In this document: positions 1 through 64,000 of the stretch, piece after piece
Numbering within the stretch: the stretch's first letter is position 1
Layout of the letters: the number at the start of each line of letters is the position of its first letter
Notes under the pieces: generated by a model
Databases searched by the model: none
Seen by the model: only the letters and a program-made list of their open reading frames with translations
What the model was told of the DNA's origin: nothing
Assembly: GCF_016464385.1 (NCBI RefSeq)
Contig: NZ_JADMLH010000004.1
Span: forward strand, 1 to 64,000
From: Nucisporomicrobium flavum
GTDB lineage: Bacteria > Actinomycetota > Actinomycetes > Mycobacteriales > Micromonosporaceae
Direction of reading: 5' to 3'
DNA: 64,000 bases
Translations under genes and position numbers: made by a program

Positions 1-135
1 GCCCGCTGCCCGCTGCCCGCTGCCCGCTGCCCGCTGCCCGCTGCCCGCTGCCCGCTGCCCGCTGCCCGCTGCCCGCTGCCCGCTGCCCGCTGCCCGCTGC
101 CCGCTGCCCGTCGCCCGCAGCCCGCTGCCCGTCGC
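1..135. repeat. Heptanucleotide tandem repeat
   Basis: The window opens inside an array of the 7-bp unit GCCCGCT, repeated about fifteen times almost without change to about position 110, then degenerating into GCCCGTC and GCCCGCA variants. It probably extends left of the window. It lies downstream of the acyltransferase gene on the minus strand. Further short repeats (a CGGCCGCCGGG unit near 221-255) fill the gap up to 276, where I see no gene. It looks like a slippage-prone intergenic repeat with no evident function. Confidence 0.9.
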
Positions 136-276
136 CCGCGGTCCCGCGCCGGCAGCCCTCGCGCTGTGCGAGCGCCAGCCCTTGAGCCGGGCCAGCAGGA
201 GCCCTCGAGCCGGGCCAGCGGCCGCCGGGCGGCCGCCGGGCGGCCGCCGGGCTCGTGGACGGCCGGGCCGGCGTCC

Positions 277-1050
277 TCAGGCGTCCAGCGGGGCCGGGTT
301 GCCCGCGTCCTCGGGCCGCGGCGGATAGCCCAGCTCCTCCGGTCGCGGTGCGGTACCGCCCAGGTGCGCCGGCAGCCACCACCGGTCATCGGGCCCGGAC
401 GGCTGCTCCGGATAGTCCTGCTGCGCCCGGTCCAGCAGCGCGCTCAGCCGCTGCCGCAGCACCACCGTGGTCGCGTCCGCGGTCGTCACGGTGATCGGCT
501 CGCCGATGCTGATGATGACCGGCACGTGACGCTTGGTCAGTTCCTTCTTCCGGCCCTTGGTCCAGAGCCGGTGCGGCCCCCACACCGCCATGGGGATCAG
601 CGGCACCTCGGCCACCTCGGCGAGCCGGGCCGCGCCCGACTTCAGCGCCTTCACGGTGAACGACTCGCTGATCGTCGCCTCCGGGAACACGCCGACCACC
701 TCGCCGCGGCGCAGGGCGTTCTCGGCTTCCTGGAACGCCGCCGTGCCGGCCTTGCGGTCCACGGAGATGTGGCGCATGCCGCGCATCAAGGGACCGCTCA
801 CCTTGTGGTCGAAAACCGACTTCTTCGCCATGAACCGCACCAGGCGTTTGGTCGGCTGGGCGCCCAGCCCGCAGAAGATGAAATCGAGATAGCTGGCGTG
901 ATTGCTTGCCAGGACCGCCCCGCCGGTCGCTGGGATGTGGTGCGCACCCTCGACCTGGATCCGCAGGTCGAGCACCCGGAACATCGTCTTTGCCAAGGCG
1001 ATCACGGGGGGATACACGATTTCCATCCGGTTACGGTACCGGGGCCGCAT
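277..1050 (-). CDS. 1-acylglycerol-3-phosphate acyltransferase family protein (PlsC-like)
   Basis: A 257-residue protein of the PlsC/LPLAT family, which transfers acyl chains to lysophosphatidate at the membrane. The catalytic HX4D motif is visible as NHASYLDF, and FPEATIS fits the acyl-acceptor block (usually FPEGTRS). The first 25 residues after the Arg-rich start form a hydrophobic segment. The start at 1050 follows AGGAAAGG at good spacing. An upstream ATG at 1074 is in frame but has no ribosome site. The C-terminal ~40 residues are Pro/Arg-rich and poorly conserved. The exact lipid substrate is not readable from sequence. Confidence 0.88.
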   Translation of the reverse strand: MRPRYRNRMEIVYPPVIALAKTMFRVLDLRIQVEGAHHIPATGGAVLASNHASYLDFIFCGLGAQPTKRLVRFMAKKSVFDHKVSGPLMRGMRHISVDRKAGTAAFQEAENALRRGEVVGVFPEATISESFTVKALKSGAARLAEVAEVPLIPMAVWGPHRLWTKGRKKELTKRHVPVIISIGEPITVTTADATTVVLRQRLSALLDRAQQDYPEQPSGPDDRWWLPAHLGGTAPRPEELGYPPRPEDAGNPAPLDA

Positions 1051-1175
1051 GAACCTTTCCTGGGAGAGATGCAACCGATCTGCCGTCGGCTGCGTCTTAC
1101 CTATGACTGCGCTGAGCCGCGCCGGGGTCCACGCTGACGGGGATCATCCGGTTCGCACTTTCCGGGAGGACCCGC

Positions 1176-1358
1176 ATGGACACCGTGTCCGCACGCCGCG
1201 AGCTCGCGATCGTGGTGGCGCTGGCGGTCCTGGGCCTGTGCCTGGTGCTGGTGGTGGCCTTCGCCCCCTGGTATGCGTCGTCCGGCTACGGCGGGACGGG
1301 CGCGGGGGTCGTCGAGACCGTGCCACCCAAGGCGGCACCGGTGGCCGCGGCCCGCTGA
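1176..1358 (+). CDS. Small single-pass membrane protein
   Basis: A 60-residue ORF with a charged N-terminus (MDTVSARRE) followed by one strongly hydrophobic helix (about residues 9-29) and an Ala/Pro/Gly-rich tail. GGGAGGA lies 5 nt upstream of the ATG, which supports translation. It is divergent from the acyltransferase gene. I recognise no family. The function is unknown, and the start is supported only by the ribosome binding site. Confidence 0.55.
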   Translation: MDTVSARRELAIVVALAVLGLCLVLVVAFAPWYASSGYGGTGAGVVETVPPKAAPVAAAR

Positions 1359-1382
1359 CCGGCCCGAGAGAAACCGTCGCGG

Positions 1383-1471
1383 CCCGCTGGCAGAAGAACC
1401 CGCTGGCGAAAGAACCCGCTGGCGAAAGAACCCGCTGGCAAAAGAACCCGCTGGCGAAAGAACCCGCTGAC
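1383..1471. repeat. 16-bp tandem repeat, about five copies
   Basis: The unit AAGAACCCGCTGGCGA is repeated five times with single-base changes between the small membrane protein gene and the next gene. The copies abut without spacers, so this is a minisatellite and not a CRISPR. Reading through it gives repetitive low-complexity peptides in every frame, so it is treated as non-coding. Confidence 0.85.
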
Positions 1472-1567
1472 GAAGCTGGGAAGAGAACCCGTGGCCCGCT
1501 GACCGGCGGGAAGGCGCCGCCGGAGCCGGGCGATGACCCGTCACATCGCCCCGTGGTGTTCACTGGG

Positions 1568-2464
1568 ATGATGTCCGACGGCACGCCCACCCCCACCGCC
1601 TTCCCGCGGCCGGGTGGCGCGTGGGCCTCCGGGACGGTCACCGCTTACGGCGTACCCCCGCTCGTGCCGCCTCCGCCGCCCGCCCCGCCGGAGCCGCCCG
1701 GCGGTGACGGGCCACGACGGCGCCGGCGGCAGATGATGGTTTTCGGTGGGATCGCCGGCGCGATCGTCGTGATCGGTCTGACCATCATCCTGATCGTGGC
1801 GCTGACCTCGGACGGTGACGCCTTCGGCGGCAAGAAGGCGTCCGGTCCCACGGACGTACGGCCGCCGCTCGCGCAGATGTGTCCCGCGCCGACCGTGGCG
1901 CCGAGCCAGGGGCCGACCGGCAAGCCGCAGAAGGTCCCGCCCGCCACCGGGGAACGGACGACCGACACCGAGGCGGGCATCTCCTACCGGAAGTACGGCG
2001 CGCCGTGGGTGCCCTGGGACACGACGTGGCGGGCGGGCACGCTCGAGGTTCCGTACAAGGTGGGGCAGCACTTCGTGACGGAGACGTACAGCGGGGGCAC
2101 GTATCACGCGTCGATCCTGTCGGCGGCGGTGCCGGCGGCCGACAACGATGCCGTGACGCTGAACCTGGAGTGCGTGGGGCGGCAGGTCGCGGCGGACGTC
2201 CGCGCCGAGTATTACCCGCAGCCGAACACGCTCGAGCCGCTGCGCGACGGGATGACCACGCTGGGCGGGCGGCCTGCGTACCTGAGCGAGTTCCGTCTTC
2301 ACTTCAAGGCCGAGGGGCTGACGGCCACCGAGGAGTTGTCCGCAGTGGCCGTCATCGACGTCGGCAAGACCACGGCCGCCGTGCTGTACGTGTCGATCCC
2401 CGGCACCCACAAGCAGTTCGACTACGTGATCGACGACGTGCTGAAGTCCGTACGGCCGCTCTGA
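1568..2464 (+). CDS. Membrane-anchored extracytoplasmic protein, unknown function
   Basis: About 298 residues. A Pro-rich cytoplasmic N-terminus (run of prolines around residue 40) is followed by RRRRR and one transmembrane helix near residues 55-78, then a Thr/Pro-rich linker and a globular C-terminal domain of about 170 residues. This layout is common in actinobacteria, with the last domain outside the cell. ATG at 1568 or 1571 and GTG at 1553 or 1556 are all in frame, and none has a convincing ribosome site. It ends 6 bp before the convergent ABC permease gene. No recognised family. Confidence 0.7.
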   Translation: MMSDGTPTPTAFPRPGGAWASGTVTAYGVPPLVPPPPPAPPEPPGGDGPRRRRRQMMVFGGIAGAIVVIGLTIILIVALTSDGDAFGGKKASGPTDVRPPLAQMCPAPTVAPSQGPTGKPQKVPPATGERTTDTEAGISYRKYGAPWVPWDTTWRAGTLEVPYKVGQHFVTETYSGGTYHASILSAAVPAADNDAVTLNLECVGRQVAADVRAEYYPQPNTLEPLRDGMTTLGGRPAYLSEFRLHFKAEGLTATEELSAVAVIDVGKTTAAVLYVSIPGTHKQFDYVIDDVLKSVRPL

Positions 2465-2470
2465 GCGGGG

Positions 2471-3367
2471 TCAGGAGCCGGTGAGGCCCCAGCGCTTGCG
2501 CAGCGCGTTGTCCGCCGCGTTGAAGAGCAGGTCGATCAGGATGCCGATCACCAGCACCACGATGATGAAGCTGATCACCAGGCTGGACTCGTTGAGGTCG
2601 CGGGCCTGCTGCATGCGTACGCCGATCGACAGCGCCCCCGGCACGATGACCAGCAGCTCGCCGGCCATGAGGCTGCGCCAGGAGAACGCCCAGCCCTGCT
2701 TGAGCCCGGAGATGAAAGACGGCAGCGACGCCGGCAGGATCAGGTGGCGGTACTTGGCGAAGCCGGTCATGCCCAGCACCTGACCGACCCGCAGCCACGT
2801 GCGCGGCACGTAGTCGATGCCGCTGATGAGGCCGTTGGCGACCGACGGGGCGGCGCCGATGACCACCACGAACATGATGGCGCTCTCGCTGATCTGGAAG
2901 AGCAGGATCGCCAGCGGGAACCACATGATCGAGGGCATGGTCTGCAGGCCGGTGATGAGCGAGCCGATGGCCGCCCGCAGCGGGGCGAACCGCGAGACCG
3001 CGGCCCCGACGATCGTGCCGATCAGGACGGCGAGCGCGAAGCCGGTGACCGCGCGCGTCATGGTCAGCCGTACGCCGTCCCAGAAGTCCCCTGTGGTGAT
3101 CAGCGAGCCGAGGTCCTCGAAGACCGTCGCCGGGCCGGGCAGCACGTACGCCGGTTTCCATTCCGCCCAGACGACGGCCTGCCACGCCACCACCACGATG
3201 GCGACCGCGAGGAGCTTGGGCCAGGCGCTGCGCCAGATGCGCTTGCCGAGCGCGCTCTGCTCGCCCTTGCCGGCCAGTTCGAGCGCGTCGAGCCCGGTGA
3301 CCCGGTCGGCGGCCCGGTCCGACTCCGTCCGCTGGTCCGGGGCCTGGGTGGGGATCTCAGCCTGCAT
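2471..3367 (-). CDS. ssuC: ABC transporter permease, sulfonate/nitrate/taurine type (SsuC-like)
   Basis: A 298-residue integral membrane permease of the BPD_transp_1 superfamily with about six hydrophobic segments after a polar N-terminus of ~45 residues. The EAA loop region is near residues 195-215. It forms the channel of the importer encoded by this operon. Its ATG overlaps the end of the ATPase gene by 11 bp and is preceded by GGAGG, which suggests translational coupling. The substrate (aliphatic sulfonate, taurine or nitrate) cannot be fixed from sequence. The neighbouring Rrf2 regulator without cluster cysteines leans towards sulfur. Confidence 0.88.
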   Translation of the reverse strand: MQAEIPTQAPDQRTESDRAADRVTGLDALELAGKGEQSALGKRIWRSAWPKLLAVAIVVVAWQAVVWAEWKPAYVLPGPATVFEDLGSLITTGDFWDGVRLTMTRAVTGFALAVLIGTIVGAAVSRFAPLRAAIGSLITGLQTMPSIMWFPLAILLFQISESAIMFVVVIGAAPSVANGLISGIDYVPRTWLRVGQVLGMTGFAKYRHLILPASLPSFISGLKQGWAFSWRSLMAGELLVIVPGALSIGVRMQQARDLNESSLVISFIIVVLVIGILIDLLFNAADNALRKRWGLTGS

Positions 3368-4136
3368 GACGGGCGACCTCCGCGCGGAGCCGGTCGGTGA
3401 TCTCGGCGGCCTGCCCGGCCACCTCGGGGGAGTCGATGCGCCGCGGCCGCTGATGGGTCACCGGGAAGTCCTCGATGACCCGGCCCGGGCGGCTGCTGAG
3501 CAGGATCACCCGGTCGCCCAGCCGGACCGCCTCGCGCACGTTGTGGGTGACGAACAGGACGGTGAGCTCCTGCTCGCGCCAGATGCGCTCCAGCTCGTCG
3601 TGCAGGATGTCGCGCGTCATCGCGTCCAGGGCGCCGAACGGCTCGTCCATCAGCAGGATGTCGGCGTCCTGGGCGAGGGCCCGGGCCAGCGCGACGCGCT
3701 GGCGCATGCCGCCGGAGAGCTCGTGCGGCCGCTTGTGGCCGAAGCCCTTGAGCCGCACGATCTCCAGCAGCTGTTCGGCGCGTTCCCTGCGGGTGGCGCG
3801 GGGGATGCCGCGCAGCCGCAGGGGAAGCTCGACGTTGCCGGCAACCGAGAGCCACGGGAAGAGCGCCGCCTCCTGGAACATCAGCGAGACGGCCCGGCCG
3901 CCGGTGTCCAGCGTGCCGCCGCTGATCCGGTCGAGCCCGGCGACGAGCGAGAGCAGCGTGCTCTTGCCGCAGCCGGAGGCGCCCAGCAGGCAGACGAACT
4001 CGCCCTTGCCGACGCTCAGCGAGACCTTGTCCAGGGCGAGCAGCGCGTCGGCGCCGGTGCCGTACCGCTTCGAGACGCTGTCGAGGCTGACGACCGCCTG
4101 CCGGGTGCGCTGGTGGGTGGCTTCGAGAATGCTCAT
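3357..4136 (-). CDS. ssuB: ABC transporter ATP-binding protein (SsuB-like)
   Basis: A 259-residue nucleotide-binding subunit. The Walker A GASGCGKST, signature LSGGMRQR, Walker B ILLMDEPFGALD and switch His in VLFVTHN are all intact. Similarity in style is to SsuB/TauB/NrtD. The ATG follows GGGAG. The gene sits between the binding-protein and permease genes and should energise the importer from the cytoplasmic face. Confidence 0.93.
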   Translation of the reverse strand: MSILEATHQRTRQAVVSLDSVSKRYGTGADALLALDKVSLSVGKGEFVCLLGASGCGKSTLLSLVAGLDRISGGTLDTGGRAVSLMFQEAALFPWLSVAGNVELPLRLRGIPRATRRERAEQLLEIVRLKGFGHKRPHELSGGMRQRVALARALAQDADILLMDEPFGALDAMTRDILHDELERIWREQELTVLFVTHNVREAVRLGDRVILLSSRPGRVIEDFPVTHQRPRRIDSPEVAGQAAEITDRLRAEVARHAG

Positions 4137-4164
4137 GACGTGACTCCCGGTTGTCCGGCGGCGA

Positions 4165-5220
4165 TCAGGAGGCGGCGGCGTCGCTGACCTCGGGCTGACC
4201 GTCGGCCTTGAGCAGCTCGTTGAGCGGGCCGAGGTCGTAGATGCCCTTGAGGTCCACCGGCTTGAGCAGGCCGACGTCCTCGGCGTGCTTGGCGCTGGTG
4301 TAGAGCGACGAGGCGATCGGGTCGTTGGTGAACGTCAGGTTCTTGAACGCGGCGGCGAGGATGTCGTCCTTGAGCGGCTTGCCGGACAGGGCGGCGAGCT
4401 GCTCGTTGGCGGCCTTCTGGGCGCCGGCGCTGTCCGTGGCGATGTACTTCTCCGCGGCGATGTGGCCCTGCAGCAGCTTCTTGACGGTGTCCGGGTGCTT
4501 CTTGAGGAACTCCTGCTTCACGATCAGGTGGGTGGTGACGAACTGCCCGTTCGGCCACAGGTCCTTCTCGTTGACCAGGATCTTGCCCTTGGACTCGAGC
4601 ACCATCTTGCTGAGGTTGGGCTCGGGGACCCAGGCGCCGTCGATCGCACCCTGGGCGAACGCCTGCACCGCGGTCGCGTTGTCCTGCGGGAGCACGGAGA
4701 CGTCGCCGCCGCCCTGCTGGTCGGCGTTGAGGCCGTTCTCCTTGAGCCAGGCGCGCAGCGCGACGTCCTGGGTGTTGCCCAGCTGCGGCGTGGCGATCTT
4801 CTTGCCCTTGAGGTCGGCCGGGCTGTTGATGCCCTGCTTGACGACCAGGCCGGCGCCGCCCGAGGTGCTGCCCGCGATGATCTTCAGCGCGGTGCCCTTG
4901 GAGGTGGCCCAGCCGTTGATGGCCGGGTTCGGCCCGATGTACGTGGCGTCGATCGCCCCCGAGAACAGCGCCTCGATCGCCGCCGGGCCGGCGTTGAAGG
5001 TCTTCGGCTCCAGCTTGGTGTCGCCCAGCGCCTGCTGGAAGAGGCCGTTCTTGACGCCGACGAGCGCGGGCGCGTGGGTGATGTTCGGGAAGTACCCGAG
5101 CCGCAGGGTGTTCGCGTCACCACTCGCGGCGGCGTCGTCGCTGCCGCAGGCGGTCAGGGCCGAGGCGGACAGCAGCGCGGCGGCGGCAACGGCAAGCGCA
5201 CGAAGAGCGCGGGATTTCAT
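4165..5220 (-). CDS. ssuA: ABC transporter substrate-binding lipoprotein (SsuA-like)
   Basis: A 351-residue solute-binding protein of the SsuA/TauA/NMT1 family. A signal peptide ends in the lipobox LTAC, with the predicted lipidated Cys near residue 25, so it is tethered to the outer membrane face. The mature part starts with NTLRLGYFPNITHAP, a common opening in this family, and has an internal AIDGAWVPEPN segment typical of ligand-cleft regions. ATG at 5220 follows AGGAG at 5-nt spacing; a GTG 6 nt upstream is less likely. It lies 8 bp downstream of the Rrf2 gene in the same operon. Confidence 0.9.
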   Translation of the reverse strand: MKSRALRALAVAAAALLSASALTACGSDDAAASGDANTLRLGYFPNITHAPALVGVKNGLFQQALGDTKLEPKTFNAGPAAIEALFSGAIDATYIGPNPAINGWATSKGTALKIIAGSTSGGAGLVVKQGINSPADLKGKKIATPQLGNTQDVALRAWLKENGLNADQQGGGDVSVLPQDNATAVQAFAQGAIDGAWVPEPNLSKMVLESKGKILVNEKDLWPNGQFVTTHLIVKQEFLKKHPDTVKKLLQGHIAAEKYIATDSAGAQKAANEQLAALSGKPLKDDILAAAFKNLTFTNDPIASSLYTSAKHAEDVGLLKPVDLKGIYDLGPLNELLKADGQPEVSDAAAS

Positions 5221-5228
5221 TGTCACTC

Positions 5229-5630
5229 CTAAGCGGAGACGGTGAGTTGGGCGAGGGTGCGGTGGTTCACGACCCCCTCGATGGCCTCCTCCACCGCGAG
5301 CCAGACGTCCTTGAGGCCGGTCGCGACCCCGTGGTACGTCGTGGTCGTGGTGGGCAGGCCACGAACGGTGGTCAGCGCCCCGCCGACGGCCCGGACCACG
5401 TCGCCGACGGTGATGTCGTCGGCCGGCCGGGCCAGGGCGTACCCGCCGTCGACGCCGCGGTGGCTGTGCAGCAGGCCGGCGCGGCGCAGGTCGAGCAGGA
5501 TGCCCTGGAGAAAGCTGAGCGGGATGTCCTGGCCGGCCGCGAGCGACGCGGCCTTGACCAGGTGGGGGTGGTCAGCGGCGATCGCGAGCATGGCCCGGAC
5601 GGCGTAGTCGGTGCGTGCCGAGACGTACAC
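5229..5630 (-). CDS. Rrf2-family transcriptional regulator lacking Fe-S cysteines
   Basis: A 133-residue winged-helix regulator with the Rrf2 hallmarks YAVRAMLAIA near the N-terminus and FLQGILLDLRRAGLLHSHRG (recognition helix and wing). It has no cysteine at all, so it cannot bind the [2Fe-2S] cluster of IscR or NsrR. Cys-free Rrf2 proteins include the sulfur regulator CymR. It is the first gene of the ssu-like operon, which fits control of sulfur-source uptake. The GTG start at 5630 has AGAGGA about 9 nt upstream; longer in-frame extension up to 5720 has no family similarity. Confidence 0.87.
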   Translation of the reverse strand: MYVSARTDYAVRAMLAIAADHPHLVKAASLAAGQDIPLSFLQGILLDLRRAGLLHSHRGVDGGYALARPADDITVGDVVRAVGGALTTVRGLPTTTTTYHGVATGLKDVWLAVEEAIEGVVNHRTLAQLTVSA

Positions 5631-5837
5631 GGGGGGATGTCCTCTCGGTCCGGCGGAGCAAACTCTGCTTTCTCTATCTGATGGATGGGAATAGTGGACG
5701 AGGTGCGGTATCGGCGTCAACCCCGAACCGCATCATGGGATGTTCCTCTGCCGGATTAGTAGGAGAAGCCCCCCGATGGGGTGACGCCGGCCGGGCGCCG
5801 CCCGCGCGGGCGAAACACAAATGACCACGAGCTGTGG

Positions 5838-5850
5838 CACTATCTGCGCG
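5838..5850 (+). promoter_or_regulatory. Candidate leaderless promoter of the radical SAM gene
   Basis: CACTAT (5838-5843) followed by 6 nt and GTG fits a -10 element giving an mRNA that starts at the codon. The T at the first -10 position is missing, so support is moderate. Confidence 0.35.
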
Positions 5851-7058
5851 TGTTCGCCGTGTCCGAGCGCCGTCGGACGTCACAGGTGGTTCGCCTGGCG
5901 CCCGGGGTACGGGTCCGCGGGTCGATCGCGTACGTCCCGCGCCGGGACCACTTCTTCGCCCTCGACGCCCGCCACGAGGCCGTCCTGCGCCGCCGCACGG
6001 GCGACGACGAAGCCATCCGTACGCTCGCCGAACTGGGCATCTGTGACACCGAGCCGGCCACCCCGCGCCGCGCCTTCTTCGGCCGTTCCGTGGTCGGGCA
6101 CCTCGCCGCGCTCCCCGCGGTCACCGAGCCGCTGGTCGTGAACTGCTTCTCGACCGCCTTCTGCCCGCTGCGCTGCCGCTACTGCCACGCCGACGACCTC
6201 ATGACCCCCGGCTACCGGGAACGCGAGGACGACCGCGGGCTCGACCGGGTGCTGCGGGTCGCCGGAGCCACCCCCGCGATGGTCGGCGTGGTCACCGGCG
6301 GGGAGCCGCTAGCGCGGGCGGAGCGTACGGAGCGCCTGGTGGAACGGCTCGCCGCCACGGGCAAGGCGGTCGTGCTGGACACCTCGGGGGTCGGCGACTT
6401 CAGCCGCATCGTGCCCCTGCTGCAACGTCACCACGTGCACGTACGCGTCTCCCTGGACAGCGCCGACCAGGCCGTCAACGACGCGCTGCGCCCCGCCAAC
6501 CGGCAGTTCGTGCCGCCGGGCACCAGCTCGGCCGTGTACGCCCGCGACGCGATCCGGCGGGCCGTACGGGCCGGCGTACCGTGCAGCGTCCAGACCGTGG
6601 TGACCCGGCGCAACGGTGACCTCCCCGGCCTGCTCGCCCTGCGCGACCAGGTGGCGGATCTGGGCGTGACCACGTGGGTGCTGCACGTCGTCGTACCGGT
6701 CGGCAAGGCCGCCGACCCCCGCCGCGCGGACCTCCTCGCCCCGGAGGGCGTGCACGGCGTCGTGGAGGAGCTGGTGCGGCGCAGCGCCGCGGACGGTGTG
6801 GCCATGGACATCCGGCTCACCAGCACCCACCGGGCGCCGAACTCGACGCTGCTGATCAGCGCCGACGGCGAGCTGGCGGTGGAGGACGTGATCAACGGCG
6901 GCAAGAGGACGTTCCGCCTGCCGCGGGTCGGCGCCCGGGCGGCGGTGCTCCGGCACTTCCGCGAGCACGTGGACCTGACCGGGCACGCCAGCCGTTACCT
7001 CAACGGCTCGCTGGCACCCTTCGAGAACGCGACGGGCGCTACCCTGCCGCGGGGCTGA
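5850..7058 (+). CDS. Radical SAM protein, unassigned subfamily
   Basis: A 402-residue radical SAM enzyme. The cluster motif CX3CX2C is present as CPLRCRYC (Cys 105, 109, 112), followed by VTGGEPL (SAM binding) near residue 148. The first ~65 residues form a separate domain rich in Arg and beta-strand-like segments that could bind a peptide partner, as in RiPP maturases. There is no SPASM-like Cys cluster at the C-terminus. No precursor peptide gene is evident nearby. It is divergent from the Rrf2 gene, and its last 20 bp overlap the convergent antitoxin-like gene. The reaction is unknown. GTG at 5859 is an alternative start. Confidence 0.82.
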   Translation: MFAVSERRRTSQVVRLAPGVRVRGSIAYVPRRDHFFALDARHEAVLRRRTGDDEAIRTLAELGICDTEPATPRRAFFGRSVVGHLAALPAVTEPLVVNCFSTAFCPLRCRYCHADDLMTPGYREREDDRGLDRVLRVAGATPAMVGVVTGGEPLARAERTERLVERLAATGKAVVLDTSGVGDFSRIVPLLQRHHVHVRVSLDSADQAVNDALRPANRQFVPPGTSSAVYARDAIRRAVRAGVPCSVQTVVTRRNGDLPGLLALRDQVADLGVTTWVLHVVVPVGKAADPRRADLLAPEGVHGVVEELVRRSAADGVAMDIRLTSTHRAPNSTLLISADGELAVEDVINGGKRTFRLPRVGARAAVLRHFREHVDLTGHASRYLNGSLAPFENATGATLPRG

Positions 7059-7419
7059 CCGACCAGGCCGCCGCGGTCTCGAGCAGCGCCTTCACGCTGG
7101 TCTCGTCGCCCTCGGAGAGGCGTAGCACCCGGGCGGGCACGTAACCCTGCGGGTCCATCTCGCGCAGCCAGGCCGCGGCGAGCGCCGTCCGGTTGGCCGT
7201 CTCGAAGACGCTGACGATCTCGGCGGCCGCGGCGAGCCGCCGGCGCACCAGGTAACCGGGGCGGGTCGGCGCGGCGAACCAGGACTCGAACTCGCCCACG
7301 CTCGAGGCCCCGGCGACGTACGCGGTCAGCTCCCGGCCGAGCACCGTGACGCACAGCTCCGCGTGGTCGTCGACGGTCGCGATGCGGTGCCCGACGCGTT
7401 CCACAACTGCGGCAGTCAT
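7039..7419 (-). CDS. MbcA/ParS/Xre-type antitoxin-like protein without adjacent toxin
   Basis: A 126-residue protein whose layout resembles the MbcA/ParS (DUF2384) antitoxin fold: LGRELTAYVAGASSVGEFES, then RRRLAAAAEIVSVFETAN, then AAAWLREMDPQGYVPARVLR near the C-terminus. In known systems this domain binds a RES-domain NAD-degrading toxin. No RES toxin gene is next to it. It overlaps the radical SAM gene tail to tail and lies 50 bp downstream of the SIR2-like gene on the same strand, yet it has its own leaderless promoter. The family call is moderate, made by eye. Confidence 0.6.
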   Translation of the reverse strand: MTAAVVERVGHRIATVDDHAELCVTVLGRELTAYVAGASSVGEFESWFAAPTRPGYLVRRRLAAAAEIVSVFETANRTALAAAWLREMDPQGYVPARVLRLSEGDETSVKALLETAAAWSVSPAAG

Positions 7420-7431
7420 GCCTCGACGCTA
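7420..7431 (-). promoter_or_regulatory. Leaderless promoter of the antitoxin-like gene
   Basis: On the minus strand TAGCGT is followed by CGAGGC and then the ATG at 7419. This is the -10/6-nt/start arrangement of leaderless actinobacterial genes, so the gene can be expressed apart from the upstream SIR2 operon. Confidence 0.55.
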
Positions 7432-7469
7432 GCTCCGTACCGCCAAGACCGCGACCGCCGAACGGTCTT

Positions 7470-9548
7470 TCATGGCAGAAAGACATTTGTCACCCGGGCG
7501 GCCAGGTCGTCGAGGACCGGCTTGCCGTCCTCGTCCGCGGCGACGAAGGCCGCCCATGAGTCCAGCGGGAAGTCGTCGGTCTCCGGTACGGGCTCGTGGT
7601 TGAGGTAGCCGGGCAGCAGCAGCGCGTTCTGGAACAGCCAGGGGATGTAGCTGCCCTCCGCGTCCCATCCCGGCAGCTCCCGGGTCCGGTGCAGATGCCG
7701 GGTCAGCTCCTCCTGCGACGACCAGCGCAGCATGTGGGCGTCGTGTTTCAGGTTCCTGATGTACGGGTTGTAGAGGTGCCCCGGCCCGAACCCGAACGTC
7801 TGCCGCCACTGCGCCCACAGGATGGCCTCGTCGCGCCCGCCCAGCGTCATCACGTCGTTGGTCGTGCTCTCCAGGAGCATGCTGTTCAGGTACGGCCACA
7901 GCGTCAGCGGCGTCAGCAGGTTGCGCGCGTCCGTACGCAGCACCGCCTGCACGATCGGCCACGCGTTCTTCTCCAGCTCGTCCCACGACGTCAGGTTGGG
8001 TACGGCCTTCACCGCCGCGAGCAGGCTGTACAGCGACGGGTTGTGCTCGCCGTAGAACATCCGCGCCACCGACCAGGGGTCCGTCGGGCGCAGCAGTGCC
8101 TCGGGGTTGCCGGCGGCCGGATACCGGGCGCCCCGGTCGAGGAACTCCGACAGGCTGACGAACTCGCGGACCGCGCCGTGACCGGTGTGGTCGATCCAGC
8201 GGTCGAGGTCGTCGCGGAAGCCGGTCTGCGCCTCGGTGTCGCGCAGGCCGACGTCGTCGATGCAGACGCGCACCTCCACGCCGAGACGGGCGAGAGCGCC
8301 GGCCACGAACGCCTGCACCATGTGGATCACGGAGGCGCGGGGGCGCAGGCGTACGGGCCAGAGCAGCCGGATCGGCTGGACCGTGCCGCGCTGCTGCGTC
8401 ACCCAGCCGAACCGGCGCTCGAGCTGGAGCAGCAGCCCCGGCACGTCGCGCGGCGGGCTGCTGTCCGGCTGGGAGACGAGCTGGCGTTCCCAGGCGTGGT
8501 GGCGTACGCGGTTCTTGAGCCCGGTGGCACGCGGCGGCACGGCGACGCCGGCGCGTTCGGCCAGGGCCGGGAGGAGCCGCTCCGAGTCGACGCCGGGGAA
8601 GCACTCGACGGCCACACCCGTGTTCTCGCGCAGCCGGGCGGCCGCGCTGAGGGCGGTGGCCGCGTCCGGGTCGTTGAGCGTCCAGAGCACGCGTACGGGC
8701 CGGGTCCGGGCGACCGCCGCGGTGATCGTCCCGGCCCAGTCGCTGCTGCCGATCACGCACACGGTGTCGCCGCGGATGAGGTCGGCGGTGGTGGCGACCA
8801 GGGGCGCGTTCTCTGCCAGGTGCGCCGGATCGTGCAGCAGCTGGGGGCCGCGTACGTGCAGGGTGGGCCGCCAGAAGCCGTGCAGGTGGAAGACGCGTAC
8901 GGCGCCGTCGGAGCCGCCGGCGTGCCCGAAGCCGCCCGCCGAGTCCAGCGGCAGGCTGACCGCCCGGCCGCCCGCGTCGCGGATGGCGATCTCGAGCAGC
9001 GGGTCGAAGTTCGTGGTCAGCACCCGGTGGTCGAACGCCTCGGGGATGCTCGCGAGCAGGTGACCGAGCGCCTGCACCCCGCGCGGGAGCAGCCAGGAGA
9101 AGCGGTCGTTCTCCACGCCCTCGCCGACCGCACGGTCGAGGCGCTGCCCGAGCCCGTGCGTGGCCAGCGGCGACTCCATCGGGTCCGGCGCCGCGTACGC
9201 CTTCAGCACGGCCTGCTGCGCGATCACGTCGAACGCCCCGCCCGACACCCAGTCGGTGAACACCCGCCGGTACGCCCTGTACACGTCCACGGGCCGCGCG
9301 CCGACGAGCTCCGCGCGCGCCTGGGCCAGCGCCCGTTCCAGCGCGCCGTCGTCGTTGCGTCCCGCCGCGTAGCTGTCGGCGATCTCCAGCACACCCTGCA
9401 CCCGGGGGACGGCGGTGGCCGTGACGCCCGAGCCGATCACCAGCGTGATCTGGTCGGCGTCCTGCAGGGCTGCCGTCAGCCGGTCGATCAGCAGGCGCTC
9501 GCCGGGGCTCAGGCCGTCGCCCGCCGGGTCCGGCTCCGGCGCCGTCAT
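7470..9548 (-). CDS. SIR2-like (NAD-binding) domain protein with large unassigned C-terminal region
   Basis: A 692-residue protein. Residues ~30-335 carry SIR2-like fold motifs: VIGSGVT (Gly-rich loop, 37-43), LTTNFDPLLE (177-186, with N180 and D182), HLHG (221-224) and CVIGSSD (264-270). SIR2-like domains in bacterial conflict systems often hydrolyse NAD. Residues ~345-692 have no family I can name. VIHMVQAFVAGALARLG followed by CIDDVGLRD resembles the HIGH-containing core of class I synthetase-like (HUP) folds, but weakly. The ATG overlaps the caspase gene stop (ATGA), so the two are translationally coupled. It is the likely effector or processing target of this operon. Confidence 0.82.
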   Translation of the reverse strand: MTAPEPDPAGDGLSPGERLLIDRLTAALQDADQITLVIGSGVTATAVPRVQGVLEIADSYAAGRNDDGALERALAQARAELVGARPVDVYRAYRRVFTDWVSGGAFDVIAQQAVLKAYAAPDPMESPLATHGLGQRLDRAVGEGVENDRFSWLLPRGVQALGHLLASIPEAFDHRVLTTNFDPLLEIAIRDAGGRAVSLPLDSAGGFGHAGGSDGAVRVFHLHGFWRPTLHVRGPQLLHDPAHLAENAPLVATTADLIRGDTVCVIGSSDWAGTITAAVARTRPVRVLWTLNDPDAATALSAAARLRENTGVAVECFPGVDSERLLPALAERAGVAVPPRATGLKNRVRHHAWERQLVSQPDSSPPRDVPGLLLQLERRFGWVTQQRGTVQPIRLLWPVRLRPRASVIHMVQAFVAGALARLGVEVRVCIDDVGLRDTEAQTGFRDDLDRWIDHTGHGAVREFVSLSEFLDRGARYPAAGNPEALLRPTDPWSVARMFYGEHNPSLYSLLAAVKAVPNLTSWDELEKNAWPIVQAVLRTDARNLLTPLTLWPYLNSMLLESTTNDVMTLGGRDEAILWAQWRQTFGFGPGHLYNPYIRNLKHDAHMLRWSSQEELTRHLHRTRELPGWDAEGSYIPWLFQNALLLPGYLNHEPVPETDDFPLDSWAAFVAADEDGKPVLDDLAARVTNVFLP

Positions 9549-10816
9549 CGGCCCGCCTGCAGCGACTGCCACAGCTCGCCGGGGCGTTCGGTGAACACCT
9601 GGCGGGCGGTGTGCCGGCTCGCGACCAGGGCGCCGCGGTCGAGGTATTCCTCGAGCTCGCCCGAGCGCCAGCCCAGGTAGCCGACGAACACCCGCATGGC
9701 GTCCACGCTGCCGGTCACATCCTCCGGGTTACCCGAGAGGTGCAACGTGCCAAGCCTTTCCCGTACGGGCGTGAAGCGCAGCGGCTTGGGCGCGCCCGCC
9801 CGCAGCAACGTCACGACGATGTAGCCGTCCTGGGCGACCGGGCCGCCGTGGAACAGCATCACGGGGTTGCGCAGCAGCCGCCGCCACGAGTCGGGGAAGT
9901 CGGCCGGCAGCTCGCCCTCCGGCCGGGTGATGCAGACCCCGAGCGCGCCGGTCTGGTTGTGCCGCAGTACCAGCATCGCCCGGCGGCCGAGGTCCTCGTC
10001 GACGAACCAGGGCGCCGCGTACAGCACCGTGCCGGCGAGGTTGTGTCTGGGCGCGGCGGGGTTGTGCACCAGCGCGATCTCGCCGCCGGAGTCGCGGGCG
10101 CGCAGCTCCGGACGCTCGAACCCGCGGCGCAGCATCGCGCGGCGTACCGTGCGCCAGACGGCGTGGACGGTCAGCGCGGGCGGCGCCGGTTCGGGCGGTG
10201 GCGGTCGCAGGCCGTCGCGGAGCAGCCGGATCAGCTCGCCCGTGAAGGCGGTGTGGACCTCCCCGCGCGGCGCCATCGCGGGCCGGTTGGCGGGAGCGGA
10301 GACGAGCAGGCACGTCCCGTCGGTCTCGGCCTTGTCGGCGACCGCGTCGGTGCCGCTGCTGTCCCCGCCGATCTCGGCGCCCGCGCGGCCGGAGTAGCAG
10401 CAGTCGAGGATGACGACCCGGCGGCGGGCGCGGGAGTCGGCGACCGCGCGGCGGATCCACTCGTACGGGACCCCGCGCTCGTAGGGCACCTCCGGGTCGC
10501 AGCCGGGCAGGCCGAGGATCAGCCGGTCGTCGTCGGGGTCGACCAGGCCGTGCCCGGCGAAGTACACCAGCAGCAGCCCGTCGCGCTCGGTCGCGGCGGC
10601 GGCCCGGCGGACCGCGCGGCTCACCTCGGCCGGATCCTCCGGATCCACCAGCACCTGGCAGTTGTCCGCGGGGACACCCCAGAGATCCTCGCCCGCCAGC
10701 AGCTCGCGCAGGTCGGTCACGTTGCGCCCGGCGGCCGGCAGCTCCGGGAGCCTCCGGTACGCCGAGACGCCGATCAGCACGACCTGCGAGGCGGCCGGGT
10801 CGGCGACGTCACTCAT
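9545..10816 (-). CDS. Caspase-family protease fused to AlgH/YqgE (DUF179) domain
   Basis: A 423-residue, two-domain protein. Residues ~10-250 form a caspase-like (peptidase C14) domain with the catalytic pair visible: His in VYFAGHG (H89) and Cys in VILDCCYSG (C140). Residues ~258-420 match the AlgH/YqgE fold: GTVLYAAPWFVDEDLGRRAM, TGALGVCITRP, FHGGPV and VFVGYLGWRSGELEEYL. I know these domains as separate proteins, so the fusion is unusual. The start at 10816 has AGGGA upstream and overlaps the preceding adaptor-like gene by 8 bp. In context it is probably the protease of an immunity module, activated by the EACC1-like partner. Confidence 0.87.
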   Translation of the reverse strand: MSDVADPAASQVVLIGVSAYRRLPELPAAGRNVTDLRELLAGEDLWGVPADNCQVLVDPEDPAEVSRAVRRAAAATERDGLLLVYFAGHGLVDPDDDRLILGLPGCDPEVPYERGVPYEWIRRAVADSRARRRVVILDCCYSGRAGAEIGGDSSGTDAVADKAETDGTCLLVSAPANRPAMAPRGEVHTAFTGELIRLLRDGLRPPPPEPAPPALTVHAVWRTVRRAMLRRGFERPELRARDSGGEIALVHNPAAPRHNLAGTVLYAAPWFVDEDLGRRAMLVLRHNQTGALGVCITRPEGELPADFPDSWRRLLRNPVMLFHGGPVAQDGYIVVTLLRAGAPKPLRFTPVRERLGTLHLSGNPEDVTGSVDAMRVFVGYLGWRSGELEEYLDRGALVASRHTARQVFTERPGELWQSLQAGR

Positions 10817-11183
10817 CGGTCCCTGCCGCCCGCCCTCCGCCCGCCTCTTCCAGCCGCGCCAGGGCGTCGGCCAGCGTCCGGTGGTCCGCCGCCTCGATCC
10901 GCGTCGTGGCACCGTCCGCGGCCGTGTGCACGATCGTCACCTTCGGGGACGGCCGGCGCGAGTCCCGCCACGAGGCCACCGCGAGCGCGAGCTGACCGGC
11001 CGACAGCCCGCTGCCGATGACCAGCGTCAGCACGTCGAGCAGGGTGCCCATCGTCTGCGGGTCGTCGCTGCGGGCCCGGGCCAGCCGGCCGTCGACGCGT
11101 ACGGCGTCCTCCCGGCGCAGCCAGCGGTGCAGCGACTCGGCATCCTCCGGCGACGGACACTCCAGTCGGAGCTCAACCGGCAT
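10809..11183 (-). CDS. Effector-associated constant component EACC1-like protein
   Basis: A 124-residue protein whose layout fits EACC1 (effector-associated constant component), a small protein described as the invariant partner of proteases and other effectors in actinobacterial conflict systems. It has LRREDAVRVDGRLARA, then MGTLLDVLTLVIGSG with a hydrophobic helix, then ALAVASWRDSRRPSPKVTIV and a C-terminal strand-helix tail. ATG at 11183 is preceded by GGGGAGA. It is the first gene of the operon and overlaps the caspase gene by 8 bp. The identification rests on remembered family pattern and needs a profile search. Confidence 0.72.
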   Translation of the reverse strand: MPVELRLECPSPEDAESLHRWLRREDAVRVDGRLARARSDDPQTMGTLLDVLTLVIGSGLSAGQLALAVASWRDSRRPSPKVTIVHTAADGATTRIEAADHRTLADALARLEEAGGGRAAGTDE

Positions 11184-11300
11184 GAAAGTCTCCCCGTGTC
11201 ATATCGATGCACGTTTCTGGCTTCGCGGACACTGCTAGGCGAAGCTAGCATCGAGCGTCGACGCGGTGACCGGGCGTACCCGTCGGATGCCGCGGCGGGA

Positions 11301-11313
11301 TAGATTCTTGGGG
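11301..11313 (+). promoter_or_regulatory. Leaderless promoter of the first M16 peptidase gene
   Basis: TAGATT (11301-11306), then 6 nt, then the GTG start at 11313. The mRNA would begin at or next to the start codon. The intergenic gap 11184-11312 also serves the divergent EACC1-like operon. Confidence 0.55.
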
Positions 11314-12620
11314 TGGCCCGCACAATGAAGATCCCCGCGACGAAATACCCGGTCGAACGGTTCACCCTCGACAACGGCCTGCGGGTGGTCCTCACGCCCG
11401 ACCGCAGCGCTCCCGTCGTCGGCGTGGCCGTCGTCTACGACGTCGGCATCCGGTCCGAACCGGAGGGTCGCACCGGCTTCGCCCACCTCTTCGAGCACCT
11501 CATGTTCCAGGGCTCGGAGAACCTCGAGAAGCTCGCCCACTTCCGGCACGTCCAGGGCGCGGGTGGCAGCTTCAACGGCTCCACCCACCTCGACTACACC
11601 GACTACTTCGAGGTGCTCCCGGCGGGCGCCCTGGAGCGCGCGCTGTTCCTCGAGGCGGACCGCATGCGCGGCCCCCGGCTCACCGAGGAGAACCTGCGCA
11701 ACCAGGTGGACGTGGTGAAGGAGGAGATCCGGGTCAACGTCCTCAACCGCCCGTACGGCGGCTTCCCCTGGCTGAAGCTGCCGCCGGTGATGTTCGAGAC
11801 GTTCCCCAACGCCCACGACGGGTATGGCTCCTTCACCGACCTGGAGAGCGCCACGGTCGAGGACGCGCAGGAGTTCTTCGGCAAGTACTACGCCTCGGGC
11901 AACGCGACGCTGGCGGTCGCCGGCGACTTCGACGTGGCCACCGCCACCAGGCTCATCGAGGCGCACTTCGGCGACGTGCCGGCCCGGCCCAAGCCGGAGC
12001 TGCCCGACTTCGCCGAGCCCGGCCTGAGCGCCGAGCGCCGGGAGAGCTACGTCGACCGGCTCGCCCCGCTGCCCGCCATCGCGGCCGGCTACCGGGTGCC
12101 CGACCCGATCGCCGACTTCAGCGCCTACCTGCCGTACGTGGTGCTCGCCGAGGTCCTCACCGACGGCGACGCGTCCCGCCTGGTCGAGCGGCTCGTGCAG
12201 CGCGACCGCATCGTCACCAGCGTCGGCGGCTACATCGGATTCATGGGCGACGAGTACCAGGTGCGCAACCCCACCGCGCTGCTGCTGCAGGCGCACATGC
12301 CGCCGGGCGGCGACGCGGACAAGGTGCTGCGGGTGGTCGACGAGGAGCTCGACCGGCTGGCCACCGGAGGCCTCGCGCCCGGCGAGCTGTCCCGCACCCA
12401 GGCCCGCATGGCGACGCACCTGCTGCGTGACACCGACGCGGTGCTCGGCCGGGCCCTGCCGATGGCCGTGCTCGAGCTGCAGCGCGGCAGGCCCGAGCTG
12501 CTCAACGAGCTGCCGCGGCTCGTCGGCGAGGTCACCGAGGCGCAGATCGTCGCGGCCGCCGCCAGCCTGCGGCCCGAGAGCCGTGCCACCGTCGAGGTCG
12601 TCCCGGGAGCCAACCAGTGA
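11313..12620 (+). CDS. M16-family zinc peptidase (catalytic subunit)
   Basis: A 435-residue pitrilysin/processing-peptidase-like protein. The inverted zinc motif HXXEH is present as HLFEH (H58, E61, H62), and the third ligand lies in NQVDVVKEEI downstream. It contains one full M16 unit (two subdomains), the length expected for the beta-type subunit. The next gene encodes the partner that lacks the zinc motif, so they probably form a heterodimer that degrades or processes short peptides. The genes overlap by 4 bp (GTGA). Confidence 0.92.
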   Translation: MARTMKIPATKYPVERFTLDNGLRVVLTPDRSAPVVGVAVVYDVGIRSEPEGRTGFAHLFEHLMFQGSENLEKLAHFRHVQGAGGSFNGSTHLDYTDYFEVLPAGALERALFLEADRMRGPRLTEENLRNQVDVVKEEIRVNVLNRPYGGFPWLKLPPVMFETFPNAHDGYGSFTDLESATVEDAQEFFGKYYASGNATLAVAGDFDVATATRLIEAHFGDVPARPKPELPDFAEPGLSAERRESYVDRLAPLPAIAAGYRVPDPIADFSAYLPYVVLAEVLTDGDASRLVERLVQRDRIVTSVGGYIGFMGDEYQVRNPTALLLQAHMPPGGDADKVLRVVDEELDRLATGGLAPGELSRTQARMATHLLRDTDAVLGRALPMAVLELQRGRPELLNELPRLVGEVTEAQIVAAAASLRPESRATVEVVPGANQ

Positions 12621-13936
12621 GCGTCAAGACCCTGCCGGACCTCGTGCCGGATTCGAAGATCAAGCTGCCCAAGCAGGCCGAGCGCACGCTCAGCAGCGGC
12701 CTGACCGTCATCGCCATCCGCCGGCCGGCGGTGCCCCTGGTCGAGCTGCGGCTGCGGGTGCCGTTCGGGCGTGCCCCGCTGGCCCGGGCCACCCTGCTGT
12801 CGCAGGCGCTGTTCACCGGCACGGCCACGATGTCCAGCATCGACATCGCGGCCGAGCTGCAGGCGGTCGGCGGCGGCCTCTCCGCGGGGCTCGACCCGGA
12901 CCGGCTGCTCATCACCGGCAACTCGCTCGCCGCGGGGCTGGACCGGATGCTGGAGATCCTTGCCGCGGTGCTGACCGACCCGGCGTACCCGGCCGATGAG
13001 GTGGGCACCGAGCGGGACCGGCTCGTCGACCACATCCAGGTGGCGCAGAGCCAGCCGGCGCACCTCGCCCGGACGGCCCTGCTCAAGCGGATGTACGGCA
13101 AGCACCCGTACGCGGTCCAGACGCCCGAGCCGGAGCAGGTCAGGGGCGTACGCCCGGGGCAGCTGCGGACCTTGCACGCCGAGCGGGTGCGCCCGGAGGG
13201 CTCGGTGCTGGTGCTCGTCGGCGACATCAACGTCGAGAAGGCGATCGACGCGGCGGAGAAGGCGCTCGGCGACTGGATCGGCTCGGGCCGCGACGGGGCC
13301 GTGCCGCCGACGCCCGCGCTCGAGCCCGGCCCGCTGCTGCTGGTCGACCGGCCGGCGTCGGTCCAGTCGTCGCTGCGGATGGCGTTGCCGGCGGTGCCGC
13401 GCACCGATCCCGACCACGCGGCGCTGCAGCTGGCGAACATGGTCTTCGGCGGCTACTTCTCCTCGCGGTGGGTGGAGAACATCCGAGAGGACAAGGGCTA
13501 CACGTACGGCCCGCACACCGCCATCGAGCACTTCGTCGCCGGCTCCTCGCTGGTGGTGGCCGCCGAGGTCGCCACCGAGGTGACCGGCCCTGCGCTGCTC
13601 GAGACGCTGTACGAGCTCGGCCGCATCGCCAGCCTCCCGCCCGGTGAGGAAGAACTCGAGCAGGCCCGCCGGTACGCCCTCGGCACCCTGCGCCTCGGCA
13701 TGTCCACGCAGGCCGGCCTGGCGGGGCTGGCCAGCATCTACGCCAGCTTCGGGCTGCGGCTGGACTACCTCACCGAGCACTCGGCGGCGCTCGCGGCGGC
13801 GACCCGCGAGCAGGTGGCCGAGGCCGCGGCCCGCTACCTGGCGCCGTCGCGGGCGGTGTCGGTCGTGCTCGGCGACGCGGAGAAGGTGGAGGGGCAGCTG
13901 TCCGCCCTGACGAGCGTGGAGCGCGGCGCCGCGTGA
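12617..13936 (+). CDS. M16-family peptidase homologue without zinc motif (non-catalytic partner)
   Basis: A 439-residue M16 protein. At the place of HXXEH it has LLSQALFTG, so it cannot bind the catalytic zinc. The C-terminal half keeps the conserved SSRWVENIREDKGYTYG segment of the family (R/Y substrate-clamp region). It should act as the alpha-like subunit with the product of the preceding gene. Start GTG overlaps the previous stop, and its end overlaps the Nudix gene start by 4 bp, giving a tightly coupled three-gene operon. Confidence 0.92.
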   Translation: MSVKTLPDLVPDSKIKLPKQAERTLSSGLTVIAIRRPAVPLVELRLRVPFGRAPLARATLLSQALFTGTATMSSIDIAAELQAVGGGLSAGLDPDRLLITGNSLAAGLDRMLEILAAVLTDPAYPADEVGTERDRLVDHIQVAQSQPAHLARTALLKRMYGKHPYAVQTPEPEQVRGVRPGQLRTLHAERVRPEGSVLVLVGDINVEKAIDAAEKALGDWIGSGRDGAVPPTPALEPGPLLLVDRPASVQSSLRMALPAVPRTDPDHAALQLANMVFGGYFSSRWVENIREDKGYTYGPHTAIEHFVAGSSLVVAAEVATEVTGPALLETLYELGRIASLPPGEEELEQARRYALGTLRLGMSTQAGLAGLASIYASFGLRLDYLTEHSAALAAATREQVAEAAARYLAPSRAVSVVLGDAEKVEGQLSALTSVERGAA

Positions 13937-14919
13937 CCGGGCCGGTGCAGGAGGACCAGCCGGACGTCGGCGAGCAGCCCGGCCTCGACGGTCCGCCGCT
14001 GGCGCGGACCAGCCTGGACCGGGCCGCGCACCGCCGCAAGGACGACGCGTGGCTGGCCGAGGCGTGGAAGAGCGGCCTCGTCCTGGTGATCGACATCGCC
14101 AAGGGCGGCCGCGCGCTGATCGCCGGAGCCGACGGGGACAAACCGTCGCTCGTGCTGGTCGGTGCGGAGGAGGCGCCCGAGGGGGAACGCCTGTTCCTCG
14201 GCGTCGACCCGGCCGGGGTGCCCATCTTCGCCGTCGACGCGCCGCTGCCCGAGGCGGCCGGCGCAGAGGTCCGCAACCTGCGCGACATCGGCGACCGGCT
14301 CGACCCGCGCGACGCCGGCATCTTCACCACGGCCGCCGCGCTGGGCAACTGGCACGCCACGCACCGGTTCTCCCCGCGCTCCGGGCAGCAGACCCGGGTG
14401 GTGGAGGCCGGCTGGTCGCGCGTCGACGAGGATGGGCGGCAGATGTGGCCGCGGACGGACCCCGCGATGATCGTGCTGGTGCACGACGGCGTCGCCGGGC
14501 CGGACGGCCGGTGCCTGCTCGGCCACAACGCCGCCTGGCCGGCGGTCGACGGCATCCGCCGGTTCTCCTGCCTGGCCGGCTACGTCGAGCCCGGCGAGTC
14601 GGCCGAGACCGCCGTCGTCCGCGAGGTCCGCGAGGAGGCCGGCGTCCGGCTCCGCTCCGTCGTGTACGAGGGCAGCCAGGCGTGGCCCTTCCCGGGGTCG
14701 CTGATGCTCGGGTACACCGCCGAGGCGGATCGCGACCAGGCGCTCGCCCTCGACCCCGAGGAGATCGACGAAGCGCGCTGGTTCACCCGCTCGGACATCG
14801 CCCGGATGATCGCCGGTGATTTCGTGGACCCGGCGAGCGGCGTACGGATGAATCTGCCCATGCGCTCTTCCATCGCCTTTTATCTGGTTGAGCGATGGTT
14901 GGGGGATTCCGCCCGATAA
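13933..14919 (+). CDS. nudC: NADH pyrophosphatase-like Nudix hydrolase (NudC family), zinc ribbon cysteines lost
   Basis: A 328-residue NudC-type enzyme, expected to cleave NAD(H) or NAD-capped RNA to NMN and AMP. The Nudix box GX5EX7REVREEAGV is intact starting at GYVEPGE. Upstream of it, the usual zinc ribbon is degenerate: FSPRSG stands where family members have FCPRCG, and the second Cys pair is also missing. Zinc binding therefore seems lost, while the catalytic helix remains. The gene is the third in the M16 operon (GTGA overlap). Confidence 0.88.
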   Translation: MTGPVQEDQPDVGEQPGLDGPPLARTSLDRAAHRRKDDAWLAEAWKSGLVLVIDIAKGGRALIAGADGDKPSLVLVGAEEAPEGERLFLGVDPAGVPIFAVDAPLPEAAGAEVRNLRDIGDRLDPRDAGIFTTAAALGNWHATHRFSPRSGQQTRVVEAGWSRVDEDGRQMWPRTDPAMIVLVHDGVAGPDGRCLLGHNAAWPAVDGIRRFSCLAGYVEPGESAETAVVREVREEAGVRLRSVVYEGSQAWPFPGSLMLGYTAEADRDQALALDPEEIDEARWFTRSDIARMIAGDFVDPASGVRMNLPMRSSIAFYLVERWLGDSAR

Positions 14920-15022
14920 GGGATTCACATTTCTCTAATCAGAGGGATCTTCACACGGAATTAGCAACCATCGGGGCAGGCTCTCGCGTCTGGGAGATCA
15001 GACACGGAGAGGTGGTAGTGGC

Positions 15023-15904
15023 ATGTCGCTGCTTGCGGAGCAGACCTGGACCCCGATGACCGCTGACGAGCGCGCGCAGTTCCAGCGCGACGGTTTCCTC
15101 GTCATTCCCGGCGTACTCAACGAGGACGAGGTCGCGGTCGCACGGACCGCGATCCTGCGATCCAAGGAGAAAGCGGCTCGGGAAGGAGGTCTGGGGCCCA
15201 CCGGCGCCCTGCACCAGTTGTCCGCGGTGACCAACAACCCCGAGCTGGCGTTCCTGCTGGACCACCCGAAGGCCTTCAAGTACATCTGGTCGATGCTGGG
15301 CTGGAACGTGCACGTGTACCACTCGCACGTCGACGTGCACCCGCAGATCCACGAGAAGCAGAAGGACTGGTGGCACTGGCACCAGGACGGCGGCCGGCAG
15401 AACCGGGAGCTCGAGACCGACCCGCGACCGATGATGAGCGTCAAGCTCGCGTACTGGCTGTCGGACGTCTCCGAGACCGGGCGCGGCAACTTCACCGTGC
15501 TGCCGGGCAGCCACCTCACCAACTGGCTTCCGGGCCCGCCGTCGCGCGGCGTGCCGTGGCCGCAGCCCGAGGGCGCCCTGCAGATCACCGCCAACCCCGG
15601 CGACCTCGTCGTCTTCGACCGCCGGCTGTGGCACGCGCGCTCGGACAACTACTCGCCGATCACGCGCGTGGGTGCCTTCTTCGGGTACACGTACCGCTGG
15701 GTCGCCGGCCGCGACGAGGTCGCCCACCTGCCCGGCACGCCCGAGTGGGAGACGTTCAACCCGGTGCAGCAGCAGCTGCTCGGCGGCGCGGGCGACGGCA
15801 CCGGTGACCACGCCTGGGGCCACTACCCGGAGACCACCCCGCTGTACGTGGAGCTGAAGCGGCAGGGCCTGCTCGACTCGAGCATCCCCGCGCTCATCCC
15901 GTGA
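15023..15904 (+). CDS. Phytanoyl-CoA dioxygenase (PhyH) family protein
   Basis: A 293-residue Fe(II)/2-oxoglutarate dioxygenase-like protein. The metal triad appears as HWHQDGG (HXD) near residue 120 and a distal His in DRRLWHARSDN near residue 200, with an Arg about 10 residues further for 2-oxoglutarate. GGAGAGGTGG precedes the ATG. The upstream gap 14920-15022 is comparatively AT-rich and holds a short CTCT/AGAG inverted repeat that may be an operator. The substrate is unknown. Related enzymes act on halogenated or hydroxylated small molecules such as ectoine. Confidence 0.85.
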   Translation: MSLLAEQTWTPMTADERAQFQRDGFLVIPGVLNEDEVAVARTAILRSKEKAAREGGLGPTGALHQLSAVTNNPELAFLLDHPKAFKYIWSMLGWNVHVYHSHVDVHPQIHEKQKDWWHWHQDGGRQNRELETDPRPMMSVKLAYWLSDVSETGRGNFTVLPGSHLTNWLPGPPSRGVPWPQPEGALQITANPGDLVVFDRRLWHARSDNYSPITRVGAFFGYTYRWVAGRDEVAHLPGTPEWETFNPVQQQLLGGAGDGTGDHAWGHYPETTPLYVELKRQGLLDSSIPALIP

Positions 15905-16045
15905 CCCGGGGCGGGCCGGCCGGCCTCTCCCCGCCGAGCCCGCTCCGCCGGATGTCCCCGCACCTTCGCCCGCCGCCCCGGGCTGGGTGCGGGGCGCGAC
16001 CACCGGCCCTCGCCCGCCGCCACGGGTGGGGTGCCGGCGCGGACA

Positions 16046-16084
16046 GGAACGGGCCGCCCCCGGGTTCCGGAGGCGGCCCGTTCC
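16046..16084. terminator. Bidirectional terminator hairpin
   Basis: GGAACGGGCCGCC and its exact complement GGCGGCCCGTTCC (13-bp arms, 13-nt loop) lie between the convergent PhyH and mycoredoxin genes. Confidence 0.75.
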
Positions 16085-16091
16085 GTTGCCG

Positions 16092-16334
16092 TCAGGCCGA
16101 CAGGCTCGCCAGGTGCTGCTTGACCTGGACGATCGACGGGTTGGTCATCGCGGTGCCGTCGTCGAAGCGCATCGTCGGGACCGTCTGGTTGCCGCCGTTC
16201 ACGCTCATCACGTAGTCGGCCGCCTTCGGGTCCTGCTCGATGTCGATGACTTCGTACGCGATGCCCTCCCGGTCGAGCTGCGACTTGAGCCGGTGGCAGT
16301 AGCCACACCAGGGCGTCGAGTACATGGTCAGCAT
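16092..16334 (-). CDS. mrx1: Mycoredoxin (glutaredoxin-like, CGYC)
   Basis: An 80-residue thioredoxin-fold protein. The redox motif WCGYC sits near the N-terminus, TVPTM provides the cis-Pro, and the length equals known mycoredoxin-1 proteins that reduce mycothiol mixed disulfides. ATG at 16334 has AGGGACC upstream; a longer in-frame start at 16403 has no homologous sequence. It is divergent from uvrD2, as in other actinobacteria. Confidence 0.9.
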   Translation of the reverse strand: MLTMYSTPWCGYCHRLKSQLDREGIAYEVIDIEQDPKAADYVMSVNGGNQTVPTMRFDDGTAMTNPSIVQVKQHLASLSA

Positions 16335-16414
16335 CGGTCTGGTCCCTTCGCAGAGGTCACATGGCACTACGCCATCCGACGAAACGTCGGACCCGGGTGC
16401 CATGATTCCCGGTT

Positions 16415-18568
16415 GTGACAGCGGAACGCGTTCTTGCCGGGCTCGACCCCGATCAGCGCCGGGCGGTCACCGCTCCCGCGGGGCCGGTGTGCATCCTGGC
16501 CGGGGCCGGCACCGGTAAGACCAGAGCGATTACCCACCGCATCGCATACCGAACACTTTCCGGGGAGATCGACCCGCGGCACGTCCTCGCCGTCACGTTC
16601 ACCGCCCGGGCCGCCGCGGAGATGCGCGCGCGCCTCACCGGGCTGGGCGCGGGCCGCGTGCAGGCCCGCACGTTCCACGCCGCCGCGCTCCGGCAGGTGC
16701 GCTACTTCGCCCCGCGGCTGCTGGAGGGCCGGGCGATGCCCGAGCTCGTGGAGAGCAAGGCGCGGCTGGTCGCCCTGGCCGCCGCCAAGGCGGGCGTACG
16801 CGCCGACCGCACCGCCGCCCGCGACCTGGCGAGCGAGATCGAGTGGGCCAAGTCGTCCCTCGTCGAGCCCGGGGAGTACGTGGTCGCCGCCACCAAGGCG
16901 CTGCGCGAGCCGCCGTACGACGCCGCCAAGGTGGCCGAGGTGTTCTCCGCGTACGAGTCGCTCAAGCGGCGCCAGGGCGTCATCGACTTCGAGGACATGC
17001 TGCGCGCCGCGGTCTGGGGCATCGAGGACCACCAGGACGTCGCCGAGCAGGTCCGCTCGCAGTACAGGCACTTCGTCGTCGACGAGTACCAGGACGTCAA
17101 CCCGCTGCAGCAGCGCCTGCTGGACGCCTGGCTCGGTGGCCGCGACGACCTCACGGTGGTGGGCGACGCCAGCCAGACCATCTACTCCTTCACCGGCGCC
17201 ACGTCGTCGTACCTTGTGGATTTCCCCCGGCAGCGCCGCGACGCCGTCGTGGTCCGCCTGGTCCGCGACTACCGCTCCACACCCCAGGTGGTCGGCCTCG
17301 CCAACGCGGTGATCCGCCAGGCCCGCGGCACCGAGGCCAAGCTGCGGCTGGAGCTGATCGGGCAGCGCCCGCCCGGCGCCGAGCCCGACCTCAAGATCTT
17401 CCCGGACGAGTCGGCCGAGGCGGTCGCCGTGGCCAAGCGCTGCCGGGAGCTCATCGCCGCCGGCACCCCGGCGCGGGAGATCGCGGTGCTGTTCCGCACC
17501 AACGCCCAGTCCGAGACGTACGAGAAGGCGCTGGCCGAGGCCGAGGTGCCGTACGTCGTCCGCGGCGCCGAACGCTTCTTCGAGCGCCCCGAGGTGCGCC
17601 AAGCCGTGATCGCCCTGCGCGCGGCGGTGCGCTCCACGCCGGGCGAGACCCCTTTGGTCCAGGCCGTCGTCGACGCGCTCTCCGCCACCGGCTGGGCCCG
17701 CGACCGCCCTCCGCCCGGCGGCGCGCAACGCGAGCAGTGGGAGGCACTCGCCGCGATCGTCGCCCTCGCCGAGGAGTACGAACGCAGCCCCGACGTGCTG
17801 CCGCTGGGCCAGGCCGGGGCGGTGCAACGCGACGTGTCCCTGTCCGCGTTCAACGAGGAGCTGGCCCGGCGCGCCGAGCAGCAGCACGCCCCCGCCGTGG
17901 AAGGCGTGACGCTGGCGTCCCTGCACTCCGCCAAGGGCCTCGAATGGGACGCCGTGTTCCTGGTCGGGCTCGCCGACGGCACGCTGCCCACCACGTACGC
18001 GAAAACGCCCGAGCAGTTGGAGGAGGAGCGGCGGCTGCTCTACGTCGGCGTGACCCGGGCGCGGCAGTGGCTCTGGCTCTCGTACGGTCAATCCCGCTCG
18101 TCCGGCGGCCGCAGCCGGCGCCCCTGCCGGTTCCTGCCGCAGCTGACCGACACGCGGCACCGCACGTTCGAAAAGGCCGGAGCGGGCAGTCGGAAACCCG
18201 TCACCCGGCGCGCCCAGGTGGTCTCCTGCCGCATCTGCGGGGCCACCCTCCTCGCCGGCGCCGACCGCAAACTGGGCCGCTGCCCGACGTGCCCGTCCGA
18301 CCTCGACGAGGAGCTGTTCGAACGGCTCCAGACGTGGCGCGCCCGCACCGCCGCCGAGCAGAAAGTCCCTGCGTACGTGGTGTTCACGGACGCCACGATC
18401 GTGGCCATCGCGGAGCGCCGCCCCGGCACCCCGCCGGAGCTGCTCGCCATCGCCGGGATAGGCCCCCGCAAGCTCGGCCAGTACGGCGCCGCGGTGTTCG
18501 CTCTGGTGGGCGGCGCGGACCCGGCTGAGGTGTCGCCGGAGGACGCCCCAAAAAACTTTGAAAACTAG
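16415..18568 (+). CDS. uvrD2: ATP-dependent DNA helicase UvrD2 with C-terminal HRDC domain
   Basis: A 717-residue superfamily 1 helicase. Walker A GAGTGKTRAI is near the N-terminus, DEYQDVN is the Walker B region, and VTLASLHSAKGLEW and LLYVGVTRAR are late helicase motifs. After the helicase core there is a four-Cys motif (CRICG and CPTCP, residues ~603-630) and then an HRDC domain ending in IAGIGPRKLGQYG. That arrangement defines UvrD2 in actinobacteria and separates it from UvrD1/PcrA. GTG at 16415 has no clear ribosome site and may be leaderless. Confidence 0.94.
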   Translation: MTAERVLAGLDPDQRRAVTAPAGPVCILAGAGTGKTRAITHRIAYRTLSGEIDPRHVLAVTFTARAAAEMRARLTGLGAGRVQARTFHAAALRQVRYFAPRLLEGRAMPELVESKARLVALAAAKAGVRADRTAARDLASEIEWAKSSLVEPGEYVVAATKALREPPYDAAKVAEVFSAYESLKRRQGVIDFEDMLRAAVWGIEDHQDVAEQVRSQYRHFVVDEYQDVNPLQQRLLDAWLGGRDDLTVVGDASQTIYSFTGATSSYLVDFPRQRRDAVVVRLVRDYRSTPQVVGLANAVIRQARGTEAKLRLELIGQRPPGAEPDLKIFPDESAEAVAVAKRCRELIAAGTPAREIAVLFRTNAQSETYEKALAEAEVPYVVRGAERFFERPEVRQAVIALRAAVRSTPGETPLVQAVVDALSATGWARDRPPPGGAQREQWEALAAIVALAEEYERSPDVLPLGQAGAVQRDVSLSAFNEELARRAEQQHAPAVEGVTLASLHSAKGLEWDAVFLVGLADGTLPTTYAKTPEQLEEERRLLYVGVTRARQWLWLSYGQSRSSGGRSRRPCRFLPQLTDTRHRTFEKAGAGSRKPVTRRAQVVSCRICGATLLAGADRKLGRCPTCPSDLDEELFERLQTWRARTAAEQKVPAYVVFTDATIVAIAERRPGTPPELLAIAGIGPRKLGQYGAAVFALVGGADPAEVSPEDAPKNFEN

Positions 18569-18572
18569 TGCG

Positions 18573-18618
18573 TTAATTCGTTTGCCCTCGCTTGCGGGGA
18601 CGGCATAGCCTCAGTTCA
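18573..18618 (+). promoter_or_regulatory. whiB7-type promoter with AT-rich box next to the -35
   Basis: TTGCCC (18582-18587), an 18-bp spacer and TAGCCT (18606-18611) form a sigma-A promoter. TTAATT (18573-18578) lies directly upstream of the -35. WhiB7 is known to bind such AT-rich DNA with its AT-hook and to activate its own gene. The distance to the whiB7 start implies a leader of about 520 nt. Confidence 0.65.
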
Positions 18619-18687
18619 CACCTTGGCGAGCGGCATGCTCAACGGGGTTTCTACGACGAGTGCAAGGCGATGGAGGAGGTGGCACCG

Positions 18688-19002
18688 ATGAAGCTCAACT
18701 ACACGATCGAGCGACCGTCGACGCTGCCTGCTGTCTGCACTCCGTCCGCTTCCTGGCTTGCCGTCTCCGCGCCCGTGGCGAAGTCCGTCCTTGCGACGGA
18801 GTCCGCCTATGTGGCGGTGCCGGCTGCCGAGCGGGCCCCGGCTTCGCAGGCGCACCAGGTCCAGATCCAGGCCGAGCTGGTCCGGATCCTGGCGTCCGTC
18901 GATGGAAGCAACGGGACCACTGGGTTCGTGGGCAGCAACGGCATGAAGCGTCGTCTGACGGATGGTGCCGACGGTGTCCCGCCTCGAGGAAGGCCGGTCT
19001 GA
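18688..19002 (+). CDS. Leader ORF upstream of whiB7, unknown function
   Basis: A 104-residue ORF with a strong ribosome site (GGAGGAGG, 7 nt before the ATG). The sequence is Ala/Val/Ser-rich with no family I recognise. Its stop codon TGA (19000-19002) lies inside a perfect 7-bp hairpin with a GCGA loop, and an intrinsic terminator follows 26 bp downstream. This suits a translated leader that couples ribosome progress to readthrough into whiB7, as described for mycobacterial whiB7. It could also encode a stable small protein. Confidence 0.6.
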   Translation: MKLNYTIERPSTLPAVCTPSASWLAVSAPVAKSVLATESAYVAVPAAERAPASQAHQVQIQAELVRILASVDGSNGTTGFVGSNGMKRRLTDGADGVPPRGRPV

Positions 19003-19031
19003 GCGATCAGACCTCCGGCTCACCTCGAGGC
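18981..19031 (+). promoter_or_regulatory. Competing hairpins (anti-terminator and stop-codon hairpin) in the whiB7 leader
   Basis: GCCTCGAGG (18981-18989) is the exact complement of CCTCGAGGC (19023-19031), whose last four bases are in the 5' arm of the terminator. Pairing of the two would weaken the terminator. Between them GGTCTGA/TCAGACC (18996-19013) forms a tetraloop hairpin over the leader ORF stop codon. Confidence 0.6.
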
Positions 19032-19070
19032 CGCGGAACCCGTAACCGGGATCCGCGGCCTACTTTTTTT
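19028..19070 (+). terminator. Intrinsic terminator (attenuator) before whiB7
   Basis: AGGCCGCGGA pairs with TCCGCGGCCT, and after one A-A mismatch CCCG pairs with CGGG, loop TAAC. Seven T residues follow (19064-19070). It stands 71 bp before the whiB7 start, so transcription from the upstream promoter must pass it to express whiB7. Confidence 0.88.
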
Positions 19071-19141
19071 GCCGGCTTACCGGCCGGTGCGAACAGCATC
19101 ACGATCCAGAAGATCGACAAAGAGAGAGGTGACCGGGCTTT

Positions 19142-19504
19142 ATGAGTCTGGCGCTGGCCCCCCTCGACGTGAGCGTCGAGATGGAGGCAAACCTGCCCTG
19201 TCGGAAGTTCGACCCTGACCTGTGGTTCTCCGACTCCCCGGCCCAGCTGGAGCTGGCCAAGTCGCTCTGCGGGGACTGCCCGCTGCGCGTCGAGTGCCTG
19301 GCCGGCGCGGTCGAGCGAGCCGAGCCCTGGGGTGTCTGGGGCGGCGAGATCTTCGAGCGCGGCGCAGTCGTCCCCCGCAAGCGGCCCCGCGGCCGCCCGC
19401 GGAAGGTCGACGTGGCCCGCGACGCGGAACTCGCGGTCGAAGTGGAGGAGCGGCTCGCTGCGAGCGGCGTCGAGACCCGCAACTCGGTCCGGCTGGCGGC
19501 CTGA
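19142..19504 (+). CDS. whiB7: WhiB7/WblC-type transcription factor, Fe-S, AT-hook
   Basis: A 120-residue Wbl protein. Four cluster cysteines are at 20, 43, 46 and 52, the Wbl turn is GVWGG (64-68), and an AT-hook RGRPRK lies at 83-88. That C-terminal AT-hook is diagnostic of WhiB7, which works with the primary sigma factor to induce intrinsic antibiotic resistance genes. GAGAGAGGTGA precedes the ATG. The upstream promoter, leader ORF and terminator match the known attenuation control of whiB7 genes. Confidence 0.92.
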   Translation: MSLALAPLDVSVEMEANLPCRKFDPDLWFSDSPAQLELAKSLCGDCPLRVECLAGAVERAEPWGVWGGEIFERGAVVPRKRPRGRPRKVDVARDAELAVEVEERLAASGVETRNSVRLAA

Positions 19505-19550
19505 CATGACCACCCTCACCACCCCATACCGGAAGACGGAAGACGTAGCT

Positions 19551-19718
19551 ATGAGCCCGAACGGAGCCCCGAAGGTGAAACTCATCCAAGAAGCGCTCTC
19601 CCGAGCACGAATGCGTCGGCCTCAGGCCGACCAGCACCCTGAGGCGCACCGCCCCGCACGCCAGATCGCCATCACAGCCCGCCACCGTACGGCGCGGGAA
19701 CTGGGTGGACGCCTCTGA
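19551..19718 (+). CDS. Small basic protein, unknown
   Basis: A 55-residue Arg-rich peptide (LIQEALSRARMRRPQAD in the middle) starting 46 bp after whiB7. Another in-frame ATG at 19506 would give 70 residues and nearly abut whiB7, but that extension has little third-position GC. A strong terminator follows. No family recognised. It may be co-transcribed with whiB7. Confidence 0.5.
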   Translation: MSPNGAPKVKLIQEALSRARMRRPQADQHPEAHRPARQIAITARHRTARELGGRL

Positions 19719-19738
19719 AACGACGGACGGCCCACTAC

Positions 19739-19775
19739 GGCCCCGCCCGCAGTCACATCGGCTGCGGGCGGGGCC
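19739..19775 (+). terminator. Terminator after the whiB7 operon
   Basis: GGCCCCGCCCGCAG pairs perfectly with CTGCGGGCGGGGCC (14 bp, 9-nt loop), followed by ATTTCC. Confidence 0.85.
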
Positions 19776-19869
19776 ATTTCCATGCGCTCGGCGTTGCTGC
19801 GGCAGGCTCGGGCTTGGCTGCGGTGCGCTCGCGTCGCTGTGGAAGGCTTGCGCGTCGCTGCGGCTCGCT

Positions 19870-19996
19870 CACCGGCGTTGCGCCGCGCTCAGCGCCCCCT
19901 TGCGGTGCGCTCAGCGCCCTTGCGCCGCGCTGAGCGCGCCCTTGCGCCGCGCTGAGCGCGCCCTTGCGCCGCGCTGAGCGCGCCCTTGCGCCGCGT
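19870..19996. repeat. 22-bp GC-rich tandem repeat
   Basis: Units close to CCCTTGCGCCGCGCTGAGCGCG are repeated about five times, with diverged copies at the left end. The gap 19776-20082 holds no supported gene. Confidence 0.75.
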
Positions 19997-20082
19997 CCCT
20001 CTTTTCTGCGGCCGGCCGTTGCTTGACGCTGAACCGCGGCGCACCCCGCCGCGTCATCTGCCGGTGGCGGGCGGGCGTACTG

Positions 20083-21429
20083 CTACGGCACGGGGGCGAA
20101 GCCGGGTAGCCACTTCTGCAGGATCGCCCGGTACGGCGCCTTCGCCTCCAGCTGGCAGAGGACGCCGATCGAGCCGAGCGTCACCCTGTGGATCAGCAGG
20201 TACGACGGCGGCAGGTTGAGCTTGCGGCTCAGCTGGAACGCGGGGGAGCGAGGGCTCGAGAGGCGCGTCGCCTCGGAGCGGATCCAGCTGCGGGTGAAAC
20301 GGAACTCGTCGACCGCGACCGGCTCGATCATCGGGCGCAGGAAGTCGAGGACCGCCTGGGCGTCCAGGTCGTCGTCCGGCTTGATGAAGCCCTCGTCACG
20401 CAGCCCGTCGACGACCGCCGCGGCGTCGCCGTCGAGCGCGAGGCGGACCAGGCGGCCGATCGGCTCCGGGTGGCCGTCGGGCAGGCGGGCCACCGCGCCG
20501 AAGTCGATGACGCCGAGGCGCCCGTCCGGCAGGATGCGGAAGTTGCCCGGGTGCGGGTCGGCGTGCAGCAGGCCTGCGCGGGCCGGGGCGGAGAAGTGCA
20601 GGGTGGCCATCAGCCGGCCGGCCTCGTCGCGCTCCGGCTCCGTACCGTCGCTGATGATGCGGGACAGCGGCGTGCCGTCGACCCACTCGGTGACGAGCAC
20701 CGTCGGCGCCGAGGCGACCACGCGTGGGACGAAGATCTCCGGATCGTTCGCGTACGCCGCCGCGAACGCCTTCTGCGTCTCGGCCTCCATGGCGTAGTCG
20801 AGCTCCTCGGTGATGCGCTCCCGCAACTCCGCCAGCAGGGGCTTCATGTCCATGCCCGGCTGGATGATCTTGAACATGCCGGCCAGGCGGCCCAGCTGCT
20901 TGAGGTCTGCGAGCAGGGCGTCGCCCGCCCCCGGATACTGCACCTTGACGGCCACCGGCAGCGTCTTGGGCCGGGCGCCCTTGCGCGTCGGCGGAAGCTT
21001 CCAGACCGCCCGGTGCACCTGCCCGATGCTCGCCGCCGCGGCCGGGCTGTCGTCGAACTCGGCGAACTTGTCGCGCCAGTCCGCCCCCAGCTGCTCCGTC
21101 AGCACCCTGTGCACGCTGGCGACCGGCATCGGCGGAGCGGCCTCCTGCAGCTTGGTGAGCGCCTGCCGGTACGGCCCCGCCATCTCCTCCGGCATCGCCG
21201 CCTCGAAGACCGACAGCGCCTGCCCGAACTTCATGGCGCCGCCCTTGAGCTGCCCGAGGACGCTGAAGAGCTGCTCGGCGGTGCGCTGCTGGATGTCGGC
21301 GGAGATGACGTCGGTGGCGATCCCGGTCACCCGCTTGCCGAGCCCCAGCACCGTACGGCCGGCGAAGCCGAGGGGGAGGGCGGCGAGCTTGGCTGTCCGG
21401 GACGCCGCACGACGCGGGATGTCGGTCAC
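20083..21429 (-). CDS. ABC1/AarF (UbiB-like) atypical kinase
   Basis: A 448-residue member of the ABC1/ADCK/UbiB family. The family KxGQ motif region reads GGAMKFGQALS, the Ala-rich loop is AAAASIGQVHRA, and kinase-like motifs include VAVKVQYPG and HADPHPGNFRI with LGVIDFGA. These proteins are atypical ATPases or kinases linked to isoprenoid lipid metabolism; the target here is unknown. GTG at 21429 gives the usual family length. It lies 4 bp after the ThiF-like gene in the same operon. The order uvrD2-whiB7-ABC1 kinase is widespread in actinobacteria. Confidence 0.9.
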   Translation of the reverse strand: MTDIPRRAASRTAKLAALPLGFAGRTVLGLGKRVTGIATDVISADIQQRTAEQLFSVLGQLKGGAMKFGQALSVFEAAMPEEMAGPYRQALTKLQEAAPPMPVASVHRVLTEQLGADWRDKFAEFDDSPAAAASIGQVHRAVWKLPPTRKGARPKTLPVAVKVQYPGAGDALLADLKQLGRLAGMFKIIQPGMDMKPLLAELRERITEELDYAMEAETQKAFAAAYANDPEIFVPRVVASAPTVLVTEWVDGTPLSRIISDGTEPERDEAGRLMATLHFSAPARAGLLHADPHPGNFRILPDGRLGVIDFGAVARLPDGHPEPIGRLVRLALDGDAAAVVDGLRDEGFIKPDDDLDAQAVLDFLRPMIEPVAVDEFRFTRSWIRSEATRLSSPRSPAFQLSRKLNLPPSYLLIHRVTLGSIGVLCQLEAKAPYRAILQKWLPGFAPVP

Positions 21430-21433
21430 CAGA

Positions 21434-22699
21434 TCATTGTGACCGAGAAATGGCCGATCGACCGCTCGGGAGCGGAGGCCCGGCCCGGGGCGAGCGTGGG
21501 GACGACCACCCCGGCATGCAGAAACAGGCGGGATGCGAGGTCCAGCTCCGGCGGCGGACGCGGCCCGGGGCGCTGATCTCGATCTCCGCCCCGAACGCCG
21601 TCGACGGGTCGCCGTCGATGAAGGCGAGAACCTCCCCGGCGGCATAGCCGGTGGCGGCGAGCAGGGTCGAGACGGCGCACGGCTCCGCCTCTGCCGATCC
21701 CGGACGGGGATGTGCCCAGCCCGTGTTGTCAGCCGTGGCCGGGCTGCTCGCGGCCGTCGAGCCGTCGAGGATTCGGGTTTCGCGGTCTCGGCGGTGCAGG
21801 TCCACGCAGTTCAGGCACGGACCGCCGGGCGCGCGTACGAGCGGTCCGATGACGGGGACCGCCTCGCGGATGGTGACCGGCAGGTAGGGCTGGCGCCGTT
21901 GGGCGTAACCGGCGGCGAGCAGGGCCACCGGCTGGTCGTACTCGAGCTGGACGACGAGCGAGGCGCCGCCGCGGCGTACCGGTCGGGTCTCCGCGGTGGG
22001 GGCGGCCCGGCGGATGGCGGCGCCGATGGCCTCGGCGCGGGGCCGGCCGAGGTCGGCGTCGCGCAGCGGGCTGCCGGGGCGGTCGTGGTGGGTGACCGCT
22101 CCGGGCACGTCGGCGTGGACGTGCCCGACACCGGCTTCGGCCAGGGCTACCGCGATGCCGGCGGCGAGCCTCCCGCGGCCGGTGACAGTGACTCGCGCGG
22201 CCCGTCGCCGGCGCAGGACGACCGCCGGAGCAACCGGGTCGGCGGCGGATGTGGCCGGGGGCAGGGGCGGGAGCGGGCGGAGAGCGATCGCGGCGGCTTC
22301 GCTGGAGAGGCGGTGGCGGGTGTCTTCGTCGAGGGCGGCCGGGTACAGGGCCGGCGCCGGCAGCACGAGGCCAGCTTCGCGGAGGCCGTCCAGGAGGGCG
22401 AGGGCGTCCTTCACGGGTACGCCGAGGGCCGCGGCGTGGCGCAGGATCGTGCGTTCCGGGCGGGAGCCGTCGAGCAGGTCGAGCAGCGCGGCGGCCGAGG
22501 GGTCCGGGAGGTCCAGCAGGTAGGCACGGGTGGGGTGGGTGCCGAGTTGCACGGTGCGGGCGTCTCGCCAGATGCGGCGCAGGCCCGGCACGAGGGTGGG
22601 GCGCGGCAAGGGGGAGCGCGAGGCCGCCGAGCGGGACGCTGCTGACCCGGGGCGTGGCACTGAGGGGAGCGGTGCTGAGGGGAGCGGGAGGCGGCTCAT
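21434..22699 (-). CDS. ThiF/HesA-like adenylyltransferase-fold protein
   Basis: A 421-residue protein resembling the E1-like (ThiF) proteins found next to the ABC1 kinase in actinobacteria. A Rossmann-type stretch RVTVTGRGRLAAGIAVALAE lies near the middle, and two Cys pairs (PCLNC and ACFC) probably bind zinc. An N-terminal winged-helix-like half of about 150 residues precedes it. The classic GxGG nucleotide loop is altered to GRGR, so activity is uncertain. The ATG at 22699 is the likely start, though the ribosome site is weak; 22747 is an alternative. Confidence 0.75.
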   Translation of the reverse strand: MSRLPLPSAPLPSVPRPGSAASRSAASRSPLPRPTLVPGLRRIWRDARTVQLGTHPTRAYLLDLPDPSAAALLDLLDGSRPERTILRHAAALGVPVKDALALLDGLREAGLVLPAPALYPAALDEDTRHRLSSEAAAIALRPLPPLPPATSAADPVAPAVVLRRRRAARVTVTGRGRLAAGIAVALAEAGVGHVHADVPGAVTHHDRPGSPLRDADLGRPRAEAIGAAIRRAAPTAETRPVRRGGASLVVQLEYDQPVALLAAGYAQRRQPYLPVTIREAVPVIGPLVRAPGGPCLNCVDLHRRDRETRILDGSTAASSPATADNTGWAHPRPGSAEAEPCAVSTLLAATGYAAGEVLAFIDGDPSTAFGAEIEISAPGRVRRRSWTSHPACFCMPGWSSPRSPRAGPPLPSGRSAISRSQ

Positions 22700-22739
22700 G
22701 CGTGACAGGTTGTCACGGCGTCGACGCGGAGGGGTGTGG

Positions 22740-22823
22740 TTGTCCACAGGCGCCCGGTCGCTCGTGCTCGGTTGTCCACAAGCTGGGGCGAGTTATCCAC
22801 AGGGGTGCGGCACGCGTGGATAA
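22740..22823. promoter_or_regulatory. Cluster of four DnaA boxes
   Basis: TTGTCCACA occurs at 22740-22748 and 22772-22780, TTATCCACA at 22793-22801, and TTATCCACG on the minus strand at 22815-22823. These are the actinobacterial and general DnaA box consensus. They lie upstream of the ThiF-like gene. The region lacks dnaA/dnaN neighbours, so it is unlikely to be oriC and may titrate DnaA or put the operon under DnaA control. Confidence 0.75.
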
Positions 22824-22886
22824 CTACTCAACGTTGCGGGGCGAACACGGTTATGCCCCGGGCGGGTGAGTCGTCCAGGGCCGGGA

Positions 22887-22924
22887 CGACGGTAGGGGCG
22901 GCCGCGCGGCCGCCCCTACCGTCG
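22887..22924. terminator. Perfect 18-bp palindrome downstream of the DUF5679 gene
   Basis: Arms 22887-22904 and 22907-22924 are exact complements with a 2-nt centre. The position just beyond the stop of the minus-strand DUF5679 gene fits a terminator, but there is no T tract. Confidence 0.65.
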
Positions 22925-22935
22925 AGTGCGTCCGG

Positions 22936-23097
22936 TCAGGCCTTGGCCTTGCCCAGGATGCGGTTCACCGTGGTGCCGCAGACCGGGCACTTGCCCTTGG
23001 CCATGTTCATGCCGGTCTTCGAGACCTCGACAGTCCCCTGGAAGTCGCGCTTCTCCTTGCACTTCACGCAATAGCCGTTGTACGTGTTGTCGGCCAC
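22936..23097 (-). CDS. DUF5679 zinc-ribbon small protein
   Basis: A 53-residue protein with two CXXC pairs (YCVKC at 10-13 and CPVC at 37-40) and a basic C-terminus ending ILGKAKA, the pattern of the DUF5679 family. It is a likely single zinc ribbon of unknown role. The GTG start at 23097 follows GAGGAGG at ideal spacing. It stands alone, with a long gap upstream. Confidence 0.85.
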   Translation of the reverse strand: MADNTYNGYCVKCKEKRDFQGTVEVSKTGMNMAKGKCPVCGTTVNRILGKAKA

Positions 23098-23559
23098 GGT
23101 TCCTCCTCGTCATGTTGTCGGCCGGGTCGGCCCGATGGTCCGGGCGCGGCCAGATCCTGGAGAGGACCTGGACCTCCCGGGGTCCCTGCTCGCGGCGACA
23201 GGCCGCGATCTGTGTTCGGCGCTGGACCGCTCCGCGACCACGTGGATGTGGCCACCCGTTCGGGGCGGTCACTACCCAGCTCCGGCCATTTCCATGTCAG
23301 CGCGGCGCCGGCGGTGTCGTCGACGTCGTGAGTCTGCCGGTCAGGATGCTGCTTTTCCGGAACATTCAGGCAGACACGCCGACGAAGCGCCCAGAAAACC
23401 CAAAACAGGACTAGGCGGGAGCTTCTGCCGTAGTGGCTGGGTGGGCTGAGTGGGCCGCGGAGGTGGGCGGCGGGGGGTGGGGGAAGAGGCAGGTGGCAGA
23501 GGGGGGAGAGGAGGGCGGGGCTGCCGAGGCAGACCCGTGCGAGAGGGCGGACGCGGGTC

Positions 23560-23665
23560 GGACGGGAAGCGGACGCGGGGGCGGGCCTGGAGGCGGACGC
23601 GGGGGCGGGCCTGGAGGCGGACGCGGGGCGCGCGTGGAGGCGGACGCGGGGCGGGCCTGGAGGCG
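23560..23665. repeat. 24-bp G-rich tandem repeat in an 890-bp gap
   Basis: Units near GGCGGGCCTGGAGGCGGACG recur four times. The gap 23098-23990 otherwise has G-rich low-complexity sequence and, from about 23815, a relatively AT-rich stretch (AAATATTTTCGGATTTT) that probably carries the promoter of the next gene. No gene is supported in this gap. Confidence 0.7.
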
Positions 23666-23990
23666 GGCGTGAAGGCAGTGCGTGGGGGCTGGCGCGAAGG
23701 CGGGCGTGGAGGAGTGCGAAGAGGGCGGCGGCGGTGGCGGTCGGTGGCACCGGACCTCAGAGCTTTTTCTGGAGGCAGGAGGTTTAGGGGCGCCCGCGGT
23801 GGTCACGTTGACGGCGTATAGCGTGGGTCGTGCTCCCCGCTGCATGTTGCAGCTTTGGAAAATATTTTCGGATTTTCTGGGGCGAAGCTCACATTTTGGG
23901 TGCGTGTCGTTTGCCGTACCCTTGCGGCCACCTGGCCCTGACGGATTAACGTCGCAATGTGAACCCCAGTGTGGGCTGCGCAGGCCGGTA

Positions 23991-24524
23991 ATGGCCAGGA
24001 CGCGCAAGCCTGTCGTCGAAGTGCGGCGCAGCCAGCGCCGTCGTCGCACGGTGTCCGCGTACCGCGAGGGCGAGCGCGTCGTCGTCCTGATTCCCGACCG
24101 GTTCTCGCGCGCCGAGGAGACCGAGTGGGTCGCGCGGATGCTCGAGCGGCTGGCCGCCCGTGAGGAGCGCGTCCAGCGTACGGACGGGGAGCTGCTCGCG
24201 CGGGCGCAGCGGCTCACGGCTCGATATCTGCCCGACCATGCGAGGCATGTGATCCCGGCCAGCGTGCGATGGGTCACCAACCAGAACGGCCGCTGGGGCT
24301 CCTGTACGCCGGACGATGGCACGATCCGCATCTCCCACCGTATCCAGGAGATGCCGGACTGGGTCATCGACTATGTGCTCCTGCACGAGCTCACCCACCT
24401 GGTCGTGCCCAGCCACAATGCCACCTTCTGGGAGCTGGTGAACCGCTATCCGAAGGCGGAACGGGCGCGTGGCTACCTGGAGGGCATCTCCGCCGCCACC
24501 GGGCTGGTCCTCGCCGACGACTAG
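23991..24524 (+). CDS. YgjP-like metallopeptidase domain protein (M48-type)
   Basis: A 177-residue protein of the YgjP/DUF45 family. The zinc motif HEXXH is visible as HELTH followed by SHNATFW, and a conserved RWGSC precedes it (NGRWGSCTPDDGTIRIS). Cytoplasmic, role unclear. The ATG at 23991 has no strong ribosome site; the residues after it (MARTRKPVVEVRRSQRRRRT) fit the family N-terminus. The next gene starts 9 bp downstream. Confidence 0.87.
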   Translation: MARTRKPVVEVRRSQRRRRTVSAYREGERVVVLIPDRFSRAEETEWVARMLERLAAREERVQRTDGELLARAQRLTARYLPDHARHVIPASVRWVTNQNGRWGSCTPDDGTIRISHRIQEMPDWVIDYVLLHELTHLVVPSHNATFWELVNRYPKAERARGYLEGISAATGLVLADD

Positions 24525-24533
24525 TGTGCGGGC

Positions 24534-25130
24534 GTGACCAGACGCGTCGTGGTGGCCCTGCTCAACCCCGTGACCTGGAGTCCTCCCGGCGTCGAGCTGG
24601 GCCGATGGCGTGCGGCGCTGGCCGAGGACGTCGTCGACCTCCTGGCCCGGCTGGCTCAGGCCGAGCCGGCGATCGCGGCCGTCCCCGAGGACCTGGAGCT
24701 CGCGCGGGAGATCGCGTGGCCCGGGATGCCGATCTACGAGGTGCCGACCGCGACGGTGCTGCCGGTGCTGCGGCGAGCGGCCGAGGACGGGTACGAGCAG
24801 GGCGCCGTGCTCGCCGCCGACGCCGCCGACGTGCCGGGGATGATTCTGGGGAAGCTCCTGCGGCCGCTGGGCGGCAAGCCCGTGGCTGTGGCACCGGCCG
24901 GGCCGGGAGGCGGGGTGCTGGCGGTGGCCGCGAACCTGCCCGTGCCGGAGTGGCTGGCGGACACCGATCTGGACGATGCCACGCCGATGACGCTGCGCCG
25001 GACGGCTCCGCGGCCGAGTCTGGTCGAGTCGACGCCCGAGTGGCGCCGGCTGCGCGGGCCGGCCGACCTCGCCACCCTCGACATGGGTCTGGAGGGCTGG
25101 GAGAACACCCGGGCGGTTCTCGGGGGTTGA
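24534..25130 (+). CDS. Conserved hypothetical protein
   Basis: A 198-residue protein opening VVVALLNPVTW, with a Rossmann-like or glycosyltransferase-A-like pattern (VLAADAADVPGMILGKLLRP, similar to the DxD-bearing region of DUF2064 proteins). I cannot assign a function. It starts 9 bp after the YgjP-like gene and is likely co-transcribed. It ends about 100 bp before the convergent DUF2342 gene, where an imperfect GGCCGAGG/CCTCGGC hairpin may terminate both. Confidence 0.65.
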   Translation: MTRRVVVALLNPVTWSPPGVELGRWRAALAEDVVDLLARLAQAEPAIAAVPEDLELAREIAWPGMPIYEVPTATVLPVLRRAAEDGYEQGAVLAADAADVPGMILGKLLRPLGGKPVAVAPAGPGGGVLAVAANLPVPEWLADTDLDDATPMTLRRTAPRPSLVESTPEWRRLRGPADLATLDMGLEGWENTRAVLGG

Positions 25131-25233
25131 TCTTCCCCACTCACGCAGCATGAAGGCCGAGGGCCAGCGGATGCTGGGCCCCCGGCCGGCCTCGGCGGGA
25201 GCGACGATCTGTACCACCCGCCGAGCTACGACA

Positions 25234-26487
25234 TCAGGATTGTGATCCTGGTTCTTTGCCTTCGTCGGAATTGCCCAGGTTGTCGAGCTCGGAGATGTCC
25301 CAGTCGAGCTTGCTGGTGGCGAACTTCTGCGGGTCGGCGAAGTCCTCGTCAGTGGGCAGCAGGTCCGGGTGGTCCCACAGCGCGTCGCGGCCCTGCACGC
25401 CGCGGGCCTCGGTGACCGCAGCCCACAGCGCGCCCGCTTCGCGGAGGCGGCGCGGGCGCAGCTCGAGACCGACCAGAGCCGCGAAGGTCTGCTCAGCCGG
25501 GCCGCCGGCCGCGCGGCGGCGCCGGAACGCCTCGCTGAGCGCGGCGACGGACGGCAACCGGTCGCCGGCCGCCGAGTCGACGACGTGGCCGACCCAGCCC
25601 TCGATGAGCGCGAGCGCCGTCTCGAGGCGGGCGAGGCTGGCCTTCTGCTGCGGCGTGTCCTCCGGCGTGAAGATGCCCTCGAGCGCCATGGCCTGCATCG
25701 ACTCCGGGTCGGTCGGGTCGACGCGGCTCATCGCCTCCTCGATCGCCTCCCGGTTGACCGTGATGCCGTTCGCGTACGTCTCCACCGCGCTGAGCACGTG
25801 CGCGCGCAGCCACGGCACGTGCTGGAACAGTCGCTGGTGGGCCGCCTCGCGCAGCGCCACGTAGAGCCGGACCTGGTCCTCGGGGATCTCGAGGCCGTCG
25901 CCGTACGTCTTGATGTTGGACGGGATGAGCGCGGCGGTGCCGGCCGGGCCGAGCGGCAGGCCGATGTCGCCGGCCGACAGCACCTCCGCGGCGAGCTGGC
26001 CCAGCGCCTGGCCGAGCTGGCCGCCGAAGAGCGCGCCGCCGAGCGTGGCGACCATCGACTGCATCGGGCCGAGCTGGGCGCGGGCCTCCTCGGGCACGAG
26101 GTCGCCCATCGCGCCGACCATGCGGCCCGCGATCGGGTCGCACAGCTTCTTCCACACGTCGAGGGTGTTGTACACCCACTCGTTCCTGTTCCAGGCGGTC
26201 GCGTCGCGGATGCCCGAGGGCAGCGCGGACGCCGGGTCGAGCCACAAGTCGGCGAGGCGCAGTGCCTCGGAGACGGCATTGTGCTCGTACATGTTCACCG
26301 ACGGGTCACCGGTCGCGCTCAGCTGGCTGGCGGCCACCTGGCGCGCCAGATCCCAGTTGACCGGGCCACTTCCGGGCGCGGCGAACATCTGCTGCAGCTG
26401 ATTCATGAACTGCTGCATCTGCTGCGGGTCGGAGGGATCGGGCGGCTGGGCGCCCGGCAGGCTGAAGCCGAACGGGATATCAGGCAC
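25234..26487 (-). CDS. DUF2342 zinc-dependent metallohydrolase-like protein
   Basis: A 417-residue protein of the actinobacterial DUF2342 family. Conserved blocks are visible: a Pro/Gln-rich N-terminus with FGFSLPG, QLGQALGQLAAEVLSAGDIG, and the family helix REAAHQRLFQHVPWLRAHV. The GTG at 26487 lies 7 nt behind a TACGGT box, so the mRNA is probably leaderless; this supports the start over 26526. It is divergent from the PDZ-Lon gene, the same arrangement I recall in mycobacteria (Rv3195/Rv3194c). Confidence 0.87.
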   Translation of the reverse strand: MPDIPFGFSLPGAQPPDPSDPQQMQQFMNQLQQMFAAPGSGPVNWDLARQVAASQLSATGDPSVNMYEHNAVSEALRLADLWLDPASALPSGIRDATAWNRNEWVYNTLDVWKKLCDPIAGRMVGAMGDLVPEEARAQLGPMQSMVATLGGALFGGQLGQALGQLAAEVLSAGDIGLPLGPAGTAALIPSNIKTYGDGLEIPEDQVRLYVALREAAHQRLFQHVPWLRAHVLSAVETYANGITVNREAIEEAMSRVDPTDPESMQAMALEGIFTPEDTPQQKASLARLETALALIEGWVGHVVDSAAGDRLPSVAALSEAFRRRRAAGGPAEQTFAALVGLELRPRRLREAGALWAAVTEARGVQGRDALWDHPDLLPTDEDFADPQKFATSKLDWDISELDNLGNSDEGKEPGSQS

Positions 26488-26580
26488 GTCCCCAACCGTA
26501 CGCGCGTCAAGGCGCTTCGGGACCAATGCCGGTGTCAGCTCAGAGAGAACTCAGGGTCGGTTGGTACGGTCACGCGCATG
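26485..26580. promoter_or_regulatory. Divergent pair of identical leaderless promoters
   Basis: On the minus strand TACGGT (26495-26500) is followed by 7 nt and GTG. On the plus strand TACGGT (26565-26570) is followed by 7 nt and ATG. Both genes of the divergent pair thus share the same leaderless layout. Confidence 0.7.
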
Positions 26581-27606
26581 AGACGTCGCGGTGTCACGGT
26601 CATCCTCGGCGCCCTGATCACCGCACTGCTGGCAGTCGGAGTCATGGCCTTTCCCCTGCCGTACGTGGTGCTCAAGCCCGGACCGACCGTGAACACCCTC
26701 GGATCGGACAACGGCAAAGAGGTCATCCAGGTGACGAAGGCCCAGACCTCGACCAGTAAGGGTCAGCTCCGGCTGACCACCGTAGGGGTGCAACCCAGCG
26801 TGGAGCTGGTCTGGGCCATCCGGGGCTGGTTCAGCAACGAGCAGGCGGTCGTGCCGCGCGACCTGATCTACCCGCCGGACCGCAGCGAGCAGCAGGTGGA
26901 GCAGCAGAACGCCGAGGAGTTCAAGTCCTCGCAGTCCAGCGCCGAGACCGTCGCGCTGCGCAAGCTCGGCTATCCCGTGCAGACATACGTGACGCAGGTG
27001 ACACAGGACGGGCCGTCGGCGGGACGGCTGGAGAAGGACGATGTCATCACCTCGGTCGACGGCGTGGCGGTGACCGGGCCGGCGAAGCTCACCGAGCTGA
27101 TCCAGTCCAAGCCCGCGGGGACCGGCCTGACCATCGGCTACACCCGGGACGGCAAGACGGGGACCGTGAAGATCGTCTCGGACAACCTGGAAAGCGGCCA
27201 GAAACCGCGCATCGGCGTCGGCATCGGCTACCGCCAGCCGCACCCGTTCACCGTGACCATCGACCTGGACGAGATCGGCGGGCCCAGCGCGGGGCTGATG
27301 TTCACCCTCGGCATCATCGACAAGCTCAAGCCCGAGGACCTGACGGGCGGCAAGATCATCGCGGGTACGGGCACGATCGACGACCAGGGCGACGTGGGAC
27401 CCATCGGCGGCATCCCGCAGAAGCTGGTCGGCGCCCGGGAGGCCGGCGCCCAGCTCTTCCTGGTCCCGATCGACAACTGTGCCGAGGCGCTGCGCAACGC
27501 GGTGCCCGGCCTGCCCATGGCCGAGGTCGCGACTGTGGATGACGCCCTGACCGCCCTGCAGACCTTCACCAGCGGCGGAACGCCGAAACCGTGCACGGCC
27601 ACATGA
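26578..27606 (+). CDS. PDZ domain Lon-like (S16) serine protease, membrane-anchored
   Basis: A 342-residue protein. An N-terminal transmembrane helix (residues ~7-27) is followed by a PDZ domain (around 140-215, with DGPSAGRLEKDDVITSVDG) and a Lon-type proteolytic domain (225-330). The catalytic dyad is visible: Ser in GGPSAGLMF and Lys in IPQKLVGARE. Unlike Lon it has no ATPase, so it should act on the outer membrane face. Start ATG fits the leaderless promoter. Confidence 0.92.
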   Translation: MRRRGVTVILGALITALLAVGVMAFPLPYVVLKPGPTVNTLGSDNGKEVIQVTKAQTSTSKGQLRLTTVGVQPSVELVWAIRGWFSNEQAVVPRDLIYPPDRSEQQVEQQNAEEFKSSQSSAETVALRKLGYPVQTYVTQVTQDGPSAGRLEKDDVITSVDGVAVTGPAKLTELIQSKPAGTGLTIGYTRDGKTGTVKIVSDNLESGQKPRIGVGIGYRQPHPFTVTIDLDEIGGPSAGLMFTLGIIDKLKPEDLTGGKIIAGTGTIDDQGDVGPIGGIPQKLVGAREAGAQLFLVPIDNCAEALRNAVPGLPMAEVATVDDALTALQTFTSGGTPKPCTAT

Positions 27607-27607
27607 C

Positions 27608-27616
27608 TTGTCCACA
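27608..27616 (+). promoter_or_regulatory. Single DnaA box
   Basis: TTGTCCACA occurs between the Lon-like and UPF0182 genes, the fifth DnaA-box match in this block. Confidence 0.5.
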
Positions 27617-27691
27617 GGCACCAGAGCGGAACGACGCAACACCCTAAAGTGAAGAACCGGTCTTGAAAACTTAGTGGGGTTCACGGTGGTC

Positions 27692-30673
27692 ATGCGTAAC
27701 AGTCCTCTACCGAGGATGAGCCGGCGCGGTCGCGTGACCGTCGGCGTCCTCGTGGGGGTTTTCCTTCTCTTTACGCTGCTCGGCTGGGGCATCGACGCGT
27801 ACACCGACTACTTGTGGTACGACGAGGTCCAGTTCACGGAGGTCTTCACGGGCGTCCTGCTGACCCGGCTCCTGTTGTTCCTCGCGATCGGCCTCGCCAT
27901 GGCGCTGATCATCGCGGGCAACCTCTACCTGGCGTACCGGCTGCGGCCCCTGCTCCGCCCGCACTCCGCCGAGCAGGCCACCCTCGAGCGCTACCGCATG
28001 GTGATCCAGCCGCGGCTGGGCACGTGGATCGCGGTCGTCGCCGTCGTCATCGGGTTCTTCTCCGGCCTGTCCGCGCAGAGCCGCTGGAAGGACTGGATGC
28101 TCTTCCAGAATTCCCAGCCCTTCGGCGTACGGGATCCGCAGTTCAACGTGGACATCGGCTTCTACGTCTTCGACTACCCGCTGCTGCGCTACCTGCTCGG
28201 CGTGGGCTTCACGGCGGTCGTGCTGTCGGTGATCGGCGCGCTCGCCGTGCACTACGTGTTCGGCGGCGTACGGCTGCAGGGCGTCGGCGACCGGATGACG
28301 TCGGCCGCCCGCGCCCACCTGACCACGCTGGTGGCGGTGTTCGTGCTGCTGAAGGCGGTCGCGTACATCCTCGACCGGCGCGCGCTCCTGCTCGAGCAGC
28401 ACGTGTCGCCCGGCCTCTACGGCGCCGGCTACACCGACGTCAACGCGTTGCTGCCGGCCAAGGAGATCCTGGCGTACATCTCGATCGTGGTCGCCATCGC
28501 GATCATCGTGTTCTCCAACGCGGTCATGCGGAACCTGGTCTGGCCCGGCGTCTCGCTGGCCCTGCTCGCCATCTCCGCGGTCGCGATCGGCGGCATCTAC
28601 CCGCTGGCGGTGCAGAACTTCCAGGTCCAGCCCAGCCTGGCGGACAAGGAGGCGCCGTACATCGCACGGTCGATCCAGGCCACGCGCGCGGCCTTCGGGC
28701 TCGGGGACACGCAGGTGACCCCGTACGCCGCGGAGAGCGTCGTACCGCCTCCGGCGCTGGCGACCAACGCCAGCGCGCAGAACATCCGGGTCATCGACCC
28801 GCAGCTGGTCTCCGAGGCGTTCACGCAGTCGCAGCAGGTCCGTGGCTTCTACGACTTCGGCCCCAAGCTGGACGTGGACCGCTACACGGTGGCCGACAAG
28901 ACGCAGGACTACGTCGTCGGCGTCCGTGAGATCAACGACCGCGCGCTCACCCAGCAGCAGCAGAACTGGCTCAACCGGCACACCGTCTTCACCCACGGGT
29001 ACGGGCTGGTCGCGGCGCCCGCCAACCAGTCGTGCGGCGGGCTGCCGTACTTCGTCTCCGGCTTCCTCGGCGGGGGCGCCCAGACCGCCAACTGCTCCTC
29101 GCCGTCCGAGCAGATCAAGGTCGACCAGCCGCGCATCTACTACGGCGAGCAGTCCAGCGAGTACGCGATCGTCGGGCAGGCCGACAAGGACAAGAACGTG
29201 GAGTTCGACCGGCCGCAGCCCACGGACAGCAACGCCGAGCAGCGCTACACGTACGACGGCCAGGGCGGCGTCCCGATCGACTCGTTCTTCCGCCGGCTGG
29301 TCTTCGCGATCAAGAACACCGAGAGCAACTTCCTGCTCTCCGACGCGGTCAACAGCGAATCGCGGGTCATGTACGTCCGCGACCCGCGCTCGCGCGTCGA
29401 GAAGGTCGCGCCGTTCCTGACCATCGACGGGGACCCGTACCCGGCCGTCGTCGACGGGCGGATCAAGTGGATCCTCGACGGGTACACGACCGCGGCGACG
29501 TACCCGTACGCGCAGCGGATCAACCTGCAGGAGGAGACGCAGGACGAGCTCACCAACCGGGGCACGTTCGCGCTCGCCCGCGACAACGTCAACTACATGC
29601 GCAACTCGGTCAAGGCGACGGTCGACGCGTACGACGGCACGGTGACGCTGTACGAGTTCGACGATCAGGACCCGGTGCTGAAGGCGTGGAACAAGGCGTT
29701 CGGCGGTGACCTGATCACCCCGAAGGCGCAGATCCCGGCGTCGCTGGAGGCGCACTTCCGCTACCCGTCCGACCTGTTCAAGGTGCAGCGCAACTTGCTG
29801 ACCAAGTTCCACGTCACCGACCCCGCCGACTTCTTCACCGGCAACGACTTCTGGGCGGTGCCCAACACGCCGGACGGCTCCGAGCAGAAGAAGCAGCCGC
29901 CGTTCTACCTGAACGTGCAGCTGCCGGGGCAGGACGCCACCCGGTTCCAGCTCACCTCGGCCGTCACCCCGAGCAACCGGGAGAACCTGGCGGCGATGAT
30001 CTCCGGCTCGTACGTCGACGGCAAGCCACGGCTGGAGGTCCTCGAACTGCCGGACGAGACCGCCATCCCGGGCCCGGCGCAGGTGCATCAACAGATGACC
30101 AGCAACGGTACGGTGCGGCCCGAGCTGAACCTGCTCCAGACGAACAACCAGGCGCAGGTGCTCTTCGGCAACCTCATCTCGTTGCCGGTCGGCAACGGCA
30201 TGCTCTACGTCGAACCGGTGTACGTGAAGAGCGGCCAGCAGTCCAACGCGGCCCCGCTGCTGCAGAAGGTCCTCATGTCGTACGGCGACGGCGGCCGGTA
30301 CGCGGTCCTGGCCAACAACCTCCAGGACGGCCTGAAGGCGCTCGTGGCACAGGGCAAGAACCAGCAACCGCCCACATCCACGCAGAACAACAACCCGCCG
30401 TCCGGCACGCAGCCACCGGCCAACAGCCAGCTGACCCAGGCGGCTGCGGACCTCGACAAGGCCATCGCGGACGTCAAGGCGGCCCAGCAGTCCGGCGACT
30501 TCGCCCGGTACGGCCAGGCGCTCCAGGCGCTCGACACGGCGATGAACAACTTCCAGAACGCCCAGAAGGCGGCCAACACGCCGGCCACGCCGTCGGCGGG
30601 ACCCTCGACGCCGCCATCCACGCCGGCCTCGACGCCTCCATCTTCGGTGGCGCCCACGCCTAGCGGTGGGTGA
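27692..30673 (+). CDS. UPF0182 family large membrane protein
   Basis: A 993-residue protein. Seven hydrophobic helices lie in roughly the first 300 residues, with the family motif DYLWYDEVQF after the first. A large extracytoplasmic domain follows, with YPSDLFKVQRNLLTKFHVTD and NDFWAVPNTPDG blocks. The last ~80 residues are Pro/Thr/Ser-rich. The function of UPF0182 is unknown. GTG at 27674 and ATG at 27692 or 27716 are all in frame; I favour 27692. The gene follows the PDZ-Lon gene, as in mycobacteria. Confidence 0.93.
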   Translation: MRNSPLPRMSRRGRVTVGVLVGVFLLFTLLGWGIDAYTDYLWYDEVQFTEVFTGVLLTRLLLFLAIGLAMALIIAGNLYLAYRLRPLLRPHSAEQATLERYRMVIQPRLGTWIAVVAVVIGFFSGLSAQSRWKDWMLFQNSQPFGVRDPQFNVDIGFYVFDYPLLRYLLGVGFTAVVLSVIGALAVHYVFGGVRLQGVGDRMTSAARAHLTTLVAVFVLLKAVAYILDRRALLLEQHVSPGLYGAGYTDVNALLPAKEILAYISIVVAIAIIVFSNAVMRNLVWPGVSLALLAISAVAIGGIYPLAVQNFQVQPSLADKEAPYIARSIQATRAAFGLGDTQVTPYAAESVVPPPALATNASAQNIRVIDPQLVSEAFTQSQQVRGFYDFGPKLDVDRYTVADKTQDYVVGVREINDRALTQQQQNWLNRHTVFTHGYGLVAAPANQSCGGLPYFVSGFLGGGAQTANCSSPSEQIKVDQPRIYYGEQSSEYAIVGQADKDKNVEFDRPQPTDSNAEQRYTYDGQGGVPIDSFFRRLVFAIKNTESNFLLSDAVNSESRVMYVRDPRSRVEKVAPFLTIDGDPYPAVVDGRIKWILDGYTTAATYPYAQRINLQEETQDELTNRGTFALARDNVNYMRNSVKATVDAYDGTVTLYEFDDQDPVLKAWNKAFGGDLITPKAQIPASLEAHFRYPSDLFKVQRNLLTKFHVTDPADFFTGNDFWAVPNTPDGSEQKKQPPFYLNVQLPGQDATRFQLTSAVTPSNRENLAAMISGSYVDGKPRLEVLELPDETAIPGPAQVHQQMTSNGTVRPELNLLQTNNQAQVLFGNLISLPVGNGMLYVEPVYVKSGQQSNAAPLLQKVLMSYGDGGRYAVLANNLQDGLKALVAQGKNQQPPTSTQNNNPPSGTQPPANSQLTQAAADLDKAIADVKAAQQSGDFARYGQALQALDTAMNNFQNAQKAANTPATPSAGPSTPPSTPASTPPSSVAPTPSGG

Positions 30674-30692
30674 CGGTTTCTCGTCAGTGTGT

Positions 30693-30722
30693 GCGGCCCG
30701 CCGGGGATTCTCGGCGGGCCGC
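30693..30722 (+). terminator. Terminator after the UPF0182 gene
   Basis: GCGGCCCGCCG pairs with CGGCGGGCCGC (11 bp, 8-nt loop), followed by TTCGTTT. Diverged copies of the GGGCCGCTTCGTT part repeat downstream to about 30850; the gap 30723-30890 has no gene. Confidence 0.8.
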
Positions 30723-30896
30723 TTCGTTTCCTGGTCGGCCCGCGCTCCGGCGGGCCGCTTCGTTCCTCGGTCGGCCCTGGTGCGCCGGCCGCTTCGCTCT
30801 CCCGGCCAGCCGTTTTGTCGGCCGGCCGCTCCACCTCTCGGGCCTGGTTTCCGCCCGGCCGCCGGCAGGTGTGGGGAGCGTTACGGGGGGTCGTTT

Positions 30897-30925
30897 TGCA
30901 GGCGCCGGAGCCGCACGCTAGGGTT
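30897..30925 (+). promoter_or_regulatory. tRNA-fMet promoter
   Basis: TTGCAG, a 17-bp spacer and TAGGGT end about 11 bp before the tRNA gene, a near-consensus primary sigma promoter. Confidence 0.75.
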
Positions 30926-30935
30926 GAGCTACCGA

Positions 30936-31009
30936 CGCGGGGTGGAGCAGCTCGGTAGCTCGCTGGGCTCATAACCCAGAGGTCGCAGGTTCAAATCCTG
31001 TCCCCGCTA
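30936..31009 (+). tRNA. tRNA-fMet (initiator, CAT anticodon), copy 1
   Basis: A 74-nt cloverleaf. Its three consecutive G-C pairs flank the anticodon loop (GGG, CTCATAA, CCC), and the first acceptor pair is mismatched (C1-T72); both are initiator hallmarks. The T loop is TTCAAAT. The 3' CCA is not encoded. An identical copy lies in opposite orientation at 34792-34865. Confidence 0.95.
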
Positions 31010-31028
31010 CGAGATGAAGTGCAGGTTG

Positions 31029-31060
31029 AAGGCCCGTCACCCAGCTGGGTGACGGGCCTT
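31029..31060 (+). terminator. Terminator after tRNA-fMet copy 1
   Basis: AAGGCCCGTCACCCAG pairs perfectly with CTGGGTGACGGGCCTT (16 bp), followed by TCG. The gap 31061-31198 then holds AT-poorer repeats of GGATTGCCGTGGCGTCTC and no gene. Confidence 0.85.
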
Positions 31061-31198
31061 TCGCCATATGGTGGTCGCTTCACCATTCCGCCGGGGCGTC
31101 TTCGGATTGCCGCGGCGTTTTCGGATCGCCGTGGCGTCTCGGATTGCCGTGGCGTCTCGGATTGTTGTTTCGGCGAGGTCGCCTGGCCTGCGGATCGC

Positions 31199-32338
31199 TT
31201 ACGCGGCGGCTTCGCGGCCCGGCACCAGCATCACCTTTCCGTGCGGGTTGCCCGACAGGCTGAGCGCCACCGCGTCGCGCCATTGCTCCAGCGGGTAGGC
31301 CCTCGCGATCGGGAGATGGAATGCACCCTCGGCGGCGAGGGATGCGTACTCCGGCAGGAGCTTGGCGGGCGGCGTCAGGCCGGGCCGTAGCTCGTCCAGG
31401 TTGACGCGGGCGCCGAGCCGGCGGGCCTCCTCGTGGTTGCTGATCGTCATGACGCGCCGGGGATCGCCGCCCGCCAGCGCGATGAGGTCCGGCATGGTGC
31501 CCGGGCTGGGGCGGGGCGTGTCCAGCACGAGGTCGACGTCTTCACCCCCGGTCAGCGCGCGTACGCGGTCGGGCATGCCTCTGCCGTACGGGGTGACCCG
31601 AGCGCCGAGCTGCTCCAGGTCCGCGGCGAACGTGGGGCCGGCGGTGGCGACGACGCGCGCACCGAGACGCAGCGCGATCTGCACGGCGGCGTAGCCGACC
31701 ATGCCGCCTGCACCGTGGACGAGGAGCGTGGCGCCCGGTTCGACGCGCATCGTCTCGAGGGTCCAGGCGGCCGTCTGTACGACCATGGGCAGGGCCGCCG
31801 CCTGCACCGGGTCGAGGCCGGCGGGCACGCGGTACCAATTGTTCAGCAGGGCCACGTCGGCCGCTCCGGCGCTCGGCTGCTCGATGAAGTCGGCGGTGCC
31901 GAAGACGACGGCGCCCACCCCGGCCGTCTCGTTGCGGGTCCCGGCGTGACCGCCGCGGTTGCCCACTCCGGCCCTTTCGGTGCGAGAGCTCGCCGGCTGC
32001 CCGGCATCACCGCCGCTGTCCGACGCTTCCTCCTCGCGGGCCGCATCGATGTCACCGACCACGTCGATAACCCCGGCCGCGTCGATAACCCCGGCCGCGT
32101 CGATGTCACCGACCGCGTCGATGATGCCGGCCACGTCGTAGCCGATGCCGCGGGGCAGTGCGCCCGGGAGGAAGCCACGGCACAGTTCCCAGTCCGCGGG
32201 GTTGAGTCCCGTGGCGAGGACTCGTACGCGAACGCGGTTCTTCGGTGGGTCTGGTATCTCGATCCGCTCTTCTTGCAGGACGGCGAGTGGCTCGCCGGTC
32301 CGGTGGAAGCGGATGGCGCGGGACGGGACAGCCGGCAT
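31199..32338 (-). CDS. Medium-chain dehydrogenase/reductase (quinone oxidoreductase-like) with repeat insertion
   Basis: A 379-residue NAD(P)-dependent oxidoreductase of the zinc-independent MDR type. It has GLNPADWELCRG near residue 45, LLVHGAGGMVGYAAVQIA (dinucleotide binding) and VDLVLDTPRP. About residues 78-140 is an insertion not expected between GYDVAG and VFGTADF. Its first part is a tandem repeat of VIDAAG/VGDIDA-like units, made by 18-bp DNA repeats near 32060-32110; the rest is low complexity. GAGGAGA precedes the ATG. It is divergent from the TetR gene, which is its likely repressor. Confidence 0.87.
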   Translation of the reverse strand: MPAVPSRAIRFHRTGEPLAVLQEERIEIPDPPKNRVRVRVLATGLNPADWELCRGFLPGALPRGIGYDVAGIIDAVGDIDAAGVIDAAGVIDVVGDIDAAREEEASDSGGDAGQPASSRTERAGVGNRGGHAGTRNETAGVGAVVFGTADFIEQPSAGAADVALLNNWYRVPAGLDPVQAAALPMVVQTAAWTLETMRVEPGATLLVHGAGGMVGYAAVQIALRLGARVVATAGPTFAADLEQLGARVTPYGRGMPDRVRALTGGEDVDLVLDTPRPSPGTMPDLIALAGGDPRRVMTISNHEEARRLGARVNLDELRPGLTPPAKLLPEYASLAAEGAFHLPIARAYPLEQWRDAVALSLSGNPHGKVMLVPGREAAA

Positions 32339-32350
32339 GATGTCTCCTCG

Positions 32351-32409
32351 AGGTTGTGTCAGTGACTGACCTTATCACCGTAACGACAGTGACTGACACA
32401 ACCTAGGAT
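32351..32409. promoter_or_regulatory. TetR operator and divergent promoters
   Basis: GTCAGTGACTGAC (32358-32370) and CAGTGACTGAC (32387-32397) are two near-identical palindromic sites inside a 16-bp inverted repeat with one mismatch (GTTGTGTCAG at the left end). They cover the promoters of both genes. TAGGAT (32404-32409) is 6 nt before the TetR ATG. The arrangement fits autorepression by the TetR protein. Confidence 0.75.
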
Positions 32410-32415
32410 GTGCCC

Positions 32416-32970
32416 ATGCCGAGAAGTGGTGCCGAGGCGCGGGCGAGACTGCGTGAGGCAGCGTTGGACCTGTACGGCGAGTGCGGCTATGACGCCACGA
32501 CCACCGCCGAGATCGCCGCCCGGGCCGGGGTCACCGAGCGGACCTACTTCCGGCATTTCCCCGACAAGCGCGAGGTGCTCTTCGACGGCGAGGCCGAGCT
32601 GCGCGAGGTCATGACCGGCGCGATCGCCTCGGCTCCCGGCAGCCCCGCACCCTTGGCGCTGGTGCTGCAGGCGTATGTGGCGGCGGTGCCGCTTTTCGTT
32701 GCCGGCCGTCCCGTGGCCGAGCGGCGGGCGAAGATCATTGCCACGTCTCCCGCATTGCAGGAGAGGGCACATGCCAAGCGGGATGCCGTGACGGATGCGC
32801 TGATCGGTGCCTTGCAGGATCGCGGGATTGCTGAGCCTACGGCGCGTCTGGCCGCGCGAGTGGGCGCTGCTGTCTTCGAGCGGGCCGGCCGGGAGTGGGA
32901 CGGTGCGTCGGGCTCCGACCTGACGGCGCTGATCGGGCAGGCTGCTGACGAATTGCGTGAGTTGGCCTGA
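32416..32970 (+). CDS. TetR-family transcriptional regulator
   Basis: A 184-residue regulator. The N-terminal helix-turn-helix is typical of TetR (TTAEIAARAGVTERTYFRHFPDKREVLFDG). The C-terminal ligand domain carries no recognised inducer motif. The start at 32416 fits a leaderless mRNA; GTG at 32410 is also in frame. It is divergent from the oxidoreductase gene with paired operators between. Confidence 0.9.
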   Translation: MPRSGAEARARLREAALDLYGECGYDATTTAEIAARAGVTERTYFRHFPDKREVLFDGEAELREVMTGAIASAPGSPAPLALVLQAYVAAVPLFVAGRPVAERRAKIIATSPALQERAHAKRDAVTDALIGALQDRGIAEPTARLAARVGAAVFERAGREWDGASGSDLTALIGQAADELRELA

Positions 32971-33079
32971 AGGCCGGTGGCCGAGGGTGCCGCGCCGGTA
33001 AGGGCGCGCAGCGGGCGCCGTGCCGGCTGGAGATGCGCAGCGGGCGCCGTGCCGGCTACGACCGCGGTCGCGGGTGAGG

Positions 33080-33616
33080 TCAGCGCTGGGCCGGTGGTCG
33101 GCGGATGGACCGTACGTTCGCTTCGACCGGCTGGCTCTCCGTGGCCACGCGCATGCCGTTCAGGTAGCCGTCCGTCTCCCGCTGCTCGCCGTACTCCGCG
33201 AGCCGCTCGCTGATGGCCTGCCATTCCCGTTCGCGGTCCGCGGCGAGCGCCGTGCGTACCTCGGCGAGCAGGTCCTTCATCTGGTCCTCGTCCACGGTTC
33301 CGCCCTGCTCGGGGGAGAGGCGGCTGAGGATCTGGTCGCGGGAGAAGGCGACGAGGACGGCGAGCCAAGCCAGGACGAACATGCCGGTCACCACGACCAG
33401 GACCGCCACGCCCTGGAAGTTCGGGGGCGGGCCCGGTGGCACGCCGGGGATGCCGGGGGGTGGGCCGGGGCGTTCCGGGAAGCCGACGATGAGCGTGACG
33501 ACCAGGGCGCCCGTCGCGGCGATGGCGACGATGAGGCAGGAGATGAGGAGTTTGCTCATCTGAAGGTGCAGCCCACTCGCGGCGGATCCGTGGTCGGCTT
33601 TGGCCCGCGCTGTCAT
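33080..33616 (-). CDS. Two-helix membrane protein, unknown
   Basis: A 178-residue protein with hydrophobic helices near residues 22-44 and 69-91, separated by a Pro/Gly-rich extracellular loop (GPPPGIPGVPPGPPP). A charged cytoplasmic helical tail follows (MKDLLAEVRTALAADRERE). No family known to me. ATG at 33616 follows TAATCT by 7 nt, a leaderless layout. ATG at 33559 is an alternative. The gap 32971-33079 shows a short GCAGCGGGCGCCGTGCCGG direct repeat and no gene. Confidence 0.7.
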   Translation of the reverse strand: MTARAKADHGSAASGLHLQMSKLLISCLIVAIAATGALVVTLIVGFPERPGPPPGIPGVPPGPPPNFQGVAVLVVVTGMFVLAWLAVLVAFSRDQILSRLSPEQGGTVDEDQMKDLLAEVRTALAADREREWQAISERLAEYGEQRETDGYLNGMRVATESQPVEANVRSIRRPPAQR

Positions 33617-33629
33617 GATGCCGAGATTA
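33617..33629 (-). promoter_or_regulatory. Leaderless promoter
   Basis: On the minus strand TAATCT, 7 nt, then the ATG at 33616. Confidence 0.55.
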
Positions 33630-33659
33630 CGGATGTCGGGCGCGTCACGCGAATGGCAG

Positions 33660-34043
33660 TTACGCGGTGCGTCGCCGGCGGAGCGCCTTCCGGTATGGAT
33701 CGATCATCCGATCGAGGACGGTCTCGAGCGCCCGGCGGTCCTCCGCCGGGATCGGGGAGTCGTCGGCGAGCATGCGGGCCAGCTCGTGGACCAGCGGGTG
33801 GGTCGCCGGCGGCTGGGGCTGTGGACCACCCACCCGATCCGGGTACGCCGCGAGCACCAGCTCGTTGATGCTCCGGCCGAGCACGGGCGCGATCCGCTCG
33901 ATGGACCGGATGGTGGGCCGCTGCTCCCCGCTGAGCCAGCGCAGCACCACGGACGGATCCATGCCGACGGCGCGGGCGAAGTGGGTGGGCGTCGGGAAGC
34001 GGGCGGCCTGGATCGCTTCCTTGAGGTAGCCGCCGAAGCTCAT
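33660..34043 (-). CDS. XRE-family helix-turn-helix regulator
   Basis: A 127-residue protein. The N-terminal 65 residues form a Cro/C1-type DNA-binding domain (HFARAVGMDPSVVLRWLSGE, then RSIERIAPVLGRSINELVLA). The C-terminal half is helical and contains LVHELARMLAD. TATGCT lies 6 nt before the ATG, so the mRNA is probably leaderless. The target is unknown. Confidence 0.85.
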   Translation of the reverse strand: MSFGGYLKEAIQAARFPTPTHFARAVGMDPSVVLRWLSGEQRPTIRSIERIAPVLGRSINELVLAAYPDRVGGPQPQPPATHPLVHELARMLADDSPIPAEDRRALETVLDRMIDPYRKALRRRRTA

Positions 34044-34055
34044 CGGCACAGCATA
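34044..34055 (-). promoter_or_regulatory. Leaderless promoter of the XRE gene
   Basis: On the minus strand TATGCT, 6 nt, then ATG at 34043. Confidence 0.55.
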
Positions 34056-34179
34056 AGCGGCTTGCGACACCGCGCGGCGATTGGTTGAAGGGCACTGTGC
34101 TGATAGCGTCATTGGTTGGAAAGCCAATGGCCCGGGCCGCCACCCGTCGCTGCACGCCCGAGAGAGAGGTCGTGTCTTC

Positions 34180-34557
34180 GTGGTGCAGGTAACGATCATC
34201 ATGCTCGCCCTGGTGGGCCTGGCGGTGCTGACCGCCCTCGGCGTGCTGCCGACGCGCACCCGACGGTCGCCGCACGACACGCCACCTGCGGCGACGCGGC
34301 CCGACGGGCCGGATGGCGTTCTGGCCCCGACGCGACCGGCGCCTCGTCCGCACCTGCCTGCGGTGGCGGCCGCGGCAGGTGCGGGTCCCATCCCGGTTGT
34401 CACCCGGTCACCGGCACGACCGGAGTCACCCGAACGGGTGAACGCGGTCGAGGAGCCGAGGAGCCGGGTGAGCCCGGCCGCCCGCCGAGCCGCCGCGAAC
34501 AGCGGGGCCAAGAGGTTCGACGCGGCCCGCGGAATGAGCGCCGCCCGCCTGCGGTGA
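34180..34557 (+). CDS. Single-pass membrane protein with long Pro/Ala-rich tail
   Basis: A 125-residue protein. One N-terminal helix (VVQVTIIMLALVGLAVLTAL) is followed by a basic, Pro/Ala/Arg-rich tail. GAGAGAGGT stands about 10 nt before the GTG. GTG at 34183 is also possible. No family recognised. Confidence 0.6.
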   Translation: MVQVTIIMLALVGLAVLTALGVLPTRTRRSPHDTPPAATRPDGPDGVLAPTRPAPRPHLPAVAAAAGAGPIPVVTRSPARPESPERVNAVEEPRSRVSPAARRAAANSGAKRFDAARGMSAARLR

Positions 34558-34660
34558 GCGGCCGCGCCGGCCGAGGGGTGCGCGGCCGCGTCGGCCAAGG
34601 GGTGCGCGGCCGCGCCGGCCAAGGGATGAGCGGCCGCGCCGGCCGAAGGTTAAGCGGGCG
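34557..34660. repeat. 24-bp GC-rich tandem repeat
   Basis: Four copies close to GCGGCCGCGCCGGCCAAGGG with a GTGC tail. No gene is supported in 34558-34747. Confidence 0.75.
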
Positions 34661-34747
34661 GCCGGCCCAGCGACAGGCGATCGGCTGGCAAGGTGCGGAA
34701 GGGCGACCGCGCAGGAGGAGAGACAGCGGCACTCGGAGCGGGAAAGA

Positions 34748-34784
34748 CGGAAGGCCGGTTCTCGAGTCGAGAACCGGCCTTCCG
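34748..34784 (-). terminator. Terminator after tRNA-fMet copy 2
   Basis: Eighteen-base arms (34748-34765 and 34767-34784) are exact complements around a single central base. The hairpin lies just beyond the 3' end of the minus-strand tRNA, and the minus strand continues with TCTTT. Confidence 0.75.
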
Positions 34785-34791
34785 CACTTTG

Positions 34792-34865
34792 TAGCGGGGA
34801 CAGGATTTGAACCTGCGACCTCTGGGTTATGAGCCCAGCGAGCTACCGAGCTGCTCCACCCCGCG
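34792..34865 (-). tRNA. tRNA-fMet (initiator), copy 2
   Basis: Identical over all 74 nt to the copy at 30936-31009, in the opposite orientation. Identity continues about 4 bp on the 5' side (CCGA) and then stops. Its upstream -10-like TAACGT is less good than that of copy 1. Confidence 0.95.
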
Positions 34866-34982
34866 TCGGCTCGGCAACGTTAGCACGGCCGCCCGGAGAG
34901 CCCGCCCGGCAGGGTGAGGCAGAAGCAGCGCGGCGCCCGCAGAACCCTGCCGGGGAAGCAGGGGCAGGCGGGGAAAGGACAA

Positions 34983-35017
34983 CGCGGCTCCCGGCCGGGG
35001 GCGGGCCGGGAGCCGCG
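34983..35017 (-). terminator. Terminator after the lamin-tail protein gene
   Basis: CGCGGCTCCCGGCC pairs perfectly with GGCCGGGAGCCGCG (14 bp, 7-nt loop), just downstream of the minus-strand stop at 35032. Confidence 0.75.
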
Positions 35018-35031
35018 TCGGGCTTGTCGGG

Positions 35032-36120
35032 TCAGCAGTACGTGATGCCGCTGCCGCTGCCCCACTTGCAGGAGTCGATCGACTTGCCGGAGGCCGTACG
35101 CAGGTACGCCGTGTCGCCGCCGTTGTTCCAGATGTAGCCGGTGCGGTTCCAGTAGCGGTGCTTCGTGTCGGGCTTGCCGTTCGTGCCCTTGCCGGTGTGG
35201 ACGTACATGTACTTGCCGGCGCCCAGGCGGTAGTCGCTGCCGAAGGTGTACGTGTGACCCGCCGCGTCGCGTACCGTCCAGCCCTTGAGGTTGATGGTCG
35301 CCGAGGTCTTGTTGGTCAGGCGTACCCATTCGTTGTTGAGGCTGGTGTTGCTGCCGGTGTCCGTACCCGGGGAGTTGTACTGGATCTTCGAGAACTGGAC
35401 GGCGCCCGCCTTGACGGTCGGGGTGGACGGGGTGGTCGGCGCGGGGGTCGACGGGGTTTCGCCGCCGCCGCTGCCCGTGCCGCTGCCCACGTTGATCGCG
35501 ACGCTCTCGGTCTGGCCCTTGAGCAGGTTGTTCTCGGTGTCGGCGTCGATCACGGCGCGGTAGTACTTGGTGCCGCTGCCCTGACCGGTGAGTGTGGCGC
35601 CGTAGATGGCGGCCGGGTCGGAGGTGTAGCCGCTCGCCACGTCGGTCCACACGCCGTTCGCGCCGCGCTGGATGTGCACGCGCAGGTGCGGCTGCGCGGG
35701 GTCGGCCGAGACGTTGACGTTGACGGTGCCGTTCTCGGCGGTCAGCGTCATCGACGGCACGATGCCCATCGCGACCGAGATGCGGCGGGACTCGACGCCG
35801 TTGACCTTCACGTAGAAGCGGAAGCCGGAGTCGAGGAGCCGGTTGATCGACCAGGTGCCGGAGCCACTCGCCTTGGTGGTGACGTAGCCGCCGGTCGCGT
35901 AGTCGGGCGACGGGTAGAAGTCGTTGAAGATGTACGCCGACTCGTACAGTTCGACGGTCGCGCCGGCGGTGGCCGTACCGGTGAGGGTGATCGTCCCGTA
36001 TCCCTGGCGGCTCGCCGGGGCCGAGATCGTCGGTGTGTCGGCGGCCGCCGCGGGGGCGGCGAGGCCGACGGCGGCGGCGAGGCCGAGGGCGACGAACAGG
36101 GCCGTCTTGCGTGCACGCAT
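35032..36120 (-). CDS. Secreted lamin-tail (LTD) domain protein
   Basis: A 362-residue exported protein. A Sec signal peptide ends around AAPAAAAD (residue ~28). Two beta-rich regions follow (~30-215), then a Thr/Pro linker, then a lamin-tail domain (~240-340) with FSKIQYNSPG, NNEWVRLTNKTSATINLKGW and YMYVHTGKG. LTD domains often tether nucleases or hydrolases to surfaces; no enzyme domain is seen here. AAGGAGA precedes the ATG. Confidence 0.85.
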   Translation of the reverse strand: MRARKTALFVALGLAAAVGLAAPAAAADTPTISAPASRQGYGTITLTGTATAGATVELYESAYIFNDFYPSPDYATGGYVTTKASGSGTWSINRLLDSGFRFYVKVNGVESRRISVAMGIVPSMTLTAENGTVNVNVSADPAQPHLRVHIQRGANGVWTDVASGYTSDPAAIYGATLTGQGSGTKYYRAVIDADTENNLLKGQTESVAINVGSGTGSGGGETPSTPAPTTPSTPTVKAGAVQFSKIQYNSPGTDTGSNTSLNNEWVRLTNKTSATINLKGWTVRDAAGHTYTFGSDYRLGAGKYMYVHTGKGTNGKPDTKHRYWNRTGYIWNNGGDTAYLRTASGKSIDSCKWGSGSGITYC

Positions 36121-36324
36121 CAGCAGGGTCTCCTTGAGCGTTCGGGGGCGGTCACCGAAGCCTAGATAGAATGACTGTGCGTAGTCACCCGTACGGACGG
36201 TCCTGGTTATTGGCTGGTAGGACGATCGGGGCGGCGACTCGCAGTTACTTTCGGTCACCGCAGGCGGTCGCGGCAGGTAAGGGGTGAATCGGATATCGTG
36301 GGGCGGGTCAGGGGAGAGAGTGGG

Positions 36325-37119
36325 ATGACGGAGCTGGTGCTGCGCGCCGACTGCAGCCGGTGTGTGGGGCTGTGCTGTGTCGCGCCCGCATTCGCCAAAT
36401 CGTCGGATTTCGCCATCGACAAACCGGCCGGGCGGCCCTGCCCCAACCTCGGCGACGACTTCCGCTGCGGCATCCACGACCGGCTGCCGGAGAAGGGCTT
36501 CCCCGGCTGCGTCGTCTTCGACTGCTTCGGCGCCGGCCAGCACCTCACCCAGGTGACGTTCGCCGGCCGGGACTGGCGTACGCCCGGCGTCGCCGGCCCG
36601 ATGTTCGCGGCCCTGCCGGTCATGCGCCAGCTGCACGAGCTGCTCTGGTACGTGACCCAGGCGCTGGACCTGCCCGCGGCCCGCCGGGTGCATCCACGGC
36701 TGCGGGCGGCGCTCGACGAGACCGTCCAGCTCACCAGGGGTACGCCCGAGGAGCTGATGGCGCTCGACGTGGATGCCCACCGGGCCAGGGTGAACCCGTT
36801 GCTGCAGAAGGCGAGCGAGCTCGTACGCGCCCAGGCGGGTGGCCGGCGTCCCGATCACCGGGGCGCCAACCTGATCGGCCGCCGGATGCGCGGCGCCGCG
36901 TTGCGGGGAGCCAGCCTGCGGGGCGCGCTGCTGATCGGGGCGGACCTGCGCGACGCCGACCTGCGCCTGGCCGACTTCACCGGCGCCGACCTGCGCGGCG
37001 CGGACCTGCGCGGAGCCGATCTGACCGGGGCGCTGTTCCTCACGGAGTCGCAGCTCACGGCCGCGGTGACCGACGGGACCACCCGGTTGCCTCAGCCGGC
37101 GGTGTCCTCGAGGCGGTAG
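36325..37119 (+). CDS. Pentapeptide-repeat protein with N-terminal Cys-rich domain
   Basis: A 264-residue protein. The first ~80 residues hold clustered cysteines (CSRCVGLCC, CPNL, CGIHDRL, GCVVFDC), resembling the YkgJ-type metal-chelating domain. The C-terminal ~75 residues are pentapeptide repeats of the A(D/N)LxX kind (GADLRDADLRLADFTGADL), which fold as a right-handed beta-helix. GGGGAGAG precedes the ATG. Its end overlaps the convergent LysM-like gene by 28 bp. Role unknown. Confidence 0.87.
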   Translation: MTELVLRADCSRCVGLCCVAPAFAKSSDFAIDKPAGRPCPNLGDDFRCGIHDRLPEKGFPGCVVFDCFGAGQHLTQVTFAGRDWRTPGVAGPMFAALPVMRQLHELLWYVTQALDLPAARRVHPRLRAALDETVQLTRGTPEELMALDVDAHRARVNPLLQKASELVRAQAGGRRPDHRGANLIGRRMRGAALRGASLRGALLIGADLRDADLRLADFTGADLRGADLRGADLTGALFLTESQLTAAVTDGTTRLPQPAVSSRR

Positions 37120-37724
37120 TAGCGGTCGGTGTCGGGCCACAGCGGTGCCGGCGTGCGCGGCGCGGCGGCCAGTCGCCGGCGACGCGCGAGCCACCACCAC
37201 GCCGCGCCCGCGCCGGTGAGCACGAGGACCGCCGCGGAGGCGATGAGTGCCCAGATCCACCAAGCCGGCCCGCTCGCGGCCGGGGTGAGGCCCTGAGCGG
37301 GCGCCGACTCCGGGACGGTGGCAGTGACGGTGGGCAGCGGCCCGGTCTGCACGCCCACGCCCTCGGCGTCCGCCGGGAGCTGCAGGATCCACCCGGGCAG
37401 GATCGACTCCGGCTTGGTGAGCCGCAGTCCGTCGGGCTGCAGCCGGCCCCGGTTGAGCGCGAAGATCTCCTCGTTGCGGTCGCCGGAGCCGAGGAAGCGC
37501 TGGGCGATCTCGAAGAGGAACTCCGGCTCGCCGTTGAACTGGTTGCGCACCACGTAGTACTTCACGGCCGCGGCGTCGGCTGAAGGAGCCGGGGTGGCTG
37601 CGAGAGCCGGGGCCGCAGCGCGCGCCGGGGTGGCGGCGAGCGCCGGGGTGGCGGCGAGCGCCGGTGGGGCCGCGACGGTGGTCAGGGCGGCGAGCAGGAG
37701 AGCGACGAGCACGCGGCGAAGCAT
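37092..37724 (-). CDS. LysM-like domain membrane protein
   Basis: A 210-residue exported protein. The signal peptide runs into in-frame repeats of ALAATPA. A LysM-like module lies around 55-115 (EIAQRFLGSGDRNEEIFALN and then ILPGWILQLP). After a linker there is one C-terminal transmembrane helix followed by RRRR. It is probably anchored with the LysM module facing the peptidoglycan. AAGGACGG precedes the ATG. Confidence 0.75.
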   Translation of the reverse strand: MLRRVLVALLLAALTTVAAPPALAATPALAATPARAAAPALAATPAPSADAAAVKYYVVRNQFNGEPEFLFEIAQRFLGSGDRNEEIFALNRGRLQPDGLRLTKPESILPGWILQLPADAEGVGVQTGPLPTVTATVPESAPAQGLTPAASGPAWWIWALIASAAVLVLTGAGAAWWWLARRRRLAAAPRTPAPLWPDTDRYYRLEDTAG

Positions 37725-37880
37725 CGACCGTCCTTGATGGGAGTGGCTGCTGAGGCGAGCGTACGGCCGCCCCGGCCGCCCCGGCCCGCTTTCTTCCCGG
37801 ACGCACCAGCGAAACGCGCCCGTGCGCACCAACCCCTAGGATGAATTTGTCGATCGGCCGAGAGCTGGAGTGTGCCAGTC

Positions 37881-39104
37881 ATGCAGGTGCCCGGGCTCGT
37901 CTGGACGCTCACGGTGGCCGGGATCATCGGCCTGGTCCTGTTCGACTTCTACTTCCATGTCCGGCGCGCGCACATCCCGTCGCTGCGCGAGGCCGCGATC
38001 TGGTCCTCGGTGTACGTCGGTCTCGCCGTCGTCTTCGGGCTCGGCGTGCTGGTGTTCGGCGGCCGCGACATGGGCGCCGAGTACTTCGCCGGCTGGGTGA
38101 CGGAGAAGGCGCTGTCGGTCGACAACCTCTTCGTCTTCCTCATCCTGCTGGGCAGCTTCAAGGTGCCGCGCGCCGACCAGCAGAAGGTGCTGCTGTTCGG
38201 CATCGTCGTGTCGCTGATCGCCCGGACCGGCTTCATCTTCCTCGGCGCGGCCCTGATCAACTCGTTCGCCTGGGTCTTCTACCTGTTCGGGCTCGTGCTG
38301 CTGATCACCGCCGGCAACCTGCTGCGGTCCGACCAGGGCGACGAGCGCTCCGCGGACAACATCATCATCCGGGTGGCGCGCCGGTTCCTGCGGACGTCCG
38401 ACGAGTACGACGGCGACAAGCTTTTCACCGTACGCGACGGGCACCGCGTCATGACCCCGATGCTGCTGGTCATGGTGGCCCTGGGCGGCACCGACATCCT
38501 GTTCGCGCTCGACTCGATCCCGGCGATCTTCGGCCTTACCCAGAGCGTCTACCTGGTCTTCACCGCGACCGCGTTCTCACTGCTCGGCCTGCGCCAGCTC
38601 TACTTCCTGCTGGACGGGTTGCTGGACCGGCTCATCTACCTGTCGTACGGGCTGGCGGCGATCCTCGCGTTCATCGGCGTGAAGCTCGTCCTGCACGCGC
38701 TGCACGAGAACAACGTGCCGTTCATCAACAGCGGGGATTCCGTCGAGGTGGTGGAGATCAGCACGGTGGCGTCGCTGGGCGTCATCATCGGCGTCCTGAC
38801 CATCACCGTCATCGTGTCGCTGCTGAGCCCCAAGGGCCGGGCGCAGACGTACGTGGCCGCGGCGCGCCGGCACGCCCTGGAGTACCTGGACATCGAGACG
38901 GACCCGGCGTACTGCGACGAGATCTTCCACAAGCTCGTCGTGGAGGAGGAGCGGATCAAGGGGCTGCCGCCCAAGTACCGGGCCCGGATCCGTCAGGAGC
39001 AGGAGCTGATGGAGCTGCTCCAGCGCACGCACCGGCTGCACGAGCAGCGGCTCGCGGCCGGCGTCTGCTTCGTCCCGGCCCCCGAGCCGGCGGTCCAGGC
39101 GTAG
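37881..39104 (+). CDS. TerC family integral membrane protein
   Basis: A 407-residue TerC/Alx-type protein, probably a metal-ion (Mn2+) exporter. Eight or nine hydrophobic helices are visible. Conserved acidic motifs lie inside helices: EKALSVDNLFVFL and GGTDILFALDSIPAIFG. The C-terminal ~60 residues are charged and cytoplasmic. ATG at 37881 is spaced 10 nt from GGAG; GTG at 37872 is closer. A TAGGAT -10 box is at 37837. Confidence 0.92.
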   Translation: MQVPGLVWTLTVAGIIGLVLFDFYFHVRRAHIPSLREAAIWSSVYVGLAVVFGLGVLVFGGRDMGAEYFAGWVTEKALSVDNLFVFLILLGSFKVPRADQQKVLLFGIVVSLIARTGFIFLGAALINSFAWVFYLFGLVLLITAGNLLRSDQGDERSADNIIIRVARRFLRTSDEYDGDKLFTVRDGHRVMTPMLLVMVALGGTDILFALDSIPAIFGLTQSVYLVFTATAFSLLGLRQLYFLLDGLLDRLIYLSYGLAAILAFIGVKLVLHALHENNVPFINSGDSVEVVEISTVASLGVIIGVLTITVIVSLLSPKGRAQTYVAAARRHALEYLDIETDPAYCDEIFHKLVVEEERIKGLPPKYRARIRQEQELMELLQRTHRLHEQRLAAGVCFVPAPEPAVQA

Positions 39105-39119
39105 CTCGGCCCGGCACGG

Positions 39120-39233
39120 CCGAGCCGCCGCAGCCGATCCCAGCCGGCCGTCGCCCGCAGCCGGCCGTCGCCCGCCGGCCGCCGCGCGCAGCCGGCCGCC
39201 GCGCGCAGCCGGCCGCCGCGCGCAGCTGGACGG
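39120..39233. repeat. 17-bp GC-rich repeats
   Basis: GGCCGCCGCGCGCAGCC is repeated three times, preceded by related CAGCCGGCCGTCGCCCG copies. The repeat fills the gap between convergent genes. Confidence 0.75.
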
Positions 39234-39234
39234 G

Positions 39235-40347
39235 TCAGCGGCGGTGGCCGTGGGGGGTCGTGCCGGGCTCGCGCTCGGGGCGGCGGACCGTCGCCTTGCC
39301 CTTGGCGGAGTTGGCCGCGAAGCGGGCCGATGCGCGACGGACGCGTTCCGCGCGGGCCGACAGGTCGCGGGTGGGCTGGTCGGAGCGGTCCACCACCTCG
39401 GCGCCGGACACCAGGTTGGCCACGCGGGCGGCCAGCTCGGCGGCGCGGGTCGCCAGATCGGGGTGGGCCTGGTGGACGGCCTCCTCCGCCGCGGCGGCCT
39501 GCAGGGCGCGGGCCTCGTCCGCGGCCAGGCCAGGGCGGTGACCCGGCAGGCGCGCCGGTCCGGCCGTCCCGACCGCGTGCCGGGCGGGCGCGGGCGCCGG
39601 CTCGGGAAGGTGGTCGAGCGGCGGGACCTCGGCCGGGGCGAGGCCGTCGGACAGCTGCGGGTCCAGGTAGAGGGCCGCTTCCGGGGCGGGCTCGGCGGGC
39701 GTCGCCGCGTGCGGCACCGGCAGCGCGCCGAGCAGCGAGATCGTCTGGCCGTCGCCGCCGTGGAGGCTGGTGAACTCCGGCCCGATCAGCAGGCGCGACA
39801 GCATCCGTGCCTGCGGCGTGGTCAGGCCGAGCTTCTCCGCGTTGTCGACCCGGAAGCGGGCGATCCCGTGCCGGATGACGTTCGCCAGGCGGTCGGCCTC
39901 GCGCACCTCGGTCACGTCGCCGCCGGCGAACACCAGGGCCGGGAAGGAGCCGTCCGCGCCGCCGCACACGAGCTGGACCTGGGTGGCCACGGCGGGGCGG
40001 CCGGGGGTGCGGGAGCCGGGCTGCACGCGCAGATGCTGCGGGTAGAGCCAGCGCAGCTCGCCCGAGGTGATCTCGAGGTCGTCGGGGGAGTCGGAGGTGG
40101 TGTGGGCGTACAGGATGCGGTGGTCGGTGACGAGGACCTCGGTCGACTCCGGCAGCGTCCAGCGCGGGAGCGAGGCGGCGCGGTCGAAGGCGTATTCCGC
40201 CACGGCGCAGCGGCCGCGCCACAGCTCGCGCTCGCCACCGTGCAGCGGCCCGAAGATGTCAGGGGCCGGCGGAGAGGTTGCGGGCCGGGCGGCGGACGAG
40301 GGCTGAATATATGCGGGCTGGTGGGCCGGGAAGGTCGGGTCCAGCAT
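39235..40347 (-). CDS. Conserved hypothetical protein
   Basis: A 370-residue soluble protein. Residues ~30-190 are beta-rich and contain VLVTDHRILYAH, a phrase seen in PH-like or GRAM-like domains that bind membranes. The rest is Ala/Pro-rich with a basic C-terminus. No enzyme motif. The ATG at 40347 is weakly supported. The gap 40348-40475 has no gene. Confidence 0.65.
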   Translation of the reverse strand: MLDPTFPAHQPAYIQPSSAARPATSPPAPDIFGPLHGGERELWRGRCAVAEYAFDRAASLPRWTLPESTEVLVTDHRILYAHTTSDSPDDLEITSGELRWLYPQHLRVQPGSRTPGRPAVATQVQLVCGGADGSFPALVFAGGDVTEVREADRLANVIRHGIARFRVDNAEKLGLTTPQARMLSRLLIGPEFTSLHGGDGQTISLLGALPVPHAATPAEPAPEAALYLDPQLSDGLAPAEVPPLDHLPEPAPAPARHAVGTAGPARLPGHRPGLAADEARALQAAAAEEAVHQAHPDLATRAAELAARVANLVSGAEVVDRSDQPTRDLSARAERVRRASARFAANSAKGKATVRRPEREPGTTPHGHRR

Positions 40348-40475
40348 GCCCTCGATTAGATCGGGGAGCGCCCGGCCCTACAAGTCGTGGAACTGTCGGA
40401 TTGCCGCATGGAGCAACGACGGTCCGCACGTGCTGAATCGATTGAACCTTCGGCGGACGTGAGCCGTACTCGGAT

Positions 40476-41327
40476 CTAGGGTCGCGCGCTGAACAGGCCC
40501 TCGGGCGGCGCCGGGGACGCCACCGCGTCGGCGTCCGTGGCCGGCCGGCGGCCGCCGGTGAATCGATCCAGGTCGGTCTCCACCCGGCCGGGGAACCAGT
40601 CGCCCGCCGCCCGCCGGCTCAGCTCCGCGACCGGGGGCGGGGTCCGCCCGGCGAGCACGACGAGGTTGCCGAAGCGGCGCCCGCGCAGCACCGCGGCGTC
40701 CGCGACGAGGCAGGCCTGCGGCAGCGCGGACCGGATCGTGGCGACCTGGGTACGCGCGTACGCCAGCGGCGGCCCGTCGGCGACGTTGGCGATCAGCCAC
40801 CCGGTGGGCGCCAGCACCCGCGCCACCTCCCGGGCGAACTCGGCCGACGCGAGGTGGGCCGGGGTGCGCGCGCCCGCGAACACGTCGACGATGACGACGT
40901 CGTACCCGGCGTCGCGCATGCCCGTCACCGCCTCGCGCGCGTCGCCGACGCGTACCCGGATCTTCGCTCGGGGGTCCCAGGGCAGCGCGCCGCGCACCAG
41001 CTCGACCAGCGGGCCGTCGATCTCCACCACCCGCTGCGGCGACCCGGGCCGGGTCGCCGCGATGTAGCGGGGCAGCGTCAGCGCACCGCCGCCCAGATGG
41101 AGGACGCGCAGCGGCGCGCCCGGCGCCGCCAGCAGGTCGATCGCCGCGGCCATCCGGCGGATGTACTCGAACTCGAGGTGCGTGGGGTCGCCGAGGTCGA
41201 CGTGCGACTGCGGGGCGCCGTCGAGCAGCAGCGTCCATCCGTCCGGTCGATCCGGGTCGGGCGCGAGCTCGGCGACCCCCGAGCCGACCGTCTCGACCCG
41301 CCGTTCACCCCGCCTGCGCTGCGCCAC
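40476..41327 (-). CDS. Spermidine synthase-like methyltransferase-fold protein
   Basis: A 283-residue Rossmann-fold protein. LRVLHLGGGALTLPRYI is the binding loop, VVEIDGPLVELVR carries the acidic residue, and YDVVIVDVF replaces the catalytic GGEDG/D region of true spermidine synthases. It therefore looks like the actinobacterial SpeE-like or fused-MFS group, and substrate is uncertain. GTG at 41327 follows TACTGT by 6 nt (leaderless). Confidence 0.82.
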   Translation of the reverse strand: MAQRRRGERRVETVGSGVAELAPDPDRPDGWTLLLDGAPQSHVDLGDPTHLEFEYIRRMAAAIDLLAAPGAPLRVLHLGGGALTLPRYIAATRPGSPQRVVEIDGPLVELVRGALPWDPRAKIRVRVGDAREAVTGMRDAGYDVVIVDVFAGARTPAHLASAEFAREVARVLAPTGWLIANVADGPPLAYARTQVATIRSALPQACLVADAAVLRGRRFGNLVVLAGRTPPPVAELSRRAAGDWFPGRVETDLDRFTGGRRPATDADAVASPAPPEGLFSARP

Positions 41328-41339
41328 GGCTGCACAGTA
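41328..41339 (-). promoter_or_regulatory. Leaderless promoter of the SpeE-like gene
   Basis: On the minus strand TACTGT, 6 nt, then GTG at 41327. Confidence 0.55.
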
Positions 41340-41372
41340 TGCCGGTTGCGGTTGGGGAGCACGGCGGCCGGA

Positions 41373-42854
41373 ATGCGACGGACCCGGCGCGGGCGGCCGA
41401 CGACGGTGGATGTGACGGCTACGGACTTCCTGCCCGCTGACCCGTTGCTGCACCTGCTGCGCCGCGCCACGTACGGACCGACCCCGGCCTCGACCGCCGA
41501 GATCCGCCGCCTCGGGGCCACCGCCTGGCTGGAGCGGCAGCTCAAACCCGCCTCGATCGCCGACCCGGCCGCCGACGACCTGGTCAGGCGTCTGCCGCTG
41601 AGCGGGCTCAGCGTCGATGGCGCCCGCGCGAAGGTGCGCGAGGGCGTGTACAAGATGTACGGCTGGGAGCCGATGTTCGAGCTCGGGTACGCCACGGTGG
41701 CCCGCGCGGTCTGGAGCGAGCGGCAGCTCCTCGAGGTCATGGTCGCGTTCTGGTCGAACCACCTCAACGTGGCGAACCCCTCCGGCGACGTGTGGGACAG
41801 CCGCCCCGACTACGACCGGACGGTGATCCGGCCGTACGCGCTGGGCCGCTTCGCCGACATGCTGAAGGCGAGCGCCCGGCACCCGGCGATGCTGACGTAC
41901 CTGGACAACCGGTTCTCCACCCGCGCCGCGCCGAACGAGAACTACGGCCGTGAGCTGCTGGAACTGCACACCGCCGGGCTGGGCTACACCGAGGCGGACG
42001 TCAAGGGCGCCGCCCGGCTGTTCACCGGCATGACCGTCAGCTGGGACACCGGCCGCTACCGGTACGACGCCGGCCAGCACGCCACCGGCGCGGTGAAGGT
42101 GCTGGGCTTCCGCCACGCCAACGCGACCGCGTCCGGGGGCCAGGCCGCGGCGATGGCGCTGCTGGATCACCTGGCGTCGCACCCGGCCACGGCGAAGCGG
42201 ATCGCCACGAAGCTGTGCGTACGGTTCGTCGCCGACGAGCCCCCGGCCACACTGGTGACCAAGCTCGCCAAGGTCTACCTCGACAACCGCACCGCGATCG
42301 CCCCGGTGCTCCGCGCGCTGTTCGCCTCGCCGGAGTTCGCCACGTCGGTGGGTGCGAAGACCCGGACGCCGTACGAGGACATCGTCGCCACGGTCCGGAC
42401 CCTCGGGTACGCGCCGGAGAAGTCGGGCACGCAGGGGCTGCGGGCGCTGTACTGGATGACCGAGGCGGCCGGGCAGGCGCCGATGGCGTGGGCCCCGCCG
42501 AACGGCTACCCGGACGTGGCGAGCGCCTGGGCGTCGCCGTCCGGCCAGGTCAAGCGCTGGAACGCGCACCTGAGCATCGCCGCGGGCTGGTGGCCGACCA
42601 CGCTGCAGCGGCCGGCGTCGCCGCTGGCGGAGTACGCGGGCGGCCGCCTGCCGGCCACGTACGGCGCCCTGGTCGACGCCGTCGCGACCCGCCTGCTCGG
42701 GCGCACCCTCTCCGCCGCGCACACCGCCGCCCTGACCGCGTTCTACGGCAAGAAACCTGCCAGCCCGCTGAAGGCCGGCGACGCCGCGGCGGGGTGGGCG
42801 TTCCCGTACCTGCCCGCGCTGCTGCTCGACTCTCCCTACTTCGCCCTGAGGTGA
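41373..42854 (+). CDS. DUF1800 family protein
   Basis: A 493-residue protein of the DUF1800 family. It has LLRRATYGPT near the N-terminus, FWSNHLNV, and ENYGRELLELHTAGLGYTEADV in the centre, all typical. No signal peptide is seen, so it may be exported with its partner. It is always paired with a DUF1501 protein, as here. The function of the pair is unknown. Confidence 0.9.
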   Translation: MRRTRRGRPTTVDVTATDFLPADPLLHLLRRATYGPTPASTAEIRRLGATAWLERQLKPASIADPAADDLVRRLPLSGLSVDGARAKVREGVYKMYGWEPMFELGYATVARAVWSERQLLEVMVAFWSNHLNVANPSGDVWDSRPDYDRTVIRPYALGRFADMLKASARHPAMLTYLDNRFSTRAAPNENYGRELLELHTAGLGYTEADVKGAARLFTGMTVSWDTGRYRYDAGQHATGAVKVLGFRHANATASGGQAAAMALLDHLASHPATAKRIATKLCVRFVADEPPATLVTKLAKVYLDNRTAIAPVLRALFASPEFATSVGAKTRTPYEDIVATVRTLGYAPEKSGTQGLRALYWMTEAAGQAPMAWAPPNGYPDVASAWASPSGQVKRWNAHLSIAAGWWPTTLQRPASPLAEYAGGRLPATYGALVDAVATRLLGRTLSAAHTAALTAFYGKKPASPLKAGDAAAGWAFPYLPALLLDSPYFALR

Positions 42855-44107
42855 CCGTGAAGACAACCGAGAAATGCGGCTGCCCGGTCAGCCGGCGCAA
42901 GCTCCTGGCGGCGGGCGCGGCCGGGCTCTTCGCGGGCCTCGCCGGCGAGCAGCTCAGCACCCAGCTGGCGTTCGCGTCGCCCGGGTACGGCGGGGACGTG
43001 TTCGTGCTGCTCTCGCTGCGGGGCGGCTTCGACGGGCTGTCCGCGGTCGTGCCGGCCGGGGACGCCGGGTACTACGCCGCGCGGCCCGGGATCGCCGTAC
43101 CGAAGCGGCAGTTGATCGGCGGTGACGCGTACTTCGGGCTGAACCCCGCGCTGGCGCCGCTGCTGCCGTACTGGAAGGCCGGGACGCTGGGCGCGGTGCA
43201 GGCGGTCGGGCAGCCGGCGCCGAACCGGTCGCACTTCTCCGCCATGGAGGAACTGGAACGGGCCGCGCCGGGCACCTCGATCCGTACCGGCTGGCTGGAC
43301 CGCATGATGGGCGGGCTGGGCGCGACGGGCGCGTTCGACGCCGTGTCGGTGGGCAGCGCGATGCCGGCCCGGGTGCTCGCGGGCCCGGCCCCGGACCTGG
43401 GACTCAGCGCGGTCGACGAGTTCGTGCTCTCCGGGGAGGACAAGAACCGCCCGATGGCGGCCACCATCGCGGCGCTGTACGCCGGGGCCCCGCCGGCCCT
43501 CGCGGCCACCACGGCGATGACCACGTCCGCGCTGGCCACCACGGCGCGGCTGAAGGCCACCGGCTACACCCCGGCCGACGGTGCCGCGTACCCGGACACC
43601 GACCTGGGCAGGGCGCTCAAGGACGTGGCCCGGCTGATCAAGGCGGACGTCGGCCTGATGAGCGCGTGCGTGGACTCCGGCGACTGGGACATGCACGAGA
43701 ACCTCGGCACCGCCGCGCCCGGGAAGCGCATGTACGACCACCTCGCGGCGCTCGCGTCGGCCCTCGCCGCATTCGCCCGGGACCTCGGCCCCGGCGGGCT
43801 GGGCCGGGTCACGCTGGTGACGATCAGCGAGTTCGGCCGCCGGGTCGGGCAGAACGGATCCGGCGGGCTTGACCACGGGTACGGCAACGCGATGCTGATG
43901 CTCGGCGGCGGCGTCCGCGGCGGCAAGGTGCACGGGAAGTGGCCGGGCCTGGCCGCGGACCGGCTCGTCGACGGCGACCTGGCCGTCACGACCGACTACC
44001 GGGCGGTGATCGGCGAGATCCTGCGCGCCCGCTGCGGCGTCTCCGACGTGGCGGCTGTCTTCCCCGGAGTGCACCCGTCCACGCTGGGGGTCGTCAAGGC
44101 ACGCTAG
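42851..44107 (+). CDS. DUF1501 family protein with Tat-type signal
   Basis: A 418-residue protein of the DUF1501 (sulfatase-like fold) family. The N-terminus SRRKLLAAGAAGLFAG is a twin-arginine signal. Family blocks include LSLRGGFDGLSAVVP, NRSHFSAMEE and ISEFGRRVGQNGSGGLDHGYG. GTG at 42851 overlaps the DUF1800 stop (GTGA); GTG at 42857 is an alternative. The two proteins probably act together outside the membrane. Confidence 0.9.
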   Translation: MTVKTTEKCGCPVSRRKLLAAGAAGLFAGLAGEQLSTQLAFASPGYGGDVFVLLSLRGGFDGLSAVVPAGDAGYYAARPGIAVPKRQLIGGDAYFGLNPALAPLLPYWKAGTLGAVQAVGQPAPNRSHFSAMEELERAAPGTSIRTGWLDRMMGGLGATGAFDAVSVGSAMPARVLAGPAPDLGLSAVDEFVLSGEDKNRPMAATIAALYAGAPPALAATTAMTTSALATTARLKATGYTPADGAAYPDTDLGRALKDVARLIKADVGLMSACVDSGDWDMHENLGTAAPGKRMYDHLAALASALAAFARDLGPGGLGRVTLVTISEFGRRVGQNGSGGLDHGYGNAMLMLGGGVRGGKVHGKWPGLAADRLVDGDLAVTTDYRAVIGEILRARCGVSDVAAVFPGVHPSTLGVVKAR

Positions 44108-45018
44108 GTGCGTCGCACGGCGAAGCGGGCGTACGTGAAGCCGCCGTCGCGGTGGATCGACAGCGAGTCGCACAGCTGCTGGACCAGCCACAACCCCATG
44201 CCGCCCACCGTGCTCGGGTCGGGCAGCAGGTAGCCGGCCAGCGGCTGGGGCGTGCCGGGGCCGTCGTCGATGATCTCGCCGACCACGGCGTCGTCCAGCA
44301 CCCAGATGCGCAGCTCGCGGCGCTCGCCGCCATGCCGGATGCCGTTCGTGGCGAGCTCGCTGACCGCGAGGGCCAGCAGCTCCGCGCGATCGGGCGGAAG
44401 CCACCCCTCCGCCGACGCGCGCTGCCGCATGGCCACGCGCAGCTCCGCCACGGTCTGCGCGATGGGCACGGTCAGCAGCGGATTGCCGGTGACCGGCCAG
44501 AGCGGCTCGGGCGTGACGGTGAGGAACTGCTCGGGAGCTTCGTATCCGGCGCTGTCGCGCCAGTCGCCGTCGTGCAGCCGGGGGTGGGTGCGTCCGGCGG
44601 CGGCCAGGACGGTCGTCGGCAGGCGGGAGCGATCGTACGGGCACAGCAGATGGCCGTGGAGCTCGGCGAGGCTGCGGTTGAGCGCCGCCTCGAAACGCAC
44701 CCACGAGTCGGCGCCGTCGGCGTACGGGATCTCCCCGATCAGCCGGGTGTACGGCCGTCCGTCGTCGGCCGCGGACCGCAGGATCCGCGCCCAGCCGGCG
44801 ATCGTGCGCACCGGGCGCACGTACCACTCGTCGGCCGGCAGGAAGCGGACCACCTTGGCGTCGCCGGCCAGGGTGTCGCGCAGGAGCTCGAGCCGGCTCG
44901 GGGGCGCGGCCACCGCCACCGCCTCGCCGCGCTCCAGCCCGTCCCGGACGAACCCGGACAAAGTGGAGGCGTACGCGGAATCGCCGTCATAGAGGAACGC
45001 GGAGTGGGTGAAAACCAC
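44104..45018 (-). CDS. MEDS domain plus HATPase (RsbW-like) sensor protein
   Basis: A 304-residue two-domain protein. The N-terminal MEDS domain (1-160) resembles MEDS/DcmR sensors (THSAFLYDGDSAYASTLSGF at the start). The C-terminal HATPase_c domain (~190-304) has an N box ELATNGIRHG and G boxes IIDDGPGTP and GGMGLWLVQQL, as in anti-sigma kinases. The likely role is phosphorylating an anti-anti-sigma factor in response to a small molecule or redox signal. GGAGGTGA precedes the GTG. Confidence 0.87.
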   Translation of the reverse strand: MVFTHSAFLYDGDSAYASTLSGFVRDGLERGEAVAVAAPPSRLELLRDTLAGDAKVVRFLPADEWYVRPVRTIAGWARILRSAADDGRPYTRLIGEIPYADGADSWVRFEAALNRSLAELHGHLLCPYDRSRLPTTVLAAAGRTHPRLHDGDWRDSAGYEAPEQFLTVTPEPLWPVTGNPLLTVPIAQTVAELRVAMRQRASAEGWLPPDRAELLALAVSELATNGIRHGGERRELRIWVLDDAVVGEIIDDGPGTPQPLAGYLLPDPSTVGGMGLWLVQQLCDSLSIHRDGGFTYARFAVRRT

Positions 45019-45198
45019 CTGGTCACCTCCGAGTACCGCTGATCGACCACGGTAACACCGTCCCGATCCCGGCCGGGCAGGCGATGGCGGCCGGGGCACC
45101 GCTGCGGGTGAAAGCCGGTGCCTGGAAACGTGAAACGCCCGTGCCGTTCCGCCGGGGCGGTCCACACTGGGCGCGATCGACGAATGCGGAGGTGAGTG

Positions 45199-45579
45199 GT
45201 GTCGGGTACGGGCAGCGCACTGGCGGAGATCATCGGTGGTGGGCCGGGGCGGGCGTCCGAGCCACCGGCCACCGACATGACGGCAGTCCTGGCGGCCGTC
45301 CAGCACCGGTCCGGGCCGCCGCTGAAGATCCGGCGGCAGGAGTCCGACGAGGGGCCGGCGTACTGGCGCTGGGACTGCGGCAACTGCGGTGAGTACGGCG
45401 GCGGCCGGCACCACTCCGACGCCGTGAGCCGGGCGATGCGCCACTGCGCGGAGCACCCGGAGCACCGCTCGTCGCTGCTCCCGCCGGCCCGCTGCCGCGA
45501 ACGGGACCACCGGCTGGCCGTGCACCCGATGCTGTTCGCCCTGGACGACGACCCGGGGCCCCCGCCGCTCGCCGTCTGA
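45199..45579 (+). CDS. Small Cys/His-containing hypothetical protein
   Basis: A 126-residue protein. WDCGNCGEYGGGRHHSDAVS followed by AMRHCAEH suggests one zinc-binding site of the CxxC...HxxH/C type. GGAGG is 6 nt before the GTG at 45199. It is divergent from the MEDS gene. No family recognised. Confidence 0.65.
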   Translation: MSGTGSALAEIIGGGPGRASEPPATDMTAVLAAVQHRSGPPLKIRRQESDEGPAYWRWDCGNCGEYGGGRHHSDAVSRAMRHCAEHPEHRSSLLPPARCRERDHRLAVHPMLFALDDDPGPPPLAV

Positions 45580-45609
45580 CGGGCGAGCCGGCGGGGCCGG
45601 GTCATGGGG

Positions 45610-45792
45610 TCACTGCTGCTGGGTGTCGCCCTCGCCGGTACGCGCCTGCGCCTGGTCGACGCCCTTGTCGATCTGGTCCGAGTACTTGTTGCCGGTGCGC
45701 TGGTCGACCTGGTCACCGGCCTTGTCGAGGCCCTGGTCCACCTGCTCGTCGTGCTTGTCGGCGAAGTCCTTGGCCTTGTCCATGAAGCTCAT
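45610..45792 (-). CDS. MT0933-like antitoxin paralogue 1
   Basis: A 60-residue hydrophilic helical protein of the MT0933_antitox type: KAKDFADKHDEQVDQGLDKA and DQVDQRTGNKYSDQIDKGVD. The founding member (Rv0909) is paired with a START-like toxin; no such gene is here. It lies downstream of a near-identical paralogue, and GGAGAGG precedes its ATG. It could equally be a stress protein of the CsbD kind. Confidence 0.8.
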   Translation of the reverse strand: MSFMDKAKDFADKHDEQVDQGLDKAGDQVDQRTGNKYSDQIDKGVDQAQARTGEGDTQQQ

Positions 45793-45852
45793 GGCGTCGT
45801 CCTCTCCTCGGTGTACGCCTCACGAACTTCCCGGTCAGGGGCCTCGGAAACC

Positions 45853-46032
45853 TCACTGGCGGGTGTCGCCGTCGCCCGTACGCTTCTGCGCCTCGTCCAC
45901 GCCCCGGTCGATCTGGCTCGTGTACTTGTGGCCCGTGCGCTTGTCGACCTCGTCGCCGAGCTTCTCCAGCACCTGGTCGACCTGCTTGTCGTGCTTGTCG
46001 GCGAACTCCTTCGCCTTGTCCAGGAAACTCAT
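45853..46032 (-). CDS. MT0933-like antitoxin paralogue 2, overlapping malQ
   Basis: A 59-residue protein closely similar to paralogue 1: KAKEFADKHDKQVDQVLEKL and DEVDKRTGHKYTSQIDRGVD. Its ATG overlaps the malQ stop (ATGA), and GAGGAGG lies within the end of malQ, so it is translated with malQ. The pair arose by tandem duplication. No toxin partner is seen. Confidence 0.8.
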   Translation of the reverse strand: MSFLDKAKEFADKHDKQVDQVLEKLGDEVDKRTGHKYTSQIDRGVDEAQKRTGDGDTRQ

Positions 46033-47972
46033 CGGGCCCTCCTCGCGCTCAGCACCCCGGCGATCCGCGCGACCCGCGGATCCTCCCCGATATTCTCCAA
46101 CGCGGTGCGCAGCGGCATCCTCCAGTTCGGGTACTCATCCGTCGTGCCGGGCAGGTTGGGCTGGTCCAGCTCGCCCAGCACGTCGTAGAGCGAGGCCGTG
46201 ACGAAGCGCGACGGCGTACGGGCCAGGAACTCGTGCATCGCGACCACGATGTCCTCGGGCGTGCTCTCCGTCGTGATCAGCCCCTCCTCGGTGAGGCGGA
46301 CGAGCAGCTGCTCGCGGTCCCTGTCGGCGTTCTTGCGTTCGTCCTCGACGGGGCCGGCGAGCTGGCCGAGCTCGGCGCGTACCTTCACCTGCTCGCCGGC
46401 GAGGAAGCCCGCGGCGGTCGGCAGGTCGTGGGTGGAGATCGTGGCGAGCGCGTTGCGCTTGTACCGCGACGCCGGCAGGTAGCCCTCGTCCGGATCGTTC
46501 TCGTAGTCGCGGGTGAACCACAGCACCGCCGAGCCGAGCATGTTCATGTCCTCGAGCGTCTCGGTGACCACCGGGAGCACGGTGCCGAGGTCCTCGCCGA
46601 CCACCACGGCGCCGGCCCGCTCGGCCTCCAGCGCGAGGATGCCCAGCATGGCGTCGGGGTCGTAGTGCACGTACGTGCCCTCCGCGGGACCCATGCCCGG
46701 CGGCACCCACCAGAGCCGCCACAGGCCGGCAACGTGGTCGACGCGCAGGCCGCCCGCATGCCGGAAGATGCGCCGGAGCATGTCGCGGTACGCCGCGTAG
46801 CCGGTGGCGATGAGCTGGTCGGGCCGCCACGCCGCGAGCCCCCAGTCCTGCCCGAGCTGGTTGAACGCGTCCGGCGGGGCACCCGCGTGCACGCCGGCGG
46901 CCAGCACGTCCTGCAGCAGCCACCCGTCCGCGCCGCTGGGGTCGATGCCGACGGCGAGGTCATGCACGATCCCGACCGGCATGCCGTGCGCCCGGGCGGC
47001 CTCGTTCGCCGCGTCGAGCTGGGCGTTGAGCAGGTCCTGCAGCCAGACGTGGAACGCGACCCGTTCGCCCTTGCGGGCCTCGCGTACCTCCGGGGTGTCC
47101 GGCCGGCGCAGCTCCTCCGGCCAGTCGTGCCAGTTGGCGCCGTGCTCCTCGGCCAGCGCGCAGAAGGTCGCGAAGTCGGTCAGGCCCGGGTCGGCGTCCA
47201 CGTCGATCTCGCCGGCCAGCGGCCAGAGCAGCTCCAGGGCCGTTCGTTTCGCCTCCCACACCGCGGTGTAGTCGATGAGGCCGTCCGCGGTCGGACCGGG
47301 CCGCAGCGCGTCGACCCGCGCCCGCAGCTCGGCGTCGGCCCGCCGGTACGCGTCGGTGTCGGCCACCCGCAGGTACAGCGGGTTGGCGAAGCGCCGGCTC
47401 GACGGCGAGTACGGCGACGTCTGCACGGGTGTGGTGGGCGTGATGGCGTGCAGCGGGTTCAGCAGGATCAGGTCGGCGCCGTGGCTGTGCTCGACGAACG
47501 TCCGCAGGTCGCCGAGGTCGCCCATGCCCCAGGAGGCGGCGGAGTGCAGCGCGTACAGCTGGATCATCCAGCCCCACGCCTCGGGCGGCTCGGGCAGGCG
47601 CTGCGGCACGACGACCAGCGTGACCTCCTGGTCGGCGACGGTGAGCCGGTGCCAGCCCAGCGGCAGGTCCGCGGTGATCTCCGTGACCTCCAGCGCGGTG
47701 CCGTCCTCCTGGACGATGCTGCCGGGCCCGGGCAGCGGCCTCGACTCGCCCTGCCGCACCACGATCGTGCCGGGCAGCCGCTGCTGCTCCTCCGCGGCCC
47801 GGATGGCGGCGAGCTCGCGCTCGATCGAGGCCGGGGACGACGCGTCCACGCCCAGCAGGCCGAGCACCCCGATCACCGACTCCGATGAGACGTCCTTGCG
47901 CTCGCGGTGCCAGTCCTCGTACCAGGTCGCGACCCCGTGCGCCTCGGCCAGCGCGGTCAGCTCAGCGTCCAA
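46029..47972 (-). CDS. malQ: 4-alpha-glucanotransferase (amylomaltase)
   Basis: A 647-residue GH77 enzyme that transfers alpha-1,4-glucan segments in maltodextrin metabolism. Catalytic blocks are visible: LRVDHVAGLWRLWWVPPG (nucleophile Asp), VVGEDLGTVLP (acid/base Glu) and STHDLPT (third Asp). The N-terminal ~130-residue extension is typical of actinobacterial MalQ. The start is TTG at 47972 with AGGGGG upstream. Its end overlaps a small antitoxin-like gene by 4 bp. Confidence 0.94.
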   Translation of the reverse strand: MDAELTALAEAHGVATWYEDWHRERKDVSSESVIGVLGLLGVDASSPASIERELAAIRAAEEQQRLPGTIVVRQGESRPLPGPGSIVQEDGTALEVTEITADLPLGWHRLTVADQEVTLVVVPQRLPEPPEAWGWMIQLYALHSAASWGMGDLGDLRTFVEHSHGADLILLNPLHAITPTTPVQTSPYSPSSRRFANPLYLRVADTDAYRRADAELRARVDALRPGPTADGLIDYTAVWEAKRTALELLWPLAGEIDVDADPGLTDFATFCALAEEHGANWHDWPEELRRPDTPEVREARKGERVAFHVWLQDLLNAQLDAANEAARAHGMPVGIVHDLAVGIDPSGADGWLLQDVLAAGVHAGAPPDAFNQLGQDWGLAAWRPDQLIATGYAAYRDMLRRIFRHAGGLRVDHVAGLWRLWWVPPGMGPAEGTYVHYDPDAMLGILALEAERAGAVVVGEDLGTVLPVVTETLEDMNMLGSAVLWFTRDYENDPDEGYLPASRYKRNALATISTHDLPTAAGFLAGEQVKVRAELGQLAGPVEDERKNADRDREQLLVRLTEEGLITTESTPEDIVVAMHEFLARTPSRFVTASLYDVLGELDQPNLPGTTDEYPNWRMPLRTALENIGEDPRVARIAGVLSARRAR

Positions 47973-48075
47973 CTTCGCCCCCTATCTGAAGTTCCTGCTG
48001 CATACCCTGCCCTGTCCCGGCTATGCGGGGGTACCCGCCCGGCCGGTCTTGCCGAGATCGGCCAGACTGGGTGCC

Positions 48076-48330
48076 ATGTCTTCTGCAGCGAAGTGGTGGG
48101 CCCGGTTGAGCGCGGCCGTGACCGGAGTGGCATTGACCCTCGTAGTGCCCGTGCACGCCTGGGCGGCGAGCAAGGGCGTCGACGGCGTCGTCGTGGAGGC
48201 GGCGAAGTACCGCCGCCGGCGCAGCGGTTTCGGCTTCTTCCCGATCGTCGGCGGGCTGTGCTGCCTGCTCGTGGTCGGCGGCATCATCCTGGCGGTCGTC
48301 CTGATTTCCCGGAACCGCAAACGCCGCTGA
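48076..48330 (+). CDS. Small two-helix membrane protein
   Basis: An 84-residue protein. A cleavable-looking N-terminal segment ends in HAWAAS, then a basic stretch KYRRRRSG and a second helix (IVGGLCCLLVVGGIILAVVL) lead to a basic C-terminus. Divergent from malQ. No family recognised. Confidence 0.65.
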   Translation: MSSAAKWWARLSAAVTGVALTLVVPVHAWAASKGVDGVVVEAAKYRRRRSGFGFFPIVGGLCCLLVVGGIILAVVLISRNRKRR

Positions 48331-48341
48331 GGGGCCGCCCC

Positions 48342-48354
48342 TACCGTCGAGGGG
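48342..48354 (+). promoter_or_regulatory. Leaderless promoter of the chitosanase gene
   Basis: TACCGT (48342-48347), 6 nt, then GTG at 48354. The 19 bp at 48333-48351 also occur exactly at 22908-22926. Confidence 0.6.
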
Positions 48355-49592
48355 TGAGGTTGCGGGCAAGCGTCGTCGCGCTGGGCGTGGGGATCGCCGC
48401 GGTCTGCACCGTGCCGCTCGTCGTGTCGATGACCGCGGACGCGGCACCGGACGTGTTGCTCTCCCGGACGCACCCGGTGCTCGCGTCCAGCGCCAAGGAC
48501 GCCGCCCGGACGGGAGCGATGGCCGTCGACGGCGACGTCACGACCCGCTGGACGAGCTCCACCGCGGCCGGCACCCAGTGGCTGCGCCTCGACCTGGGCC
48601 GTACGCAGGCGGTCACCCGCGTACGGCTCACCTGGGACAAGGCGTACGCGCGGGCGTACCGGCTGCAGCTGTCCGCGGACGGCGCCACCTGGACCGACAT
48701 CTACCGCACCCGGACCGGCAACGGCGGTGCCGACGACCTCAAGAACCTGCGCGGTTCGGGACGCTACCTGCGCCTGCTGGCGACGCAGCGCGCGTGGGCC
48801 TCGGGATACTCCTTGTTCGAGATGCAGGCGTACGGCCCCGGCCCGGCCGGCCGGATCACGCCCACCACAGCACCCGCCACCGTGCCGCCCGCGGCCACCG
48901 GGCTGGCCGACCCCGCGAAGAAGGAGCTGGCCTTCCAGCTGGTCTCCAGCGCGGAGAACTCGACGCTGAACTGGCGCGGGCAGTTCGGCTACCTCGAGGA
49001 CATCCGGGACGGGCGCGGCTACACCGGCGGCATCATCGGCTTCTGCTCCGGGACCTCGGACATGCTGGCCGTGGTCGCCGAGTACACCCGGCGCTCCCCG
49101 CAGAACAAGCTCGCGAGGTATCTGCCCGCCCTGCGGGCCGTCGACGGTTCGGACTCGCACGCGGGTCTCGACCCGGGCTTCCCCGCCGCGTGGAAGGCCG
49201 CCGCCGCCGACCCGGTCTTCCGCAGGACGCAGGAGGACGCGCGGGACAGCATGTACTTCGACCCGGCGGTCACCCTGGCCACCGCCGACGGGGTGCGGGC
49301 GCTCGGTCAGTTCGCGTACTACGACGCGGCGGTCATGCACGGCATGTCGGGGCTGCGCAGCATCCGCTCGGCCGCCCTGCGCGTCGCGAAGACCCCGAAG
49401 CAGGGCGGCGACGAGACGGTCTGGCTGGAAGCATTCCTCGACGCCCGGGTCGCGGAGATGCGCACGGAGGAAGCGCACAGCGACGTCAGCCGGGTCGAGA
49501 CGGCCCAGCGGGTGTTCCTGCGTACCGGCAACCTCGACCTCGACGCGCCGCTGACCTGGCACGTGTACGGCGACCGCTTCGCCGTGGCGTGA
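48354..49592 (+). CDS. Secreted GH46 chitosanase with N-terminal discoidin (F5/8-type) domain
   Basis: A 412-residue exported enzyme. A signal peptide (~30 residues) is followed by an F5/8-type C carbohydrate-binding domain (~35-165, RWTSSTAAGTQWLRLDLG) and a GH46 domain (~185-410). SSAENSTLNWRGQFGYLED contains the general acid Glu, and GGIIGFCSGTSDM follows, both typical of chitosanases that hydrolyse GlcN-GlcN links. The GTG at 48354 fits the leaderless promoter. Confidence 0.92.
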   Translation: MRLRASVVALGVGIAAVCTVPLVVSMTADAAPDVLLSRTHPVLASSAKDAARTGAMAVDGDVTTRWTSSTAAGTQWLRLDLGRTQAVTRVRLTWDKAYARAYRLQLSADGATWTDIYRTRTGNGGADDLKNLRGSGRYLRLLATQRAWASGYSLFEMQAYGPGPAGRITPTTAPATVPPAATGLADPAKKELAFQLVSSAENSTLNWRGQFGYLEDIRDGRGYTGGIIGFCSGTSDMLAVVAEYTRRSPQNKLARYLPALRAVDGSDSHAGLDPGFPAAWKAAAADPVFRRTQEDARDSMYFDPAVTLATADGVRALGQFAYYDAAVMHGMSGLRSIRSAALRVAKTPKQGGDETVWLEAFLDARVAEMRTEEAHSDVSRVETAQRVFLRTGNLDLDAPLTWHVYGDRFAVA

Positions 49593-49597
49593 ACGGC

Positions 49598-49630
49598 GGC
49601 GGCCGGCGCCCTCTCGGGTCACCGGCCGCC
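49598..49630. terminator. Hairpin between convergent glycoside hydrolase genes
   Basis: GGCGGCCGG pairs with CCGGCCGCC (9 bp, 15-nt loop) right after the chitosanase stop. Confidence 0.6.
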
Positions 49631-49647
49631 GGGGTGGCTTGACGACG

Positions 49648-50892
49648 TCAGGCCTTCGTCCACTTCTGGTTGCTTCCGCCGGTGCAGTCCCAGAGGATGA
49701 GCGCGGCGCCGTTGGCGCTGTTCCAGTCCTTGATGTCGACGCACTTGTTGGCGGAGACGTTGACCAGGTCACCGGCGCCGGAGAGGGTGAACCGCTGCAC
49801 CGGGTTGCCGTTGCACGTCACCAGCTGGATCGGCGTGCCGCTGCTGAGCGCGCCGCCGGCCGGGTCCATGCACTTGCCCATCGCCTGCAGGGTGCCGTCG
49901 CCGGCGAACGACCACTTCTGCGCGTTGCTGTTGTTGCAGTCGTACATCTGCAGCCGGGAGCCGTCAGCCGGGTTGGCGCCCGGGATGTCGATGCAGCGGC
50001 CGCTGAAGTTCGACTTGAGCGCGGTGCCGCCGGTGGCCGGCGGGGGCGTGCTGCCGCCGTCGTTGTTCCAGGCCGACACGCGGACGTAGTCGACGAGCAT
50101 GGTCTGCGGGAACTGGGTCGTGCCGTCCGGGTAGCCCGGCCAGTAGCCGCCGACCGCCACGTTCAGGATCATGAAGAAGTTGTGGTCGAACACCCACTGG
50201 TCACCGCCCAGGTTGGACGGCGTGACCCGGAAGTACTCCGAGCCGTCGAGGTACCAGACGATGAGGTTGGGCGACCAGTCGACCCGGTAGTTGTGGAAGC
50301 CGTCGGCCAGCGGGGAGCCGAGCGTACGGTTGCCGCCGATGCCCTCCGCCCCCGAGTAACCGGGGCCGTGCACGGTGCCGTACACGGTGTTCGGGGCCTT
50401 GCCGACGTTCTCCATGATGTCGATCTCGCCGGTGTTGGGCCAGCTGTTGCCGCCCAGCATCCAGAACGCCGGCCAGATGCCCTGACCGCGCGGGATCTTG
50501 ATGCTGGCCTCGAAGCGGCCGTACGTCTGGGAGAACTTGTCCGCCGTGAGGATGCGGCCGGACGTGTACTGGCAGGTGCCGTAGTGGCACTGGTAGCCGG
50601 CCGGATTCTCCTTGCGCGCGGTGATCGCGAGGTGGCCCTGCCCGTCCATCGAGACGTTGCTCGTGGAGTTGGTGTAGTACTGCCGCTCGTCGTTGCCCCA
50701 GCCGCTGCCGCCGATGTCGAACTTCCACTTGGCGGGGTCGATCGAGGAGCCGGCGGAGCCGTTGAACTCGTCGGACCAGGTGATGCCGCCGATCGCGGCG
50801 TCGGCTGTGTCGTTACGGGAGGCGGCGAAGAGGCCGCCCGAGACGGTGACCGCGACTACCGCCGCGGCCAGGAGAACTCGTGCTGCGCGCAT
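49648..50892 (-). CDS. Secreted GH16 beta-glucanase with ricin-type lectin domain
   Basis: A 414-residue exported enzyme. After the signal peptide, a GH16 domain (~30-270) contains the catalytic motif GEIDIMENVG (both Glu and the Asp intact), which suggests endo-beta-1,3-glucanase activity. A short Pro linker leads to a ricin-type beta-trefoil (CBM13, ~290-412) with repeated CIDIPG/CMDP/CVDI and Q-K-W motifs. GGAGG precedes the ATG. Acts on polysaccharide outside the cell. Confidence 0.94.
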   Translation of the reverse strand: MRAARVLLAAAVVAVTVSGGLFAASRNDTADAAIGGITWSDEFNGSAGSSIDPAKWKFDIGGSGWGNDERQYYTNSTSNVSMDGQGHLAITARKENPAGYQCHYGTCQYTSGRILTADKFSQTYGRFEASIKIPRGQGIWPAFWMLGGNSWPNTGEIDIMENVGKAPNTVYGTVHGPGYSGAEGIGGNRTLGSPLADGFHNYRVDWSPNLIVWYLDGSEYFRVTPSNLGGDQWVFDHNFFMILNVAVGGYWPGYPDGTTQFPQTMLVDYVRVSAWNNDGGSTPPPATGGTALKSNFSGRCIDIPGANPADGSRLQMYDCNNSNAQKWSFAGDGTLQAMGKCMDPAGGALSSGTPIQLVTCNGNPVQRFTLSGAGDLVNVSANKCVDIKDWNSANGAALILWDCTGGSNQKWTKA

Positions 50893-50917
50893 GGGGATGT
50901 GCCTCCGGGGGAAGAGG

Positions 50918-50946
50918 TTTGTAACACTCTTAGCAGTCTTTACAAA
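50918..50946. promoter_or_regulatory. TTTGTAA/TTACAAA inverted repeat upstream of the GH16 gene
   Basis: TTTGTAA (50918-50924) and TTACAAA (50940-50946) are exact complements, 15 bp apart, in the otherwise GC-rich leader of the glucanase gene. It overlaps the promoter region, so an operator for a sugar- or stress-responsive repressor is plausible. Confidence 0.55.
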
Positions 50947-51017
50947 TCGACTGCCGCCAGTCAAGGGAGATCAGTTCCGGAACTCCCCGATAACCGTTTT
51001 CCCGCGGAGGTTTTCCC

Positions 51018-52052
51018 TCAGAGCTTCTTGAAGAGGCTGGGCAGCGCGGTCGGCTCCCAGCCGGGCAGCGAGGTGTGCGCCTCGAGGACCTCGTAGTCGG
51101 CACCCTTGAAGGTCACGATCTGGCCGGCGGTGTAGTCGGTGAACGGCTTCCACGCCTGCTTGGCCGGCTTCGACGCGGGCGGCGTCGTGGGCGGGGCGGT
51201 CGTGGTGGGCGCGACGGTCGGCTCGGTCGTCGGCGGAGTGGTCGGCTCGGCCGTCGGCTCCGTCGTCGGCGGGGTGGTCGCCGGCGCGGTCGGTTCCTCG
51301 GTGGGCGCCGAGGTGGTCGGGGCCGCCGCGGCCACGCTCACCGCGTCGACGACCATGCGGGCCGGAAGCTCCGCACGGCGGGCGTCGGTGACCACGAGGC
51401 TCAGGGCGAGGCTGAACGGCCGGTCGGTCCCGCCGCGAACCTGCATCTGCCGGACCACGCCGCCGTCGACGGAGAACGTGACGGAGTCGGGCGTCCAGGC
51501 GAGCGCGTACGTGTGGAAGCCGTCGCCGACCGGCTCGGTGAGCAGGTCGATGGCGCCGCCGCCCGCGGTGATCACCTCGAACGCCGGCTTGATCCCCTCG
51601 TCCGCGGGCGTCTGGATCCGGGCCGAGATCTCGCCCGACTCGCGGCGGAACGTCTGCCGGGACACCAGCCGGGCCGAGGTGAGCCCGCTGCGGCGGCCCT
51701 CGCGGGCGGTCAGCAGCAGGTTGCCCTCGCCGTCCAGGCGCGCGTTGCGGGTGCTCTGGCTGAACTGCAGGCCGTCGTCGGAGCGGCTCGTGTCCAGCAC
51801 CCACTTCTGCGGGTCGACGGTGCTGCCGGCCGCCCCGTCGAAGTCGTCGGTGAAGCTGTCCAGCGAGGTGTCGCCCGGCCAGCCGTGACGCTGCTCGGTG
51901 CTGCCCGCGCGGTCGCGCTCCGACGCGTCCGCGCTGTCGTTGCGCGTCGGCAGCCAGATCGCGGTGGCCAGGCCGGCGGTCGCGACGGCGAGCGTGACGA
52001 CGAGTCGGGGACGCAGCCAGGCGGGCTGCTGCTGCGCGCTGTGTCGCGGCAC
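51018..52052 (-). CDS. GH16-like protein with inactive catalytic site and C-terminal chitin-binding (CBM5/12) domain
   Basis: A 344-residue protein. An uncleaved or signal-anchor helix (~15-37) is followed by a GH16-like jellyroll (~65-245), a Thr/Pro-rich linker, and a CBM5/12 module (AWKPFTDYTAGQIVTFKGAD). Where the active sibling has GEIDIMENVG this protein has GAIDLLTE, so both catalytic Glu positions are lost (first Glu to Ala, second to Thr). It is probably a binding protein. GGAGG precedes the GTG. It lies next to the active GH16 gene. Confidence 0.85.
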   Translation of the reverse strand: MPRHSAQQQPAWLRPRLVVTLAVATAGLATAIWLPTRNDSADASERDRAGSTEQRHGWPGDTSLDSFTDDFDGAAGSTVDPQKWVLDTSRSDDGLQFSQSTRNARLDGEGNLLLTAREGRRSGLTSARLVSRQTFRRESGEISARIQTPADEGIKPAFEVITAGGGAIDLLTEPVGDGFHTYALAWTPDSVTFSVDGGVVRQMQVRGGTDRPFSLALSLVVTDARRAELPARMVVDAVSVAAAAPTTSAPTEEPTAPATTPPTTEPTAEPTTPPTTEPTVAPTTTAPPTTPPASKPAKQAWKPFTDYTAGQIVTFKGADYEVLEAHTSLPGWEPTALPSLFKKL

Positions 52053-52167
52053 GGGGGAACCTCCGGGGGAGCGGTGGCGGTGTTGCTGGTGCTTCAGCAG
52101 AGACCTAAGAAGATCCAGGGGCAAAGGTCAAGGGTGAATCCGGGCAATTAAAAAAAGATTCAGGTTT

Positions 52168-52542
52168 TCAGCCGGGGGTGCGGCTCGAGATGCGTACGGC
52201 CGTCCCTTCGGGTCCGCTTTTGATCGCGAATGTGTCGGTGAGCTCCCGGACGAGATAAAGGCCCCACCCGCCCGGCTCGTCGGGCGCGGGTTTCCCGTCG
52301 CGCAGCCGGCCCACTCCGGCACCGTGGTCGGCGACTTCGCACGTGATGGCGCGCGGTTCGCACCACAGGGTCAGGTGGCCGGTGCCGCCGCCGTGCCGCA
52401 CGGCGTTGGTCAGCAACTCGTTCACGGCCACGACGAAATCGTCCAGCCCGTCGCCGGTGAGCCCGGCCGCGCCCGCCCGGGCCGCGACGGCATGCCGCAG
52501 CGCCGCGACCTGGCTGCGGTCGAACGTCTCGGAGATGAGCAC
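52168..52542 (-). CDS. RsbW-like HATPase (anti-sigma/serine kinase type)
   Basis: A 124-residue HATPase_c protein: N box NELLTNAVRHGG, G1 box DHGAGV, and GGWGLYLVRELTD. This is a single-domain regulator that likely binds or phosphorylates an anti-sigma factor antagonist. The start is uncertain. GTG at 52542 gives the usual length; an ATG at 52584 would add 14 residues. It is divergent from the histidine kinase gene. Confidence 0.85.
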   Translation of the reverse strand: MLISETFDRSQVAALRHAVAARAGAAGLTGDGLDDFVVAVNELLTNAVRHGGGTGHLTLWCEPRAITCEVADHGAGVGRLRDGKPAPDEPGGWGLYLVRELTDTFAIKSGPEGTAVRISSRTPG

Positions 52543-52597
52543 TTCCGTACCGATGTCTTCAGACGGTAGGCGACCCCTGATCATTCCGCTCGGTGAG

Positions 52598-52610
52598 TAG
52601 GGTCGGCCCA
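52598..52610 (+). promoter_or_regulatory. Leaderless promoter of the histidine kinase gene
   Basis: TAGGGT (52598-52603), 6 nt, then ATG at 52610. Confidence 0.65.
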
Positions 52611-53740
52611 TGGCGGAATCGAGCGGGCTGCAGACGCCGCTCTGGCGGGCGATCGCGGTGTACCGGATCGCCGCCCTGGTGTACGTGACCATCCTCGTGG
52701 TGCAGAACGTCAGCGTGTACGAGCGCCCCGTGCTCGCCTGGCCGGTGCTCGCGCTGACCGCGGGCTGGACCGTGTTCACGACGTACGCGTACGCCGTACC
52801 GGCCCGGCGCCGGCCGCCGCTGTTCGTCGCGGACCTCGTCGTCACCATGGCGGTGATGGCGTCCAGCGCGTGGATCGTCGGCCCGGCCGCGCTCAAGGAC
52901 GGCAAGCCCACCCTCGCCGTCGCCTGGCACGTCGCCCCGGTCATCGCCTGGGCCGTGGCCGGCGGCCGCCGCTGGGGCATCGCCGCGGCGCTCGCCATGG
53001 GCGCCACGGACCTGGTGGTGCGCAACCACTACGACCAGGCGGCGTACACGGGCACCGTGCTCATGCTGCTCGCCGCGCTCGCCGTCGGCTACATGGTGGG
53101 CATCGCCGAGGTGTCCCAGCGGCGCCTGGAACGCGCGATCCAGATGGAGGCCGCCACGCGGGAGCGGGAACGGCTCGCGCGCGACATCCACGACTCGGTG
53201 CTGCAGGTCCTCGCCCTCGTCAAGCGCCGGGGCGCCGGGCTCGACGGGGAGGCCGGGGATCTCGCGCGCCTCGCCGGTGAGCAGGAGGCGGCGTTGCGCA
53301 CGCTCGTCACCGGGCGTACCGCGGCGCCCGTGGACGCCAACGCTGAGGTCGACCTGATGACGCTGCTGGAGCCGTACGCGTCATCGACGGTGTCGGTCGC
53401 GGCACCCGCGGGAGCGGTCCGTCTGCCCGGCCACGCCGCCACGGAGATCGCGGCCGCGGTCGCGGCCGCCCTCGACAACGTCACCCGGCACTGCGACCCC
53501 GGCACCAAGGTGTGGGTGCTCGTCGAGGACGAGCCCGGCTTCGTGACGGTCAGCGTGCGCGACGACGGCTGCGGCATCGCGCCCGAGCGCCTCACCGAGG
53601 CCGAGCAGCAGGGGCGGCTCGGGGTCGCCCAGTCGATCCGGGGCCGCGTCGCCGACCTCGACGGCACGGTGACGATCACCTCGACGCCCGGCCAGGGTAC
53701 GGAGGTCGAGCTCCGCGTCCCGCGCCCCTCGATAGGGTGA
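52610..53740 (+). CDS. Histidine kinase (HisKA_3, NarL-type partner; DUF5931 sensor-like)
   Basis: A 376-residue membrane kinase. About five hydrophobic helices fill residues 10-165. The phosphoacceptor region is RLARDIHDSVLQVLALVK (His near 195), and the HATPase domain has DNVTRH and DDGCGI. It belongs to the MacS/LiaS-like kinases that pair with LuxR-type response regulators. The signal is unknown. The regulator gene starts 5 bp after its stop. Confidence 0.92.
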   Translation: MAESSGLQTPLWRAIAVYRIAALVYVTILVVQNVSVYERPVLAWPVLALTAGWTVFTTYAYAVPARRRPPLFVADLVVTMAVMASSAWIVGPAALKDGKPTLAVAWHVAPVIAWAVAGGRRWGIAAALAMGATDLVVRNHYDQAAYTGTVLMLLAALAVGYMVGIAEVSQRRLERAIQMEAATRERERLARDIHDSVLQVLALVKRRGAGLDGEAGDLARLAGEQEAALRTLVTGRTAAPVDANAEVDLMTLLEPYASSTVSVAAPAGAVRLPGHAATEIAAAVAAALDNVTRHCDPGTKVWVLVEDEPGFVTVSVRDDGCGIAPERLTEAEQQGRLGVAQSIRGRVADLDGTVTITSTPGQGTEVELRVPRPSIG

Positions 53741-53746
53741 GCGGCG
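53733..53746 (+). promoter_or_regulatory. Internal leaderless promoter for the response regulator
   Basis: TAGGGT (53733-53738) overlaps the end of the kinase gene and is 7 nt before the GTG of the regulator. The regulator may therefore be expressed independently. Confidence 0.55.
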
Positions 53747-54390
53747 TGGCAGTCAAGGTGATGGTGGTCGACGACCACCCGATGTGGCGCGACGGCGTGG
53801 CGCGGGACCTCGCCGCGGCCGGGTACGACGTCGTCGCGACGACCGGGGAGGGCCGCCAGGCCGTGCGGATCGCCGGCGCCGCCCGGCCCGACGTGGTCGT
53901 GCTCGACCTCCAGCTGCCGGACATCTCCGGGGTCGAGGTGATCACCGGGCTGCTCGCGGCGCTGCCGTCGGTCCGGGTGCTCATGCTCTCCGCCAGCGGG
54001 GAGCAGCAGAGCGTCCTCGACGCAGTCAAGGCCGGCGCGTCCGGATACCTGCTCAAGTCGGCCGGTCAGGCGGAGTTCCTCGAGGCGGTGGGGCGTACGG
54101 CCGCCGGCGACACCGTGTTCACGCCGGGGCTGGCCGGGCTGGTGCTGGGGGAGTTCCGGCGGCTGGCCGTCGAGCCCGCCGGGGACGACGGCATGACACC
54201 CAAGCTGACCGAGCGCGAGACCGAGGTGCTGCGGCTCGTGGCCAAGGGGCTGTCCTACCGGCAGATCGCCGAGCGGCTCGTGCTGAGCCACCGGACCGTG
54301 CAGAACCACGTACAGAACACGCTGGGCAAGCTGCAGCTGCACAACCGGGTGGAGCTCACCCGCTACGCGATCGAGCAGGGCCTGGACTGA
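53746..54390 (+). CDS. LuxR/NarL-family response regulator
   Basis: A 214-residue regulator. The receiver domain has VMVVDDHPMWRDG and VVVLDLQLPD with the phosphorylatable Asp near residue 56. The C-terminal LuxR helix-turn-helix is LTERETEVLRLVAKGLSYRQ with VQNHVQNTLGKL. It is the partner of the preceding kinase. Targets are unknown. Confidence 0.94.
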   Translation: MAVKVMVVDDHPMWRDGVARDLAAAGYDVVATTGEGRQAVRIAGAARPDVVVLDLQLPDISGVEVITGLLAALPSVRVLMLSASGEQQSVLDAVKAGASGYLLKSAGQAEFLEAVGRTAAGDTVFTPGLAGLVLGEFRRLAVEPAGDDGMTPKLTERETEVLRLVAKGLSYRQIAERLVLSHRTVQNHVQNTLGKLQLHNRVELTRYAIEQGLD

Positions 54391-54395
54391 CGAGC

Positions 54396-54421
54396 GCCCC
54401 GGCGGCCGTCGCCGCCGGGGC
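54396..54421. terminator. Hairpin between convergent genes
   Basis: GCCCCGGCGGC pairs perfectly with GCCGCCGGGGC (11 bp, 4-nt loop). It can serve the response regulator and the DUF5709 gene. Confidence 0.75.
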
Positions 54422-54431
54422 ACCCGGGCTC

Positions 54432-54989
54432 TCAGTGGTAGTTCGGGGCGTTGGTCTCGTGCATGGCCGCCTCTTCCGCCGAGGCGCCGCCGCCGGCCGC
54501 CCCCGCGTCGTACGCGACGCTGTCCGGCTCGTCGTCGGTGCCGAAGCCCTCGTCCGACTCGACCAGGCGTCCCACCGGCCGCGGGCTCGCGTCGTCGAGC
54601 TGGCCGTCGTCGTACATCGAGACGGGGGAGTTCGGGTCGGACGTCGGGCTCTGGCCCCACACGTCCGCGTCGAGCTGCCGCTGCTCGGGGTCGTCGACCG
54701 TCTCGTCGTACGGGTCGCGCCGCGGCGGGAGCGGGTCCTCGGCGCCGACGTCGGGCCGCTCCTGGCTGAGCCGGTAGTCGAGCGATTCGCCCTCGCGCTG
54801 CTCCTCGGCGGTGTTGCCGTAGCGGCTGGCGCCACCCGGTCCCACCCCCGCGAGCGCGGCGGGGTCGGGGCCGTCGGCCCAGCGGCCGCTCTCCACCTCG
54901 TCGTACGCGTTGGAATCGTCGTCCGCGGTCTCGGGCAGGCCGGACGCCTCCGGATCGGAGACCTCGGTCGGGAAGTCGTCGTCTCGCAT
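54432..54989 (-). CDS. DUF5709 acidic hypothetical protein
   Basis: A 185-residue, very acidic, low-complexity protein matching the DUF5709 style: ESLDYRLSQERPDVGAEDP and DPYDETVDDPEQRQLDADVW. Probably intrinsically disordered. TAGCTT is 7 nt before the ATG (leaderless). It lies 10 bp after the STAS-ATPase gene. Function unknown. Confidence 0.82.
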   Translation of the reverse strand: MRDDDFPTEVSDPEASGLPETADDDSNAYDEVESGRWADGPDPAALAGVGPGGASRYGNTAEEQREGESLDYRLSQERPDVGAEDPLPPRRDPYDETVDDPEQRQLDADVWGQSPTSDPNSPVSMYDDGQLDDASPRPVGRLVESDEGFGTDDEPDSVAYDAGAAGGGASAEEAAMHETNAPNYH

Positions 54990-55002
54990 ACCGTGCAAGC
55001 TA
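54990..55002 (-). promoter_or_regulatory. Leaderless promoter of the DUF5709 gene
   Basis: On the minus strand TAGCTT, 7 nt, then ATG at 54989. It lies inside the end of the upstream gene. Confidence 0.45.
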
Positions 55003-55773
55003 CCCGCGGGAGCGCCCGGCCATGCCTGTGCCGCGCAGATCGCCCGCCGGCTCCTCGTCGCCCGCGAGCGCGGCCCACACCACCTTGCCGTCGCTCACCG
55101 GCAGGCAGCCCCACCGGCTGGCCACCGAGTCGATGAGCAGCAGGCCCCGGCCGCCGTACGAGGTCACCGGCACGGGCTCGCCGGAGTAGCGGGGCACGTC
55201 GGGGGAGCGGTCACGCACCGCCACGGTCATCGTCCCGCCGTGCAGCCCGAGCAGGACGACCATGTCCGTGTTCGCGTGCGCCACCACGTTGTTGACCATC
55301 TCGGTGACGACGATGCACGCGGGACCGGCCAGGTCGCGCAGCTCCCAGCGCGCGCAGGCCTCGGTGATGAGCTCGCGGGAGCGCCGGGCGGCGCCGACGA
55401 TGGGCTGGAGCGGTGTGCTCAGGAAGTGGTCGGGGGCGGGATCGCCGAGGGCGGTGAACGCCTCCTCGGGCGTGGACCACGTCGGCAGCCCCAGCCCGTG
55501 CCAGGCCCGGGCGTCCCCGGCGGCGCAGACCACGAGGGGTGCGCCCGGCCACTCGGCACCCGCCCGGGCGACGTCGCGCAGCACGGTGACCGCCTCGGGC
55601 TCGTCCAGGGAGAGTTCACGCACGTCGACGACCAGGGCTTCCGGCTGCCCGCCCAGGATGTCGAGCAGGGCCGACCGTACGGCGGGGGCGGAGCCCGTGT
55701 CGAGCACCCCGGTCAGGCGGACGACCGGGTAGGTCAGCCCGCCGTCGACCCGGTGTCGGACCTCGCTCGGCAT
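55000..55773 (-). CDS. STAS domain plus HATPase fusion (anti-anti-sigma/anti-sigma type)
   Basis: A 257-residue fusion. Residues ~1-110 are a STAS-like domain (RLTGVLDTGSAPAVRSAL, ALVVDVREL). Residues ~130-245 are an RsbW/SpoIIAB-like ATPase (TEMVNNVVAHA, GGRGLLLIDSV). The usual phosphorylated Ser/Thr after VDV is not clear (VDVRELSLDEP). In one chain it combines two partners of a partner-switch, which suggests a sensor or integrator role. GGAGTGATC precedes the ATG. Confidence 0.87.
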   Translation of the reverse strand: MPSEVRHRVDGGLTYPVVRLTGVLDTGSAPAVRSALLDILGGQPEALVVDVRELSLDEPEAVTVLRDVARAGAEWPGAPLVVCAAGDARAWHGLGLPTWSTPEEAFTALGDPAPDHFLSTPLQPIVGAARRSRELITEACARWELRDLAGPACIVVTEMVNNVVAHANTDMVVLLGLHGGTMTVAVRDRSPDVPRYSGEPVPVTSYGGRGLLLIDSVASRWGCLPVSDGKVVWAALAGDEEPAGDLRGTGMAGRSRG

Positions 55774-55786
55774 GATCACTCCATTG

Positions 55787-55861
55787 TGCATAACGCGTAG
55801 GAAGCTCGCATTGTTGCAGGACTAGACTTTGGCGCGGTATGCACTATTTGATGCATAAGCG
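55787..55861. promoter_or_regulatory. Three TGCATAA-type regulatory half-sites
   Basis: TGCATAACGCG (55787-55797), CGCGGTATGCA (55833-55843, inverted) and TGCATAAGCG (55852-55861) share one motif; the last two form the palindrome TATGCA-N8-TGCATA. They lie directly upstream of the STAS-ATPase gene and likely bind its regulator. The gap 55792-55913 has no gene. Confidence 0.6.
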
Positions 55862-55913
55862 AAGCATGGTCATGGGGAGGTCTGTACCCCGCCGGCCGCC
55901 GCTCATGCACATC

Positions 55914-56813
55914 TCATCGAGCGGCCGGGCGCAGGGGTGCCCCCTCCGCCCGTCGCCCGCTCGCGGCCCTGGTCGTCGCGTGGTGGTGCTGCGGCTCGGC
56001 GTAGCGGGTCATCGCGATGACCGAACCGAGCGTGACCACGAAGCCGACCGCCGCGAGCCACTCACGCCCCGGATGGATCCGGTCGCCGAGCAGCAGCAGC
56101 CCCACGATCGCCGCGGGCACCGCCCCGGCGGCGTCCATCGCGGCGACCGCGGACGTGGTCGAGCCGCGCTGCATGGCCAGGCCCAGCTGGAGCTGACCGA
56201 CCACCGAATGCGCGATCAGGAGGTAGAGCAGCGGGTTCGTCAGGAAGCCGGAGGCGGAGTGCTCGTTCGCCAGCGGGCGCGCGGCGATGGCCGCCGCCGA
56301 GAAGGCGATGCCGGCCAGCGAACCCAGCACGACCGAGCCGGTGGCGCCGTGCAGGCGCACCGCGAAGAAACCGAGCAGGCCGATCACCGCGAGCGCGACC
56401 GTCAGCCCGACCACGCCGGTCATGCCCAGCGGCCGTGACGGCGCCGGCTGCGCCGACACCACCAGCGCGGTGATGCCGACCAGCAGCAGCGTGAGCAGCG
56501 CCAGCTCGGCGACGGGCAGCGCCCACTTCAGCACGATGACGCCCAGCAGGGCGGTGACGCCGAGCCCCGCCGCTACGCTGGCCTGCACCAGGAACAACGG
56601 CAGATCCTTGCGGGCGAGGAACGCCAGCACGAAGCCCAGGACCTGACAGACGACCCCGAACAGATACGTACGGTGACAGGCCAGGCGCACCAGCAGCTGC
56701 GGATCGAAGGTGTGGTGCACGCTCGTCCGCGCCGCCGCCACCGACTGCAGCAGGTTCGCCACCCCGTACGCGCCGATCATGGCTGCCAGGTAGACCCAGC
56801 CCGCGGACATCAC
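55914..56813 (-). CDS. DMT/EamA-like membrane transporter
   Basis: A 299-residue protein with about nine or ten hydrophobic helices and an Ala/Arg-rich cytoplasmic tail. The layout resembles actinobacterial DMT-superfamily proteins annotated EamA. Substrate unknown. TATCCT is 6 nt before GTG at 56813 (leaderless), and an ATG follows at once in frame (GTGATG). Confidence 0.8.
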   Translation of the reverse strand: MMSAGWVYLAAMIGAYGVANLLQSVAAARTSVHHTFDPQLLVRLACHRTYLFGVVCQVLGFVLAFLARKDLPLFLVQASVAAGLGVTALLGVIVLKWALPVAELALLTLLLVGITALVVSAQPAPSRPLGMTGVVGLTVALAVIGLLGFFAVRLHGATGSVVLGSLAGIAFSAAAIAARPLANEHSASGFLTNPLLYLLIAHSVVGQLQLGLAMQRGSTTSAVAAMDAAGAVPAAIVGLLLLGDRIHPGREWLAAVGFVVTLGSVIAMTRYAEPQHHHATTRAASGRRAEGAPLRPAAR

Positions 56814-56825
56814 TCGGCGAGGATA
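56814..56825 (-). promoter_or_regulatory. Leaderless promoter of the DMT-like gene
   Basis: On the minus strand TATCCT, 6 nt, then GTG at 56813. Confidence 0.6.
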
Positions 56826-56862
56826 GACCAGCCGCGGAGTACCCCGGAGGACGAACGGTGCG

Positions 56863-57666
56863 TCAGGCCCGCCCGCGCGCCAGCCGACCGAGGATCTCCT
56901 CGTGGAGGTGACCGTTGGTAGCGATGGCGCTGCCGTCGCCCGGCGCGCGCTGCCCCGCCAGGTCGGTGAAGGAGCCCCCCGCCTCGAGCACGATCGGGAT
57001 CAGCGCCGCCACGTCCCAGAGCGAGAGGTTGGGGTAGACCATCGCGTCCACCGCGCCCTCGGCGAGCAGCATGTAGCCGTAGAAGTCGCCGTAGCCCCGG
57101 GACCGCCAGGTGTCACGCATCAGATCCAGCATCGGCTCGAGGTAGCCGGCCTTCTCCCAGTCGGGCAGGCTCGCGTACGCCAGGCTCGCGTCGGACAGCC
57201 GCCGGACCCCGGACACGGAGATCTTGGTGGCGGCCCGCTGGTGCTTGCCCGCGTACGCGCCGTGCCCCAGCGCACCCCACCAGCGGCGGCCCAGCGCGGG
57301 CGCGGACACCAGCCCGGCGACCGGCCGCTCGCCCTCCATGAGCGCGATCAGCGTGCCCCAGATCGGCACGCCGCGGATGAAGTTCTTCGTGCCGTCGATC
57401 GGGTCGATCACCCAGTGCCGGTTACCCTGCCCGGCCGGCGCGGTCGAACTGCCGAACTCCTCGCCGATCACGCCGTCGCGGGGCCGGGCCCGCGCCAGCG
57501 TCGAGCGGATCGCCTGCTCGACGGCGGTGTCGGCGTCGGAGACCGGGGTCAGGTCGGGCTTGGACTGCACGTGCAGGTCCAGCGCCCGGAACCGCGCCAT
57601 GGAGATCGAGTCGGCGGTGTCGGCCAGCAGGTGGGCGAGCGCGAGGTCGTCGGCGTACGAAGCCAT
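56863..57666 (-). CDS. hisN: Histidinol-phosphatase, inositol monophosphatase family
   Basis: A 267-residue enzyme of the IMPase fold. Metal-binding motifs are intact: GEEFG, WVIDPIDGTKNF and LSLWDVAALIP. In actinobacteria this family supplies the histidinol-phosphate phosphatase step of histidine synthesis (HisN). The ATG at 57666 is 6 nt behind TAGCGT (leaderless). It lies downstream of rsgA on the same strand. Confidence 0.92.
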   Translation of the reverse strand: MASYADDLALAHLLADTADSISMARFRALDLHVQSKPDLTPVSDADTAVEQAIRSTLARARPRDGVIGEEFGSSTAPAGQGNRHWVIDPIDGTKNFIRGVPIWGTLIALMEGERPVAGLVSAPALGRRWWGALGHGAYAGKHQRAATKISVSGVRRLSDASLAYASLPDWEKAGYLEPMLDLMRDTWRSRGYGDFYGYMLLAEGAVDAMVYPNLSLWDVAALIPIVLEAGGSFTDLAGQRAPGDGSAIATNGHLHEEILGRLARGRA

Positions 57667-57678
57667 GCGGGCACGCTA
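57667..57678 (-). promoter_or_regulatory. Leaderless promoter of hisN
   Basis: On the minus strand TAGCGT, 6 nt, then ATG at 57666. Confidence 0.6.
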
Positions 57679-57726
57679 GCCGATCGCTCGCAACGGGGTC
57701 GGGCGCACCGCCCGCCCCGCGCGGGG

Positions 57727-58779
57727 TCACTCGATGTGGTCGCGCGGGTCCAGGTCGCCGGCGCGGCTGCTCAGGAGCCGGCGGTACGAGGCCAGCCGGC
57801 GCTGATCCGCCTTGCCGGACGCCACCCACGCGTCCAGGGCGCAGTTCACGTCGGCGGCCGTGTGACCGCAGTTGGGCGGGCAGTCCACCGTGCCCTCGAC
57901 CAGGTCGGGGAAGCCGTGCAGCAGGCTCTCCGCGCTCACATGGGCGAGCCCGAAGCTGCGGATGCCCGGCGTGTCGACGATCCAGCCCGGATCGCCCTTC
58001 CTGCGGACCCGGGGCAGCCGCAGCGCCACCGCGCTGGTCGAGGTGTGCCGCCCCTTGCCCACGGCGCTGACCACGCCGACCGCCCGCAGCGCGTCCGGCA
58101 CGAGCCGGTTGACCAGCGTGGATTTGCCGACGCCGGAGTGCCCGACCAGCACCGAGATGCGCCCTGCGAGGTGCTCGCGCAGCTCGGCGAGGTCGCTCTC
58201 CGGCTGCACCAGCACGTACGGCAGGTCCAGCTCGGCGTAGTAGTCGAGCACCTGCTCGGGGCCGGCCAGGTCGGCCTTGGTGAGGCAGAGCAGCGGCTCG
58301 ACGTCGGCGTCGTACGCGGCCACCAGGCACCGGTCGATGAAGCCCGTGCGCGGCGGCGGGTCGGCCAGCGCGCTGACGATCACGAGCTGGTCGGCGTTGG
58401 CCACGACGACCCGCTCGAGGCGCCCCTCCGGCGTGGTGTCGTCGTCGTCGGCCGTACGGCGCAGCACCGACGTGCGCTCGGAGATGCGCACGATGCGGGC
58501 GAGCGCGCCCGCGTCCCCGGAGACGTCGCCGACCAGCGCCACCCGGTCGCCCACGACGACGGACTTGCGGCCGAGCTCACGGGCGCGCATCGCGGTGATG
58601 ATCTCGTCCTCGCTGTCCGCGTCCTCCCGGACACAGCCGTAGCGGCCGCGGTCAACGGTGATCACGAGCGCGTCGACGGCGTCCTCGTGCTTGGGGCGGG
58701 TGCGGGTACGCGGGCGCGACGACCGGCCCGGACGGATCCGGACGTCGTCCTCGTCGTACTCCCGTTTGCGCGGCGGCAG
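57727..58779 (-). CDS. rsgA: Ribosome small subunit-dependent GTPase RsgA, non-ATG start
   Basis: A circularly permuted GTPase (~350 residues) that helps 30S maturation. An OB-fold (~45-110) precedes the G motifs: LTKAD (G4), GHSGVGKSTLVN (G1) and VDTPGIRSFG (G3). A C-terminal zinc site follows (C..H..C in DCPPNCGHTAADVNCALD). No ATG, GTG or TTG is well placed. CTG at 58779 follows AGGGAG by 6 nt, and CTG at 58785 overlaps the aroA stop. A GTG at 58845 would run 64 bp into aroA and lacks a ribosome site. Confidence 0.9.
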   Translation of the reverse strand: MPPRKREYDEDDVRIRPGRSSRPRTRTRPKHEDAVDALVITVDRGRYGCVREDADSEDEIITAMRARELGRKSVVVGDRVALVGDVSGDAGALARIVRISERTSVLRRTADDDDTTPEGRLERVVVANADQLVIVSALADPPPRTGFIDRCLVAAYDADVEPLLCLTKADLAGPEQVLDYYAELDLPYVLVQPESDLAELREHLAGRISVLVGHSGVGKSTLVNRLVPDALRAVGVVSAVGKGRHTSTSAVALRLPRVRRKGDPGWIVDTPGIRSFGLAHVSAESLLHGFPDLVEGTVDCPPNCGHTAADVNCALDAWVASGKADQRRLASYRRLLSSRAGDLDPRDHIE

Positions 58780-58781
58780 CT

Positions 58782-60074
58782 TCAGCTCCCTGTCACGAGG
58801 CCGGCCCAGAGCTCGGGGAACTCGGGCAGCGTCTTCGACGTACACGCTACGTCGGTCAGCTCCGTACCCCGGGAGGCCAGGCCGATCACCGCCGCGGCGT
58901 GGGCCATCCGATGGTCCGCATAGGTCTCGAAGGTGGCCGGCCGCAGCGGGCCGGGGGTGATGTCCAGCCCGTCGGGGTGCTCGACGATGCCGGCGCCGGC
59001 CTTGCCGAGCTCGTGGGCGAGCGCGGCGATGCGGTCGGTCTCGTGCCCCCGGATGTGCGCGACGCCGCGCAGCGACGACGGCGAGCCGGCCAGCGCGGCG
59101 AGCGCGGCGACGACCGGGGTGAGCTCGCTGACCTCGGACAGGTCGGCGTCGATGCCGCACAGCTCGCCGGTGCCCCGCACGGTCAGCCCTTCCTCGCCCT
59201 GGCTCACCTGCGCGCCCAGCGCGGTGAGCAGCTCGGTCAGGGTGCCGACCGGCTGCCAACTGTCGCGCGGCCACCCGGCGAGCGTGACGGCGCCGCCGGT
59301 GACCATGGCGGCCGCGAAGAACGGCGCGGCGCCGGACAGGTCCGGCTCGATCTCCCAGGTGTGCCCGCGCAGCGGGCCGGGCTCGACGGCCCACACGTCC
59401 GGCACGCTCTCGTCCACCACCGCTCCGGCGGCGCGCAGCATGTGAGTGGTCATCCGCAGGTGCGGCGCGGACGGCACGGGCGGGCCCTCGTGCCGCAGCA
59501 CCAGCCCTTTGCCGAAGCGCGGCGCGGACAGCAGCAGACCCGAGACGAACTGGCTCGAGCCGGAGGCGTCGATGACTGCCTCGCCGCCCTCCACCATGCC
59601 GGTGCCGTGCACGACAAGGGGCAGCCCGCCGGAGGGCGAGGAGTCGACGACGACCCCGAGGGCGCGCAGCGCGTCGACGATCGGCCGCAGCGGGCGGTTG
59701 CGCGCGTGCGGGTCGCCGTCGAACGTCACCGTGCCGTCGGCCAGCGCCGCGACCGGGGGCGCGAACCGCATGATCGTGCCGGCCAGGCCGACGTCCACCG
59801 TGGCCGGCCCGCGCAACGGACCCGGCTCGACCGTCCACGTGTCGTCGGACGACGTGTCGATCGCGACCCCCAGCGCCCGCAGCCCGGCCGCCATCAGCGT
59901 GGTGTCGCGGGCGCGCAGCGGGAGGCGGATCTCGGACGGCCCGTCGGCGAGTGCGCTGAGCACCAGGGCGCGCGCGGTCATCGACTTCGACCCGGGCAGC
60001 CGCACGGTGGCGGTCACGGGACCCGAGGCGACCGGCGCTGTCCAGGGGCGGGCTTCTGCTGTCACGGCGCCCAT
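58782..60074 (-). CDS. aroA: 3-phosphoshikimate 1-carboxyvinyltransferase (EPSP synthase)
   Basis: A 430-residue enzyme of the shikimate pathway that joins PEP to shikimate-3-phosphate. Conserved blocks are present: LPGSKSMTARALVLSALAD, GLAGTIMRF (family GNAGTAxR) and FETYADHRMAHAAAVIGL. ATG at 60074 is the likely start; a GTG 9 nt downstream is possible. It overlaps rsgA, so they form an operon. It is divergent from the SRAP gene. Confidence 0.94.
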   Translation of the reverse strand: MGAVTAEARPWTAPVASGPVTATVRLPGSKSMTARALVLSALADGPSEIRLPLRARDTTLMAAGLRALGVAIDTSSDDTWTVEPGPLRGPATVDVGLAGTIMRFAPPVAALADGTVTFDGDPHARNRPLRPIVDALRALGVVVDSSPSGGLPLVVHGTGMVEGGEAVIDASGSSQFVSGLLLSAPRFGKGLVLRHEGPPVPSAPHLRMTTHMLRAAGAVVDESVPDVWAVEPGPLRGHTWEIEPDLSGAAPFFAAAMVTGGAVTLAGWPRDSWQPVGTLTELLTALGAQVSQGEEGLTVRGTGELCGIDADLSEVSELTPVVAALAALAGSPSSLRGVAHIRGHETDRIAALAHELGKAGAGIVEHPDGLDITPGPLRPATFETYADHRMAHAAAVIGLASRGTELTDVACTSKTLPEFPELWAGLVTGS

Positions 60075-60150
60075 TCTGCCGTCCGGGTACGACAACGCTC
60101 GAAGGGCGTGCCGCATCCGCCGCGGGTCAGCGGGCGGACGGCGCGCGGCG

Positions 60151-60164
60151 TAGGGTCTGGCGCA
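60151..60164 (+). promoter_or_regulatory. Leaderless promoter of the SRAP gene
   Basis: TAGGGT (60151-60156), 7 nt, then ATG at 60164. Confidence 0.65.
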
Positions 60165-60853
60165 TGTGCGGGCGCTACGCGACGACGAAGAGCGAGGCCG
60201 ATCTCGGCGAGCTCTTCGACGCTGTCGCGATCGCCGAGGCGCCGGCCGCGAGCTGGAATGTCGCACCGACCGATCCGGTGCCGCTGATCCGCATGTCCGA
60301 GCGCCACGACGCGCGGGTCGTCGACACCGCCCGCTGGGGCCTGGTGCCGCCGTGGGCCAAGGACCTGCGCGCCGGGTCCCGCATGATCAACGCCCGGGCC
60401 GAGACCGTCGCGCAGTCGCCGGCGTTCGCGCCCTCCTTCCAGCGCCGCCGCTGCCTGGTCCCGGCGGACGGCTGGTACGAGTGGGTCCGCACGGGCAAGC
60501 AGCGACAGGCGTATTACATGACCCCGCTCGACTCCTCCGTGCTCGCGTTCGCGGGCATCTGGACGATGTGGCGGGGCGAGGCGCTGACCTGCAGCGTGCT
60601 GACCACCGCCGCGCTGGGCGGCCTGCGGGCCGTGCACGACCGGATGCCGCTGATCCTGCCGGCCGAGCGCTGGCCGGCCTGGCTCGCGGGCGGGGGCGAC
60701 GCCGACGAGCTGCTGCGCCCGTTGCCCGAGCGCGAGCTGGCCGCGATCGAGGTGCGCCCGGTGGGGCCCGGGGTGGGCAACGTGCGCAACGACGGACCGG
60801 AGCTGGTCACGCCCGCCGCGGCCCCCGCAGAGCTGGAGGGAACGCTGTTCTGA
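60164..60853 (+). CDS. SRAP (YedK/HMCES) abasic-site DNA protein-crosslink sensor
   Basis: A 229-residue SRAP protein. The invariant MCGRY start puts the catalytic Cys at position 2, so the start is certain. WNVAPT (Asn), RCLVPADGWYEW and VHDRMPLIL (His) complete the active site. These proteins crosslink to abasic sites in single-stranded DNA at stalled forks. Leaderless promoter. Confidence 0.94.
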   Translation: MCGRYATTKSEADLGELFDAVAIAEAPAASWNVAPTDPVPLIRMSERHDARVVDTARWGLVPPWAKDLRAGSRMINARAETVAQSPAFAPSFQRRRCLVPADGWYEWVRTGKQRQAYYMTPLDSSVLAFAGIWTMWRGEALTCSVLTTAALGGLRAVHDRMPLILPAERWPAWLAGGGDADELLRPLPERELAAIEVRPVGPGVGNVRNDGPELVTPAAAPAELEGTLF

Positions 60854-60913
60854 CCGGTTCCGGATCCCGCAATGCGGCCGGAAGCGGTGTCCGAATTGCC
60901 GTGTCACCGGATA

Positions 60914-60941
60914 TTGGCGTGCCGCTTTGCCCGCATAGGTT
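60914..60941 (+). promoter_or_regulatory. Promoter upstream of the WhiB gene
   Basis: TTGGCG, 16-bp spacer, TAGGTT. The rest of the gap 60854-61095 is comparatively AT-rich and forms a leader of about 150 nt without a gene. Confidence 0.5.
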
Positions 60942-61095
60942 CGGCTTTTCCACTGCCAACTTTGTTGCGAGATAGATAAGACCCTTGTTCTGATCTTCCT
61001 CCGTGCGATAGAAACCAGCGCCGGTGTGGTGACGGTACGCACGGTGCGGACTGCGTCGCCACGGCTCTACCGGTACCCACGGGGGAGGTGGGCTG

Positions 61096-61491
61096 ATGAC
61101 ACGCGCTCGTATGCCGCGTCCACACGAAGTTGCCATTGCACGGCGTGACCCGAGGCTCCTGGAAGCCATCGCGGAACGCCGGTCCGACGAAGCCTGGCGC
61201 ACCCGCGGCGCCTGCCGCACGGTCGATCCGGAAACCTTTTTCCCGGCTCCGAACGAGCCCTCCGAGAGCGCTGTCGCGCTCTGCGGAGCCTGCGACGTCC
61301 AGGGGCCGTGCCTGGCCTGGGCGCTGCAGGTCGGCGACTGCCACGGGGTCTGGGGCGGCACCACGCCCCGCGAGCGCCGCGCGATGCTGATCGCCTGGCG
61401 CGAGCGGGTCCAGCCCAACGGCGATCCGGTCGACGACGGGCCTGACGAGGAGGACCGCCGCCTGTTGACCCTCGAGCCGGCCAGCCGGTAG
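61096..61491 (+). CDS. WhiB-family transcription factor
   Basis: A 131-residue Wbl protein. Cluster cysteines are at 40, 63, 66 and 72, and GVWGGTTPRERRAM follows. It has N-terminal (~35 residues) and C-terminal acidic extensions longer than WhiB1. GGGGAGG precedes the ATG. In mycobacteria WhiB1 is encoded near sigH and the biotinyl protein, so it may be positionally equivalent, but the sequence style is different, and I leave the subclass open. Confidence 0.9.
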   Translation: MTRARMPRPHEVAIARRDPRLLEAIAERRSDEAWRTRGACRTVDPETFFPAPNEPSESAVALCGACDVQGPCLAWALQVGDCHGVWGGTTPRERRAMLIAWRERVQPNGDPVDDGPDEEDRRLLTLEPASR

Positions 61492-61503
61492 GCCGCAGCA
61501 CCC

Positions 61504-61535
61504 GAGCCGGTCGGCGCACCCGCGCCGGCCGGCTC
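61504..61535 (+). terminator. Hairpin after the WhiB gene
   Basis: GAGCCGG pairs with CCGGCTC, extended on both sides by GC pairs. Confidence 0.5.
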
Positions 61536-61576
61536 ATCCGTGCCCGGAAGACCCGCGGGCCGGTCATCATGGGTCC

Positions 61577-62179
61577 GTGCCCAGCCACGAGATCGACACG
61601 CCGCGCGGCCCCGCCCGCATGCAGGTCACCGAGCCCTCCACCGCCCCCGCAGCCCTGCTCGTGCTGGGCCACGGCGCCGGCGGGGACGTCGACGCGCCCG
61701 ACCTGACCGCCGTGCACGACGCCGCCGTCGCCGCGGGCGTACGGGTGGCGCTGGTCACCCAGCCCTACCGGGTGGCGGGCCGCCGCGCCCCCGCACCCGC
61801 CGGACACCTCGACGAGGCGTGGACCACCGTGGTCGCCGGGATCCGTGAAGAAGGGCTCCCGCTGATCGTGGGCGGGCGCTCCAGCGGGGCCCGCGTCGCC
61901 TGCCGGACGGCGCACGCGCTCGGCGCCGCGGGGGTGCTCGCGCTGGCGTTCCCGCTGCACCCGCCGGGCAAGCCCGACCGCAGCCGCGCCGACGAGCTGC
62001 CCGCGGACCTGCCGGTGCTGGTCGTCAACGGCGACCGCGACCCGTTCGGGGTGCCCGAGGCGCGCGGAAGCGTCGAGGTTGCCGTACGCCCCGGAGCCGT
62101 CCACGACCTACGTCGCGACCTGCCGGGGACCGCGGAGATCGCCGTCGGCTGGTTGCGCCGCCACGGCTGGACCCGGTAA
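61577..62179 (+). CDS. Alpha/beta hydrolase (dienelactone hydrolase-like)
   Basis: A 200-residue hydrolase. GHGAGGD is the oxyanion region, [10 protein letters not shown] contains the nucleophile Ser in a G-x-S-x-G elbow, [10 protein letters not shown] carries the acid, and a late His in AVHDLRRD may complete the triad. Short form lacking a lid. Substrate unknown. GTG at 61577 lacks a ribosome site and may be leaderless. Confidence 0.85.
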
Positions 62180-62182
62180 GTC

Positions 62183-62208
62183 GGAATGCGGACATGTGCC
62201 AATCCGTT
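62183..62208 (+). promoter_or_regulatory. SigR/SigH-dependent autoregulatory promoter
   Basis: GGAAT (62183-62187), exactly 18 bp, then GTT (62206-62208): the consensus of actinobacterial SigR/SigH thiol-stress sigma factors, upstream of the sigR gene itself. Confidence 0.85.
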
Positions 62209-62450
62209 ACACCACCTGCGAAGGCTGTACATCGGAAGGGGCACTTGAGGTGCAAGCCGGAATCGGATTCGTCGAACGCGACGGCACGCAGGCCAGGAAG
62301 ATGCAGGAGCTCCTGCACTCCCCGGAATGGCCCGCGGTGTCGCCGGCGGCCCTCACACCATCGGTGAGTGTCAGCACACCCGCGGTTTTTGAATCTGCGG
62401 ACGGGGCACTACCCGTATCCTCGGCGGGGCGGTCGAGGGGAGACGTGCGG

Positions 62451-63095
62451 GTGACGCCAACAGAGCGGCCAACGGAACGACTGGAACGAACCGGACGCAG
62501 CGAGCGGACCGACGAGCGCCGTGCGCGCTTCGAGCGGGACGCGCTGCCGTTCGTCGATCAGCTGTACGCGGCGGGACTGCGGATGACGCGGAACCCGGCC
62601 GACGCCGAGGACCTGGTGCAGGAGACGTTCCTCAAGGCGTTCTCCGCGTTCCACCAGTTCGAGGAGGGCACCAACCTCAAGGCCTGGCTGTACCGCATCC
62701 TGACGAACACGTACATCAACTCGTACCGGCGTAAGCAGCGGCAGCCCGTGCAGGCGCCGACCGAGGAGATCTCGGACTGGCAGCTCGCGGCGAGCGAGTC
62801 GCACACGTCCGCCGGCCTGCGCTCGGCCGAGACCGAGGCGCTGGACCGGCTGCCCGACAGCGACGTCAAGGACGCGCTGCAGCAGCTCCCGGAGGAATTC
62901 CGGCTGGCCGTCTACCTCGCCGATGTCGAGGGTTTCTCGTACAAGGAGATCGCCGACATCATGGGTACGCCGATCGGCACCGTCATGTCCCGCCTGCACC
63001 GCGGCCGGCGCAACCTGCGCAAGCTGCTCGAGCAGTACGCGGTGGACCGGGGCATCACGCGCACGTCCGGCGCTCCGGCCGCACAGGAGGCGTGA
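62451..63095 (+). CDS. sigR: SigR/SigH-family ECF sigma factor
   Basis: A 214-residue group IV sigma factor. Region 2 reads [20 protein letters not shown] with [20 protein letters not shown], and region 4 reads [20 protein letters not shown] with [14 protein letters not shown]. It controls the disulfide-stress regulon under the anti-sigma factor encoded next. GTG at 62451 is spaced 8 nt from GAGGGGAG. A second in-frame GTG at 62250, with GGAAGGGG 8 nt upstream, would give a form 67 residues longer from the autoregulated promoter, like the unstable SigR-prime of Streptomyces. Confidence 0.93.
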
Positions 63096-63379
63096 GCGAC
63101 GTGAGCGACGATGACCACAAGACCGACTGCTCCGTCGTGATCAGCGAGGTGTACCTGTACCTCGACCTGGAGTGCAGCGACGAGCGGCGCACGCTGATCA
63201 AGCAGCACCTCGACGACTGCTCGCACTGCCTGCGCGAGTACGGCATCGAGCACGAGGTGAAGGCGCTCGTGGCCCGCTGCTGCGGCGACGAGACCGCCCC
63301 CCAGGAGCTGCGCGAGCGGCTCCGGACCAAGCTCAGCGAGTACGCCGTCGACGCCGAGAGCCGGGAGTACCTGGCTTAG
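63092..63379 (+). CDS. rsrA: Zinc-dependent redox-sensitive anti-sigma factor RsrA
   Basis: A 95-residue ZAS protein. Zinc ligands are visible: Cys in KTDCSVV and HX3CX2C in HLDDCSHC, with an extra CC pair near residue 64. Oxidation forms a disulfide that frees SigR. GTG at 63092 overlaps the sigR stop; GTG at 63101 is better spaced from AGGAGG and may be the true start (92 residues). Confidence 0.93.
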
Positions 63380-63398
63380 GTCGTCCGGCACGACGAAG

Positions 63399-63428
63399 AA
63401 AGGCCCGCAGCTCACGCTGCGGGCCTTT
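63399..63428. terminator. Bidirectional terminator between rsrA and bL37 genes
   Basis: AAAGGCCCGCAGC pairs perfectly with GCTGCGGGCCTTT (13 bp, TCAC loop). The A and T ends make it work on either strand. Confidence 0.9.
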
Positions 63429-63441
63429 CGTCTGCCACGGC

Positions 63442-63516
63442 TCAGGAGTTGGGGCGCTTGCCGTGGTTCGCGCTGCTCTTCTTCCGGGCCTTCTTCTTGC
63501 GGGCCTTCTTGGCCAT
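63442..63516 (-). CDS. Ribosomal protein bL37-like, 24 residues
   Basis: A 24-residue peptide, MAKKARKKKARKK followed by SSANHGKRPNS. Length, Lys/Arg-rich start and the ANHGKRPN end match the mycobacterial 50S protein bL37. GAGGAGA is well spaced before the ATG. It is convergent with rsrA, sharing the terminator. Confidence 0.8.
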   Translation of the reverse strand: MAKKARKKKARKKSSANHGKRPNS

Positions 63517-63692
63517 GTCGTTCTCCTCGTCCTCCGGCCGCGCGGGGCGGGCGGTGCGGTCTCCCGGCGGCGACGGCCGCGGGTACGTCCAACCCGCCGA
63601 TCGTAGACGGCCCGGCGGCACGTCCCGTATGCCCCCGTGGGCGACCCGTGATTGGATACCGTCACCTGAGAACCTCGATGAGGAGGAGCACC

Positions 63693-63908
63693 ATGGCCGA
63701 CGAGATCCGTGCCGAGATGGTGGCCAACGTGTGGAAGGTCGTGGCCGCAGCCGGCGCCGACGTCACCGAGGGCGACACGCTGGTGATCCTCGAGTCGATG
63801 AAGATGGAGATCCCGGTGCTGGCCGAGACCGACGGGGTCCTCGCTCAGCTCGCGGTCAACGAGGGCGACGTCGTCCAGGAGGGCGACCTGATCGCCGTCA
63901 TCGAGTAG
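63693..63908 (+). CDS. Biotin/lipoyl-attachment domain protein (TB7.3-like)
   Basis: A 71-residue single-domain carrier protein. The modification site is the Lys in LESMKMEIP, the biotin consensus, and the flanking Val/Gly-rich strands give the barrel fold. GAGGAGGAG precedes the ATG. It resembles mycobacterial TB7.3 and may serve an acyl-CoA carboxylase. Confidence 0.92.
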   Translation: MADEIRAEMVANVWKVVAAAGADVTEGDTLVILESMKMEIPVLAETDGVLAQLAVNEGDVVQEGDLIAVIE

Positions 63909-63909
63909 G

Positions 63910-64000
63910 TCAGCGTCCCGGCAGCCACCGGCGCAGGCGCCCGCCGCGGCGGCGTACCCGCTGGTGGGGGACGAGCGGGACGTCGTACGTCTCCTCGGCC
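63910..64000 (-). CDS. 3' end of a gene continuing beyond the window
   Basis: About 30 codons end in a TGA at 63910-63912 on the minus strand. The visible residues end RRRGGRLRRWLPGR. They follow the codon bias of neighbours, but are too few to identify. It is convergent with the biotinyl protein gene, which ends 2 bp away. Confidence 0.5.
   Translation of the reverse strand, partial: AEETYDVPLVPHQRVRRRGGRLRRWLPGR

Follow-up and report, generated by a model that had tools for sequence, protein, structure and literature searches.

Three consecutive minus-strand genes in the window, by which the whole analysed stretch of 64,000 nucleotides is meant, encode an EACC1 protein, a fusion of a caspase with an AlgH-like domain, and a SIR2-like protein. 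The question they raise is whether they form a functional unit, how large that unit is and what its enzymes would do together. The preliminary description of this DNA read them as a three-gene operon with overlaps of 8 and 4 bp and knew of no described counterpart. Direct reading of the sequence gives the same coordinates, as the EACC1 and caspase-AlgH genes overlap by 8 bp (10809-10816) and the caspase-AlgH and SIR2 genes by 4 bp (9545-9548). The trio stands, but the gene count does not, since two genes had been missed: the full unit is four to five genes, namely the trio, gene 4 and often the radical-SAM gene 5. The features are as follows.

5229-5720, minus strand: Rrf2 regulator gene, flank
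5721-11312: cassette, between the flanking Rrf2 regulator and M16 peptidase genes
5781-7058, plus strand: gene 5, radical-SAM protein, 425 aa (Radical_SAM, 49.6 bits)
7039-7419, minus strand: gene 4, predicted Xre/MbcA/ParS antitoxin-family protein, 126 aa (PF09722 in divergent orthologs)
7470-9548, minus strand: gene 3, SIR2-like protein, 692 aa
7470-8513, minus strand: C-terminal half of gene 3, family-specific domain, residues 346-692 (from the alignment)
8514-9548, minus strand: N-terminal half of gene 3, SIR2_2 domain (N180 at 9009-9011, H223 at 8880-8882)
9545-10816, minus strand: gene 2, caspase-AlgH fusion, 423 aa (NF047832, Peptidase_C14, DUF179)
Residues 10-230 of gene 2: caspase part (H89 at 10550-10552, C140 at 10397-10399)
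Residues 257-418 of gene 2: AlgH/DUF179-like part
10809-11183, minus strand: gene 1, EACC1, 124 aa (PF19953, 84 bits, cut-off 23.6)
11313-12620, plus strand: M16 peptidase gene, flank

Distribution and empty site

The SIR2 gene occurs in 40 of 300 Micromonosporaceae genomes, and gene 4 (37 genomes) and the radical-SAM gene (21 genomes) are nested, being found only inside those 40, with the reservation that shared ancestry of the genomes inflates such co-occurrence counts. Among 39 fetched loci, the caspase is present in 36, AlgH in 37, gene 4 in 36, EACC1 (by HMM match) in 32 and the radical-SAM gene in 22, while all 36 of the matches listed that span both caspase and AlgH lie in SIR2 genomes. 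Of the 37 homologous loci that no contig end interrupts, 36 have the caspase-AlgH gene immediately upstream of SIR2, so the trio is not a chance arrangement and does stay together in related genomes. The hosts are soil actinobacteria, in which the four to five genes of the cassette sit compactly side by side.

In five cassette-free loci of the same genus (L150-L154), the Rrf2 and M16 genes adjoin and the whole block is absent; nine other loci (L034-L042) hold the cassette between the same two flanking genes. The cassette has been gained or lost as one block, and this behaviour, combined with the presence of a caspase, a probable NADase and an antitoxin-like protein, points to a switch for self-destruction or defence that a protease would trigger. 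As for carriage on plasmids or phages, two plasmid records gave weak N-terminal matches only, and no phage match was obtained.

The SIR2 protein

The SIR2 protein matches the SIR2_2 profile (PF13289) at 26.4 bits (cut-off 24.5), a profile also matched by 40 of 41 aligned homologs at E values up to 1, and N180, H221 and H223 are present in the window protein. Asn180 is kept in 37 of 39 loci and His223 in 35; in two of the four copies that have lost His223, Asn180 is gone as well. FAM118B is matched by the SIR2 profile (4e-7), and the equal 43-residue spacing in the profile alignment was used to equate N180 and H223 with its residues N163 and H206, both required for NAD processing according to the accessible text of PMC12700824. 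Judged from these motifs, the SIR2 protein is probably an NAD-destroying enzyme.

The C-terminal half (residues 346-692) has 17 invariant columns in 20 aligned sequences, shows no Pfam family recurring in 41 homologs and no sequence match in the PDB, and is present in one of 396 genomes of the phylum, that of the window itself. A search for this domain outside SIR2 fusions returned ten proteins, three of them already known members and seven others of 221-595 aa encoded on contigs of 1,280-3,750 bases. At least one of the seven, P0172, has a SIR2 part with the motifs lost and the others could be truncated genes, so that absence of a stand-alone domain elsewhere is not proven. Assignment to the class-I tRNA-synthetase-like (HUP) domains was rejected: a profile of this half, set against one of 29 TyrRS/TrpRS sequences, reached a probability of only 1.3 percent (E 0.042), and the weak, non-significant alignment places IHMVQ opposite HIGH and GGRDE opposite GGSDQ. 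Pfam detects no NTPase family in the window SIR2 protein and no RES domain in it or in the other cassette proteins. A STAND NTPase domain is present in four of five distant SIR2 relatives scanned; outside the family, the SIR2-nSTAND5 proteins (L097, L099, L101 and L103) come nearest, and another near relative, L104, is a SIR2-CHAT-AAA protein, CHAT having a caspase fold.

The preliminary description had the caspase possibly processing the SIR2 protein. The junction between the two halves bears on an alternative of this kind, in which the caspase activates SIR2 directly by cutting there and gene 4 is no more than an autoregulator. In the window protein this junction is rich in Arg, the SIR2 gene shares 4 bp with the caspase gene and neighbours it in nearly every uncut locus, and Kaur et al. 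2020, in the accessible part of their paper, propose proteolytic activation for EACC1 systems (PMC7159879). However, junction residues R349, H350, W353 and E354 are invariant or nearly so, as would suit a structured segment better than a flexible loop open to cleavage, and direct cutting leaves unexplained the linkage of gene 4, which is as tight as that of EACC1. Such direct cutting is considered unlikely.

The antitoxin-like protein

Gene 4 starts 50 bp past the SIR2 stop and is the last gene of the operon. It appears to belong to the Xre/MbcA/ParS antitoxin family, a membership recognised only via divergent orthologs: in nine of these, PF09722 scores above the cut-off in two, below it in four and not at all in three, and neither the window protein nor 24 close homologs give a match. 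NF049845 remains below its cut-off, and a PF09722 search of 60 relatives placed the domain in two genomes, the window's own not being among them. Inspected by eye, the N-terminal region resembles Xre HTH proteins. The known partners of this family are RES toxins, not SIR2 proteins. MbcA neutralises the NAD-degrading toxin MbcT, as described in the available portion of PMC7291234.

Gene 4 lies beside SIR2 in the 37 genomes that carry it and was not found in any of the 300 genomes without SIR2. It is missing from three of 39 loci, namely L068, where the SIR2 residues are lost too, and L070 and L072, where the SIR2 motifs are intact; L072 also lacks the caspase, which leaves L070 as the one cassette with an intact SIR2 and no gene 4. 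These two intact loci, together with the HTH resemblance and the sensor part (nSTAND5) that the nearest SIR2 relatives carry themselves, are compatible with gene 4 binding DNA to regulate the cassette and not inhibiting SIR2, SIR2 being switched otherwise, for example when its C-terminal domain recognises a molecule from an invader. Against this stand the last place of gene 4 in the operon and its confinement to SIR2 genomes among the 300, and no palindrome is evident by eye in the alignment of EACC1 upstream regions. This alternative is quite unlikely. Gene 4 would be a more natural caspase target than the SIR2 protein itself.

EACC1 and the caspase-AlgH fusion

The hydropathy profile of the EACC1 protein peaks at 1.82 over residues 51-69, a stretch that includes the Gly/Ser patch GSGLSAG. 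EACC1 proteins of the described EACC1-caspase pair carry a single conserved TM helix with a patch of small residues, for which this stretch is a candidate. The protein is dispensable, as four of the 36 loci with a caspase yielded no EACC1.

The fusion protein matches NF047832, the model for caspases of the EACC1-associated type, at 229.2 bits (cut-off 140), Peptidase_C14 at 34.1 bits (cut-off 21.4) and the AlgH-like DUF179 at 63 bits (cut-off 27). The caspase residues H89 and C139/C140 are present, and all 36 of 36 orthologs retain the H89/C140 dyad. The identities first given to all three proteins are thus upheld, with EACC1 and SIR2 both recovered above profile cut-offs. CRISPR-associated caspases are a precedent, although a literature search returned no usable source for them. 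Passages retrieved on EACC1-associated caspases name neither substrate nor effector.

The AlgH part occupies the slot in which the scheme of Kaur et al. places variable C-terminal effectors, which raises the alternative that the caspase sets AlgH free as the effector and that SIR2 is a regulator using NAD or ADP-ribose as a signal; some SIR2 copies have indeed lost catalytic residues and yet keep the C-terminal half. Most copies, however, retain His223 and Asn180, as counted above. AlgH is not known to have a toxic activity, and a literature search found no function for it. An AlgH effector is very unlikely.

The radical-SAM protein

Gene 5 is convergent with gene 4, overlapping its end by 20 bp, and accompanies about half of the cassette copies. 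It was found in 21 of the 300 genomes, all SIR2-bearing, and is adjacent to the SIR2 cassette in 20. Its CX3CX2C motif comprises C128, C132 and C135, all three kept in 22 of 22 loci. Identification as a prokaryotic viperin was rejected: PADLOC pVip gave 1.1e-8, yet NF038283 reached 27.5 bits against a cut-off of 180. A PqqD/RRE domain, suspected by eye at the N-terminus, gave no Pfam match up to E 10 in seven main-type orthologs.

A proposed caspase-gated model

The cassette could be a caspase-gated cell-suicide, probably anti-invader, NADase module in which the SIR2 toxin is restrained by an antitoxin-like protein, a reading given about an even chance. At rest, gene 4 would keep the SIR2 NADase in check, the family-specific C-terminal domain being its most likely point of action. 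EACC1, with its one hydrophobic segment, might sense a membrane event and switch on the caspase, which would lift the restraint by cleaving gene 4 or, with lower likelihood, SIR2 itself; freed SIR2 would then deplete NAD and the cell would stop. AlgH may dock the substrate, and one of the partners, possibly gene 4, may be modified by the radical-SAM protein. This suicide module is favoured by the adjacency, nesting and empty site, by the catalytic residues and the FAM118B match, by PF09722 in the orthologs and the MbcA/MbcT parallel, and by the SIR2-nSTAND5 and CHAT relatives. Weighing against it are the four losses of His223, the two loci with intact SIR2 and no gene 4, the missing PF09722 match in the window protein and the caspase loci in which EACC1 was not found.

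A more elaborate form is put forward only tentatively: a three-layer death switch in which EACC1-triggered caspase would destroy an MbcA/ParS-type antitoxin guarding the SIR2 NADase, with the C-terminal domain as a new fold on which the antitoxin docks and the radical-SAM protein tuning the lock. If true, this switch would wire a toxin-antitoxin pair into a caspase cascade. The suicide module would bring together three subjects that have been studied apart, namely bacterial caspases, SIR2 NADases and toxin-antitoxin pairs linked to NAD, within a single compact unit whose empty site is clean. The fixed partners of the cassette make the substrate and effector of EACC1-associated caspases testable.

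Comparison with known systems

The EACC1 and caspase pair is already described and has its own NCBI model, which qualifies the earlier impression of novelty; the linkage of SIR2, gene 4 and the radical-SAM gene is new. In the accessible part of Kaur et al. 2020 (PMC7159879), "System 4" is a two-gene system of EACC1 and a caspase, and the likeness includes a 5' EACC1 gene overlapping the 3' gene, whose product has its caspase at the N-terminus and a domain that varies at the C-terminus. Here, AlgH fills the variable slot and three further genes are linked, so that the locus departs from a two-gene-only arrangement; the available main text of that paper contains no mention of AlgH, DUF179, SIR2 or sirtuin.

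With a putative Xre/MbcA/ParS-family protein next to an enzyme that probably consumes NAD, the cassette resembles the RES/Xre systems (MbcTA and ParST), but the partner here is SIR2_2, with no RES domain found, and a caspase operon is attached. The SIR2_2 immune NADases, including ThsA, DSR1, DSR2, SIR2-HerA and vertebrate FAM118, share the SIR2_2 domain and its catalytic Asn and His residues (accessible text of PMC12700824), whereas the present family adds its own C-terminal domain and caspase and antitoxin-like partners. The closest SIR2 domains outside the family belong to the SIR2-nSTAND5 and SIR2-CHAT-AAA proteins, in which SIR2 is fused to STAND or CHAT, whereas the cassette encodes its components as separate genes.

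Core genes and their distribution

The cassette comprises three overlapping core genes and two neighbours, as follows.

10809-11183, minus strand: EACC1 gene (PF19953, 84 bits)
9545-10816, minus strand: caspase-AlgH gene (NF047832, "EACC1-associated type", 229 bits; DUF179, 63 bits)
7470-9548, minus strand: SIR2-like gene (SIR2_2, 26.4 bits)
7039-7419, minus strand: gene 4, small gene downstream of SIR2
5781-7058, plus strand: radical-SAM gene, often present

The preliminary description had placed three minus-strand genes here, and their positions and overlaps (8 bp for EACC1/caspase-AlgH and 4 bp for caspase-AlgH/SIR2-like) were confirmed on the window, while their identities as EACC1, caspase and SIR2 proteins are borne out by profile scores that all exceed the curated cut-offs. 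The N. flavum genome contains a single EACC1 and three caspase-domain matches; AlgH is matched twice there, once as a free-standing protein and once in the fusion. Upstream of EACC1 (11184-11312), the blocks TGCTAGC and ATGC.TCGATAT are conserved in most of ten aligned loci and could represent a promoter or operator.

The SIR2 protein was matched in 40 of 300 Micromonosporaceae genomes, representing 8 of 44 genera. Gene 4 was matched by profile in 37 of the 300, all within the SIR2 set and adjoining SIR2 by coordinates, leaving three SIR2 genomes (G053, G184 and G256) with no gene 4 match. At E up to 1e-30, matches to the radical-SAM protein were likewise confined to SIR2 genomes, 21 in all, with 20 of them adjoining SIR2 and one (genome G130) on a different contig. 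Naive hypergeometric probabilities of 3e-44 (gene 4/SIR2) and 1e-21 (radical-SAM/SIR2) are inflated by genome relatedness. Through one or other of its domains, the caspase-AlgH query had a match in every one of the 300 genomes; when the best five candidates per genome were scored, 36 among the matches listed spanned both domains, and all 36 came from SIR2 genomes.

Besides the window, 39 loci were fetched and their open frames searched with profiles grown from the window genes, which detected caspase in 36, AlgH in 37, EACC1 in 32 and gene 4 in 36. That AlgH, fused to the caspase, is itself the effector is considered very improbable. At two loci (L056 and L060) the contig end falls at the expected caspase position, and among the other 37 only L072 is without the caspase. 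The region preceding the caspase yielded no EACC1 in L063, L064, L065 and L068; in L063 and L065, the frame in its place resembles an alpha/beta hydrolase by eye. The expectation that the trio stays together in related genomes held, and the order EACC1, caspase-AlgH, SIR2, gene 4 is unchanged down to ~31 percent SIR2 identity. It is identical in 23 named Micromonosporaceae loci, several of which are genomes of the first set, so that names were gained more than independence.

Cassette boundaries

Rrf2 regulator and M16 peptidase genes flank the block in the window and nine further loci (L034-L042), four of which (L035, L040, L041 and L042) have the block without the radical-SAM gene. Five cassette-free genomes from the same genus (L150-L154, hand-picked from 60) have the Rrf2 and M16 genes side by side, with 100-673 bp between tblastn matches; the unit is therefore gained or lost as a block. 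Surroundings differ in other genera, and the M16 gene occurs in 9 of the 39 loci. Two genes past the cassette edge lies a NUDIX protein with NADH-pyrophosphatase-like domains (13933-14919, plus strand), probably a chromosomal neighbour.

The SIR2 protein and its relatives

A PDB profile search with the SIR2 protein retrieved FAM118B (4e-7, residues 164-302) besides weak Sir2-superfamily matches. N163 and H206, which are required in FAM118B (PMC12700824), were equated with N180 and H223 on the basis of an equal 43-residue spacing in the alignment. N180 is kept in 37 of the 39 loci and H223 in 35: L061 and L062 have lost H223, and L067 and L068 both residues. With these residues lost, some copies may have no catalytic activity, a point against interpreting the protein purely as an NADase. 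All four loci keep the C-terminal half (residues 346-692), and the SIR2 of a metagenomic protein, P0172, likewise looks degraded.

This half is highly conserved (17 invariant columns in 20 sequences), with no recurring Pfam family among homologs and no PDB match, and was detected in one of 396 genomes of the phylum, namely N. flavum itself. In L072, the SIR2 and C-terminal halves follow a region that matches TCAD9 weakly (25 bits against a cut-off of 40), and this pair is therefore used elsewhere too. The same genome, G184 (L072/L155), shows the TCAD9-like region, SIR2, C-terminal half and then a second-type radical-SAM gene, with the caspase absent. Outside the family, a contig scan further yielded ten loci matching the N-terminal part only, and SIR2-nSTAND5 was above cut-off in four of five such loci scanned. 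The fifth, L104 (9635-13552) in a Chloroflexi MAG, encodes a SIR2-CHAT-AAA-TPR protein, its SIR2 and CHAT motifs seemingly intact by eye; SIR2 can thus also share a single chain with a caspase-fold protease.

Gene 4 and the radical-SAM genes

The Pfam antitoxin family had no matches in the window gene 4 and 24 close homologs. However, gene 4 is treated as a putative Xre/MbcA/ParS antitoxin-family member by homology, because UniRef names four out of 69 homologs "Antitoxin Xre/MbcA/ParS-like" and because, among nine selected divergent orthologs, two scored above the PF09722 cut-off (35.7 and 32.6 vs 24.5 bits), four below, and three had no match. It is not assigned to a RES/Xre system, as Pfam found no RES domain in the cassette proteins. 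Since MbcA is described as neutralising an NAD-degrading toxin (PMC7291234), the pairing of gene 4 with a probable NADase is suggestive. That gene 4 acts as a regulator only is distinctly improbable.

Radical-SAM genes occur in 22 of the 39 loci, 19 of the window type and three of a second type (L063, L065 and L072). In L063 (8734-9747) and L065 (9172-10146), this different protein has a Cys-rich C-terminus and is encoded codirectionally, directly after gene 4; a radical-SAM gene was apparently recruited into the cassette a second time. In 8 of 39 loci (L060, L061, L063, L064, L065, L069, L070 and L071), a CYTH-domain gene lies close to the radical-SAM gene; PF01928 scores 61.4 bits in the L071 copy. 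Kaur et al. predict peptide modification for the radical-SAM genes of other conflict systems (PMC7159879).

Proposed mechanism and comparison with known systems

Gene content, gene order, catalytic residues and gain or loss as a block are direct observations. As judged from sequence, there is about an even chance that the cassette is a caspase-gated NADase with gene 4 as its lock: EACC1 would sense at the membrane, the caspase would activate the NADase, presumably the SIR2 protein, which gene 4 would otherwise inhibit, and the purpose would be immune. Direct processing of SIR2 by the caspase is unlikely.

No description of an EACC1-caspase pair joined to SIR2, AlgH and a gene of the antitoxin family was found in open-licence literature, including the main text of Kaur et al.; an earlier mention may exist elsewhere. 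The EACC1-caspase pair itself is already known, as "System 4" of Kaur et al. 2020 (PMC7159879).
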